Assembly (NCBI GenBank): GCA_013619105.1
Contig: JABXKU010000012.1
Location: 1 to 41,475, forward strand
Source of the DNA: Desulfuromonadales bacterium
Lineage (GTDB): Bacteria > Desulfobacterota > Desulfuromonadia > Desulfuromonadales > Syntrophotaleaceae
Reading direction: 5' to 3'
DNA: 41,475 bases
Part shown: positions 1 through 41,475 of the stretch, piece by piece
How positions within the stretch are numbered: the first letter of the stretch is position 1
Layout: each line of letters begins with the position of its first letter
Made by a program: the position numbers and the translations under genes
The notes under the pieces: model-generated
Told to the model about the DNA's origin: nothing
Seen by the model: only the letters and a program-made list of their open reading frames with translations
Databases searched by the model: none

Positions 1-2
1 GA

Positions 3-589
3 TCACCTTTTGTGACGGTGGATTCTGAACATCACCATAAAAAGGATAGCTGGTGACTTGTCAAATTGATTCGCCGATATATACCGGACGAACTCTGTGC
101 CTCCCAGTATAGTTGAGGCAACCACGGCCTGCAAAGGGTTTCCTTATCCTCCGGGGAGTGCTTCTTCAACAAATTTCCGATACCGATTTTTCGCTTTTGC
201 AGCGCTTTTGCCGAAATAGCCGAGAAGAAATTCCGTAGTCAACCAAGCCGGCGTATGAATCCGCCTCGACGAGTATGGCCTTGTATCTCCCTTAAAAGAG
301 ATGACCAGCCCGTTTTCGGTTGATATTGAAATAGGTCGTGTAGGCCCCGTTAATATGCCCCATGATCTGTGCGAGGTTGCCCAGCGGGGTTTCCAACAGC
401 AGGTGGTAATGGTTATCCATCAGGCACCATGCATGAATGATGGCCCGGTAGCGAAACACCGCTGACTCCAGGTAAGAGAGAAGCTTTTCCCGGGCGGCTT
501 GGCTTTTGTATATGGAATTCTGATCATTGCCACGTGAAGTGACATGATAAAAAGTCCCCGGGGTACTGGATTCTTAAAGGGCGAGACAT
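3..589 (-). pseudogene. REP-associated tyrosine transposase (RAYT, Y1_Tnp family), decayed
   Basis: No single frame stays open, but three minus-strand frames read in succession give a RAYT-like protein. The ATG at 589-587 opens with MSRPLRIQYPG. After a one-base shift near 555 the reading is VTSRGND, then RYRAIIHAWCLMDNHYHLLLE, which carries the HxH-like NHYHLL metal-binding motif of Y1 transposases, then NLAQIMGHINGAY and RAGHLFKG. A second shift near 290 would restore RYKAILVEADSYAG. The conserved stretch that normally follows is missing, and the text resumes as WLTTEFLLGYFGK and RYRKFVEEAL. A last shift gives NPLQAVVASTILGG before a stop at 5-3. RAYTs are domesticated IS200/IS605-like nucleases that mobilise REP palindromes. 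At least three frameshifts and one internal deletion make this copy inactive. I saw no intact REP array beside it. Confidence 0.85.
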
Positions 590-654
590 GTCTTTACCCT
601 TCTGCGCGCTGTCCCGACGACGATAGCAGGAGATTTTGGCACGAGCCGACACGG

Positions 655-1557
655 CTAATACGCCTGAACCCCATACTTAAGCAACAATCTTGGCAGTATG
701 TCATCAAGATTTTGAACTTCCTTGTCTTGCAGCTCTATCAGATTGAAGCCATATTTATTATAAAGATCAATCTTCTTTTGCTTCCTGGCAATATACTTCT
801 GGTCGTTTTCGTAACCCCAATATTCAATGTAAACCTTGCCTGTCGGAATATAGAAATCCGAATAGACATCTTCCTCTATCGGAAGTTTCCTTTCATATGC
901 GTGGACTATTTCAGCCATATATAACCAGTTATCGATGAGCATTTCCGCCTTGGATCGGACAAAATGGCCATCGGTGCTCCGATGTTTTGCCTCGAATTTA
1001 TCCCTGAAACCCACTGCCGCAGATCCCGCGTTCACGCCGCTGCTGGGCGGCTGGACTGTTTGGGTGACACCGGTGCCTTTAACCTGGCCAATCGTCTCAA
1101 TCAGGGACTTGGTTTCAATAATTGAATTAGGCCACCGAACGTAGGGTATTCCTGACTTTCGATCCTCTGCCTGAATGCCACCTTGCTTCTTCCCTTGATC
1201 GGTAACCAGCCAGCCTTTAAGACCTTTGTTCACCCAGCCAAGTTCAGAGAGGATGAAATTGATTTTGTTGGCGGACAGCTCAAAGGTTTTCCCAACGGCC
1301 GTGGCCGTAAGTAAATTTTGCCCAGGCTTTTTGGCGGGAGTATTCGGTGGTTGGAGGCTGAGATCTTCTGGCCATACAATGTACTTGCCATATTGCGGCG
1401 ACTCTTTGTAGGCGCCCCCTCTTTTTTCACCGTCTTTGGTCAAAATCCATGCGGCACCATCTTTTTCAATCAGGCCGAGTTCCATCAAAGCGGCGAATAG
1501 TTCTTTGGCGGGTATGCAGAGTGTTTTTGAGAGGGCGGTTGTGGATATTTGTTTCAT
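655..1557 (-). CDS. Tandem winged-helix plus PD-(D/E)XK-like nuclease fusion protein (uncharacterised)
   Basis: 300 aa with no signal peptide or membrane segment. Residues 1-67 and 82-147 are two copies of one module: an ISTTALSKTL / LTATAVGKTF helix, a hydrophobic LMELGLI / LSELGWV helix, then a wing with W-x-LT-x-GxxxGG and a final V-x-W-P. This looks like a duplicated winged helix of the KilA-C type. A low-complexity linker (150-185) leads to residues 195-300, where RSKAEMLI (E205), YSDFYIP (D234) and VYIEYWGYE (E245), followed by a K-rich helix and NLIEL, have the spacing of a PD-(D/E)XK nuclease. Start choice: AGGAG lies about 9 nt before the ATG. No partner gene is visible; it stands alone in the accessory region next to the transposase relic. 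DNA binding and cleavage are inferred from pattern only and no family name is claimed. It could instead be a non-catalytic DNA-binding protein. Confidence 0.75.
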   Translation of the reverse strand: MKQISTTALSKTLCIPAKELFAALMELGLIEKDGAAWILTKDGEKRGGAYKESPQYGKYIVWPEDLSLQPPNTPAKKPGQNLLTATAVGKTFELSANKINFILSELGWVNKGLKGWLVTDQGKKQGGIQAEDRKSGIPYVRWPNSIIETKSLIETIGQVKGTGVTQTVQPPSSGVNAGSAAVGFRDKFEAKHRSTDGHFVRSKAEMLIDNWLYMAEIVHAYERKLPIEEDVYSDFYIPTGKVYIEYWGYENDQKYIARKQKKIDLYNKYGFNLIELQDKEVQNLDDILPRLLLKYGVQAY

Positions 1558-1713
1558 CAGATATGACTCCTGTTCATGCTTCTTAACTTGGGCAGATTTC
1601 CGGCAATGCCAAGGAGGTATTCAGTGTTTGATCGTCATGGCCCTGATTTTGCCCCCTAAAATGGGCCTATAAGCGGCTTTTGAGTGCCTTTGGGGAAGCA
1701 AAATCACGCATTT

Positions 1714-2187
1714 TCAATAAGTTAACTTGGTCCGACCCCAAGGTGCGCCGTTTTCTCTTTCCCACGATTCGAAATATTTATCAGCGTCGTCTCTTCCATA
1801 GCTTTGAAGAAAGGGGTGATAATTATTTACATATTCCCATTCTTCATGGTCGCTTACTTGGTGGGCAACATACTTTCTTACATGAAACAACGAGGAGAAA
1901 ATGGCTTCGTATGCTTCTTGTTTTTTTACCCAAATCTGCTGATTTATCCAGCTCTTTTCCGACAATTGAGTTCGTATGCCTTCAATTAAATTTGTGTTCT
2001 GCTCCAATTGGTTTTTAAGGCTAACGAAATCCTCTCTTTTTGCGTAATTCTTACCTTTTTCTTTAAGGTAGGAGGCAAGCCAGCCTCCAATGCCAGCGCA
2101 AATAATAACTATAAAATACGACGCCATATCAAGTGACTGATTGAACTGTATTGAGCTTAATAGCTTTACTATTTCTTGTTCAGTCAT
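1714..2187 (-). CDS. Hypothetical one-TM protein with coiled-coil segment
   Basis: 157 aa, not recognised. Residues 21-40 form one hydrophobic helix (MASYFIVIICAGIGGWLASY), followed by a K/R-rich stretch (LKEKGKNYAKRED). This predicts an inner-membrane anchor with the C-terminus in the cytoplasm. Residues 50-80 are polar and heptad-like (VSLKNQLEQNTNLIEGIRTQL), then comes a W/Y/H-rich tail (EEWEYVNNYHPFLQSYGRD). AAGGAACAATTA precedes the ATG, a reasonable ribosome site. It lies between the RDD protein upstream, separated by an attC-like site, and the winged-helix/nuclease protein downstream. All three point the same way, as genes of a cassette-like array do. Similar TM-plus-coil proteins are common accessory genes in Gram-negatives. 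Function unknown. Confidence 0.65.
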   Translation of the reverse strand: MTEQEIVKLLSSIQFNQSLDMASYFIVIICAGIGGWLASYLKEKGKNYAKREDFVSLKNQLEQNTNLIEGIRTQLSEKSWINQQIWVKKQEAYEAIFSSLFHVRKYVAHQVSDHEEWEYVNNYHPFLQSYGRDDADKYFESWERENGAPWGRTKLTY

Positions 2188-2204
2188 TAATTGTTCCTTG
2201 AAAC

Positions 2205-2302
2205 ATAACGTTTTTGATAACCGGCCGCATGCTGGCTTACGAACACCGCCAAATTATTCGAATTAAATAGCAGCCGTATATTCCGTCCGCGTTTATTTAG
2301 TT
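2205..2302 (-). repeat. attC-like recombination site (downstream of RDD gene)
   Basis: Read on the minus strand, the stretch begins AGATAAC and ends AACGTTATGT, with arms ATAAC/GTTAT as for R''/R'. Inside, TAAACGCGG near the left faces CCGGTTAT near the right as a possible L''/L' pair. The middle is long and poorly paired. The position directly after a short gene and directly before the next start codon is typical of integron cassettes. No intI gene is in the window, so this is an inference from pattern. Confidence 0.35.
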
Positions 2303-2315
2303 GTTATCTGTGGTT

Positions 2316-2780
2316 TTAGTTATTAAACACGACTGGTTCAGGCCCTGTGTTCTTACTTTTGACTACAACTGTACCTGCCAGCTTGTCGTGCCAACCTTGT
2401 TTTCTTTTGTCAAAAGCAACCCAGAAGATTCCAAGGCAAAGCGGCAGAATTGATACAATGTAAGCGAAGTATCTACCAATCAACTGGCCTGTGGACGCAG
2501 CATGGCCTGTATTTGCATCAAGTATTTTTGCCCTTATTGCCATTTTCCCTGGTGTAGCAGCTCGATAAATCCAAAATATGATGGTCGCAAAAGCTGGCAA
2601 TACCCATGAAATGAGAAAATCCCATGAGCCTGCTATCATTTCTTCTGATGTAAAATAATCAGTTCCATAGATACTGATCAAAAGCGGTACGGTAATAAGC
2701 ATAAGAAGAATTGTATCGATAATGGTTGCGCCAGTGCGCGACCAGAATCCCGCAAATTCGAGTTCTGTTTCCTCGTTCAT
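2316..2780 (-). CDS. RDD family membrane protein
   Basis: 154 aa from the ATG at 2780, chosen because AGGAGG sits 3-8 nt upstream; the longer open frame to 2831 starts inside an attC-like site. The sequence begins MNEETELEFAGFWSRTGATIID, where the R and D of the first helix match the RDD domain. Hydrophobic helices follow at about 20-40, 55-80 and 105-125. The family's C-terminal AFDKRKQGWHDKLAGT is present. RDD proteins are small inner-membrane proteins of mostly unknown role, some proposed as ion transporters. Here the gene is framed by two attC-like sites (2205-2302 and 2812-2890), which suggests a mobile cassette rather than a core gene. The fold call is firm. The physiological role is not known. 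Confidence 0.85.
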   Translation of the reverse strand: MNEETELEFAGFWSRTGATIIDTILLMLITVPLLISIYGTDYFTSEEMIAGSWDFLISWVLPAFATIIFWIYRAATPGKMAIRAKILDANTGHAASTGQLIGRYFAYIVSILPLCLGIFWVAFDKRKQGWHDKLAGTVVVKSKNTGPEPVVFNN

Positions 2781-2811
2781 GTTTCCTCCTGTGGATTTAT
2801 TGCATTTATTT

Positions 2812-2890
2812 GTTTGCCAGATAACGATCAACAGTAACCGGCGAGCGTAGCGAGTCCAGCCGAAGGCGATGGTTGACGGGCTGGTTAGGT
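2812..2890 (-). repeat. attC-like recombination site (upstream of RDD gene)
   Basis: On the minus strand it reads from CCTAACC to CGTTATC, with an inner GTCAAC ... GTTGAT pair at symmetric positions (R''-L'' / L'-R' layout). The centre is CTGGACTCGC/GCTCGCCGGTTA. The layout matches attC sites better than chance composition would, but arm pairing is imperfect. The central GAGCGTAGCGAG (2843-2854) also occurs in the hairpin repeat at 7804-7815. Confidence 0.35.
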
Positions 2891-2908
2891 TGCCTGATGG
2901 AGCGTGAG

Positions 2909-3184
2909 ATGAACCTTGACGAACAGATGAAAGAAGCAGGAATGCGGACTATTGATGAGATGGTCGCAAGCCTCACCGACAACACACTGCTGCTGACCAA
3001 GGAGGTGACAGACCTCGAATCCTTTGAGTGGTGGCTAGAAACCAGCTACCGCGAATTCCTTTCGATGCAAGCAGAAAGGGATATTAAAAAGCAGGATGGT
3101 GATGAGATGTATGAGTGGATCTTAGCCCATGCAGCACTCTTTGGGAGCGTGCTTGCCCACTACCGCCAAGCGATAGCAACCTAA
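2909..3184 (+). CDS. Small hypothetical protein
   Basis: 91 aa, not recognised. The open frame extends back to 2873, but that part overlaps the attC-like site. The ATG at 2909 has GGAG about 8 nt upstream and gives MNLDEQMKEAG, so I prefer it. The protein is acidic and mostly helical by composition, with DLESFEWWLETSYREFLS and MYEWILAHAALFGSVLAHYRQAI as amphipathic segments. It has no membrane helix, signal peptide or Cys pair. It is the only plus-strand gene in the left accessory block and directly precedes the TGGAAA dyad array. Codon use looks normal. The call as a real gene is moderate and no function is proposed. Confidence 0.5.
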   Translation: MNLDEQMKEAGMRTIDEMVASLTDNTLLLTKEVTDLESFEWWLETSYREFLSMQAERDIKKQDGDEMYEWILAHAALFGSVLAHYRQAIAT

Positions 3185-3192
3185 CATTGTTG

Positions 3193-3301
3193 ATAGGTGG
3201 AAAACTTTCCATCATATCACCCTTATATCTGGAAACATTTTCCATCTATCACGATATTAAAGGGCAAAAGTGGAAAATATCCCCTTGATTTTTCCACCTA
3301 T
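3193..3301. repeat. TGGAAA dyad array bounded by a 12-bp perfect inverted repeat
   Basis: ATAGGTGGAAAA (3193-3204) is repeated as its exact reverse complement at 3290-3301. Between them are the near-palindromes TGGAAAACTTTCCA (3198-3211) and TGGAAACATTTTCCA (3230-3244) and one more TGGAAAA at 3271. The first two are each followed by a TATCAC-like end, so they also form a direct repeat about 32 bp apart. The block contains no gene. It could be an operator array or a small mobile element. Confidence 0.6.
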
Positions 3302-3308
3302 TGATTTT

Positions 3309-3599
3309 TCAATTCATTTCTTTAAATATCGGCCACACTTTGATTTGGCGACCAAACATCTGGTACTCTGGCCACAATAAGTCTGGCCAAATTAAGCAAA
3401 AGCCATTCTCGTGGCTGCGCTTCGTATTGTCAACCTGAAAACAGCCCTGATCTATCATTGAGCGACCACGTGTTGTTAAAGGAGCACAGCAAATAAATGA
3501 ATGGTTTTCTGCTCCTGTACCTTCAATGAATAATACCCAGCGGGGTTCGCATATGCATAAAATGTTGGGAACCTTGACACCGCTTGATTCTGTCTGCAC
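3309..3599 (-). CDS. Hypothetical protein, possibly truncated at its 5' end
   Basis: Open frame of 96 codons, not recognised. It is rich in Cys and aromatic residues (ILCICEPRWVLFIEG, FICCAPL, FCLIWPDLLWPEYQMF). The only in-frame start near the 5' end is a GTG at 3599. That codon lies just after the terminator of the decayed htpG copy (3605-3638) and has no ribosome site. The frame may therefore be the 3' remainder of a gene cut off when the neighbouring duplicated segment arrived. It may also be a chance frame. No signal peptide or clear domain. Low confidence. Confidence 0.3.
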   Translation of the reverse strand: MQTESSGVKVPNILCICEPRWVLFIEGTGAENHSFICCAPLTTRGRSMIDQGCFQVDNTKRSHENGFCLIWPDLLWPEYQMFGRQIKVWPIFKEMN

Positions 3600-3604
3600 C
3601 GCGC

Positions 3605-3638
3605 TATAAAAAAAGGGGCGAACCGCAGTTCGCCCCTT
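3605..3638 (-). terminator. Rho-independent terminator of the decayed htpG copy
   Basis: Stem AAGGGGCGAAC / GTTCGCCCCTT with loop CGCA, followed on the minus strand by seven T. It is almost identical to the terminator after intact htpG at 5694-5724, so it is part of the same duplicated segment. Confidence 0.85.
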
Positions 3639-3643
3639 CCCTT

Positions 3644-3798
3644 CTATTCTATTTTTTTCCTGACTCGGCTCATACCAACAAGCTTCTCATAAATATTATT
3701 ACTGAGAGCTAAAAAAGCCACCATGCGCTCTTTATCGAAAGAACGTTGGCTGAGCATGGCCAAGTCGTAGACCTGCTCGACGAGCCTAATGGCCTGAC
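3644..3798 (-). pseudogene. htpG: 3' fragment of an htpG copy
   Basis: The minus strand encodes VEQVYDLAMLSQRSFDKERM and then VAFLALSNNIYEKLVGMS, against AEQVYDLAMLSQRSFDKERM / EAFLTRSNKILEKLGGMS at the C-terminus of the intact HtpG encoded at 5750-7603. The normal stop after GMS is changed to CGA and the frame runs on to a TAG at 3646-3644. Only about the last 40-50 codons are present, with no ATPase domain and no start, so it is a relic. It begins 4 nt after the stop codon of the diguanylate cyclase. The copy keeps its terminator. The likely origin is a duplication, or an insertion that regenerated the 3' end of htpG, followed by drift. Confidence 0.9.
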
Positions 3799-3802
3799 AA
3801 CT

Positions 3803-5470
3803 TTATTCTGCTATGAGTGAATCCCCCATGTGGGTATGTGTGGCGTGTTTACTATCGATAATTTCTGCCATATTGTTGGCAAATGTGAAGGTGTTTTTCC
3901 CTTTGCTTTTCGACACATACATTGCTTTGTCAGCATCTTTGATAATGCCGTCTATCGTGGTGTTTTCTATTGGGAAAAAACAGACACCTACACTGGCACT
4001 TATCTGGGCGACTGCTTGCTTTAATGGAAAGGGCTTTTCCACTTCGGACAAGAGTTTTTTTGTAAACACCTCAGCTCCATCCCTGCTAGGAACCTCCGAT
4101 AAGATAATCGTAAACTCATCACCACCCATACGAGCTACAGTATCTGAGCTTCGACAACAGTCTTTCATTCTTATTGCAACCAAGGTGAGCAGCTCGTCAC
4201 CAGCGTCATGACCCAAACTATCATTGATATGTTTGAACCCATCAAGGTCTATATACAACAAAGCACCTTGTCGTTCTCCACGTGTTGACAACAGTATGGC
4301 TTGGTTTAGACGATCAAAAAATAGGGCCCGGGTAGGTAGCCCAGTTAAACAGTCAAAATGGGCCATACTGAACAATTGTTCCTGAGATCGCTTCCATCGG
4401 GTGATCGAGAGGGCCAAGTACCAGGATAGAATTGCTACTAATAAAAACAATCCTGCTCCTAAGGTAAACAGGTTGACCGTTAAGCTTCTAGCGTAGGCGG
4501 AAATGGTGCTTGCAGAGATAAAGGATACTATTTTCCATGTTGAATCGCCCTTACTGATGGCGTCCATGTTAGTTTCTAAGCCCTTGAGTAAACCCGAATC
4601 AATCAAGCTGATGGTATCAAATGTGTAGACACCTTGAGGTGTCACAATCTGGCCTTTAGGTGTAGCCATAAACTGTTGCCATAGCTCCGGGTTCTGTTTA
4701 GCAAAACTGAGATCAGTTTTGTCTTTAAACATGAACCCCCACTCTTTTTTAGCAACAGGATGTTTCAACCAGTAACCCTCTGCATTTAACAACATCGTCT
4801 GGCCATGCGCTACAGAGCCTACGTCCTGAATTATATTCAGGAGGTTCTCTCCTAGATAGTTGAGTAGGATGATTCCTCTTTTGGAGCCAGATCTGTCATA
4901 AACAGGGGTTCCGATTCTGATCATTGGTTTATACGGGGTTTCAATTTCACCGTGTTCTACGTTCAAATCAAGGGGGGAAACATAAAAACTCCCTTGGCTT
5001 AATTTGAAGGCTTCAGCAAAATAGTAGCGCTGCTGTTTATTCTGCAATCTCTGTTCATCCACAATATGTGGATTCCCACTATTGAAATTAATTCGAGAAA
5101 TTTCTTTGCCATTTTCATCTAGGTAACGGATCTGGTCGTATTGTTTCCGGTTTTTAGTAAGGTTCAACAATTCGAGGTTAACTGATGAGAGATTTTGTTC
5201 GGTGGGATCTTGCAGATATGCTTGCAAATCATCTTGCCCTGCCAGAAACATGAGATCGCTGATGACTGAAGTAAAATAGTTGTGTACCACCATTCGCTGC
5301 AGAGTTATTGAATGCTGCTCTTCAACTTTAAGGCGTGTAGCATGGTTTCCTGCTTGGAAATTATAAAAAACCGTGATCATTCCACCAAGCAGTATGGCGA
5401 AGAAAACAAAAAGCAATAAAAATGGCTTCAGCGATTTTTTGAATAGCTGTGTCTGGGTAAATATGCGCAT
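3803..5470 (-). CDS. Membrane-bound diguanylate cyclase with periplasmic Cache-like sensor
   Basis: 555 aa. TM helix at 15-37, a periplasmic sensor of about 290 residues (40-330) with dCache-like content (YLDENGKEISRINF, GTPVYDRSGSKRGIILLNYLG, LLNAEGYWLKHP), TM helix at about 331-356, then a GGDEF domain from 370. The domain starts HFDCLTGLPTRALFFDRL and has an intact GGDEF at 449-453. An RxxD inhibitory site (RSSD, 440-443) lies five residues before it, so product feedback is expected. It makes cyclic di-GMP from two GTP in response to an unidentified periplasmic ligand. No EAL domain. GGAG lies 10 nt before the ATG. It is inserted between intact htpG upstream and the htpG 3' relic immediately downstream, so it probably came in with that rearrangement. 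Confidence 0.93.
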   Translation of the reverse strand: MRIFTQTQLFKKSLKPFLLLFVFFAILLGGMITVFYNFQAGNHATRLKVEEQHSITLQRMVVHNYFTSVISDLMFLAGQDDLQAYLQDPTEQNLSSVNLELLNLTKNRKQYDQIRYLDENGKEISRINFNSGNPHIVDEQRLQNKQQRYYFAEAFKLSQGSFYVSPLDLNVEHGEIETPYKPMIRIGTPVYDRSGSKRGIILLNYLGENLLNIIQDVGSVAHGQTMLLNAEGYWLKHPVAKKEWGFMFKDKTDLSFAKQNPELWQQFMATPKGQIVTPQGVYTFDTISLIDSGLLKGLETNMDAISKGDSTWKIVSFISASTISAYARSLTVNLFTLGAGLFLLVAILSWYLALSITRWKRSQEQLFSMAHFDCLTGLPTRALFFDRLNQAILLSTRGERQGALLYIDLDGFKHINDSLGHDAGDELLTLVAIRMKDCCRSSDTVARMGGDEFTIILSEVPSRDGAEVFTKKLLSEVEKPFPLKQAVAQISASVGVCFFPIENTTIDGIIKDADKAMYVSKSKGKNTFTFANNMAEIIDSKHATHTHMGDSLIAE

Positions 5471-5693
5471 ATTTTAAGTGCTCCGATTATTTCTAAAACA
5501 GTCTTCACCTAATGACTAAAATATAGATAACTTTTAAAATATACTGTGATTACAAACAGCTATCAACTGGAAAATTGTATCTAGTGATATTTGTCTGATA
5601 TCGTAAATACATATTGTCTGCTCTTTGAAAAAGAAGTGGATCTGCAGTGTCAATATGTCACTTACCTTTTCAAAGGTGGTCTAACCTATGCAC

Positions 5694-5724
5694 AAAAAAA
5701 GGGGCGAACCGCAGTTCGCCCCTT
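5694..5724 (-). terminator. Rho-independent terminator of htpG
   Basis: Stem of GGGGCGAAC / GTTCGCCCC with loop CGCA and a minus-strand T run (5694-5700), 26 nt after the htpG stop. It has a near-identical twin at 3605-3638. Confidence 0.9.
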
Positions 5725-5749
5725 CCATTCTATTCTATTTGTTCCTGAC

Positions 5750-7603
5750 TTAGCTCATTCCGCCAAGCTTTTCCAAAATCTTATTGCTGCGCGTCAAAAA
5801 GGCCTCCATGCGCTCTTTATCGAAAGAACGCTGGCTAAGCATAGCCAGGTCGTAGACCTGCTCGGCGAGCATGGTGGCGTCTTCGTCGCGCTTGGCTTCT
5901 TGCAGCTTGAGGATGTTTTGAACCACCGGGCTCTTGAGATTGACCATTAGGGTATGCTCGGCAAACATGTCGGGCATATCACCATCGGGGCTCATAGAGC
6001 GGGTCATTTCCTTAAAGCGGCGGGTCTGCTCCGAAAGCAGAATCATGCCGGAGACGCTGTCGTCCTTAAGGCTTTCGACCCGAACGATAAGGCCGCCGGC
6101 CTTAAGGGACGCCTCAAAGAGTTCCGTAACCTGGGCGGCCTGCAGCTTTTGCTCGTCGGGCCCGGCCAACTCGATCTTACGATCTTCTTCGAGCAGATTT
6201 TCAGTAAGGTCGGAGTCGACTCGCTCGAACTTGACGTCAGTGTTTTTTGTTTCCAAAAACTGAATAAAGTGGCTGTCGATCAGTGCGTCGAGGAGCAGCA
6301 CTTCCATGCCCTGGCTTTTAAACAGCTTGATGTAGGTCGCCTGGGCGGCCTCATCGTTAGCGTAGTAGACTTTTTTGTCGTGTTTGGTCGCGGCCCGCTC
6401 CAGATATTCGGCCAGGGTGGTATGGCCCCCCTCGTCGGTGGTGCGGAAGATGACCTGCTCTTGCACCTTGTCGTAGAACTTGTCGTCGCGAAGCATGCCG
6501 TACTTGACGAAGGTATGGATGTCGTCCCAGATCTTGCTGAACGCCTTGCGGTCCTGGCGGGCCAGATCGCAGATCTTGCTCGCCACCCGGCTGGTGATGA
6601 CTTCGCGGATCTTGCGTACCTGAGGCTCGTTCTGCAGGTAAGAACGGGAAACGTTCAGCGGCAGATCGGGAGCGTCGAGGCAGCCCTGCAAGGGGGTGAG
6701 GAATTCGGGGATCAGCTCGGGGCAATTGTCGGAGACAAACACCTGGTTGCAAAAGAGTTTGATGTGGCTCTTTGCCATATCAAATTCAGTAGTTAAACGT
6801 GGAAAGTAGAGAATTCCCTTGAGGTTAAAGGGGAAATCGACGTTGAGGTGAATCCAGAACAGAGGCTCTTCGGCCATGGGATAGAGCTTGGCGTAGAATT
6901 CCTTGTACTGCTCATCGGTGGTCTCGTTGGCGGACTGGTTCCACAGGGGCGCGCTGTCGTTGACCTGCTCACCGGCCAGGGTCACTTTAACCGGCAAGAA
7001 GTTGCAGTACTTCTTTACGACTTCCCTTACCTTGGCCTCTTCGAGGAACTCCTTCTCGTCGGCTTCGAGATGCAGAATGATCTCGGTGCCACGATCGGTC
7101 TTCTCGATCTCTTCCAGCTCATAGCTGGTGCTGCCTTCGCAGGTCCAGTGGGCGCCGGCGACATCTTTCTGGTAGGACAGTGAGCGAATCTCAACCGTAT
7201 CGGCGACCATGAAGGAAGAATAGAAACCCAGGCCGAAATGGCCGATGATCTGATTCTTGTCGTCGAGACCTTTGAATTTTTGGACAAATTCTTCAGCCGA
7301 GGAGAACGCCACCTGGTTGATGTATTTGCGGATCTCGTCGGCGGTCATGCCGATGCCGTTGTCCTTGATGGTCAGGGTGCCAGCGTCTTTGTCGATGCTG
7401 ATGTCGACCACATAATCTTCGGCCAACTGCAGGCCCTCGACCAGGTTGACGTGCTGCAATTTGGTAATAGCGTCGACGGCGTTGGAGACCAGTTCCCGCA
7501 GGAAGATCTCTTTTTCACTGTAGAGCCATTTTTTAATGATGGGGAAGATGTTCTCGGTATGGATGGAGATATTGCCCTTTTCGGGCTGGTTGTGCTCGGC
7601 CAT
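5750..7603 (-). CDS. htpG: Molecular chaperone HtpG (Hsp90 family)
   Basis: 617 aa, close to the usual 620-640. Cytosolic ATP-dependent dimeric chaperone. The GHL ATPase motifs are in order: ELVSNAVDA (37-45, catalytic E37 and Mg-binding N41), DNGIGMT (81-87, adenine-contacting D81) and GHFGLGFYSSF (121-131, ATP lid). The middle domain has LYFPRLTTEFD-like and SRSYLQNEPQVRKI segments. The C-terminal dimerisation domain ends QRSFDKERMEAFLTRSNKILEKLGGMS. AGGAGG stands 11 nt before the ATG. It is a single-gene unit with a sigma-70-type promoter (7655-7683) and its own terminator. No sigma-32-like promoter was apparent. The last 50 codons and the terminator are duplicated at 3605-3798. Confidence 0.98.
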   Translation of the reverse strand: MAEHNQPEKGNISIHTENIFPIIKKWLYSEKEIFLRELVSNAVDAITKLQHVNLVEGLQLAEDYVVDISIDKDAGTLTIKDNGIGMTADEIRKYINQVAFSSAEEFVQKFKGLDDKNQIIGHFGLGFYSSFMVADTVEIRSLSYQKDVAGAHWTCEGSTSYELEEIEKTDRGTEIILHLEADEKEFLEEAKVREVVKKYCNFLPVKVTLAGEQVNDSAPLWNQSANETTDEQYKEFYAKLYPMAEEPLFWIHLNVDFPFNLKGILYFPRLTTEFDMAKSHIKLFCNQVFVSDNCPELIPEFLTPLQGCLDAPDLPLNVSRSYLQNEPQVRKIREVITSRVASKICDLARQDRKAFSKIWDDIHTFVKYGMLRDDKFYDKVQEQVIFRTTDEGGHTTLAEYLERAATKHDKKVYYANDEAAQATYIKLFKSQGMEVLLLDALIDSHFIQFLETKNTDVKFERVDSDLTENLLEEDRKIELAGPDEQKLQAAQVTELFEASLKAGGLIVRVESLKDDSVSGMILLSEQTRRFKEMTRSMSPDGDMPDMFAEHTLMVNLKSPVVQNILKLQEAKRDEDATMLAEQVYDLAMLSQRSFDKERMEAFLTRSNKILEKLGGMS

Positions 7604-7654
7604 GGTCGCTTTATCCTCCTGGGGCTGATTAATTTATTGCTCAAAACTGTGGCA

Positions 7655-7683
7655 AATGTAGGCATCTAAGGAGCATTTGTCAA
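7655..7683 (-). promoter_or_regulatory. Sigma-70-type promoter of htpG
   Basis: Minus-strand TTGACA (7683-7678), 17-nt spacer, TACATT (7660-7655), about 50 nt before the htpG start codon. Confidence 0.6.
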
Positions 7684-7689
7684 CCTTGC

Positions 7690-7960
7690 TGGCGACGCAA
7701 AAAATCCGTACAACTTCGTTGCAGTGCTTTTCTGGGCTTCAACCTCCCCTGTGACGCCGCCGGAGCGAAGTGGACGTTTTGCGAGCAAGGAGGGCAACTG
7801 TCCGAGCGTAGCGAGTTTTTGCCCTCCCGCAAAACGTCTGCGAAGCGCAGGGAACCCGCAGGGCAAGGAGCCGGGGCGCGTTTTTCTGCTACCTCTTTTG
7901 CCGCGCAGAAAAAGAGTAAGGCGTTGCGCGGGGCCGCAACCCCGCGGGGTAGAGTTCGAA
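7690..7960. repeat. GC-rich hairpin repeat region between htpG and the cupin gene
   Basis: The gap 7684-8034 holds no credible gene. It contains a strong hairpin: GACGTTTTGCG (7773-7783) and GGAGGGCAA (7789-7797) pair with TTGCCCTCC (7819-7827) and CGCAAAACGTC (7828-7838), a 20-bp stem with one 5-nt bulge. The loop holds GAGCGTAGCGAG. A second hairpin CGCGGGG / CCCCGCG lies at 7927-7946. Several frames are open across it in both directions, as expected of GC-rich non-coding DNA. It resembles a dispersed intergenic repeat; only a genome search can show copies. Confidence 0.55.
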
Positions 7961-7968
7961 TACAAAGA

Positions 7969-8002
7969 GGGATGCTCACCATAAAAAATGAGCATCCCTT
8001 TT
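7969..8002. terminator. Hairpin downstream of the cupin gene
   Basis: GGGATGCTCA (7969-7978) pairs perfectly with TGAGCATCCC (7989-7998), 10 bp with a 10-nt A-rich loop. A TTTT run follows on the plus strand. On the minus strand, the direction of the cupin gene ending at 8035, the trailing sequence is TCTTTG, a weaker terminator. Confidence 0.5.
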
Positions 8003-8034
8003 AATCAAAAACTTCGAGCATTCAGCGAAAAAAG

Positions 8035-8340
8035 CTACAGCACCTTAATCACCAGCACCCGCAGATCAACAGACCCAGTATTAGTCCAACCGCGCATCTC
8101 ATCCGCCGGAATCTCAATCAGGGTATCGGCACCGAGAGTCGCACTCTCATCCCCTACTTCGAGGATTCCGCTGCCTTCCAGCACATAGAAGATGACATCA
8201 AAGGGGTTTGGATGTTTTTCCAGTACCTCGCCCGGTTTGAAGCAAAGATGAATGACCTCGGTTCTCTCCGAGCCAAACAGCTTATGGGCGGCAATGTTGA
8301 TGGGAATCAGTTCGGCGTCTTTAAGATGAGTCACATTCAT
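8035..8340 (-). CDS. Small cupin-domain protein
   Basis: 101 aa, a single cupin_2 barrel. The metal-site region reads LCFKPGEVLEKHPNPFDVIFYVLEGSGILEVGDE. This is cupin motif 1 with H and E positions only partly conserved: KHPNPFDV where HxH(x)3-4E is typical. Motif 2 (GADTLIEIPADEMRGWTNTGS) lacks the usual His, so metal binding may be weak or absent. It is a cytosolic protein of unknown substrate. Relatives act as sensors, isomerases or dioxygenases. The ATG follows AGGGAGTACCCTG-like sequence. It lies 106 nt downstream of hcp, after the hcp terminator, and could be expressed by read-through. The fold is clear and the function is not. Confidence 0.85.
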   Translation of the reverse strand: MNVTHLKDAELIPINIAAHKLFGSERTEVIHLCFKPGEVLEKHPNPFDVIFYVLEGSGILEVGDESATLGADTLIEIPADEMRGWTNTGSVDLRVLVIKVL

Positions 8341-8378
8341 CAGGGTACTCCCTATAAAATTTAGTAGTTTCCTCGCCT

Positions 8379-8410
8379 AAAAAAATGGGCGGCGACGGGG
8401 GTCGCCGCCC
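8379..8410 (-). terminator. Rho-independent terminator of hcp
   Basis: GGGCGGCGAC (8387-8396) pairs with GTCGCCGCCC (8401-8410), 10 bp with a 4-nt loop, followed by a minus-strand T run (8385-8379). Confidence 0.85.
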
Positions 8411-8446
8411 GATAGGAACAGGAGGTTTTGCTGTTGTTATTTATTA

Positions 8447-10078
8447 TCAGCCGAGAATCTCTTTAAGGTCCTGTTCTGCTGTGGTGATGGGCGCGATGTT
8501 GAAGTTCTCCACCAAGAAGTTGAGGACGTTCGGGGTGATAAAGGCCGGCAGTGTGGGACCGAGCTTGATGTTTTTGATACCGAGATGCAGCAGGGTCAAG
8601 AGGATAACCACGGCTTTCTGCTCGTACCAGGAGAGGATCATCGACAGCGGCAGATCGTTCACTCCGCATTCAAAGGCGCCGGCCAAGGCCACTGCGATCT
8701 GAATAGCGCTATAGGCATCGTTGCACTGGCCGATGTCGAGAAGGCGCGGGATACCACCGATGTCGCCGAAGTCGAGCTTGTTGAAACGGTACTTGCCGCA
8801 GGCCAGAGTCAGTATCACGCTGTCCTGGGGTACCTTCTCGGCGAATTCGGTGTAGTAATTACGGCCCGATTTCGCGCCGTCGCAACCGCCGATAAGGAAG
8901 AAGTGCTTGATATCGCCATTCTTGACCGCCTCGATGATCTTGTCAGCCACGCCGAGTACGGCGTTGTGACCAAATCCAACCAGGATTTCCTTACCCGAAG
9001 CTTCTGCAACATCAGGGCTGGCCAGGGCTTTGGCGATGACGGCGCTAAAATCAAAACCTTCGATGTGAGTCACCTCAGGCCAAGCGGTGCAGCCCCAGGT
9101 GAAGAGTCGGTCTTTGTAGGAATCGGCCGGTTTCTGAATACAATTGGTATTAAAGATAATCGCGCCGGGGAACTGGGGCAGTTCCTTGGCTTGATCCTGC
9201 CAGGCACCGCCGAAGTTTCCGGTCAGGTGGGCGTATTTCTTCAGGCCCGGATAACCGTGGGCGGGGAGCATCTCGCCATGGGTATAGACGTTAATGCCTT
9301 TGCCCTCGGTCTGCTTGAGCAGTTCTTCGAGCATTTTCAGGTCGTGGCCGGAGACCAGGATCCCTTTACCGGCCTTGGTACCAGTATTGACCGGGGTCGG
9401 TACTGGGTGGCCATAGTTTTCCACGTGGCCCGCGTTGAGCAGGCCCATTACGGTCAGGTTGTGCTTACCGCACTCCATGCTCAAGTTGACGAAATCCATC
9501 AGGCCGAGCTCTGGATCGCAAGTAGCGGCCAGTGCTTGCTCGATAAATGCAGTCACTTCAGGATCGGTCTTGCCAAGAATGCGGGCGTGGTCGGCGTAGG
9601 AGGCCATGCCTTTAAGGCCATAAATAAGAATTTCTACCACCGAGCGGACGTCCGCATCGCTGTGCAGGTCGGCAATGCCGAATTTCTCGCCCTGTGTTAC
9701 CAGATCTGCTGCCGGGATCCAGTTTGGGGCGCCTTTTTCAAAGGTTGGTGCCTTGATACCATGGGTTTCTTTGAAGGCGTCTTCGTACAGACGCTGAGCT
9801 TTATTTTTGAGTTCGGCGCATTGGACAACTATATTAGCAAGGCGGGCAGCGTCGAAGTCGACGTTGGTCACCGTGGCAAACAGACCCTCAATCAGAAAAG
9901 TATCGAAAGCAGAATCGGTGGCACCGAGCTTGCGGGCTTTACTGGCAAAAAACCCGAGCCCTTGCAGGCCGTGCAACAGATTGTCCTGCAGCGCTGCCAC
10001 ATTGGGCTGCTTGCCGCATACTCCGACCTTGTTACACCCGGTACCGTTGGCTGCTTGCTCGCATTGATGGCAAAACAT
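8447..10078 (-). CDS. hcp: Hydroxylamine reductase / hybrid cluster protein
   Basis: 543 aa. The N-terminus MFCHQCEQAANGTGCNKVGVC carries the four Cys (3, 6, 15, 21) for the proximal [4Fe-4S] cluster. Downstream H, E and C motifs of the hybrid Fe-S-O cluster are present, including GHNAVLG, IGGCDGAKSGRNYY, ILTLACGKYRFNKLDFGDIGG and LSMILSWYEQKAVVILL. The family detoxifies nitrogen oxides (NO reductase activity; hydroxylamine reduction in vitro) in anaerobic cytoplasm. AAAGGAGAG lies just before the ATG. The gene is monocistronic, with its own terminator at 8379-8410. A perfect HcpR/FNR-type box (10174-10187) stands at about -40 from the predicted start of transcription, consistent with induction by nitrosative stress. 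No adjacent hcr reductase gene is seen. Confidence 0.97.
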   Translation of the reverse strand: MFCHQCEQAANGTGCNKVGVCGKQPNVAALQDNLLHGLQGLGFFASKARKLGATDSAFDTFLIEGLFATVTNVDFDAARLANIVVQCAELKNKAQRLYEDAFKETHGIKAPTFEKGAPNWIPAADLVTQGEKFGIADLHSDADVRSVVEILIYGLKGMASYADHARILGKTDPEVTAFIEQALAATCDPELGLMDFVNLSMECGKHNLTVMGLLNAGHVENYGHPVPTPVNTGTKAGKGILVSGHDLKMLEELLKQTEGKGINVYTHGEMLPAHGYPGLKKYAHLTGNFGGAWQDQAKELPQFPGAIIFNTNCIQKPADSYKDRLFTWGCTAWPEVTHIEGFDFSAVIAKALASPDVAEASGKEILVGFGHNAVLGVADKIIEAVKNGDIKHFFLIGGCDGAKSGRNYYTEFAEKVPQDSVILTLACGKYRFNKLDFGDIGGIPRLLDIGQCNDAYSAIQIAVALAGAFECGVNDLPLSMILSWYEQKAVVILLTLLHLGIKNIKLGPTLPAFITPNVLNFLVENFNIAPITTAEQDLKEILG

Positions 10079-10147
10079 GGATTCTCTCCTTTAATGAGGG
10101 ATAAATATATGACATTTGGTTAGTCTTGTCTCTTTGTTGCAGTCAGA

Positions 10148-10187
10148 CTATACCAGCCTCTAACGGAAGATATTGACGTGTGTCAAT
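10148..10187 (-). promoter_or_regulatory. hcp promoter with HcpR-type operator
   Basis: TTGAC-GTGT-GTCAA (10174-10187) is a perfect palindrome equal to the HcpR consensus known from Deltaproteobacteria (CRP/FNR family). On the minus strand a TATAGT -10 (10153-10148) lies so that the box is centred about 40 nt before the start of transcription, the class II activator position. No good -35 is present, as expected for activator dependence. Confidence 0.75.
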
Positions 10188-10258
10188 TTTATGATTTTAA
10201 GCCCACGAATAGGATTTGTCTTTTCCCCTGTCTCTAACATTGAATAACTTGGCCCCGT

Positions 10259-10287
10259 TTGCCGCCATATAGCAACTCTGTTATGCT
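10259..10287 (+). promoter_or_regulatory. Possible sigma-70 promoter of the DUF255 gene
   Basis: TTGCCG (10259-10264), 17-nt spacer, TATGCT (10282-10287), 52 nt before the start codon. The match is moderate. Confidence 0.4.
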
Positions 10288-10339
10288 GATCCATAAGCAT
10301 CCAAATTCATTCGTTCTTTGAGTAGAAAAGGGAGTTGCT

Positions 10340-12478
10340 ATGAGCCAAGCTGTTGAAGGCAATAATCGAGTCGGTCGCCTTTCGGCCGTGGATATCAGTC
10401 AATTACCTGTCGATGGTGGGGCCCAGTACAATCGTCTGATCTTTGAAAAGAGCCCCTATCTTTTGCAGCACGCCGAAAACCCAGTCGATTGGCACCCCTG
10501 GGGCGAAGAGGCCTTTGCTTTGGCCCGCCGTGAGGATAAGCCAGTGTTGGTTTCCATCGGTTATTCGACCTGCCACTGGTGCCACGTCATGGAGCACGAA
10601 TCCTTCGAAAATGAAGAAGTGGCGGCCGTTATCAATCGCTTGTTCGTGCCGATCAAGGTCGATCGCGAAGAACGACCCGATGTGGATAATACCTATATGA
10701 CCGCCTGTCAGATCCTCACCGGCGGTGGTGGCTGGCCCTTGAACGTCTTTCTCAGCCCGGACAAACAACCTTTTTATGTCGCCACCTACATGCCGCTCGA
10801 AGCGCGGGAGCAGATGGCCAGCATCACCGATATTCTTGAACGGATCGGAAACACCTGGCAAACCAATCGCCAGCAGCTTCTTGATTCAGGACAACGGTTG
10901 ACTGACTCTTTGCTAAAAATGGAGAGCGACGCTACAGGCAGTGCCGAAGGACAGCAACTAAACGAAGGACCGCTAAAAGAAACCTACGCTAAATTTCTTG
11001 AGACGTTCGACAAGGAACGGGGAGGTTTTGGCGAAGCGCCCAAGTTCCCCGTGGCTCACAACCTCTCCCTGCTATTGCGTCTTGGTTCACGCCTTGGCCT
11101 TGAGAATGCCGAGACCATGGCCCTGCGCACCCTGCAAAGCATTCGCCTGAGTGGCACCTATGATCATATCGGCTTTGGTGTACATCGCTACGCCGTGGAT
11201 GCTCACTGGCGGGTACCCCATTTTGAAAAGATGCTCTACGATCAAGCGCTGTTGAGCCTGGCGGCAGCGGATGCCTTTCAAGCTAGTCGCGATCCCTTCT
11301 TTTCCACCATGGTCGACGAAATTAGCGAATACGTGCTGCGCGACCTGACCGATCCCCAAGGTGGCTTCTACAGCGGTGAGGATGCCGATTCGGAAGGGGT
11401 CGAAGGAACCTTCTACCTGTGGACGCCACAACAGGTGCAGGAGGTGCTCGGTCTGGAGCATGGCACCATCTTTTGCCATTGTTACGAGGTGTCGGAAGGG
11501 GGCAATTTTGAAGGCAGCAACATTGTCCGCCTTGAGATGGATGTCACCAAATGGGCGGCCTGGTTCGGCATCGAGCCGGAGCGTCTCAGCGAGGTGTTGG
11601 CTCTGGGTCGACAAATGTTGTTTACGGCCCGGGAAACACGGATTAGACCCCATCGTGACGACAAGGTACTGACCGCCTGGAACGGTCTGATGATCGCGGC
11701 TTTGGCAAGAGCCGCAACGGTACTCGACAAAGAAGAATATCTGCAAGCCGCCAGCGCCAGCGCCGAGTTTATTCTAAATAACATGCGTCGCAAAGATGGT
11801 CGCTTGCTGCGTCGTTATCGTCAGGGAGAAGCAGCCGTGCCCGGTTTTCTTGCTGATTACGCCTTTTTCTGCTGGGGATTGATTGAACTCTACCAGGCCG
11901 GATTCAATAGTCGTTACCTGGATCTGGCACTGGAACTTAGCGCCGATATGGAACGCCTGTTCGGCGACGGTACGGGAAATCTGTTTGACAGTGCCGAGGA
12001 TGCGGAAACGGTGCTGACACGAAGCAAAACGATCCTTGATGGCGCCGTTCCGTCAGGCAATTCAGTCGCCGCCTGGAATCTACTGCGGCTCGCTTCTTTA
12101 ACCGGTGACCAAGCCATGGCCGAGCGGGGTGAAGGGGCCATCAAGACCAGCCTTGCTCAGGCGGCCCGCTACCCCACCGGCACCTCGCTGCTCTCCACGG
12201 CCCTCGACTATGCCCTCGGTCCCCAGGATGTGGTGGTGCTGGCCAGCGCAGACGATGGTGGCAATAAGGAAATGCTGGCCGCACTGCGGGAGCGCTTTTT
12301 GCCCCGCACCCTGGTCTTGCTGGCCGATCCAGACGATGCCCGACTCAACGAATTGACTCCGCTACTACAGGGTAAAGAAACGCGTGATGGTCAGACCACC
12401 GCTTATCTATGCCGGGGCAAAACCTGTCAAGCCCCGGTGACCAGCGCAGAGGAACTGATTTCTTTGTTGGAGACTTAA
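10340..12478 (+). CDS. Thioredoxin-domain protein of the YyaL/DUF255 (spermatogenesis-associated 20-like) family
   Basis: 712 aa, typical for the family (650-700). Residues 28-190 form the thioredoxin-like DUF255 domain, starting [21 protein letters not shown], with the redox-like motif [14 protein letters not shown] (C78, C81) and [15 protein letters not shown]. Residues 200-600 form an (alpha/alpha)6-barrel-like domain similar to N-acylglucosamine 2-epimerase folds ([63 protein letters not shown]). Cytosolic; the biochemical role of the family is unsettled. GGGAG lies 7 nt before the ATG. It is transcribed divergently from hcp and shares the 260-bp intergenic region with the HcpR box. It ends at a perfect bidirectional terminator. 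Confidence 0.95.
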
Positions 12479-12490
12479 TACCTTGCGACA

Positions 12491-12537
12491 CTGAACGCAA
12501 AAAAGCCGGGGAAAATCCCCGGCTTTTTTGCGTTCAG
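12491..12537. terminator. Bidirectional rho-independent terminator
   Basis: A 47-bp perfect palindrome: 22-bp arms running from CTGAACGC through A6 and GCCGGGGA, a 3-nt loop AAA, and the exact complement. The T6 run on either strand after the GC core serves both convergent genes (DUF255 protein and pyrophosphatase). Confidence 0.95.
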
Positions 12538-12564
12538 CACAAGACCAAGGTCAAATAGTTGTGC

Positions 12565-14211
12565 TTATCCCTGCAAGACCTTAAGTAGATGGGGCACTAA
12601 CTGCTTCTTACGGGACAGCACGCCCTGCAATTCATAGAGCCCTGTTTCCAGTTCAGGATAGCCGATCAGGTAAGGCAGGTCGGCCTCGCCATCGGCCAGC
12701 AGCAGACTTGTTTCCCCAACGATATCGGTCACCAGCAGACCGGCGGCAGCCATTCCCCGGCTCCGCCGCAGATGGGCCAATTCCTTGGCCACTTGATGCT
12801 TAACGCCGTGGAATTCCTCAAAACCGACCACCTCCACCTGCCCTACCCCGAACAGCCTCTCTCCTGACTTGTATTCCTTGAAGTCAGACAGGATCAGGTC
12901 TTCCATACTATCGTAGGCGCTCAGCACGCTGCCGGCGGCAAACATCTCCCGGCCAAAACTTTGGGTATCAAGCTGCGCCAGTTCGCCCAGCCAGACGGCC
13001 AACTCCCTGTCTATATCGGTAGTGGTTGGCGACTTGAGCAGTACCGTATCGGACAACAGCCCGGCCAGCAAAAGACCGGCGCAGGTTTTTTCTGGCTGCA
13101 AACCGGCCTGACGGTAGAGACAGGCGACCAGCGAACAGGTACTACCCAAGGGCTGGTTAATGAACCGGATAGGTCGCTCGGTGTGAAAGTTTCCCAGACG
13201 GTGATGATCGATGACCTCGAGAATTTCCACCCTGTCGGCTCCAGGAACCGCCTGGGACAGCTCATTGTGATCCACAAGAATCAACTTAAGCGGCGTCTCC
13301 ACCAGCAGATCGCTCTTGGTGGCCACTGCAGTAACTCGACCAGCACTATCGAGTACCAGCACCCCAGGACAACCGCCATACAGCAATTTCAGGCGTAAAT
13401 CTTCGCGGCAATCCAGTAGACCAACCGTGGGACAATTACGTTCCATTAAACAATGAACCGGCGTCGATAGCCGTGCTCGCCAGGCAGCGGTGGCGGTATC
13501 GAAGCTGGTACTGAGTACGGTTACCTGCCGCTGTCGGGCAGCAGCCAGCAGCTCTGGAGATATTGTCCCACCGCCGGTAACCACCAGCACCCGCACTCCA
13601 AGATTCACAGCGTGGGCCTGAATTTCCTGTCGATCACCGGTCACTACCAGCAATCGGCGCGGATCGCAGTGTGCTAGCCGGTCAGCAAAGGATTCAAAGG
13701 CCATGGCGCCGACCCAAAGCTCAAGTTCCTGTAACTCCTGTTCGTCGACGGCGTACAGTGCCTTGGCCTGCAGACACTCCTGCAAAGCGGCCAGCGTGGT
13801 CAACACCCGCCGGGAGCCTTCATCCGCCGGCAGCAAAAACCCTTCGGCGGCTCGCTTAAGCATCATCAGCCCCTGGGGGCGCTGCTCATCGTCGGTCACC
13901 GGTAGAAGCCGAACATCATGATGGTGCAGTTGTTCCAAGACAATGGCCAGCGGTGTCTGTCCGCCGATGGTAACGGCTGGAGAACGAACCAGGTCCCGCA
14001 CCCTGGGGGAGACATCGGTAAGCAACAGCGGCACCTCGACATCGAGACGATTCAACACAAATTCGGTCTGTCGATTGAGGTTACCGGCTCGAGCCGCCTT
14101 AACCCCCGCCAGACCTTGCAGCTGGCGCAAGCGGGCATAGCCAATGGCACTGCAAATAGAGTCAGTGTCCGGATGCTTATGACCGACCACATACACCACA
14201 GGTTCGCTCAT
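12565..14211 (-). CDS. ppaC: Manganese-dependent inorganic pyrophosphatase, family II, with CBS-DRTGG regulatory insert
   Basis: 548 aa from the ATG at 14211. The frame extends to 14241, but AGGA lies about 9 nt before the inner ATG, which gives the usual MSEPVVYVVGHKHPDTDS start. DHH-type metal ligands are GHKHPDTD (H11, D15, D17), a VDHNE and an IDHHRLGNF. The catalytic domain is split: the insert of about 65-305 has CBS1, a DRTGG-like domain (LLVVTGDRQEIQAHA) and CBS2, and a DHHA2 domain closes the protein. It hydrolyses PPi to 2 Pi in the cytosol. Known CBS-PPases are inhibited by AMP/ADP and activated by ATP or diadenosine polyphosphates. It starts 2 nt after the stop of the DUF3108 gene, so the two are translationally coupled. 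Confidence 0.95.
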   Translation of the reverse strand: MSEPVVYVVGHKHPDTDSICSAIGYARLRQLQGLAGVKAARAGNLNRQTEFVLNRLDVEVPLLLTDVSPRVRDLVRSPAVTIGGQTPLAIVLEQLHHHDVRLLPVTDDEQRPQGLMMLKRAAEGFLLPADEGSRRVLTTLAALQECLQAKALYAVDEQELQELELWVGAMAFESFADRLAHCDPRRLLVVTGDRQEIQAHAVNLGVRVLVVTGGGTISPELLAAARQRQVTVLSTSFDTATAAWRARLSTPVHCLMERNCPTVGLLDCREDLRLKLLYGGCPGVLVLDSAGRVTAVATKSDLLVETPLKLILVDHNELSQAVPGADRVEILEVIDHHRLGNFHTERPIRFINQPLGSTCSLVACLYRQAGLQPEKTCAGLLLAGLLSDTVLLKSPTTTDIDRELAVWLGELAQLDTQSFGREMFAAGSVLSAYDSMEDLILSDFKEYKSGERLFGVGQVEVVGFEEFHGVKHQVAKELAHLRRSRGMAAAGLLVTDIVGETSLLLADGEADLPYLIGYPELETGLYELQGVLSRKKQLVPHLLKVLQG

Positions 14212-14213
14212 GA

Positions 14214-15041
14214 TCACGATCCTTTCTTTTGCAACGTACATCGCACATTGCCAAGCCCGATGACATCTTCGACCACCACCTGGGCTGGACGCCCCTGCGG
14301 ATCTAACCAGACATAGATAATACCGTTGTCGGTGTCAAAAATTTCTTTATCAATTTGAACCTTGAGCAGCAACCCCTGTTTAGGAAACTTCGGTTTCCGA
14401 GGCCGCTGTTGGTTAGCCAAAACTTCAACCACAATATCACTTGGCCCCTTGCTGGTATAAGTAGGGATGCGATATTTGGCGCCTTCGACCACGGGCCCGA
14501 AAACCCCATGACGAAAGTTGTAGAAAGCGGTCAGAATATCATTTGGCGTCGCCTTAGGCATCGGCAGTACCAAATCTTCTTTTTGCCGACCATTTCGATT
14601 AACGCGTTGGATAATGCGCTTTTGCTGCTGATCAAACAGAAAACTCTTGAGACGTGAACGCCGTTCGCCTTCCTTGGTTTTGAAGATATTTGAATCATGG
14701 CGCAGCGAGGTGAGAACACCCTTGTCTTCAAGTTGCATCAACGAGGCGTAGTGCTGGGCACGATCACTAGTGATCCAAGCGGCCACGCCCCGAGTGTTCG
14801 CTTCAAGGGTTGCCTGCCAGCGATTCGGCTCCTCTGTAGGCTGTAGGCTCAACTCAGCCTCGGCGATGCGATCAAACCATAAAAATGCAATATCATAACG
14901 ATACTGTTCGGCAACGGGCGGCATCGGAGTGTTTTTTTGAGCAACTGCAGCTTCAGATGCCCGGCTGGCATCAGAGGCGTAAAAGAGAATAAACAATAGT
15001 AGCCCAAGTCCGATCAATGGATACTTCAAAGCGGAATTCAT
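14214..15041 (-). CDS. DUF3108 domain exported protein
   Basis: 275 aa from the ATG at 15041, which has GGAGG 9 nt upstream; the longer frame to 15104 lies inside the antiporter gene. An N-terminal signal (MNSALKYPLIGLGLLLFILFYAS) predicts export. The rest is a beta-rich DUF3108 domain: YRYDIAFLWFDRIAEAELSL, RGVAAWITSDRAQHYASL, then PNDILTAFYNFRHGVFGPV, and YVWLDPQGRPAQVVVEDVIGLGNVRCTL at the end. Members are periplasmic or outer-membrane-associated proteins of unknown function, thought to adopt a lipocalin/LolA-like beta fold. The start overlaps the antiporter stop by ATGA, and the pyrophosphatase follows after 2 nt. Confidence 0.9.
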   Translation of the reverse strand: MNSALKYPLIGLGLLLFILFYASDASRASEAAVAQKNTPMPPVAEQYRYDIAFLWFDRIAEAELSLQPTEEPNRWQATLEANTRGVAAWITSDRAQHYASLMQLEDKGVLTSLRHDSNIFKTKEGERRSRLKSFLFDQQQKRIIQRVNRNGRQKEDLVLPMPKATPNDILTAFYNFRHGVFGPVVEGAKYRIPTYTSKGPSDIVVEVLANQQRPRKPKFPKQGLLLKVQIDKEIFDTDNGIIYVWLDPQGRPAQVVVEDVIGLGNVRCTLQKKGS

Positions 15042-15970
15042 AGGAAAAGACCTCCAATAAAGGCCAGATATCCACCGAGCAGTAGCAGCCCCTTCCATCG
15101 ACAAATTTTATAGCGATGTCCTAGCAGAGGTATAAGTCCAACGGAAAACAGGAGCATAATCGGCATTTGCAAGCGCAGCAGGGAAGGATCAACGGCCAGA
15201 GGCCGGATCATCGGACAGACACCAAGGACGAACAGAATATTGAAAATATTACTGCCGAGAACATTGCCGATGCTCAGATCTGTGTGTCCCTTCCAGGCAC
15301 TAAGGCCGCTGGCGGCTAACTCTGGCAGACTGGTACCGATGGCCACCACACTGATACCAATGACCAGTTCGGAGAGACCAAAGGCCCGGGCCAGGATCAC
15401 CGCCGAACGAACCATCATTTCCGCACCGATGCCGAGGCCAACCATCCCCACCAGCACTAGGAACGCATCCCGGGGCCGGGAACAACTGGCCATCATGGCT
15501 GAACCATGGTCCGCATCACCTTTGCGGCTGCGGGCCGTGCGCAGACAGTAACCGAGAAACACTAGTAACAGAAAAAACAATAACGCCCCATCGATGAAAC
15601 CGAGCTGGCCATCCCAGGCCAGCAGCAGCAACAAAAACGAAGCACCGACCATGAAAGGAACCTCGCGCTTGAGCAATGAACGGGGCACCGTCAGCGGGGC
15701 GATCAGAGCAGTAAACCCGAGGATCAAACCGATATTCGCAATATTGGAGCCGACAATGTTGCCAGCGGCAATATCAGATGAGCCTCGAAAAGAGGCCAGC
15801 AAAGAGATCATCATTTCCGGCATGCTGGTGCCGAGAGCGACCACGGTCATGCCGATTACCAGCGGGCGTATGCCATAAGAAGCAGCCAACCGGGAACTAG
15901 AATTAACCATGGTTTCGGCACCAACATAGAGAATCGCCAGGCCAAGCAGAAAAAAGAAAACGGCTATCAT
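15038..15970 (-). CDS. Calcium/sodium antiporter (CaCA family, YrbG-like)
   Basis: 310 aa with about 10 hydrophobic helices in two inverted repeats. The alpha-repeat signatures are VIGMTVVALGTSMPEMMISLLAS (GTSMPE 47-52) with AAGNIVGSNIANIGLILG, and VIGISVVAIGTSLPELAASGLSA with SIGNVLGSNIFNILFVLG. The acidic E after P in each repeat is a cation ligand in this family. It moves Ca2+ out against Na+ (or K+/Na+) across the inner membrane. AGGAG is about 10 nt before the ATG. It is the first gene of a three-gene coupled operon (antiporter, DUF3108, pyrophosphatase), divergent from an ArsR regulator 144 bp away. Confidence 0.95.
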   Translation of the reverse strand: MIAVFFFLLGLAILYVGAETMVNSSSRLAASYGIRPLVIGMTVVALGTSMPEMMISLLASFRGSSDIAAGNIVGSNIANIGLILGFTALIAPLTVPRSLLKREVPFMVGASFLLLLLAWDGQLGFIDGALLFFLLLVFLGYCLRTARSRKGDADHGSAMMASCSRPRDAFLVLVGMVGLGIGAEMMVRSAVILARAFGLSELVIGISVVAIGTSLPELAASGLSAWKGHTDLSIGNVLGSNIFNILFVLGVCPMIRPLAVDPSLLRLQMPIMLLFSVGLIPLLGHRYKICRWKGLLLLGGYLAFIGGLFL

Positions 15971-16039
15971 TTAACGAAAGTTCTCCTGATAAGTATCAGC
16001 GTTGTTGTTGGAATTAGCCGATGGACGGGCAAAAAGCGA

Positions 16040-16068
16040 TTGACATCCTAGGGTTGGAACACTAACAT
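16040..16068 (+). promoter_or_regulatory. Sigma-70 promoter of the ArsR-family gene
   Basis: TTGACA (16040-16045), 17-nt spacer, TAACAT (16063-16068), about 47 nt before the start. Downstream, CATATATTCGATTTCATATG (16070-16089) is an imperfect dyad that could be an operator. Confidence 0.55.
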
Positions 16069-16114
16069 CCATATATTCGATTTCATATGTCATTACTAGG
16101 TTTAAGGGAGCATT

Positions 16115-16414
16115 ATGCAGGACGATTTTGACAAAACCAAGAGTTTCGAACGAGAAGCGGAAATCCTCAAAGTTCTCGGCCACCCCATTCGTCTTAAAAT
16201 TGTAGCCGGTCTGCTGTCCGAAGCCTGCAATGTGAAAAAGATATGGGAATGCCTTGGTCTACCTCAGGCCACCGTATCCCAACACCTGGCTTTGCTCAAG
16301 AACAAAGGCATAATTGAAGGACGGCGCAGCGGCGTAGAAGTTTACTATTCCGTCATATCTGATCAAAGCCGCTGGATCATCGAAGCGTTATTCCAGGCCC
16401 CTCCGTCAAAATAA
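16115..16414 (+). CDS. ArsR/SmtB-family winged-helix transcriptional regulator
   Basis: 99 aa, the usual length. HTH core: AEILKVLGHPIRLKIVAGLL, then IWECLGLPQATVSQHLALLKNKGIIEGRRSGVEVYYSV (recognition helix ATVSQHLALL and the wing). The classic ArsR metal box ELCVCDL is replaced by SEACNVKKI, leaving C at two positions (ACNV and WECL). The inducer may therefore be a thiol/sulfide or redox signal rather than arsenic; this is inference. GGGAG lies 6 nt before the ATG. It is divergent from the Na+/Ca2+ antiporter operon, a plausible target, and has its own TTGACA promoter. It converges on bioC. Confidence 0.93.
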   Translation: MQDDFDKTKSFEREAEILKVLGHPIRLKIVAGLLSEACNVKKIWECLGLPQATVSQHLALLKNKGIIEGRRSGVEVYYSVISDQSRWIIEALFQAPPSK

Positions 16415-16442
16415 TCTATCCAATGTGATCTGCCGGCCTCAC

Positions 16443-17252
16443 TCATCGTGCCGGAGCGGTCGCCACCCCATAGACTACCTCATAACTGGCTGGGATTTTT
16501 CCAGCCTGTCCGTAGCGACTTCTGTAGATATTTGTCATCTCCTGAAGCAGGCTACGGGAGGCCAGTCCCCGCGGTGCGTTTGAGCTTGCATTGCCGGCCC
16601 CAATACGTTTCAGACTGCGCAGCAGGTCCGTTACTTCCCCATGATATTCGACCAGATCCTGCTGTTGCAGTTCTATGTCTTCAAATCCTGCCGTGGTGAG
16701 GGCCTGTTGAACGGTTGCCATATCCGGCAACTCATGCAGGTGCCCTACCTCCCCGCCCCTAATTTGTGCAGCCTGCCGATAGGCGGTTTTAAGTTCCCAC
16801 AGGGTGTTTCGCCCGAATAAAGCAAAAGCAAAAAGGCCACCCTCGCGCAGGATCCGGGCACTCTCGGAAAACGCCACGGGCAGATCCAAAACCCATTGAT
16901 AAACAGACGAAGAGCAGACCATATCTAGGCTTTGGTCGGCAAAAGGCAGGGATTCGGCGGCGGCATCGACAGCCAGGGCTTTGGCAATACGGCTGCGGCT
17001 ATGCAGGGTCATGCCATGGGCGATATCAGACAGAACGGGATGTAGTTGGGGATAGGTTCTACAGAGTTCATAAGATAGAGTGCCGGTGCCACAACCGATG
17101 TCGAGAAAGGTCCCCTTCTCGGGACAGCGCGCTCCCATGAGTTCCACAAGGTGTGCCACCACCTCTTTTTGCACCAGGGCATGGTGGTCATAGCGGTCGG
17201 CGCTAGTGCTGAAATTACGTCGCAATCGGCGACTATCTAAAACAGCATTCAT
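16443..17252 (-). CDS. bioC: Malonyl-[ACP] O-methyltransferase
   Basis: 269 aa SAM-dependent methyltransferase. The BioC-type start RRLRRNFSTSADRYDHHALVQ is followed by motif I LDIGCGTGTLSYEL, a motif II region AVDAAAESLPFADQSLDMVCSSSVYQWV (typical of BioC) and LREGGLFAFALFGRNTLWEL. BioC methylates malonyl-ACP to disguise it as a fatty-acid primer for pimelate assembly. Having both bioC-bioH and bioW is notable, because they are alternative ways to reach pimeloyl thioesters. It is the last gene of the operon and its ATG overlaps the bioH stop by ATGA. Confidence 0.93.
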   Translation of the reverse strand: MNAVLDSRRLRRNFSTSADRYDHHALVQKEVVAHLVELMGARCPEKGTFLDIGCGTGTLSYELCRTYPQLHPVLSDIAHGMTLHSRSRIAKALAVDAAAESLPFADQSLDMVCSSSVYQWVLDLPVAFSESARILREGGLFAFALFGRNTLWELKTAYRQAAQIRGGEVGHLHELPDMATVQQALTTAGFEDIELQQQDLVEYHGEVTDLLRSLKRIGAGNASSNAPRGLASRSLLQEMTNIYRSRYGQAGKIPASYEVVYGVATAPAR

Positions 17253-18055
17253 TGCCGGCAGAACTCGCGCCAGAGCTGAAAGGTTTCCTCGGGATTACTG
17301 AGAAAAGGGGCATGCCCCGCCTTGGCCAGAGGCTTAAAATTGGCCTCAGGTAAAGCATCGGCCAAATAACGTCCAGCGCCGAGGGGAACAATAGCATCTT
17401 TGACCCCGTGCATAATCAGGGTGGCTACCTTCAGGTCAGCCAACTGTAAGCGCAAATCACTAATCCGCAAGGTCTCAAGAGCCGCCAGGGCCGCTTCGGC
17501 TTGCGGTGGAATGACCGAAGGTGAAAGATTCTCGGTGAGCCATTGCAAACGTTGTTCGCTTAGTTCCCCCGGAGCGAATTGCTGGCCAAAAAAATCGTCC
17601 AGAGTCCTGGCAAAACGTCGCTGCAGGCCCCGGGCCATGATCCGTACCTGTCCATTGGGCAATCCATGGGGCCAGTCCTCTTCAGTTACGAATCGCGGTG
17701 TGGTAGACACCAGCAGTAAACGGCGGATTCGCTGATTTGCTAAGGCCGCAAGCCTCAAGGCAATCTGACCGCCAAGGGACCAGCCCAGCAAACAAACCCC
17801 GTTAAGATTCAGGCCTTCCATCCATGAAGCCAAATCTTCGGCCAATGGATTAAGTCCATAATCGACGCCTGCTGATGATTGACCGTGTCCTGGCAGATCA
17901 GGGGCCAGCACACAAAATTCGTTACTTAAGGCCTGTAAAGCTTCACTAAAAACCGCTGAAGACATGGCCCAGCCGTGAAGCAGCACCAGGGTCGGACCGC
18001 TGCCGGCCTGCCGGTAGCTTATGACCCGACCGTCTGCTAAACGCCATTCTTTCAT
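17249..18055 (-). CDS. bioH: Alpha/beta hydrolase, BioH-like pimeloyl-ACP methyl ester esterase
   Basis: 268 aa from the ATG at 18055. The frame extends to 18151 inside bioF, but AAGGAG lies 7 nt before the inner ATG. LLHGWAMSSAVF forms the oxyanion region, with the nucleophile in GWSLGG (S93), the acid in HGVKDAIVP (D220) and the base in KAGHAPFLSNPE (H248). BioH cleaves the methyl ester of pimeloyl-ACP after chain extension. The assignment as BioH rather than a generic hydrolase rests on the HGW and GWSLGG context and on its place between bioF and bioC. The start overlaps the bioF stop, and its own stop overlaps the bioC start. Confidence 0.88.
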   Translation of the reverse strand: MKEWRLADGRVISYRQAGSGPTLVLLHGWAMSSAVFSEALQALSNEFCVLAPDLPGHGQSSAGVDYGLNPLAEDLASWMEGLNLNGVCLLGWSLGGQIALRLAALANQRIRRLLLVSTTPRFVTEEDWPHGLPNGQVRIMARGLQRRFARTLDDFFGQQFAPGELSEQRLQWLTENLSPSVIPPQAEAALAALETLRISDLRLQLADLKVATLIMHGVKDAIVPLGAGRYLADALPEANFKPLAKAGHAPFLSNPEETFQLWREFCRQ

Positions 18056-19227
18056 CGAGGAACTCCTTGCACAGCTTGTACAACCGCTTGGGCCGCAGCA
18101 CTCAGGTCGGCCGGCTGATGAACTGCCATCAAAGTTGCCCGCAAACGACAACTGCCGCTCGGCACCGTGGGGGGGCGAATCCCTTGCACAAAGTATCCTT
18201 CAGCTAACAATCGCTGGCTAACAGCCATGGTCGGTTCAGGATCGACGGTAATCACCGGCACAATGGGACTTGAATGCTCTATTACCGTCAGCCCCCCCGC
18301 GCGTAAACCGGCAACAAAGAGTGTCCGGTTTTCCCTTAATCGTTGTCGCAAATGGGCGCCTTCCTCACCGGCTACGATTTCCAAGGCGGCTGAAGCGGCG
18401 GCGGGTACTGCTGGAGGCAGGCTAGTGGAAAAGATGAAGGACCGTGCCCGATTGATGAGAAGTTCTATGGCCGCAGCAGGTCCAGCCAGATAGGCGCCAG
18501 CTCCTCCCAGGGCTTTGCCCAGAGTGCCCATGTGCAGATCGATTTCTGTGAGACAGCCTAGATGTTCACCGCTACCACGACCTGAGGCACCTAAAACCCC
18601 AGTACCGTGTGCGTCATCGACCATCAGCAGTGCATCGTAGCGATTTTTGAGTCGCACCAGTTCGGGCAGCGGCGCACTATCACCATCCATGCTGAATACA
18701 CCATCGGTAACGATCAGCCAGCGACCTTTGCGATGAGAAGACTCCTGCGCCATAAGGGTCTCGAGAGCCGCAACATCTCCATGGGGATAAATGACCGTGC
18801 GGGCCTTGCTTAAACGACAACCATCGATTATCGAAGCGTGATTAAGGGCGTCGGAGAAGATCAAGTCCCCCTCCTCAAACAGCGCCTGTAAAATGCCACT
18901 GTTGGCCGCATAGCCGGAATTAAACAGCAAAGCGCGTTCGCTGCCCTTAAAGGCGGCCAGGCCCTCTTCTAGGCGCTGATGACAGCTCATAGAGCCCGAT
19001 ATAAGTCGACTGCCACCACTGCCGGCACCAAAGCGGGATGTCGCCTTGCGAGACGCTTCGATGACCTTAGGGTGAGTCGCTAAGCCAAGATAGTTATTGG
19101 AACAAAGGAGTAAGACTCTTTGACCATCGATTTCGACATAAGCGCCTTGATCGCTAGTGACCGTACGTAAACGACGAAGCAATCCCCTTTGATCAAGGCT
19201 ATTGAGCTGGTTTTGCCAGCCGATCAT
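18052..19227 (-). CDS. bioF: 8-amino-7-oxononanoate synthase
   Basis: 391 aa PLP enzyme of the alpha-oxoamine synthase family. Motifs in order: LLCSNNYLGLATHP, GAGSGGSRLISGSM, ALLFNSGYAANSG, SDALNHASIIDGCRLS, TDGVFSMDGDSAPL, MVDDAHGTGVLG, and the PLP lysine in HMGTLGKALGGAGAY (K238). It condenses pimeloyl-CoA (or -ACP) with L-alanine, the first ring-assembly step of biotin synthesis, in the cytosol. The start overlaps the end of bioW by 4 nt (ATGA), and bioH follows with the same overlap, so all four genes are translationally coupled. Confidence 0.97.
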   Translation of the reverse strand: MIGWQNQLNSLDQRGLLRRLRTVTSDQGAYVEIDGQRVLLLCSNNYLGLATHPKVIEASRKATSRFGAGSGGSRLISGSMSCHQRLEEGLAAFKGSERALLFNSGYAANSGILQALFEEGDLIFSDALNHASIIDGCRLSKARTVIYPHGDVAALETLMAQESSHRKGRWLIVTDGVFSMDGDSAPLPELVRLKNRYDALLMVDDAHGTGVLGASGRGSGEHLGCLTEIDLHMGTLGKALGGAGAYLAGPAAAIELLINRARSFIFSTSLPPAVPAAASAALEIVAGEEGAHLRQRLRENRTLFVAGLRAGGLTVIEHSSPIVPVITVDPEPTMAVSQRLLAEGYFVQGIRPPTVPSGSCRLRATLMAVHQPADLSAAAQAVVQAVQGVPR

Positions 19228-20030
19228 GATTCTTCACCCCAAGGTTGAGCCCGGTGCAATTGGCCAATTCGATCGAAAAGCATGGGCTTGGTTTGCAGGT
19301 AATCGATAAGTTCGGACAAATTATGTTCCCCCGAAGCGAGAAAAAATACCCGACCGCCTCGTTCATCACCAATAGGTTTCAGGTGAGGAAACCGGACATA
19401 ACCCTGCTGAGCGCTGGCTACATAGCCGGCGGTATAACCAGGATCATCGGACCAACAGAGCTCAGCTACGATTCCGGGAGTTGTAAGCACCTTGGCGGCT
19501 AAAACCAGAGCTTCGCGAACATGGGCATTATCCAGCCCCAAAGCTTGTAGACCCTGGATCAGTTCCTGCTGGGCTTGCTCAGTTAGGTCCATGCGACTGA
19601 CACGAACCCCCCGGGCCTGATCCGGCTCAAGACGATTACCGTTTTTGGCATCGATGAGCATCGCTCCTCGCATACTGCGACCGTCGGGCGCTGCACCGGA
19701 AGCCATCGCAGCCATCGCCCCATCAATCGCCAAAGAGGACACGCCAGACTTTAGCAAAATGGTGGCCGCTGCTCGACGACCTTGATGATAATCATCCACC
19801 AGATAGGTATGCAAGTCAGGCAATGCTCCATAATCGATTTGCCCGGTAGCTACTTCTTCGATGGTAAGTTGAATTTTTTCCGCTCTGCCTCGCATATGAC
19901 CTAATGCTCTTTTCACCATGCCTGCAGCTAACCGCTCAAGGTCGTCCTCGGTACTCAGGTGTTCGGCACCAGAGAGATGTCGTCCATGACGGGAAGCTTG
20001 CATACGTATGCTAAATAGAGGACGTTTCAT
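19224..20030 (-). CDS. bioW: 6-carboxyhexanoate--CoA ligase (pimeloyl-CoA synthetase)
   Basis: 268 aa. The BioW signature start is LFSIRMQASRHGRHLSGAEHL. Other conserved parts are TILLKSGVSSLAIDGAMAAM, SMRGAMLIDAKNGNRLEPDQARGVRVSRMD, VLTTPGIVAELCWSDDPGYTAGYV and GGRVFFLASGEHNLSELIDYL. It activates free pimelate to pimeloyl-CoA with ATP and CoA. The annotated ATG has only a weak ribosome site; an inner ATG ten codons on would cut the conserved FSIR start, so the first is kept. It is first in a bioW-bioF-bioH-bioC operon behind a BirA-like operator. bioA, bioB and bioD are not in the window. Confidence 0.95.
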   Translation of the reverse strand: MKRPLFSIRMQASRHGRHLSGAEHLSTEDDLERLAAGMVKRALGHMRGRAEKIQLTIEEVATGQIDYGALPDLHTYLVDDYHQGRRAAATILLKSGVSSLAIDGAMAAMASGAAPDGRSMRGAMLIDAKNGNRLEPDQARGVRVSRMDLTEQAQQELIQGLQALGLDNAHVREALVLAAKVLTTPGIVAELCWSDDPGYTAGYVASAQQGYVRFPHLKPIGDERGGRVFFLASGEHNLSELIDYLQTKPMLFDRIGQLHRAQPWGEES

Positions 20031-20060
20031 GGCTCGAAAACTAGCATGGTCATTGAAATG

Positions 20061-20092
20061 TTGTCAACCAAGCAAAGGCCATGAGTTGACAG
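20061..20092 (-). promoter_or_regulatory. BirA-type biotin operator before bioW
   Basis: TTGTCAACC (20061-20069) and AGTTGACAG (20084-20092) form an inverted repeat with a 14-nt spacer, the half-site pattern and spacing of BirA boxes. It covers a minus-strand TTGACA (20067-20062), so repressor binding would block the -35 region. The -10 is not clear. Confidence 0.7.
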
Positions 20093-20113
20093 CCTTGAGG
20101 CCGTGATTTGACA

Positions 20114-20140
20114 TAAAAAAAGGCCGCCAGAAGGCGGCCT
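20114..20140 (-). terminator. Rho-independent terminator of the xseA-xseB-ispA-dxs operon
   Basis: AGGCCGCC (20121-20128) / GGCGGCCT (20133-20140), loop AGAA, followed by seven minus-strand T (20120-20114). About 100 nt after the dxs stop. Confidence 0.85.
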
Positions 20141-20237
20141 GGTCAGTTAAACAGAGTCTTAGCTAGCTTTCATCCAGAAACGGCTCTTTTCCCATATGAA
20201 AACTGCACTGTGTCCATCCAATGTTTCCGGATGGGCA

Positions 20238-22142
20238 CTAGCTAAGGGTGCTATCGGCTGGTTCGGCTTTGTCCCTGTTGCAAAATTGACGAATCTGATC
20301 GGCAATTCCTGGGCCATCGATACCACAAAGGCTGCGAAGTTCCTGTTGGGTGCCCTGCTCGACAAAGCTATCGGGCAGGCCCAAGCGCAGAACGCGCGGG
20401 GTTAATTGTTCTACCGCGAGCAATTCAAGGACCGCAGAACCGAATCCCCCGGCTAATACATTTTCCTCAACGGTAAAAACTAGACCGGTTCGGCGAGCTT
20501 CTTCAGAGATCAATCGTCGATCAAGAGGTGCGAGGAACCGGGCGTCGACTACGGCCAGGGACAATCCTTCCTTTTCCAAAACAGCCGCGGCCTGGAGGGC
20601 ATCACGGCAAACAACACCCAGAGCAAAAATGACACCGTCAGTGCCATCCCGAAGTTTCTCGCCTCGACCAATATCGGCAGCAGCGGGCAGATCCCCAAGG
20701 GACAGTCCGAGGGTTTGCCCCCGTGGATAACGATAAGCAAAAGGCCCATCGACGGTGGTAGCGGTTACCATGGCCCGCTGAAGTTCCAATTCGTCCCGCG
20801 GCGCCATAATGGTCAGGTTGGGAATATGGCGTAAAAAGGAGAAATCGAACACACCATGATGAGTGGGGCCATCCGCTCCAACCAGACCGGCCCGGTCTAT
20901 CGCAAAGGTGACTGGCAGATTCTGCAAGGCGACATCGTGCAGCACATTGTCGTAAGCCCGCTGCAAAAAGGTCGAATAGAGTGCCACCGTGGGCCGCAGA
21001 CCCTGGCAGGCCAGGCCGGCGGCAAAAGTGACTGCGTGCTGCTCGGCGATACCGACATCGAAAAACCGTTCCGGAAAACGCTGGGAAAAGTCCTTCAGCC
21101 CGGTCCCTTCGAGCATGGCGGCGGTAATGGCGACGATCCGTTCATCCTTTTCAGCTAACTCGACCAGGGTTTTACCGAACACACTGGTATAGCTGACCGC
21201 GCCACCTTTGCTGGCCTTGGGACGACCAGTCTCCCGATCAAAGGGGCCGATGCCATGAAACAAGGAGGGGTTTTGTTCGGCGGGTTGGTAGCCGCGCCCC
21301 TTGCGGGAAACCACGTGAACCAGTACCGGCCCATCAAGATTGACCACATTTTCAAAAGCGTCGATCAGCTGATCCAGACGATGGCCGTTAAGGGGACCGA
21401 CATATTCGAAGCCGAGGGCTTCGAAGAGCATGCCCGGGGTAAAGAATCCCTTGAGGGACTCTTCGGCGCGACGGGCGACCTTCAGTAGATCCTTGCCAAA
21501 GCGCGGCACGTGATTGAGAAAGTTCTCCGCCTCTTTTTTTAGCCGTACCACCAGTTCTGAGGTGAGTTTACGATTGATAAGGGAAGAGATCGCACCGACA
21601 TTGGGCGAAATTGACATCTCGTTGTCGTTAAGCACGACGATGAGGTTTTTCTTCAAATGACCGGCGTGGTTGAGTCCCTCAAAGGCCATGCCACCGGTCA
21701 AGGAGCCATCGCCGATGACAGCAACCATTTTCTGCTGCTTTTTCTGACAGTCGCGAGCGGCCGCCATACCGAGAGCGGCAGAGATGGAGGTGCTACTATG
21801 GCCGACATCGAAGGCATCGTGAGGACTTTCCTGACGCTTGGGAAAACCACTGATACCGCCGAACTGGCGTAGGGTGTGAAAACTGTCCAAACGACCGGTG
21901 AGCAGCTTGTGGGCGTAGGCCTGATGACCCACGTCCCAGACAATTTTGTCTTCCGGAGAGTTCAACACACGATGCAGGGCTAGGGTCAGTTCGACGACTC
22001 CCAGGGAGCTGGCCAGATGGCCACCGGTGGCGGATACCGTGGATATGATCTTCTCACGCAATTCACCGGCAAGTTGCTCCAGTTCGGCGTAGGACAGGTC
22101 TTTCAATTCGGCAGGAGATTGCAGTTGTGGCAGAATACTCAT
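20238..22142 (-). CDS. dxs: 1-deoxy-D-xylulose-5-phosphate synthase
   Basis: 634 aa from the ATG at 22142 (GGAG 10 nt upstream; the longer frame to 22172 starts inside a repeat element). A thiamin-diphosphate transketolase-like enzyme that joins pyruvate and glyceraldehyde 3-phosphate, the entry step of the MEP isoprenoid pathway. Motifs: [48 protein letters not shown], the ThDP-binding IGDGSLTGG (143-151) with LNDNEMSI, then [37 protein letters not shown], and the C-terminal [18 protein letters not shown]. It is the last gene of xseA-xseB-ispA-dxs. The 148-bp MITE-like insert upstream separates it from ispA. Confidence 0.98.
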
Positions 22143-22164
22143 TGCTGGACGTACTCCATGGTTT

Positions 22165-22312
22165 GATGGCATCGCAAAAAGTTCGCCCTACGGCGTTACG
22201 GTGTTTTTTCAGGACCTCGACATACTAGATGTATGCCTTCACCCCTGGAAAATACCAGGTTTGTAGGACGAAATCTTTGCTTAGCCATTCTATAAGTTTT
22301 TGCGAATGCATC
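22165..22312. repeat. MITE-like element between ispA and dxs
   Basis: The ends are imperfect inverted repeats: GATGGCATCGCAAAAAGTTCG (22165-22185) against ATAAGTTTTTGCGAATGCATC (22292-22312). Inside are small dyads such as CATACTAGATGTATG and CCTGGAAAATACCAGG. No coding potential. Its size, terminal repeats and position inside an operon suit a miniature inverted-repeat element. Confidence 0.55.
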
Positions 22313-22321
22313 ATGGTTGTA

Positions 22322-23212
22322 TTAAAAGGAGCGATCGACGATGTAATGGGCGATCTGGCGCAAAGGTTCGGCAGCCTCACCGAATTCAGCCAGGCTTTCC
22401 AACGCCAGATCCCGTAGATCTCGAGCCCGTTGTCGTGCGACGCTCAATCCCAGCAGCGCCGGATAGGTCGCCTTGCCCCGTGCTTCGTCGCTGCCGACAT
22501 CCTTGCCTAGCAGTTCCTGGTCGCCAACGATATCAAGGATATCATCGGCCACCTGAAAGGCCAGGCCCGCCGCCTCTGCATAACGGGTCAAGGAATCGTA
22601 GGCTGTTTCATTCACCCCGCCGAGCAGAGCGCCGACCTGTACCGAGGCCAGAATCAACGCGCCGGTCTTATGGGTATGGATATATTCGAGGGTCGGCAGA
22701 TTGATCTCCTTGCCTTCCGATTCCATATCGACCACCTGACCGCCAACCATGCCTCTAGATCCGGCGCAGCGGGCAACAATATGCATGGCCTTACGGCAGG
22801 CATCCTCAGTCTGCGAACTGTCGACGGCCATGCCGGACAGTAGAATGAACGCTTCGGTCAACAGAGCGTCACCGGCCAATATCGCCAGGGCTTCGCCGTA
22901 AACCTTGTGGCAGGTGGGCCGGCCACGGCGAAAATCATCGTCATCCATGGCGGGCAGATCGTCATGGATCAAAGAATAGGTATGGATCATCTCCATAGCG
23001 CAGGCTGCAGGTAGAACCCGTTCGGTATCGCCACCAACCGCTTCGCAAGCGGCCAGCATGAGGATCGGACGCAGCCGTTTGCCGCCGGCAAAAACCGAGT
23101 AGCGCACTGCCTGATGAAGACGTTCCGGCAAGGTGTCTGCCGCGGGCAGGTGGTGGTCCAGAGCGGCGTCTATACGCTGTTGGCGGTGCTTTAGGTAACT
23201 ATTGAGATCCAT
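22322..23212 (-). CDS. ispA: Farnesyl/geranyl diphosphate synthase
   Basis: 296 aa trans-isoprenyl diphosphate synthase. GGKRLRP (43-49) binds IPP. The first aspartate-rich motif is HDDLPAMDDDDFRRGRPTCH (D84, D85, D90), with the two-residue insert typical of bacterial FPP synthases. The second is VADDILDIVGDQELLGKDVGSD (D223, D224, D227). It condenses DMAPP and IPP to C15 (or C20) diphosphate for quinones and undecaprenyl phosphate. It follows xseB by 19 nt and precedes dxs, so precursor supply (Dxs) and chain start (IspA) share one operon. The exact product length cannot be told from the sequence. Confidence 0.96.
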   Translation of the reverse strand: MDLNSYLKHRQQRIDAALDHHLPAADTLPERLHQAVRYSVFAGGKRLRPILMLAACEAVGGDTERVLPAACAMEMIHTYSLIHDDLPAMDDDDFRRGRPTCHKVYGEALAILAGDALLTEAFILLSGMAVDSSQTEDACRKAMHIVARCAGSRGMVGGQVVDMESEGKEINLPTLEYIHTHKTGALILASVQVGALLGGVNETAYDSLTRYAEAAGLAFQVADDILDIVGDQELLGKDVGSDEARGKATYPALLGLSVARQRARDLRDLALESLAEFGEAAEPLRQIAHYIVDRSF

Positions 23213-23231
23213 TGCATCTCCGTTGAAAAGG

Positions 23232-23456
23232 TTATTCTTTAAATTTTTCCACGGTAAAGGTCTGGTCCTGCTTCTTAACTAGCACCTCAACCTGGGTTTC
23301 TACCGCCTGAAGCAATTTCTGACAGCGAGCCGCACTCGCCACTCCCTGTTCAAAGGAGGTCAGTGCCTCTTCCAGGGATAAATCGGCATTTTCCAGACGG
23401 TCTACCACTTCTTCCAGAGTATGGAGGGCCGTCTCAAAACTCTCTTGTTTGGCCAT
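23232..23456 (-). CDS. xseB: Exonuclease VII small subunit
   Basis: 74 aa, typical length. SFETALHTLEEVVDRLENADLSLEEALTSFEQGV is the family's helical hairpin, followed by CQKLLQAVETQVEVLV. XseB subunits wrap the large subunit's coiled coil to form the ssDNA-specific exonuclease VII. AAAGGA lies upstream of the ATG. It lies between xseA (61-nt gap with a small CTTGAC/GTCAAG hairpin over the xseA stop) and ispA. Confidence 0.96.
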   Translation of the reverse strand: MAKQESFETALHTLEEVVDRLENADLSLEEALTSFEQGVASAARCQKLLQAVETQVEVLVKKQDQTFTVEKFKE

Positions 23457-23517
23457 GCCAAATATAATCCTTTTAAATTAAATAGAGCAATCTTGATTAT
23501 CAACATCCTTGACCTTA

Positions 23518-24741
23518 TCAGTCAAGGGGCTTCTCTTGAAAACTTTCCGGAACGACTGCGGTAACCACGGCCTCAACACTGCCACGGCAAAAACGCAAAT
23601 GCATCGCTGCGCCGACTTCCAGCTCGTCGGCATCGCGAATAGCGGTATTTTTACCGACACTAGTGGCGATGGCATATCCCCGCCCCAGGGTAGCCAGGGG
23701 CGACAGGCTGTCGAGACGTCCCACGGCAATGCGCAACCGGGCAGTAGCCTCTCGTCTCCGAGATAGTATGGCCACCTCGGCGCGCCGTAGCAGTTCCTGA
23801 ACCTGCCGTTGGGAGAAGGAAACTCGTTGCAGCCCTCCCTGCAGACGTCGTCCAAGGCCAGCGATGCGCTCCCGCAGCAGGGCTAAGCGATTATCCATCT
23901 GCCGGCTGAGACGCAGGGTCAGGTGATCGACATGGCCTTCCAGTTCACGACGCTCTTTGATTACCAACTCGGCCGCCGCACTCGGGGTCGGTGCCCGCAA
24001 ATCGGCCACCTGGTCGGCAATCGTGAAATCGATCTCATGCCCGACCGCTGAAATAATCGGAATAACAGAGGCGAAGATGGCCCGAGCCACCGGTTCTTCA
24101 TTGAAGGCCCAAAGGTCCTCCGGCGAGCCTCCACCGCGGCCAACAATCAGCACATCGGCCTGAGCGTGGCGATTAAGCTCATTGATGGCTTCGGCAATCC
24201 GTGCCGCGGCGCCGTCACCCTGCACCGGCACCGGATAAAGCAGCACCCTCAGCCCACTACCCCGTCGGCGCAGTACATTGAGTATATCGTGAATAGCGGC
24301 TCCCGTCGCGGAAGTGACCACCCCGATGGTCGCGGGAAAAGCGGGTAGTGGCCTTTTGCGGGAAGGATCGAACAGACCTTCGCCGGCCAGTCTGGCCCGA
24401 AGTTGCTCAAGAGCGATTTGCTGACTACCGAGACCACAGGGTTGCAGGTGCTCAACGACCAACTGCAACTCACCCCGCTGAGCGTAAAGGGACATATGCC
24501 CTCGGGCCACAACTTCCATGCCGTTTTTCGGTGTGAAGCCGAGGGCCCGATTATGCATGCGAAACATGACGGCACGTAACTGGTGCCGGGCATCCTTGAG
24601 GGTGAAATAATAGTGACCGGAGGCGGGTGCGGAAAAGTTGCCGATTTCCCCCCTCACCTGCACCTGCATGAAATTGTCTTCGACCAATTCCTTGAGCAAC
24701 CCCACCAGGCGCGAAACGGTCAAAATGGTTGCAGTGTCCAT
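23518..24741 (-). CDS. xseA: Exonuclease VII large subunit
   Basis: 407 aa from the ATG at 24741 (AGGAA about 10 nt upstream; the frame to 24807 lacks conserved sequence). N-terminal OB-fold: VQVRGEIGNFSAPASGHYYFTLKD, AVMFRMHN, GMEVVARGHMSLYAQRGELQLVV. The catalytic domain includes GVVTSATGAAIHDI, VLIVGRGGGSPEDLWAFNEEPVARAI and SAVGHEIDFTIADQVADLRAPTPSAAAELV, all diagnostic. A long coiled-coil C-terminal region follows. It degrades single-stranded DNA from both ends with XseB in the cytosol. It is first in the operon with xseB, ispA and dxs, and divergent from the ParA-like gene 141 bp away. Confidence 0.97.
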   Translation of the reverse strand: MDTATILTVSRLVGLLKELVEDNFMQVQVRGEIGNFSAPASGHYYFTLKDARHQLRAVMFRMHNRALGFTPKNGMEVVARGHMSLYAQRGELQLVVEHLQPCGLGSQQIALEQLRARLAGEGLFDPSRKRPLPAFPATIGVVTSATGAAIHDILNVLRRRGSGLRVLLYPVPVQGDGAAARIAEAINELNRHAQADVLIVGRGGGSPEDLWAFNEEPVARAIFASVIPIISAVGHEIDFTIADQVADLRAPTPSAAAELVIKERRELEGHVDHLTLRLSRQMDNRLALLRERIAGLGRRLQGGLQRVSFSQRQVQELLRRAEVAILSRRREATARLRIAVGRLDSLSPLATLGRGYAIATSVGKNTAIRDADELEVGAAMHLRFCRGSVEAVVTAVVPESFQEKPLD

Positions 24742-24820
24742 ACTTAGGTATTTCCTGTAACAGTTAGAGGTTAGCCGAATCTGGCGAGGAGATTTCTGGC
24801 GAGCCATTCCGGGGTTTCTA

Positions 24821-24850
24821 TTGACAGGCTGCCCTGCTTGCTTCTATAAG
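24821..24850 (+). promoter_or_regulatory. Sigma-70 promoter of the ParA-like gene
   Basis: TTGACA (24821-24826), 18-nt spacer, TATAAG (24845-24850), 32 nt before the ATG. A strong match. Confidence 0.7.
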
Positions 24851-24882
24851 GTAAGTCTCAGCATTTAACCGAGGATCGATCC

Positions 24883-26274
24883 ATGCAGAAGCCCTACGTA
24901 ATTACCATCTCCAGTGAAAAGGGCGGGGTCGGCAAAACGACCTTGGCTACCAATCTGGCCATTTATCTCAAGGCTCTCAACGAAGAGTTGCCGGTTACCC
25001 TGTTCAGTTTCGACAACCATTTTTCTGTCGATCGCATGTTCCGTATCGGTAAGAAACAAAGTCCTCACGATGTCAGTGGGCTTTTCACCGGCCAGCGCCC
25101 AGAAGAGCTGCTGGAAATCGGTGAATATGGCGTTCAGTTCATCCCCTCCAATCGCCGCCTGGAGGACTTGCCCGAAGTCAGAGACGCAGGTTTCGATCGT
25201 CTGGCCCGAACTATGGCGTCAGGGACCCTGCAAGGCATTGTAATTATCGATACCCGCCCTACCCTGGACATTTTAACTCGCAATGCCTTGTATGCGGCCG
25301 ACCGGGTGATTATTCCGGTCAAGGACGCGGCGTCCTTGGAAAACTGCAAAAACCTCTACGATTTCTGTGAAAGCCAGGGGATCTCCAAGCGAGCCCTGCG
25401 CCTCCTCCCCTGCCTGATCGATTCACGCATACGCTACAAAGGACCATTTACGGATGCTTATCAGCTGTTGAAGGCTTATGCCATCAACCGAGGCTATCTG
25501 TGCATGGAGGGCTTTATCGCCAAAAGCCCCAAAGTGGAATCGTTGAATACCAATCCCGAAGGACGAATCTACCCGATTCTCACCCACGGTCGCGGAACCA
25601 ATGTGCATCTGCAGTTTTCCCATCTGGCTCGTCAAGTGCTGATAGCCTTCAAGGACTGTAAAAGCCATCGCATTGAGGAAATTCGGCAACGTCTAACAGC
25701 ACAAAAGCAGCAACAGGAGCAGGCCCTTAAGCTCCACAGGGAGCGACTATTGCCCCACTGCTTGATTTGCGGTGGCCCTGTATTGGAACAGAACACAGCC
25801 TATTTCTTTTGTGAAACATCCGATGGCCAAATCAGTGGTTTTCTGGAAGAGAGTTGTTTTTCCGACCTGATTTTTCGTTACTTCTACCGTTCGCAAAAGG
25901 AGATTGCGCCAAGCAATCCGTTACGAGAGCTATTTCGGGAATCGGCTCAGCGTTCCTATTTTGTCATGCGCCTAGCGGCGACCAACAACGGTTTAGAAAA
26001 GTCTAGCCTCACTTTTCATCGGTATGATGAAGAAGGCTTGGAAATTTCTCAAAAAACCATCGAAATAAAGGAATTTAAAAACCGCTTTTTACAACGGGGA
26101 AAAACTAATCTCTATCGCTTAATCGAAGCAACATTCCTTGCGGAGCAGGTAGCGCAAGACTCTTTTCTGCTCATCCGCCGAGTGGATTCTCTCGCGGACA
26201 GCGGCCTATTGCTTGACGAACAACACGCGGCCTTTCAGCAGACCATGACCAGCGTTGCAAACAAGCTGCTCTGA
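24883..26274 (+). CDS. ParA/MinD-family ATPase with C-terminal four-Cys domain (uncharacterised)
   Basis: 463 aa. Residues 1-260 are a ParA-type ATPase: the deviant Walker A SEKGGVGKTT (11-20) with signature lysine K13, IVIIDTRPTLDI as the Walker B/switch region, and VIIPVKDAASLENCKNL. Residues 260-290 are a K/Q/R-rich helix. A CLIC (C293, C296) ... C310 ... C325 set then suggests a small zinc-ribbon-like fold, followed by about 130 residues with no known domain. ParA proteins (about 250-300 aa) act as dimeric nucleoid- or membrane-bound ATP switches that place cargo. The extension is unusual. AGGA lies 8 nt before the ATG. It is a single-gene unit with a strong promoter. No ParB-like gene or parS is seen nearby, and the switch II Asp usually followed by P is TRPT here, so partner and cargo are unknown. 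Confidence 0.85.
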   Translation: MQKPYVITISSEKGGVGKTTLATNLAIYLKALNEELPVTLFSFDNHFSVDRMFRIGKKQSPHDVSGLFTGQRPEELLEIGEYGVQFIPSNRRLEDLPEVRDAGFDRLARTMASGTLQGIVIIDTRPTLDILTRNALYAADRVIIPVKDAASLENCKNLYDFCESQGISKRALRLLPCLIDSRIRYKGPFTDAYQLLKAYAINRGYLCMEGFIAKSPKVESLNTNPEGRIYPILTHGRGTNVHLQFSHLARQVLIAFKDCKSHRIEEIRQRLTAQKQQQEQALKLHRERLLPHCLICGGPVLEQNTAYFFCETSDGQISGFLEESCFSDLIFRYFYRSQKEIAPSNPLRELFRESAQRSYFVMRLAATNNGLEKSSLTFHRYDEEGLEISQKTIEIKEFKNRFLQRGKTNLYRLIEATFLAEQVAQDSFLLIRRVDSLADSGLLLDEQHAAFQQTMTSVANKLL

Positions 26275-26286
26275 GTTGAACTGCCG

Positions 26287-27486
26287 CTAGCCTCCCTTAC
26301 CCACCGTCCGGCCCTTACCTTGCGTCAATAGTTGCGACACCGGCACCACCTCGATTCCTTGCTGACGCAAAACCTCGGCTTCTTGCCGCAGGGCTGCCAG
26401 CGTTTCCGGATAAGGGTGGCAGATACCGACCGCAGACCCCCTTCGCCGCGCCATCCCCGCCAGCTTGCGAATCTGGCGTGCGATGGCCGGAACCTCCCGC
26501 ACATTATCCAGAAACACATCCCTCAGAGTTGTGGGCACTCCGATTCGACGAGTTTCCTTAGCCGCCACAGAAGCGGCACTGGTACGACTGTCGACAAAAA
26601 ACAGGCCGCGTTCCTGCAGAACCTCCGCCACCGCAGCCATGGAGTCCGTCTGCTCTGTCAGACGTGAGCCCATATGATTATTGCCGCCAACGACATAAGG
26701 CATGCCGTCGAGCCATTTTCGCAATTGATTCTGCAGTTTGGCCGAATCCATAGACTGTAATAAGGCCGAAGGTCCAGGATCTATCGCCGGATAGCCCCGC
26801 GGCTCCATTGGGATGTGCAACATCACTTCGTGGCCGTGTTGGTGTGCCAAACGAGCCACTGAAGTCGCCTGAGTGGCATAGGGAAGAATGGCAAATGTGA
26901 CCGGCAATTGAATATCGATGAGACTTTTAGCCGAACGATTATCATGACCGAGATCGTCCATAATAATAGCGATTCGCGGCCGTACCGGAACCGGTACTGG
27001 CTCCAACTCGATCACTTTGGAGGGATTAAAGTCGACAAGAAGCCACAATTGCTGACGATAGAGTATGGCGATCTGCCCCCCCGGCTGTCTTCTCTCCACA
27101 AACAAATCGGTAGAAAGCTTGGATAACCGCCGCTGCAACTCTTTAAGATTCATACGTGCAGGCAGAGGCCCTCGAACCTCATAGCGCAGCGGGCCCGATG
27201 CAGAGGAAGTTTGCAGCAAATCAAAAGAGATGCCCGCCCGCCACAACATGCTATCCAGTTCGAGCTGGACATCATCCATCGCTGGTACTTGAGCAATAGG
27301 CGTGGGCAGCGGTTTGTGCCTTGAATGCCAGGATTGGCGCAGATGTCCGAGGACCACTAGACACAGGACAAGAAAACCCGTTACGAACAGAGCGGCCAGC
27401 AAAACTCTTAACCGCTGGCCTGCTTCCCGCTGAGACGAATTTTTACGCCGAGCTGTTTTGCGCTGAGCTGTTCTCTTTTTAGCCAT
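26287..27486 (-). CDS. Divergent polysaccharide deacetylase family protein (YibQ/DUF610)
   Basis: 399 aa. A basic N-terminus and one TM helix (about 26-46) make it an inner-membrane-anchored periplasmic protein. Residues about 170-390 are a NodB-like barrel: RIAIIMDDLGHD, PVTFAILPYATQ, HGHEVMLHIPMEP, GGNNHMGSRLTEQ, FFVDSRTSAAS and GSAVGICHPYPETLAAL. The metal-site D-D and H-x-H-like residues are partly kept. In many Proteobacteria this gene follows envC and ctpA, and relatives are linked to peptidoglycan or septal processes, but substrate and activity are unknown. It is the last gene of ftsE-ftsX-envC-ctpA-yibQ, 67 nt after ctpA. Confidence 0.92.
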   Translation of the reverse strand: MAKKRTAQRKTARRKNSSQREAGQRLRVLLAALFVTGFLVLCLVVLGHLRQSWHSRHKPLPTPIAQVPAMDDVQLELDSMLWRAGISFDLLQTSSASGPLRYEVRGPLPARMNLKELQRRLSKLSTDLFVERRQPGGQIAILYRQQLWLLVDFNPSKVIELEPVPVPVRPRIAIIMDDLGHDNRSAKSLIDIQLPVTFAILPYATQATSVARLAHQHGHEVMLHIPMEPRGYPAIDPGPSALLQSMDSAKLQNQLRKWLDGMPYVVGGNNHMGSRLTEQTDSMAAVAEVLQERGLFFVDSRTSAASVAAKETRRIGVPTTLRDVFLDNVREVPAIARQIRKLAGMARRRGSAVGICHPYPETLAALRQEAEVLRQQGIEVVPVSQLLTQGKGRTVGKGG

Positions 27487-27553
27487 ATGTACTCGTAAAA
27501 ACAGGGAGATGAAAACATCCCCTGGAATGAAAACCGTTATCAGGCAAGTCTTT

Positions 27554-28876
27554 TCAGGCCGCCTTACCGTTCAAACCTTTGAGTATTTGCCAGCCTTTCA
27601 GAAGATCGAGAGCCCGCAGTAACTGATAGTCCTGCCGAGTTTTTGAGTCGAGGGTAAATTTAAGCGGCTTAGGTTCCTGGGCAGGGACGCCACTATTCGA
27701 CTCTGGAGAGTTAATGTGATTTATCAGGTCTTTCTCTCTAAGGGCGCTAAACTCATCGACTTCTTTTATCTCCACAGGTTTAACCAAAATATCCGGCGTA
27801 ATGCCTTTTGCCTGAATAGATGTTCCGTTGGGAGTGAAATATCGAGCGGTGGTCAAGCGCAGACCGGTGTCATCATTCATGGGGATAATGGTTTGCACGG
27901 ACCCTTTGCCGAAGCTCTGAGTGCCGAGAATTACCGCCCGTGAATTATCCTGCAGAGCGCCGGCAACAATTTCAGACGCACTGGCACTGCCGCCGTTGAT
28001 CAGTATCACTATGGGGTAGTCCGGTTCGGTGCCGGGACCATGAGCAGAAAAACGCATCTGACTCCCCTCTTCCCGCCCTTCGGTATAAACGATTAAGCCG
28101 TGTCCCAAAAAGGTGTCGGACACCTTGACCGCCTGATCGAGCAGTCCGCCAGGGTTGTTACGCAAATCGAGGACCAGGCCATCGAGGTCCCCTTTATTTT
28201 GAACTTTGAGATCCGCGAGGGCTTTACTCAAATCGTCCTGAGTGCGTTCCTGAAATTGGGCGATCCGGACATAACCGAACTTATCCTCGAGGGTGCGTGC
28301 CTTAACACTTTTGACTTTGATGATCTCCCGCACAATCTCGAATTCCGTCGGTTTGGTGAAGGACTCGCGCATCACGGAAATTTTAATCTTGGTTCCCTTG
28401 CGGCCACGCATCAGCTTGACAGCCTCCATGATGGACATGTCCTTGGTGAAACGACCCTCGATCTTGACGATCATATCACCGGCCTGCAGTCCGACGCGAT
28501 CGGCAGGAGTACCCTCGATGGGCGAAACGACGGTTAAAATACCGTCACGAATGGTAACTTCTATACCCAGACCGCCGAATTCGCCACTGGTATCAACTTT
28601 AAGCTCTTTATATACATCTGGGGGCATAAAAGATGAGTGCGGGTCGAGAGAGGCCAACATGCCGTTCACCGCACCATAAACTAACTCTTTCATATCCACC
28701 TCTTCGACATAACTGCGGCGAATGATCGATAGAACATCGGTAAAGAGTTGCAGTTCCTGATAGTTGTCTACTTCTTTGGCGACCGCAGTGCGATCTGCGA
28801 GACTGGTAGCCAACCAACCGCACAACACCAGCAACAACATCAAAGCCAAAGCTGTCGGGCGCTTGCTGTTTTGCAT
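27554..28876 (-). CDS. ctpA: Carboxy-terminal processing protease (S41 family)
   Basis: 440 aa from the ATG at 28876; AGGAG lies 8 nt upstream, and the frame to 28984 runs into envC. N-terminal signal/anchor MQNSKRPTALALMLLLVLCGWLATS. The segment LASLDPHSSFMPPDVYKEL precedes a PDZ domain (about 100-185, GLGIEVTIRDGILTVVSPIEGTPADRVGLQAGDMI). The catalytic core has LRNNPGGLL, then INGGSASASEI (nucleophile S299) and GTQSFGKGSVQTI (general base K324). A periplasmic Ser-Lys protease that trims exported proteins or peptidoglycan enzymes. In other bacteria CtpA degrades cell-wall endopeptidases, which fits this EnvC-FtsEX operon. Confidence 0.96.
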   Translation of the reverse strand: MQNSKRPTALALMLLLVLCGWLATSLADRTAVAKEVDNYQELQLFTDVLSIIRRSYVEEVDMKELVYGAVNGMLASLDPHSSFMPPDVYKELKVDTSGEFGGLGIEVTIRDGILTVVSPIEGTPADRVGLQAGDMIVKIEGRFTKDMSIMEAVKLMRGRKGTKIKISVMRESFTKPTEFEIVREIIKVKSVKARTLEDKFGYVRIAQFQERTQDDLSKALADLKVQNKGDLDGLVLDLRNNPGGLLDQAVKVSDTFLGHGLIVYTEGREEGSQMRFSAHGPGTEPDYPIVILINGGSASASEIVAGALQDNSRAVILGTQSFGKGSVQTIIPMNDDTGLRLTTARYFTPNGTSIQAKGITPDILVKPVEIKEVDEFSALREKDLINHINSPESNSGVPAQEPKPLKFTLDSKTRQDYQLLRALDLLKGWQILKGLNGKAA

Positions 28877-28898
28877 TGAGAGGACTCCTGTGAGACGG

Positions 28899-30065
28899 TT
28901 AGGTGCGTGGTTTGAGCCAGTCCAAAGGGTCAAGGGGGGTACCGTGATGCCTGATTTCAAAGTAGATGCTATCGGCGTCTTCATAGCCAGGATAGCCTAG
29001 CGTATCACCGGAGGTAACGGAATCGCCAACGCTTTTCTGCAGGCTGCTGGCCTGGGCATAGAGGGTGTAGTAATTGTCACCGTGATCAACAATGATCATA
29101 TTGCCATAGCCGCGAAAGGTATTGGCGTAGATAACTTTACCACCCCATATAGCCTGAATGGGCTGATTGCCGGACACAGCTATTTCGACCCCCTGGCTAT
29201 CGTACAGAGTGCCGAGGCCCGCTAAACGCCCGGTACCGAAGGGCAACTTGATACGCCCGTTCAGCGGCCAAACCAAGCGTCCCTTTTGCCGAGCAAATTC
29301 ACTGGATGTCTGATTATACTTGCTGGCAGGAGCGGTTTCAAGCCCTTTGACTAGCGAAGCAAGACGCGCACTCTTTTCTTTTAGCGTCGCCAATTCCCCG
29401 CTGATAGCTCCTTGCCTTCGCTGCAACTTAGTCAGCAAACGCTTCTTCAGTCGACGCCCGTCGCGAAGGGTATCGCGGCTGATTTTGAGCTGCTCAATTT
29501 GTTGGTGTCGTTGCCCACGCAGGGCCTCCAAGGAAGCGAGCTCCCGTGCAAGAGCGGCCTGATCGTGGCGAAAGGCGGCCAATAGGCTTCGGTCGTGTTG
29601 CACCACCCGCTTAAACAGATGATAATCTGCCGCCATGGCAGCGGGTGATTGGTTGGCAAACAAGATACGCGGCAAACGCATCTGGCCACCCCGATAGATA
29701 GCGCCAAGCCGCCGCGCCACCAGCTTCCGGCGGTGCCGACTCTGGTGCTGCAGGCTGGCTAGCGCCTTTTGCCTGCGGATTGTGTCTGCCTTGAGAGACT
29801 TGAGTTTGCTTGCGTGTTGCACCTCCCGGGAGCGCAACCGGGTCAGTTGAGTCTGGACCCTCTTCAAGTCCTGCTGCAGGGTGCCCTTCTCCTTCTGCCC
29901 CTGTTCTAGACTGGCAGCAAGCTGATCCATACGCTGCCGAATCTGTTCCAGCTCCTGGCGGTTGTCTGCAAGACTTTCTGCGCAAATAACACCGGCAGAG
30001 GACAGGACTGAAAGAAGAACCAGTAGCAACATGGATGGCAATTGGAGAAAAGACATTACAGCCAT
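28899..30065 (-). CDS. envC: EnvC-like murein hydrolase activator (coiled coil plus degenerate LytM)
   Basis: 388 aa. Signal peptide MAVMSFLQLPSMLLLVLLSVLSSAGVICA, two long coiled-coil stretches (about 35-125 and 150-245), then a LytM/M23 fold (about 270-385): LVWPLNGRIKLPFGTGR, GVEIAVSGNQPIQAIWGGKVIYA, GYGNMIIVDHGDNYYTLYA, YFEIRHHGTPLDPLDWL. The first zinc ligands of active M23 enzymes (HxxxD before the AAxGxxV strand) are replaced by YDSQGVEI. The domain should therefore be catalytically dead and act as an amidase activator driven by FtsEX, as in E. coli EnvC. It begins 2 nt after the ftsX stop; an ATG at codon 4 is an alternative start. Confidence 0.93.
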   Translation of the reverse strand: MAVMSFLQLPSMLLLVLLSVLSSAGVICAESLADNRQELEQIRQRMDQLAASLEQGQKEKGTLQQDLKRVQTQLTRLRSREVQHASKLKSLKADTIRRQKALASLQHQSRHRRKLVARRLGAIYRGGQMRLPRILFANQSPAAMAADYHLFKRVVQHDRSLLAAFRHDQAALARELASLEALRGQRHQQIEQLKISRDTLRDGRRLKKRLLTKLQRRQGAISGELATLKEKSARLASLVKGLETAPASKYNQTSSEFARQKGRLVWPLNGRIKLPFGTGRLAGLGTLYDSQGVEIAVSGNQPIQAIWGGKVIYANTFRGYGNMIIVDHGDNYYTLYAQASSLQKSVGDSVTSGDTLGYPGYEDADSIYFEIRHHGTPLDPLDWLKPRT

Positions 30066-30067
30066 TT

Positions 30068-30964
30068 CTAGATTCGAACAAATTTACGCAAAGACAAAAG
30101 ACTACCGATGAGTCCTAATATAATGCCGGTGGCGATGAGCAACAGCTGTTGGTCCCAAGCAAGAAAAACCACCTTCCCACCACCGGAAACCAACAACAGG
30201 GAAGCCAGCCCCCGCTGTAGAAAGATCTGAAACAAGGCGAAGGACCCCCCAAGAGCAATTAACGCACCCATCGCACCGTGTAATGCGCCTTCCAGCAAAA
30301 AAGGGGTCTTGATAAACAAAGAGGTTGCACCGACCAAAGACATAATCTCTAACTCATCGCGGCGAGCATAAAGGGTTAGCTTAATGGTATTACCAACAAT
30401 GAAAAGAGCGGCAAAAAGAAGGAAGGCCCCGAGTACACCACCACCGATGCGGAGCATGTCGAGAAAAGACTCGAACCGCTCCAACCAATCCTGGCCGTAG
30501 CTAAACTCGGAAAAATCTGGGTTTTGTTTAAGCCGTGCCACCACCGCTTCGGCCGCCTTGCGGCTACGATGCTCTGCCTTAAAGGAAATCTCCAGGGAAG
30601 CGGGTAGAATTTCGGCATCGAATCCTTCCAAAAGGTCGGAATCAGGACCTAAACGTGTACTGAATCGGCGCATGGCCTCCTCACTATCAACATAACTGAC
30701 CCGATCCACCTCCGGCATATCCTCAATAAGCATTCGCCACTCTTTGAGTCGCGTTGGTTGGGGTGCATTATCCAGATAAGCAACGACCTGAATATCTTCA
30801 CTCCAGTGGGAAGCCAACAATTGGACATTGACCACAATTAAGGCAAAGAAAGTGAGAATCGTCAATGCCACAGCCACGGTACCTATAGCGGCGCTGCAAA
30901 GCACAGGGCTCTGCCGGATATTTCGAAAAACTCGGCGCCATAAATAGACTGTCTGATCCAACAC
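30068..30964 (-). CDS. ftsX: Cell division protein FtsX
   Basis: 298 aa from the GTG at 30964. A longer frame starts at a GTG at 31012, but only the inner one has a G-rich ribosome site (AGAGG plus a G9 tract). Topology is that of FtsX: TM1 (about 25-50, SAAIGTVAVALTILTFFALIVV), a periplasmic loop (VVAYLDNAPQPTRLKEWRMLIEDMPEVDRVSYVDSEEA ... FSYGQDWLERF), then three C-terminal TM helices with YARRDELEIMSLVGAT between them. It is an ABC-type mechanotransmitter in the septal inner membrane that works with FtsE and activates EnvC-controlled amidases. The nine-G run next to the start could slip and alter expression. Confidence 0.93.
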   Translation of the reverse strand: MLDQTVYLWRRVFRNIRQSPVLCSAAIGTVAVALTILTFFALIVVNVQLLASHWSEDIQVVAYLDNAPQPTRLKEWRMLIEDMPEVDRVSYVDSEEAMRRFSTRLGPDSDLLEGFDAEILPASLEISFKAEHRSRKAAEAVVARLKQNPDFSEFSYGQDWLERFESFLDMLRIGGGVLGAFLLFAALFIVGNTIKLTLYARRDELEIMSLVGATSLFIKTPFLLEGALHGAMGALIALGGSFALFQIFLQRGLASLLLVSGGGKVVFLAWDQQLLLIATGIILGLIGSLLSLRKFVRI

Positions 30965-31048
30965 TGCCCCCCCCCTCTCTCTTCCATTCGAGTAACGACC
31001 TGTAACTTCCACCGCTCTGAGTTTATACTACCGCACCCAATCAGCCCC

Positions 31049-31717
31049 TCAAGGGGTAAAATCTTCCACCAGTTGCCCCTGATCCAAAGCTATCACCCGA
31101 CGTGGAAATCTGCGGATCATTTCGCGATTGTGGGTGGCTAATAAGACGGTCGTGCCGCGGGCGTTTGCACCCTTGAAGAGATCAAAAATATCGAGGGTCA
31201 CATCAATATCCAAATTACCGGTCGGTTCATCCGCCAGCAGTATGAGGGGATCAATGACCAAGGCTCGCGCTATGGCAACCCGCTGCTGTTCACCACCGGA
31301 AAGCTGTAGCGGGTATTTGTGAAGCTTGCCATGCAAGCCTACGTGCTTCAGGGCTTGATAGACCTTGTTGCTAATTTCGTAACGCTTCTTACCCTGAATT
31401 TCCAAAGGAAAGGCGACATTTTCGAACAGGGTACGGTTCTCAAGCAATTTGAAATCCTGAAACACAATTCCGGTACGACGGCGCAGGTAAGGAATGTGCC
31501 TGGACCCCATGCGAGTAATGTTTTGACCGTTGACCAGGATCTGGCCCCGATTCGGTTTCTCGGCACAATAGAGCAGTTTGAGCAGTGTTGACTTGCCAGC
31601 TCCTGACGGCCCGGTAATGTAGACAAAATCCCCCTTGGGGATCTTTAAATTAAGATTGTGTAGCGCTGAAGAAGAGTCTTTTTGATAAGATTTACAGACA
31701 TTGTAAAGCTGAATCAT
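31049..31717 (-). CDS. ftsE: Cell division ATP-binding protein FtsE
   Basis: 222 aa ABC ATPase. Walker A GPSGAGKST (36-44), Q-loop VFQDFKLL, signature LSGGEQQRVAIARAL (from 139), Walker B LILLADEPTGNLD (158-170), H-loop LLATHNREM. It binds the cytoplasmic side of FtsX and couples ATP hydrolysis to periplasmic peptidoglycan hydrolase activation at the septum. It is first in the operon and ftsX follows after about 85 nt. No strong promoter was picked out in 31718-31930. Confidence 0.97.
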   Translation of the reverse strand: MIQLYNVCKSYQKDSSSALHNLNLKIPKGDFVYITGPSGAGKSTLLKLLYCAEKPNRGQILVNGQNITRMGSRHIPYLRRRTGIVFQDFKLLENRTLFENVAFPLEIQGKKRYEISNKVYQALKHVGLHGKLHKYPLQLSGGEQQRVAIARALVIDPLILLADEPTGNLDIDVTLDIFDLFKGANARGTTVLLATHNREMIRRFPRRVIALDQGQLVEDFTP

Positions 31718-31929
31718 AACCGATCACCTTCTTTATAAAAAACCGACTACAACAACAGATGTTTACAGGGATAGAAGATCTTCTGTATCAATCAATACGA
31801 GCAAGGGGACGGCACCATCCGTTGCAATGATGTACCACGTTATCTTGTAGCAGGTAAAGGGAATCAATAAGATTTTTTTGACTGCTTTAACGTCCAAAAA
31901 ATTCTAAGGTTTAGGGATGGAAATGAAAT

Positions 31930-31965
31930 AAAAAAGGCAACCCTTTGATAAGGATTGCCTTTTTT
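31930..31965 (-). terminator. Terminator of the tRNA-Asp/Val/Asp operon
   Basis: AAAAAAGGCAA (31930-31940) pairs with TTGCCTTTTTT (31955-31965) around a 14-nt loop. It lies just after the last tRNA-Asp on the minus strand, with T6 as the tail. The rest of 31718-31929 shows nothing recognisable. Confidence 0.85.
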
Positions 31966-31972
31966 ATTGGTA

Positions 31973-32049
31973 TGGCGGGGCTGACGGGACTCGAACCCGC
32001 GACCTCCGGCGTGACAGGCCGATGTTGTAACCGACTCTACTACAGCCCC
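31973..32049 (-). tRNA. tRNA-Asp (GTC), copy 2
   Basis: 77 nt including encoded CCA. Acceptor GGGGCTG/CAGCCCC, discriminator G, anticodon loop CTGTCAC (GTC), T-loop TTCGAGT. The D-stem GTAG/CAAC has an A12-A23 mismatch. Identical to the copy at 32151-32227. Confidence 0.97.
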
Positions 32050-32065
32050 GCATACGTACAATTTT

Positions 32066-32141
32066 TGGTGGGCGAAACAGGGCTCGAACCTGTGACCCTC
32101 GGCTTGTAAGGCCGATGCTCTCCCAACTGAGCTATTCGCCC
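32066..32141 (-). tRNA. tRNA-Val (TAC)
   Basis: 76 nt with encoded CCA. Acceptor GGGCGAA/TTCGCCC, anticodon loop CTTACAA (TAC), normal D and T arms (AGCTCAGTTGGGAGAGC; GGTTCGAGCC). It lies between the two identical tRNA-Asp genes. Confidence 0.97.
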
Positions 32142-32150
32142 GAAACTAAA

Positions 32151-32227
32151 TGGCGGGGCTGACGGGACTCGAACCCGCGACCTCCGGCGTGACAGGCCGA
32201 TGTTGTAACCGACTCTACTACAGCCCC
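32151..32227 (-). tRNA. tRNA-Asp (GTC), copy 1
   Basis: 77 nt with encoded CCA, identical base for base to the copy at 31973-32049, including the D-stem mismatch. First gene of the Asp-Val-Asp set. Confidence 0.97.
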
Positions 32228-32340
32228 GCAAAAAAACGAATGGGAAACATCGGATAGAAAAAGAAGAAGTCTGTCTAGATAGACTGATCCGGTTTCCCAT
32301 TATAATCAGGATGCCTAAGGCCGTCCTGAATATTAATTAC

Positions 32341-32613
32341 TTAATTTACAGCGTCTTTCAGACCCTTGCCAGCTTTGAACTTGGGAGTTTTAGAAGCGGC
32401 AATCTCAATCTTCTTTCCAGTCTGAGGATTCTGGCCTACGCGAGCAGCACGCTCACCGACGCTAAAAGTACCAAATCCAACCAGAGCAACCTTGTCTCCA
32501 GCCTGCAGAGCTTCAGTTACAACGTCGATAAAGGCCTTGAGAGCTTTTTCTGAATCGGCTTTGCTAACACCAGCTTTGTCTGCCATAGCATTTACGAGAT
32601 CGGCTTTAGTCAC
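32341..32613 (-). CDS. hup: DNA-binding protein HU
   Basis: 90 aa from a GTG at 32613. An in-frame ATG lies two codons earlier (32619), but the ribosome site GGAGGT abuts that ATG with no spacing and is 6 nt from the GTG. The GTG also gives the canonical 90-aa HU starting [17 protein letters not shown]. The DNA-binding arm reads [42 protein letters not shown], with the intercalating proline in QNPQTG. HU is a nucleoid-compacting dimer. It has its own promoter (32665-32694) and stands downstream of lon, a common arrangement (clpX-lon-hup). Confidence 0.96.
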
Positions 32614-32664
32614 AGTCATACCTCCACTTGGATGAGATTTTATAAGCCCCGCGAAAACACAGAA

Positions 32665-32694
32665 CTTATATCAGAGTTTTAAAAACAGTGTCAA
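32665..32694 (-). promoter_or_regulatory. Sigma-70 promoter of hup
   Basis: Minus-strand TTGACA (32694-32689), 18-nt AT-rich spacer, TATAAG (32670-32665), about 50 nt before the start. A strong match. Confidence 0.75.
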
Positions 32695-32773
32695 GAATTT
32701 ATTTCTCTAAAATTTGCGTTGGCCCCTAATGCCGAATGATACCTTTGGTCGAACAGGGTCGACGCTTCTGCCC

Positions 32774-35149
32774 CTACAAAGGCGGCAAAGGTGCTTCTAC
32801 TTTGAGTGCTTCTACCATAACCTGGTCCATATGGCCCACAGGGACAACCTGCAAGGCTCTAACGATACCTTCGGGCACTTCCTCTAACTGCTTCGCGTTG
32901 TCCTGTGGGATCAACACCTTGAGAATACCGGCTCGTTTTGCTGCTAGCAGCTTTTCCTTAAGACCACCAATAGGCAAAACCCTGCCTCGCAGTGTAATTT
33001 CACCGGTCATCGCGGTATCACGATCAACAGGACGACCCGTAAGTGCTGAGGCAAGAGCAATAGCCATGGTAATTCCAGCAGACGGCCCATCTTTGGGAAT
33101 GGCCCCCTCTGGAACATGAATATGTATCTCCACCTGCTGATAAAAATCCTTCTCCAAACCAAGTTCCCTCCAGCGAGAGCGAACGTAGGTAAGAGCGGCT
33201 TTAGCAGATTCTTGCATAACGTCACCGAGTTTGCCGGTAACCGTGAGCTTACCCTGCCCTGGCAGAACCGCAACCTCGATATTAAGCAGTTCGCCACCGA
33301 CTTCAGTCCACGCCAGTCCAGTGGCCAAACCGATACAACTTTCTTCCTCTTTGATCCCGTAATCAAACCTAGTCACACCTAGCAATTCCCTGACCATGCC
33401 GTTATCGACTTGGAAGAACTGCTTCTTATCATGCGATTTGACCAATTTTCGGGCCAATTTTCGAGCTATATTGGCGATCTCCCGTTCAAGATTACGCACC
33501 CCTGCCTCACGCGTATAACAACGAATGATTTCATAGATGGACGCATCAGTAAATAGGATCTGCTCGGCGCCAAAACCGTGAACCTCCAATTGTTTTGGAT
33601 TGAGGTAAGCCTTGGCGATATTAAGCTTTTCGTCTTCGGTATAGCCTTCTATACGAATGACTTCCATGCGGTCAAGCAAGGGCCTGGAAATGCCATGCAA
33701 GCTGTTAGCTGTGGCGACGAACAACACATCGGAGAGGTCGTAATCGACCTCCAGATAATGGTCTCCAAAGGTACTGTTTTGCTCCGAATCGAGAACTTCA
33801 AGAAGAGCAGAAGAAGGATCACCGCGAAAATCACTACCCACCTTGTCGATCTCATCAAGGAGGATAACCGGATTTTTCACCCCGACTTTGCGGATCCCCT
33901 GCAGAACCTTACCGGGCATGGCTCCAATGTAGGTGCGGCGATGCCCCCGAATCTCGGCTTCATCACGCATGCCGCCCAAGGAAATTCGTGCAAATTTTCT
34001 TCCTAAAGAGCGAGCAATAGATCGCCCTAAGGAGGTTTTACCTACACCAGGGGGACCAACCAGACAGAGAATCGGGCCCTTTATTTTTTTAACTAAAGCC
34101 TGAACAGCAAGGTATTCGAGAATTCGTTCCTTGACCTTCTCAAGACCATAATGATCGGCTTCAAGGATCTGCTCGGCATGATCCAGGTCGCGTCGGTCCC
34201 GAGTACCTTTTTTCCAAGGTAACTCTACTAGCCATTCGATATAACTACGAATAACCGTGGCTTCGGCTGAGGTCGGCGACATCATCTTAAGCTTGCGTAA
34301 TTCGCTAAGGGCCTTATCCTGGCCTTCTTTGGACATACGTCGTCCGCGAATCGCCTTGTCTAGTGTCTGTATTTCATTGTGAAACTCATCCTGCTCACCG
34401 AGTTCCTTTTGAATGGCACGCATCTGTTCGTTAAGATAATATTCTTTCTGGCTGCGCTCCATCTGTCCCTTAACCCGCGAACGAATGGTTTTTTCAATCT
34501 GCAGAATCTCAACTTCGCGACTAATAAGGACAGCTAGATCCTCAAGACGTCGGAAAGCATCAGGCTCAGCCAGCAATTCCTGTTTGTCCTCGATACGCAC
34601 ACCGAGATGGGCAATAATCGTGTCGCTAAGCCGACCGGGGTCGGTCAGCGCTGAAAGGGAAGCAGCAACCTCCGCAGGGACTTTCTTTCCGAGGTTGACA
34701 TAGATCTCGAACAAATCGTTGACGCTGCGAATCATCGCCTCCAAATCCGGCGTGGCTTCGACATTCAACTCGTCAATCGCATCCACTTCGGCCAGGCAGC
34801 AATCCTCTTCACACAGCAGATTGGCGATGGTTGCCCGCTGCTTGCCCTCCATCAAAACCTTAACAGTACCGTCCGGCAGCTTAAGCAATTGAACAATCTG
34901 CGCTATAGTACCGTGCGGATAAAGATCTTCTATTTTGGGCTCATCGACTTGCGGATCAATCTGGGTAGCAAGAAATATAAGCTTTTCGCCATCCATAGCC
35001 ATTTCCAGGGCCTGAATTGACTTGGCCCTGGCCACGAATAGCGGCGTAACCGTATACGGGAAGATAACAATATCGCGCAAAGGCAGAAGCGGTAACACGC
35101 TTCTGCCCTTACAAGGTTCCAACGTATTCATAATATGATCAGTAATCAC
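32774..35149 (-). CDS. lon: ATP-dependent protease Lon
   Basis: 791 aa from a GTG at 35149; an ATG six codons on (35131) is the alternative, and neither has an ideal ribosome site (AAGGGA is 14 nt from the GTG). N-terminal LON substrate domain ([26 protein letters not shown]), coiled-coil linker with [19 protein letters not shown]+ module with Walker [10 protein letters not shown] (365-373) and Walker [12 protein letters not shown], and a C-terminal protease domain with PKDGPSAG (S690) and [14 protein letters not shown] (K733), the Ser-Lys dyad. Cytosolic hexamer degrading misfolded and regulatory proteins. It lies 21 nt after clpX, so probably part of tig-clpP-clpX-lon. Confidence 0.98.
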
Positions 35150-35170
35150 AGGTAGTTATAGAATCCCTTA

Positions 35171-36424
35171 TCAGGCTGACTCAGCACAGTCGTAGAGAAT
35201 AATCGGCTTCGCTTTGTTCAGCACAACATCTTCGTTGATAACGACTTCCTTAACCCGATCCTGCGATGGAATATCGTACATAACATCGAGCATTGAATTT
35301 TCGAGAATCGATCGCAGTCCACGAGCTCCGGTCTTACGCTTGAGAGCTTGGGCAGCAACGGCCACCAAAGCACCATCAGTGAACTTCAGCTTGACCTTTT
35401 CCATCTCAAAAAGCTTCTGATACTGTTTTACCAGGGCATTTTTGGGCTCTTGGAGAATTTGTACCAAGGCTTCTTCGTCAAGTTCCTCAAGGGTCGCAAT
35501 AACCGGTAGGCGCCCGATAAATTCAGGAATCAGGCCAAACTTGATCAAATCACTCGGCTCGACCTGGGCCAACATTTCGCCAAGATCCACCTCTTTGGTC
35601 TGCTTAACTTCGGCACCGAAACCAATACCCTTACTACCGCTACGCCTAGAAATAATTGTTTCCAGACCGGTAAAAGCACCTCCACAAATAAACAGGATAT
35701 TACTGGTATCGACCTTGAGAAATTCCTGTTGCGGGTGCTTGCGCCCACCCTTGGGCGGCACGCTGGCCTGGGTTCCTTCGATAATCTTCAGCAACGCTTG
35801 CTGAACCCCTTCGCCCGAGACATCCCGCGTAATGGATGGTGATTCAGACTTACGGGCCACTTTATCGATCTCATCGATATAGATGATACCTCGCTGGGCT
35901 TTTTCCAGATCGTAGTCGGCGGACTGCAACAGAGCGAGAATGATATTCTCGACGTCTTCGCCGACATAACCGGCTTCGGTCAGGTTGGTCGCATCAGCAA
36001 TGGCAAAAGGAACATTAAGGAGCTTCGCCAGGGTTTGCGCCAACAACGTCTTGCCACTGCCCGTCGGGCCCAGAAGCAGAATGTTGCTCTTCTGTACCTC
36101 CACATCACCGTGAGGCGCGGCCCCGTATTCTATGCGTTTGTAATGATTGTAAACAGCTACGGCAAGAACCTTTTTGGCCATTTCCTGCCCGATTACATAC
36201 TCATCAAGGATATCTTTGATTTCAGAAGGTCGTGGCAGACTGCCCACCTCACTGCTCGAAGCATCCTCAAGCTTGGCCTCTTCAGCGATGATATCTTTGC
36301 ATAATTCTATGCACTCATCGCAGATATAAACTGCCGGCCCGGCAATGAGCTTTTTGACATCATCCTGTCCCTTTCCGCAGAAGGAGCAGGTCAGATGCCC
36401 GGATTTTTCGTCGTCATGACTCAC
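35171..36424 (-). CDS. clpX: ATP-dependent Clp protease ATP-binding subunit ClpX
   Basis: 417 aa, starting at GTG with GGAGG 7-11 nt upstream. N-terminal zinc-binding domain with C13, C16, C35 and C38 (CSFC ... CDEC). AAA+ domain with Walker A GPTGSGKT (119-126), Walker [10 protein letters not shown], and pore loop GYVGEDVE. The IGF loop that docks on ClpP is IGFGAEV. It unfolds tagged substrates and feeds them to ClpP. It follows clpP by 21 nt and precedes lon. Confidence 0.98.
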
Positions 36425-36445
36425 GAAGCGCCTCCAAACCTAATA

Positions 36446-37030
36446 TCAGGACTTTTGTTCTATTGATCCATCTACGATACCATACTTCTTTGCGGCCTCG
36501 CTACCCATGAAAAAATCACGTTCGGTATCGGCGGCGATGGTCTCCAAGGTCTGCCCGGTGTGTTGGGCGAGAATACCGTTGAGTATATCCCGCAATCGCA
36601 GAATCTCCTGTGCATGAATGCTAATATCACTCGCCTGCCCTTGAAACCCACCAAGAGGCTGATGAATCATGATCCTGGCATTGGGCAAAGCAAAACGTTT
36701 TTTTGGGTGACCTGCTGCCAGCAACACAGCCCCCATGCTGGCGGCCTGCCCAACACAGATCGTGGATACAGGGGCCTTGAGATATTGCATGGTATCGTAA
36801 ATAGCCATGCCGGCCGTCACCACACCGCCCGGAGAGTTAATATAAAGATGTATATCCTTCTCTGAATCTTCCGATTCAAGAAATAACAACTGGGCGATGA
36901 TTACGTTGGCCAAATGATCATCAATGGGCCCGCCGAGAAAGATAATACGATCCTTAAGCAATCTTGAGTAGATGTCGTAAGCTCGTTCGCCACGACCGGT
37001 CTGCTCTACCACCATGGGTATGAGACTCAT
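36446..37030 (-). CDS. clpP: ATP-dependent Clp protease proteolytic subunit ClpP
   Basis: 194 aa from the ATG at 37030 (AAGGAG 8 nt upstream; the frame to 37063 overlaps tig and lacks conservation). Catalytic triad: S98 in [12 protein letters not shown]123 in [11 protein letters not shown]172 in [29 protein letters not shown] is the conserved substrate-groove strand. It assembles into a tetradecameric serine protease with ClpX. It begins 4 nt after the tig stop. Confidence 0.98.
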
Positions 37031-37034
37031 CCGT

Positions 37035-38360
37035 TTACTCCTTGTCGTTGCCCTGCTCGGCATCGCCCGCTATCGATTCATCGACCATCTCGACATTGGC
37101 CTTGCCGGTCAGAAAGTGGATGACCTTTTCTTCAGCGAGTTGCGCCACAAGACCGCGCCTCTTCGATTCGTCGGCATAGAAATTCATGACCATTTCTTTG
37201 CTGGCATTGTGTTGTTCAGCGATTTCCTCAAGCTTATCCTCGATCTCAGACTCTTCGATCTGAACCGATTCCTGTAAGGCAATGGCCTCCAGGATCAGAT
37301 TGCCCTTAACCTGCTTAACGGCAATTTCGCGATAAAGCTCTTTAAAGGAATCTGGAGTCATGCCCATGGCCTCAAGGCTCATGCCTTGGGATTGCATGCG
37401 ATTGGAGAGATTCTCCAGCATGTGATCGAGCTGACCCTGGATCATGCTATCGGGCACATCAAAAGTATTACGATCGATCAAGACGTCCAAAAGTTGATCC
37501 CGGAATTCTTGCTCAATGCGAGAGCGTTCCTGGGATTCGTGGGAGTCCTTGATCCGGGTCCGCAAGTCTTCGAGGGTAGCGAGGCCGACCTGGGCAGCAA
37601 ACTCATCATTCAGCTCAGGGAGGACCTTCTCTTTAATTTCGTTGATTTTGACCTTAAACGTCGCATCCTGGCCCGCTAAATCTTTCTTGCCATAATCCAG
37701 GGGAAAGGTTACCGCAACCTCCCCTTCTTCGCCCAACTTCATCCCAACCAACTGCTCTTCAAAGCCAGGAATAAATGTGTTGGAACCAAGATCGAGGGAA
37801 TGATTTTCGGCGGCACCATTTTCAAAGGCGGCACCATTGATGAATCCTTCGAAGTCGAAAATAACCGTATCGCCGGATTGAGCCTCGTCACGATCGGTCG
37901 TTTCAACCTTGGCATTGCCGAGACGCATCTCTTCAAGGCGAGCCCCTACCACAGCCTCATCGTCCTTGAACGTTTCTTTCTTAAGGGGCAGCTCAAGATA
38001 ATCCTTGGCTTCCACTTCAGGCTGAACCTCTACCTGAACTTGAAAGGTATAAGCCTTACCCTTTTCAAGAGTACCACCGTCGGTAATCTCGGGGCCGGAT
38101 ACGGCCAGAATTTTTTCATCCTTAAGAGCCTTGAAATAGCTATCGCTGACCAGTCGTTCCACAACCTGAGATTCAACACTGGCAGCATAATGACGCTCGA
38201 GAACTGGCCGGGGCACCTTGCCTTGACGAAAACCCTTTATTTTGGCGGTCTTGGCAAGATCCTTATAGGCTGACTCGATTTCTTCGTCGACCCGGGCGGC
38301 TGGTACCTCAAAGGAAAGTTGTTTCTTTACACTGCTAATGTCTTCAACCTTCACATTCAT
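37035..38360 (-). CDS. tig: Trigger factor
   Basis: 441 aa ribosome-associated chaperone and peptidyl-prolyl isomerase. The ribosome-binding loop is [10 protein letters not shown] (43-52). An FKBP-type domain follows at about 150-245 ([25 protein letters not shown] ... [29 protein letters not shown]), and a helical C-terminal cradle with the long arms ends near 430. GTGAGG lies about 10 nt before the ATG. First gene of tig-clpP-clpX-lon. Upstream is only the tRNA-Leu gene, and no confident promoter was found in 38361-38481. Confidence 0.97.
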
Positions 38361-38481
38361 TACTACTACCTCACAGGATAAATGGATAAATGTTCAGCGA
38401 CCTGACTGCCCTGAAAGCAATGGCCCTCTATTAATAAAATCTGTAACCACGCTATTGCTATAAAAATAACTAGCGAAAATT

Positions 38482-38566
38482 TGGTGCGAGAGGGGGGACT
38501 CGAACCCCCACGGAGTTACCCGCTGGATCCTAAATCCAGTGCGTCTGCCAATTCCGCCACTCTCGC
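38482..38566 (-). tRNA. tRNA-Leu (TAG)
   Basis: 85 nt with encoded CCA and a long variable arm (GGGTAACTCCG region). Acceptor GCGAGAG/CTCTCGC, anticodon stem-loop CTGGATTTAGGATCCAG (TAG). Confidence 0.96.
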
Positions 38567-38665
38567 AACATGTATAAACATTGATTCGGCAAAAAACCTC
38601 CAACAAGCAGGGAGCGCTTTCTGATCCAGGGTATGAACCCCGGTCAAATAAGCAGCCGAGAGAAG

Positions 38666-38742
38666 AAAAAATAAAAAGCCCGTCAAAGATAATCCTGCCG
38701 CTAATCTCACGATAGCGGCCCGCGGATCACCGGGAGACGGGC
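38666..38742 (-). terminator. Structured terminator downstream of tRNA-His
   Basis: On the minus strand GCCCGTC (38742-38736) pairs with GACGGGC (38684-38678), followed by TTTTTATTTTTT. The 51-nt loop contains an inner 7-bp stem GCCGCTA/TAGCGGC. Larger than an ordinary terminator; it may also be a small structured RNA. Confidence 0.6.
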
Positions 38743-38755
38743 AGTGGTTGTAAAA

Positions 38756-38832
38756 TGGGGTGAGTGAAGGGGATCGAACCCTCGACAACTGGAGCCACAA
38801 TCCAGTGCTCTACCGACTGAGCTACACCCACC
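38756..38832 (-). tRNA. tRNA-His (GTG)
   Basis: 77 nt with encoded CCA. Acceptor GTGGGTG/CACTCAC plus the extra G at -1 (38832) facing C73, the identity element of tRNA-His. Anticodon loop ATTGTGGC region (GTG). Confidence 0.96.
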
Positions 38833-38902
38833 ATAAAAGCTGCGGCACTCTACAAAACTACCTGATCACTTGTCAACCTAAATTTATCTGCGTCGAGAAT
38901 GT

Positions 38903-38978
38903 GGTGCGCCAGCCAGGACTCGAACCTGGGACCCTCGGCTTAGAAGGCCGATGCTCTATCCAGCTGAGCTACTGGCGC
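38903..38978 (-). tRNA. tRNA-Arg (TCT)
   Basis: 76 nt with encoded CCA. Acceptor GCGCCAG/CTGGCGC, anticodon loop CTTCTAA (TCT), D-loop AGCTGGATAGAGC, T-loop TTCGAGT. Confidence 0.96.
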
Positions 38979-39089
38979 ACGAGCCGACTCTCTACACTTC
39001 ATGGATATGGCGAACCGTTTTTTGTACTTCCATTCCAACACGATCGATAGATGCCTATATCATTAGCTCAACCGGCATATGTGTAAAAA

Positions 39090-39166
<77 letters not shown>

Positions 39167-39175
39167 AAGACCGAA

Positions 39176-39204
39176 TTTCTAACATGCAGTATCTGAAAAG
39201 GCAA
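39176..39204 (-). promoter_or_regulatory. Possible promoter of the tRNA-Pro/Arg/His genes
   Basis: Minus-strand TTGCCT (39204-39199), 17-nt spacer, TAGAAA (39181-39176), 10 nt before the tRNA-Pro 5' end. Moderate match in a good position. Confidence 0.4.
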
Positions 39205-40461
39205 CTTCTTTTTCATCTTTTTCTTATTTTTTTGCAGAACGCCCCTTGGCAAGATGCGCTCCTAATACATTAACTGGCCTATCCGCCCAGAAAAACAGAC
39301 ACCAACCCAGCCAAAAAACATCGTTCTTTTCGAACCTTAGCAACAAACAGGCTATCGCATTCAAAACCTGACAAGACATTTTGGCTTTGGTGAAATCTTA
39401 AACCACTACATCCAACTACCAACACGGCAACAACCCCATCGGCACCGAACAGGAACGATCAGGCTCTGCCTAGTCATGAAAAACCGGCTAAAAACCCTCT
39501 TTCTGAATCAAATCGCAGAGGGCCTCACAATAGATAACATGCTAGATATATATATTCTCACAAAAAGCGCGAACCGGGTCTATTGTTTTATGTCTCCAAC
39601 AACGGCTGAAAGCCGAGTTGCCCAAAGTTTGGGGGCTTACCTCACCGGCCCCTGCCATTAATACAACAGCGATACTAATAGCAGGGAAAACAACACGAGC
39701 GGACCACACCTCCTCCAGAGACAAAGGCCGCACCGCTCTGCTCTACAACGGCCGCGAGACTTCAAGAGGCAACTCTATACCTCGCCCCTTGGCTCGCATT
39801 TTAGCGCCCACCTCCATACCGGGCCCTATATTAGGGGTGAGTCTCAGAAGAAGCCTGACCATCTTCCAGCGGGCACCATAACTGGGAACATCGCGCCCCT
39901 TGCGAAAGGACTGATCCTTTTAGCGGCTGAAATACTGTTGCAGCGGCATAATCCAAGTGAGCCGGTCGACATAGACGCCATTGTAAAGCAGCACCTGAGC
40001 AACAGTGGCAAAACCAACCCAGCGAAGGGCGGCAAAAAATGAAAAGGACCGCTCCATATCATTTAGCCGCTCCCCTTCCCTCACATCACTAACAGTATCG
40101 GGCTACACCCAATCTACAGCTAAACAAAGGCAATCAAAACCGGAAACCACAGTGTCATCCCGTAAAGACTGTTCAATCTGCGGGGCTTCCTGCCATGCAA
40201 TTTAGATAAGTAAAGCATTTCATGCCGGTTACCAACACAATAACTGCTGCCGGTTATTACGCTGTCGCGAGACCAAAGACGGGCCAGAGAGAGCGACAGT
40301 CATCGATTCAGGTAAAGGTGAAATACTTAATTGAGCAAAAACCTAAACTGGGCAAAGACCTCTGCCCCACCGACTACACAACCTAGACTATCTTACTCGC
40401 TCCCCCGTGTGAAAACATCTAGGCTTTTTAGCAAGGCTTCACAACCAGGCAGCTACAACGC
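39205..40461. other. Gene-poor stretch between tRNA-Pro and tRNA-Gly
   Basis: About 1.26 kb with no confident gene on either strand. The plus strand is A/C-rich (the minus strand G/T-rich). Several short frames on the minus strand encode hydrophobic runs, the best being at 39920-40057. I saw no RNase P, tmRNA, SRP or 6S RNA signature. It reads like a decayed membrane-protein gene or anonymous spacer. Confidence 0.5.
39920..40057 (-). pseudogene. Short membrane-protein-like ORF, possibly a decayed gene
   Basis: 45-codon frame MERSFSFFAALRWVGFATVA continuing into QVLLYNGVYVDRLTWIMPLQ and ending QYFSR. It has one amphipathic-to-hydrophobic helix and a GGAG 11-14 nt before the ATG. After the TAA the same frame stays open for about 58 more codons (KDQSFRKGRDVPSYGARWKM ... 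RGIELPLEVSRPL). This suggests either a nonsense mutation in a longer gene or coincidence. Not recognised as any family. It is too short and isolated for a firm call. Confidence 0.25.
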
Positions 40462-40492
40462 AAAAGCCCCGGGACAATGTCCCAGGGCTTTT
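40462..40492 (-). terminator. Terminator of tRNA-Gly copy 2
   Basis: AAAAGCCC and GGGACA pair with TGTCCC and GGGCTTTT (plus-strand order), and the minus-strand tail is TTTT. Homologous to 40631-40660 with compensating base changes in the upper stem. Confidence 0.75.
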
Positions 40493-40498
40493 GATTTA

Positions 40499-40573
<75 letters not shown>

Positions 40574-40630
40574 TAAATCTTTTATGTTGCCCCTCGTTTC
40601 AGACGGGCCTATCAAATAATGGTGTTTCGT

Positions 40631-40660
40631 AAAAGCCCCAGAACAATGTTCTGAGGCTTT
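40631..40660 (-). terminator. Terminator of tRNA-Gly copy 1
   Basis: AAAGCC and CAGAAC pair with GTTCTG and GGCTTT. It lies between the two tRNA-Gly genes. The minus-strand T tract is short, so some read-through to copy 2 is likely. Confidence 0.65.
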
Positions 40661-40667
40661 AAAGTCT

Positions 40668-40742
<75 letters not shown>

Positions 40743-40778
40743 TAAATAGTTTTGCTGCCCGCTGTTGCGAGCGGCCTA

Positions 40779-40807
40779 TTAATAGCAAAAGGCATTTTCC
40801 AAGTCAA
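40779..40807 (-). promoter_or_regulatory. Promoter of the tRNA-Gly genes
   Basis: Minus-strand TTGACT (40807-40802), 17-nt spacer, TATTAA (40784-40779), followed by a GC-rich discriminator (GGCCGCTCGC) as in stable-RNA promoters under stringent control. About 36 nt before the tRNA. Confidence 0.7.
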
Positions 40808-40840
40808 CAAAAAATTCCAGTTATTTGCACCATTTTTTTC

Positions 40841-41428
40841 TCAGCGATTTATTACCCTGGAAAACTTAAACAGATAGTCAATCCCCGACCAAAGAGTTAG
40901 CACCAAAGCGAACCAGAAAAAGAGCATACCAAATCGCTGCATGGAAACATGTAACCATTCATAGCGTAAACCGAAGAACCAATAATAATCGTAATGCAAC
41001 AAGAGGCCAATAATCGCCACCATCTGCAAAATGGTCTTATACTTCCCAAGATTGCTTGCGGCGATAACAATTCCTTCGGATGCGGCGATGGAACGCAGAC
41101 CGGTCACAACGATCTCCCGGGCCAAAAGAACAAAAACAGCCCAGGCCGGCACCCTCCCATGAGGAATGAGCATGATCAATGCGGCCATGACAATTAATTT
41201 ATCGGCTAGGGGGTCAAGGAATTTCCCCAGCACTGTAACCACTTGCCATTTTCTGGCCAGATAACCGTCAAGCCAATCGGTAATGGCTGCAACAGAGAAA
41301 ATCAGTGCCGCACAAAAAGCGCTAGTCTTTCCCTCCATAAGCAAAAGAGCCACCAGTAAGGGTATGCAAGCAATGCGTCCCAGGGTGAGTAAGTTTGGCA
41401 GGTTCAATGGCCCCGAACGAAGATCCAT
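40841..41428 (-). CDS. pgsA: CDP-diacylglycerol--glycerol-3-phosphate 3-phosphatidyltransferase
   Basis: 195 aa integral membrane enzyme of the CDP-alcohol phosphotransferase family. The full motif D(x)2DG(x)2AR(x)8G(x)3D(x)3D is present as DWLDGYLARK ... G68 ... D72 ... D76 (D51, D54, G55, A58, R59). The N-terminus NLPNLLTLGRIACIPLLVALLL is the usual PgsA start. Six hydrophobic helices are apparent. It makes phosphatidylglycerophosphate, the first committed step to phosphatidylglycerol and cardiolipin, in the inner membrane. The ATG has only a weak ribosome site (AAGAAAG). The tRNA-Gly promoter lies just downstream. Confidence 0.97.
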   Translation of the reverse strand: MDLRSGPLNLPNLLTLGRIACIPLLVALLLMEGKTSAFCAALIFSVAAITDWLDGYLARKWQVVTVLGKFLDPLADKLIVMAALIMLIPHGRVPAWAVFVLLAREIVVTGLRSIAASEGIVIAASNLGKYKTILQMVAIIGLLLHYDYYWFFGLRYEWLHVSMQRFGMLFFWFALVLTLWSGIDYLFKFSRVINR

Positions 41429-41475
41429 GTAAATAACTTTCTTGGTTATTGATAAAATCGCAGATACTTCTTAAC

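Follow-up and report, generated by a model that had tools for sequence, protein, structure and literature searches.

A probable decaying duplication of the htpG 3′ end, with a predicted diguanylate cyclase gene between the copies, in a member of the Syntrophotaleaceae

How does the 3′ end of a chaperone gene come to be present twice, on both sides of a gene for a signalling enzyme? This question is raised by the htpG locus of a Desulfuromonadales bacterium of the family Syntrophotaleaceae (assembly GCA_013619105.1, here G000), in which the two copies bracket a gene for a predicted diguanylate cyclase. A first-pass annotation, made from the sequence letters, offered two origins for this arrangement: an old tandem duplication, or an element that entered at the 3′ end of htpG and restored it. 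Throughout this text, the window is the whole stretch of DNA that was analysed, namely the 41,475 nucleotides of contig JABXKU010000012.1, and the features of interest are collected in Table 1. We consider that a decaying tandem duplication of the htpG end, with an acquired cyclase gene between the copies, is the probable explanation overall. The locus is real and mostly reflects ordinary genome wear; it is not an integrase site.

The direct repeat of the htpG 3′ end and its terminator around a 1.9-kb Cache-GGDEF segment, as annotated, was confirmed by alignment. Approximately 186 bp (5694-5878) have a second copy in the same orientation at 3608-3793, 1.9 kb downstream of htpG in the direction of transcription. 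In a single alignment the two copies are 85% identical (E 2e-55), and their similarity is therefore not due to chance. Both the coding part (3653-3793 vs 5738-5878) and the terminator part (3608-3657 vs 5694-5743) align without gaps, at 82% and 96% identity, respectively, with a one-base offset of the terminator piece relative to the coding piece. It had also been claimed that one copy is an intact htpG and that the other has lost its stop codon, and both statements hold: the upstream gene is complete (Table 1), and direct reading of the fragment, which starts at htpG codon ~576, gives CGA in place of the TAA stop, with the frame running on beyond the old stop.

Table 1. Features of the htpG-cyclase locus and its surroundings, in window positions
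Feature	Position	Strand	Basis or description
REP-associated tyrosine transposase (RAYT), broken remnant	66..564	(-)	Closest to the intact RAYT after htpG in G007
Candidate defence gene PDC-S69	655..1557	(-)	Full-length PADLOC match, E 4.5e-110
htpG terminator, second copy, little changed	3608..3657	(-)	Repeat alignment and folding
htpG, decayed second copy, last ~42 codons, stop codon gone	3658..3793	(-)	Sequence comparison
Sensor-GGDEF diguanylate cyclase gene	3803..5470	(-)	555 aa, intact; Pfam GGDEF, E 1.6e-44
htpG terminator, first copy	5694..5743	(-)	Repeat alignment and folding
htpG, intact first copy	5750..7603	(-)	617 aa; full-length match to NCBIfam HtpG NF003555 (668 bits, cut-off 371)

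The second copy had been described as drifted, which is correct for its coding part but not for its terminator. Sites of the fragment that are unlike both intact htpG genes, that of the window and that of the congener G001, amount to 2, 7 and 10 of 42 at codon positions 1, 2 and 3, while the two intact genes differ from each other at 7, 4 and 40 of 117. This codon-position pattern and the loss of the stop, together with a frameshift and a TAG in the corresponding remnant of G001, indicate that the second copy of htpG has lost coding constraint. By contrast, the hairpin of its terminator is essentially intact, with a predicted energy of -25.8 kcal/mol (z -5.0) compared to -24.7 kcal/mol (z -4.6) for the first copy. 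When the uncertain edge of the repeat is trimmed, private sites of the fragment are found at 14 of 116 coding positions versus 1 of 59 positions after the stop (p 0.02). We prefer this value for the contrast with the terminator over that of the untrimmed count, in which some bases of that edge are still included (19/129 versus 1/59, p 0.005). If the comparison is made against the htpG of G000 alone, also after trimming, the contrast is not significant (19/116 versus 4/59, p 0.098). As the coding part has drifted more than the terminator, the latter may have been retained to end the cyclase transcript, with gene conversion as an alternative account of its low divergence. In any case, the second terminator is not indispensable, because G001 has lost it.

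The congener G001 is particularly informative about the history of the second copy. In this genome, htpG is followed by the cyclase, a 24-codon start of a RAYT gene, a remnant of htpG comprising codons ~484-549 and ~579-615, and a homologue of the gene at 655-1557 of the window. Compared with the start of the window fragment, this remnant sets in ~92 codons further upstream; it has a gap of 4 bases and a TAG within it, and the terminator kept in the window copy is missing. The deletion inside the remnant is bounded by a 10-base word, TCGCCGAGCA, which occurs twice, 96 bases apart, in the intact htpG of the same genome. Additionally, the joint between RAYT and htpG falls within ~10 bases that are common to htpG and, with one mismatch, to the RAYT of the relative G007, which serves as a proxy for the RAYT side; the fusion of the RAYT start to the second htpG reads as a deletion joint. 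Since the remnant of G001 is longer and carries different deletions, the ancestral second copy of htpG would have been longer than the one now found in the window, and the edge of the window repeat at codon ~576 would be the end of a deletion in one lineage rather than an att core. The ~95 bp between the htpG terminator and the cyclase show no clear likeness between the two genomes. Both are fragmented assemblies, and G001 is listed as 86% complete and 8% contaminated. One of its contigs (C350, locus L140) bears the 5′ end of a second htpG, 94.7% identical to the first over 340 bases, which may reflect either a further htpG gene or a mixture of strains and was left out of the evidence.

No clean tree emerges from the copies. 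Of 17 sites, the window fragment shares 7 with the htpG of its own genome and 8 with that of G001. For the G001 remnant, the score in favour of the htpG of its own genome is 24 to 2 over the first block and 8 to 2 over the second; the latter has 12 lone differences, 5 of which match the state in the relative G004. Consequently, these data do not discriminate between separate duplications and a single duplication followed by gene conversion.

An integrative element that entered the 3′ end of htpG, gave the gene a replacement for that end and was subsequently deprived of its integrase would leave the same general architecture, with an intact gene (the host htpG retains its full length), cargo and a displaced 3′ end. 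Some phages replace the 3′ end of a gene in this manner at icd, and e14 is such an integrative element; there, too, an intact gene is followed by cargo and a displaced partial 3′ end. At htpG, by contrast, no recombinase was found among the bracket ORFs of at least 80 aa (3794-5693), which apart from the cyclase are antisense or overlapping frames, although the integrase may have been lost. Alignment of the repeats, which had been suggested as a means of finding their sharp edges, revealed no sharp common core between the 85% identical copies, and the remnant edges differ between the sister genomes (codon ~576 in G000, ~484 in G001). Relatives without the cyclase, which the annotation had proposed to look for and which an element would require, do exist: in G003, G004, G007 and G009, htpG is followed by other DNA with no match to the cyclase sensor at E 1e-30 (G007 and G009 were compared over 1.2 and 2.3 kb of downstream sequence, respectively). 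However, these empty sites also fit a duplication. Other cargo inserted at the same position, also suggested as a check, did not materialise. Among the 80 of 136 genomes of the order that match the htpG 3′ end or C-terminus, additional 3′ pieces were limited to G000, G001 and G074, the last of which has a RAYT gene, and no integrase, between the copies. A second htpG match in G109 adjoins the first and looks like a frameshift, and G002, which is 67% complete, gave no htpG match. Finally, a literature search covering titles and the opening parts of abstracts returned no report of integration at the htpG 3′ end. Given the lack of a recombinase in the bracket and of edges shared between G000 and G001, site-specific integration was rejected, and we regard it as very improbable.

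Of the two origins first put forward, tandem duplication is thus the one favoured, by the longer remnant of G001 and its different edges. A full second htpG in place of the fragment, named in the annotation as a sign of plain duplication and loss, was not seen in the relatives, and neither was a duplication joint between units, which is either lost or missing from the assemblies; what the relatives did provide is the longer, partial remnant of G001, which comes close to the outcome named in the annotation. The locus resembles a partial tandem duplication followed by pseudogene decay in that a same-orientation partial copy lies close to an intact gene, in that this copy has lost its stop and its coding constraint, and in its lineage-specific deletions at short repeats. 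It departs from that pattern in having a foreign gene between the copies and a pseudogene terminator that is little changed. A literature search on partial tandem duplication gave no match. The case illustrates that the decay of a duplicate can look like an integration scar, and that comparison with a single sister genome can separate decay from integration, through differing edges and deletion scars at short repeats as opposed to a fixed core.

The 1900 bp between the copies (3794-5693) contain one convincing gene, that of the cyclase. Its sensor domain is of the HK_sensor/dCache type, and the GGDEF signature can be read directly in the translation, preceded five residues before by RSSD, an RxxD inhibitory site; with both elements present, the predicted product fits a diguanylate cyclase. 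In comparison with G001 (dN 0.057, dS 0.335), this gene is under purifying selection. It is AT-rich, with a GC content of ~0.37-0.45 against 0.50-0.58 over htpG, and its distribution is patchy. Among 40 relatives, only the congener G001 has a close relative of it (89%), the next by E-value being at 32% in G038. At E 1e-30, its sensor part was matched in 24 of the 136 genomes of the order and in 2 of the 14 of the family (G000 and G001), and the closest relative outside these two in this search was that of G107 (54%), none of whose neighbours was recognised by eye as related to htpG. Additionally, between G000 and G001 its dS amounts to roughly half the value for htpG (0.647), hcp (0.657) and cupin (0.662), although those for the last two come from the G001 contig with the second htpG 5′ end and may belong to another strain. 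Being patchy, AT-rich and less diverged than the core genes, the cyclase gene was probably acquired horizontally.

The low dS of the cyclase, together with that of the gene at 655-1557 (0.122, versus ~0.65 for core genes), suggests that accessory DNA was exchanged after the lineages of G000 and G001 split, which keeps a history of homologous capture under consideration. In such a history, a single crossover would have brought foreign DNA, consisting of the cyclase and the htpG segment of a related donor, into htpG, so that htpG remained complete on the upstream side and was present as a partial copy on the downstream side. Although this would agree with the patchy, AT-rich nature of the cyclase and with its dS, no donor with a cyclase beside htpG was found among the 40 relatives, the cyclase of G107 lying among other genes. 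Moreover, the dS of htpG does not fall in the 3′ direction (codons 115-617 are at 0.728), and the remnant of G001 tracks its own htpG. We consequently consider capture unlikely and continue to prefer a decaying tandem duplication.

According to this preferred explanation, a stretch with no fewer than ~130 terminal codons of htpG, together with the terminator and probably also the neighbouring RAYT gene, would have been duplicated in tandem in this genus, with the copies in both genomes going back to one event. The simplest ancestral order, arising from a duplicated htpG-RAYT unit, would be htpG1, cyclase, RAYT1, htpG2, RAYT2, with the horizontally acquired cyclase sitting between the terminator of the first htpG and RAYT or the second copy. 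While the first htpG would have stayed functional, the second would have been eroded by deletions that differ between lineages. In the lineage of the window, one of these deletions would have placed the end of the cyclase beside what is left of the second htpG, its last ~42 codons and its terminator, and this terminator would have been kept, perhaps to end the cyclase transcript. If so, a dead gene's terminator kept for a newcomer gene would constitute a small case of reuse.

The inclusion of RAYT in the duplicated unit is suggested by the neighbourhood of htpG in several genomes. In G007, an intact RAYT (NF047646, 84.9 bits, cut-off 80) starts 148 bp past the htpG stop, and the far end of this element (L032 10940-11060) appears by eye to be tandemly repeated several times. 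In G003, a remnant recognised by its match to that of the window follows htpG. The RAYT start in G001, before the htpG remnant, and the piece in the window were identified by similarity to the G007 protein; the latter matches it at 76% over 244-564 and at 48% over 66-254, and lies 3 kb beyond the htpG fragment, at the end of the contig. Thus, RAYT genes or remnants are found near the htpG 3′ end in one family, f1 (G007, G003 and G001, and further off in G000), and also in a second, f14 (G026 and G074). In G074, the RAYT gene (L167 8444-9469; Pfam Y1_Tnp, 30.7 bits, cut-off 23) lies between the end of htpG and that genome's own 107-bp copy of the htpG 3′ end, 94% identical, the two copies being located 54 and 27 bp from it and the whole arrangement spanning L167 8286-9602. 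The ends of this RAYT show a 24-bp inverted self-match (87.5%, E 0.27). G026, a congener of G074, has a RAYT (62%), and no htpG 3′ copy was found there.

It could accordingly be proposed that a RAYT beside htpG made the duplication itself, by copying the end of the neighbouring gene across itself. The recurrence of RAYT near htpG in two families and the closely flanking copies of G074 speak for such a process, but G026, G007 and G003 have a RAYT or a remnant and no repeat was found in them. In a survey of 51 RAYT loci, 6 of which were dropped because their flank was shorter than 100 bases, a flanking direct repeat was observed at 7 of the 45 usable loci, and within 100 bp on both sides at only 2 (L198, which is that of G074, and L144, with 51 bp). 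The controls, some of them off-centre from their gene, gave a flanking repeat at 4 of 46, two of these being the htpG-cyclase locus itself, and RAYT-driven duplication was rejected as a general rule. In passages of PMC2817692 on RAYTs, IS200/IS605 elements are said not to generate larger duplications of their target, and a long copy of a neighbouring gene end does not figure among the products described there, which sets this locus apart from that account despite the RAYT genes and remnants near htpG in two families. We therefore find a RAYT highly unlikely as the cause of the duplication. A broader reading, for which we would claim little probability, is that RAYTs repeatedly land at the htpG 3′ end and, as enzymes acting on single strands, occasionally copy the neighbouring gene end across themselves, with foreign genes settling between the copies and reusing the terminator, independently in G000/G001 and in G074. 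Were the RAYT link true, it would amount to a visible footprint of RAYTs in gene neighbourhoods.

Elsewhere in the window, two stretches near small ORFs (2200-2312 and 2812-2900) looked attC-like by eye; these candidates were dropped, as neither strand of either stretch folds better than shuffled sequences, and a genome-wide search at E 0.1 returned 2812-2900 a single time. The G000 genome does encode an integron integrase, on another contig (C196:66274-67218; 475.6 bits, cut-off 265).
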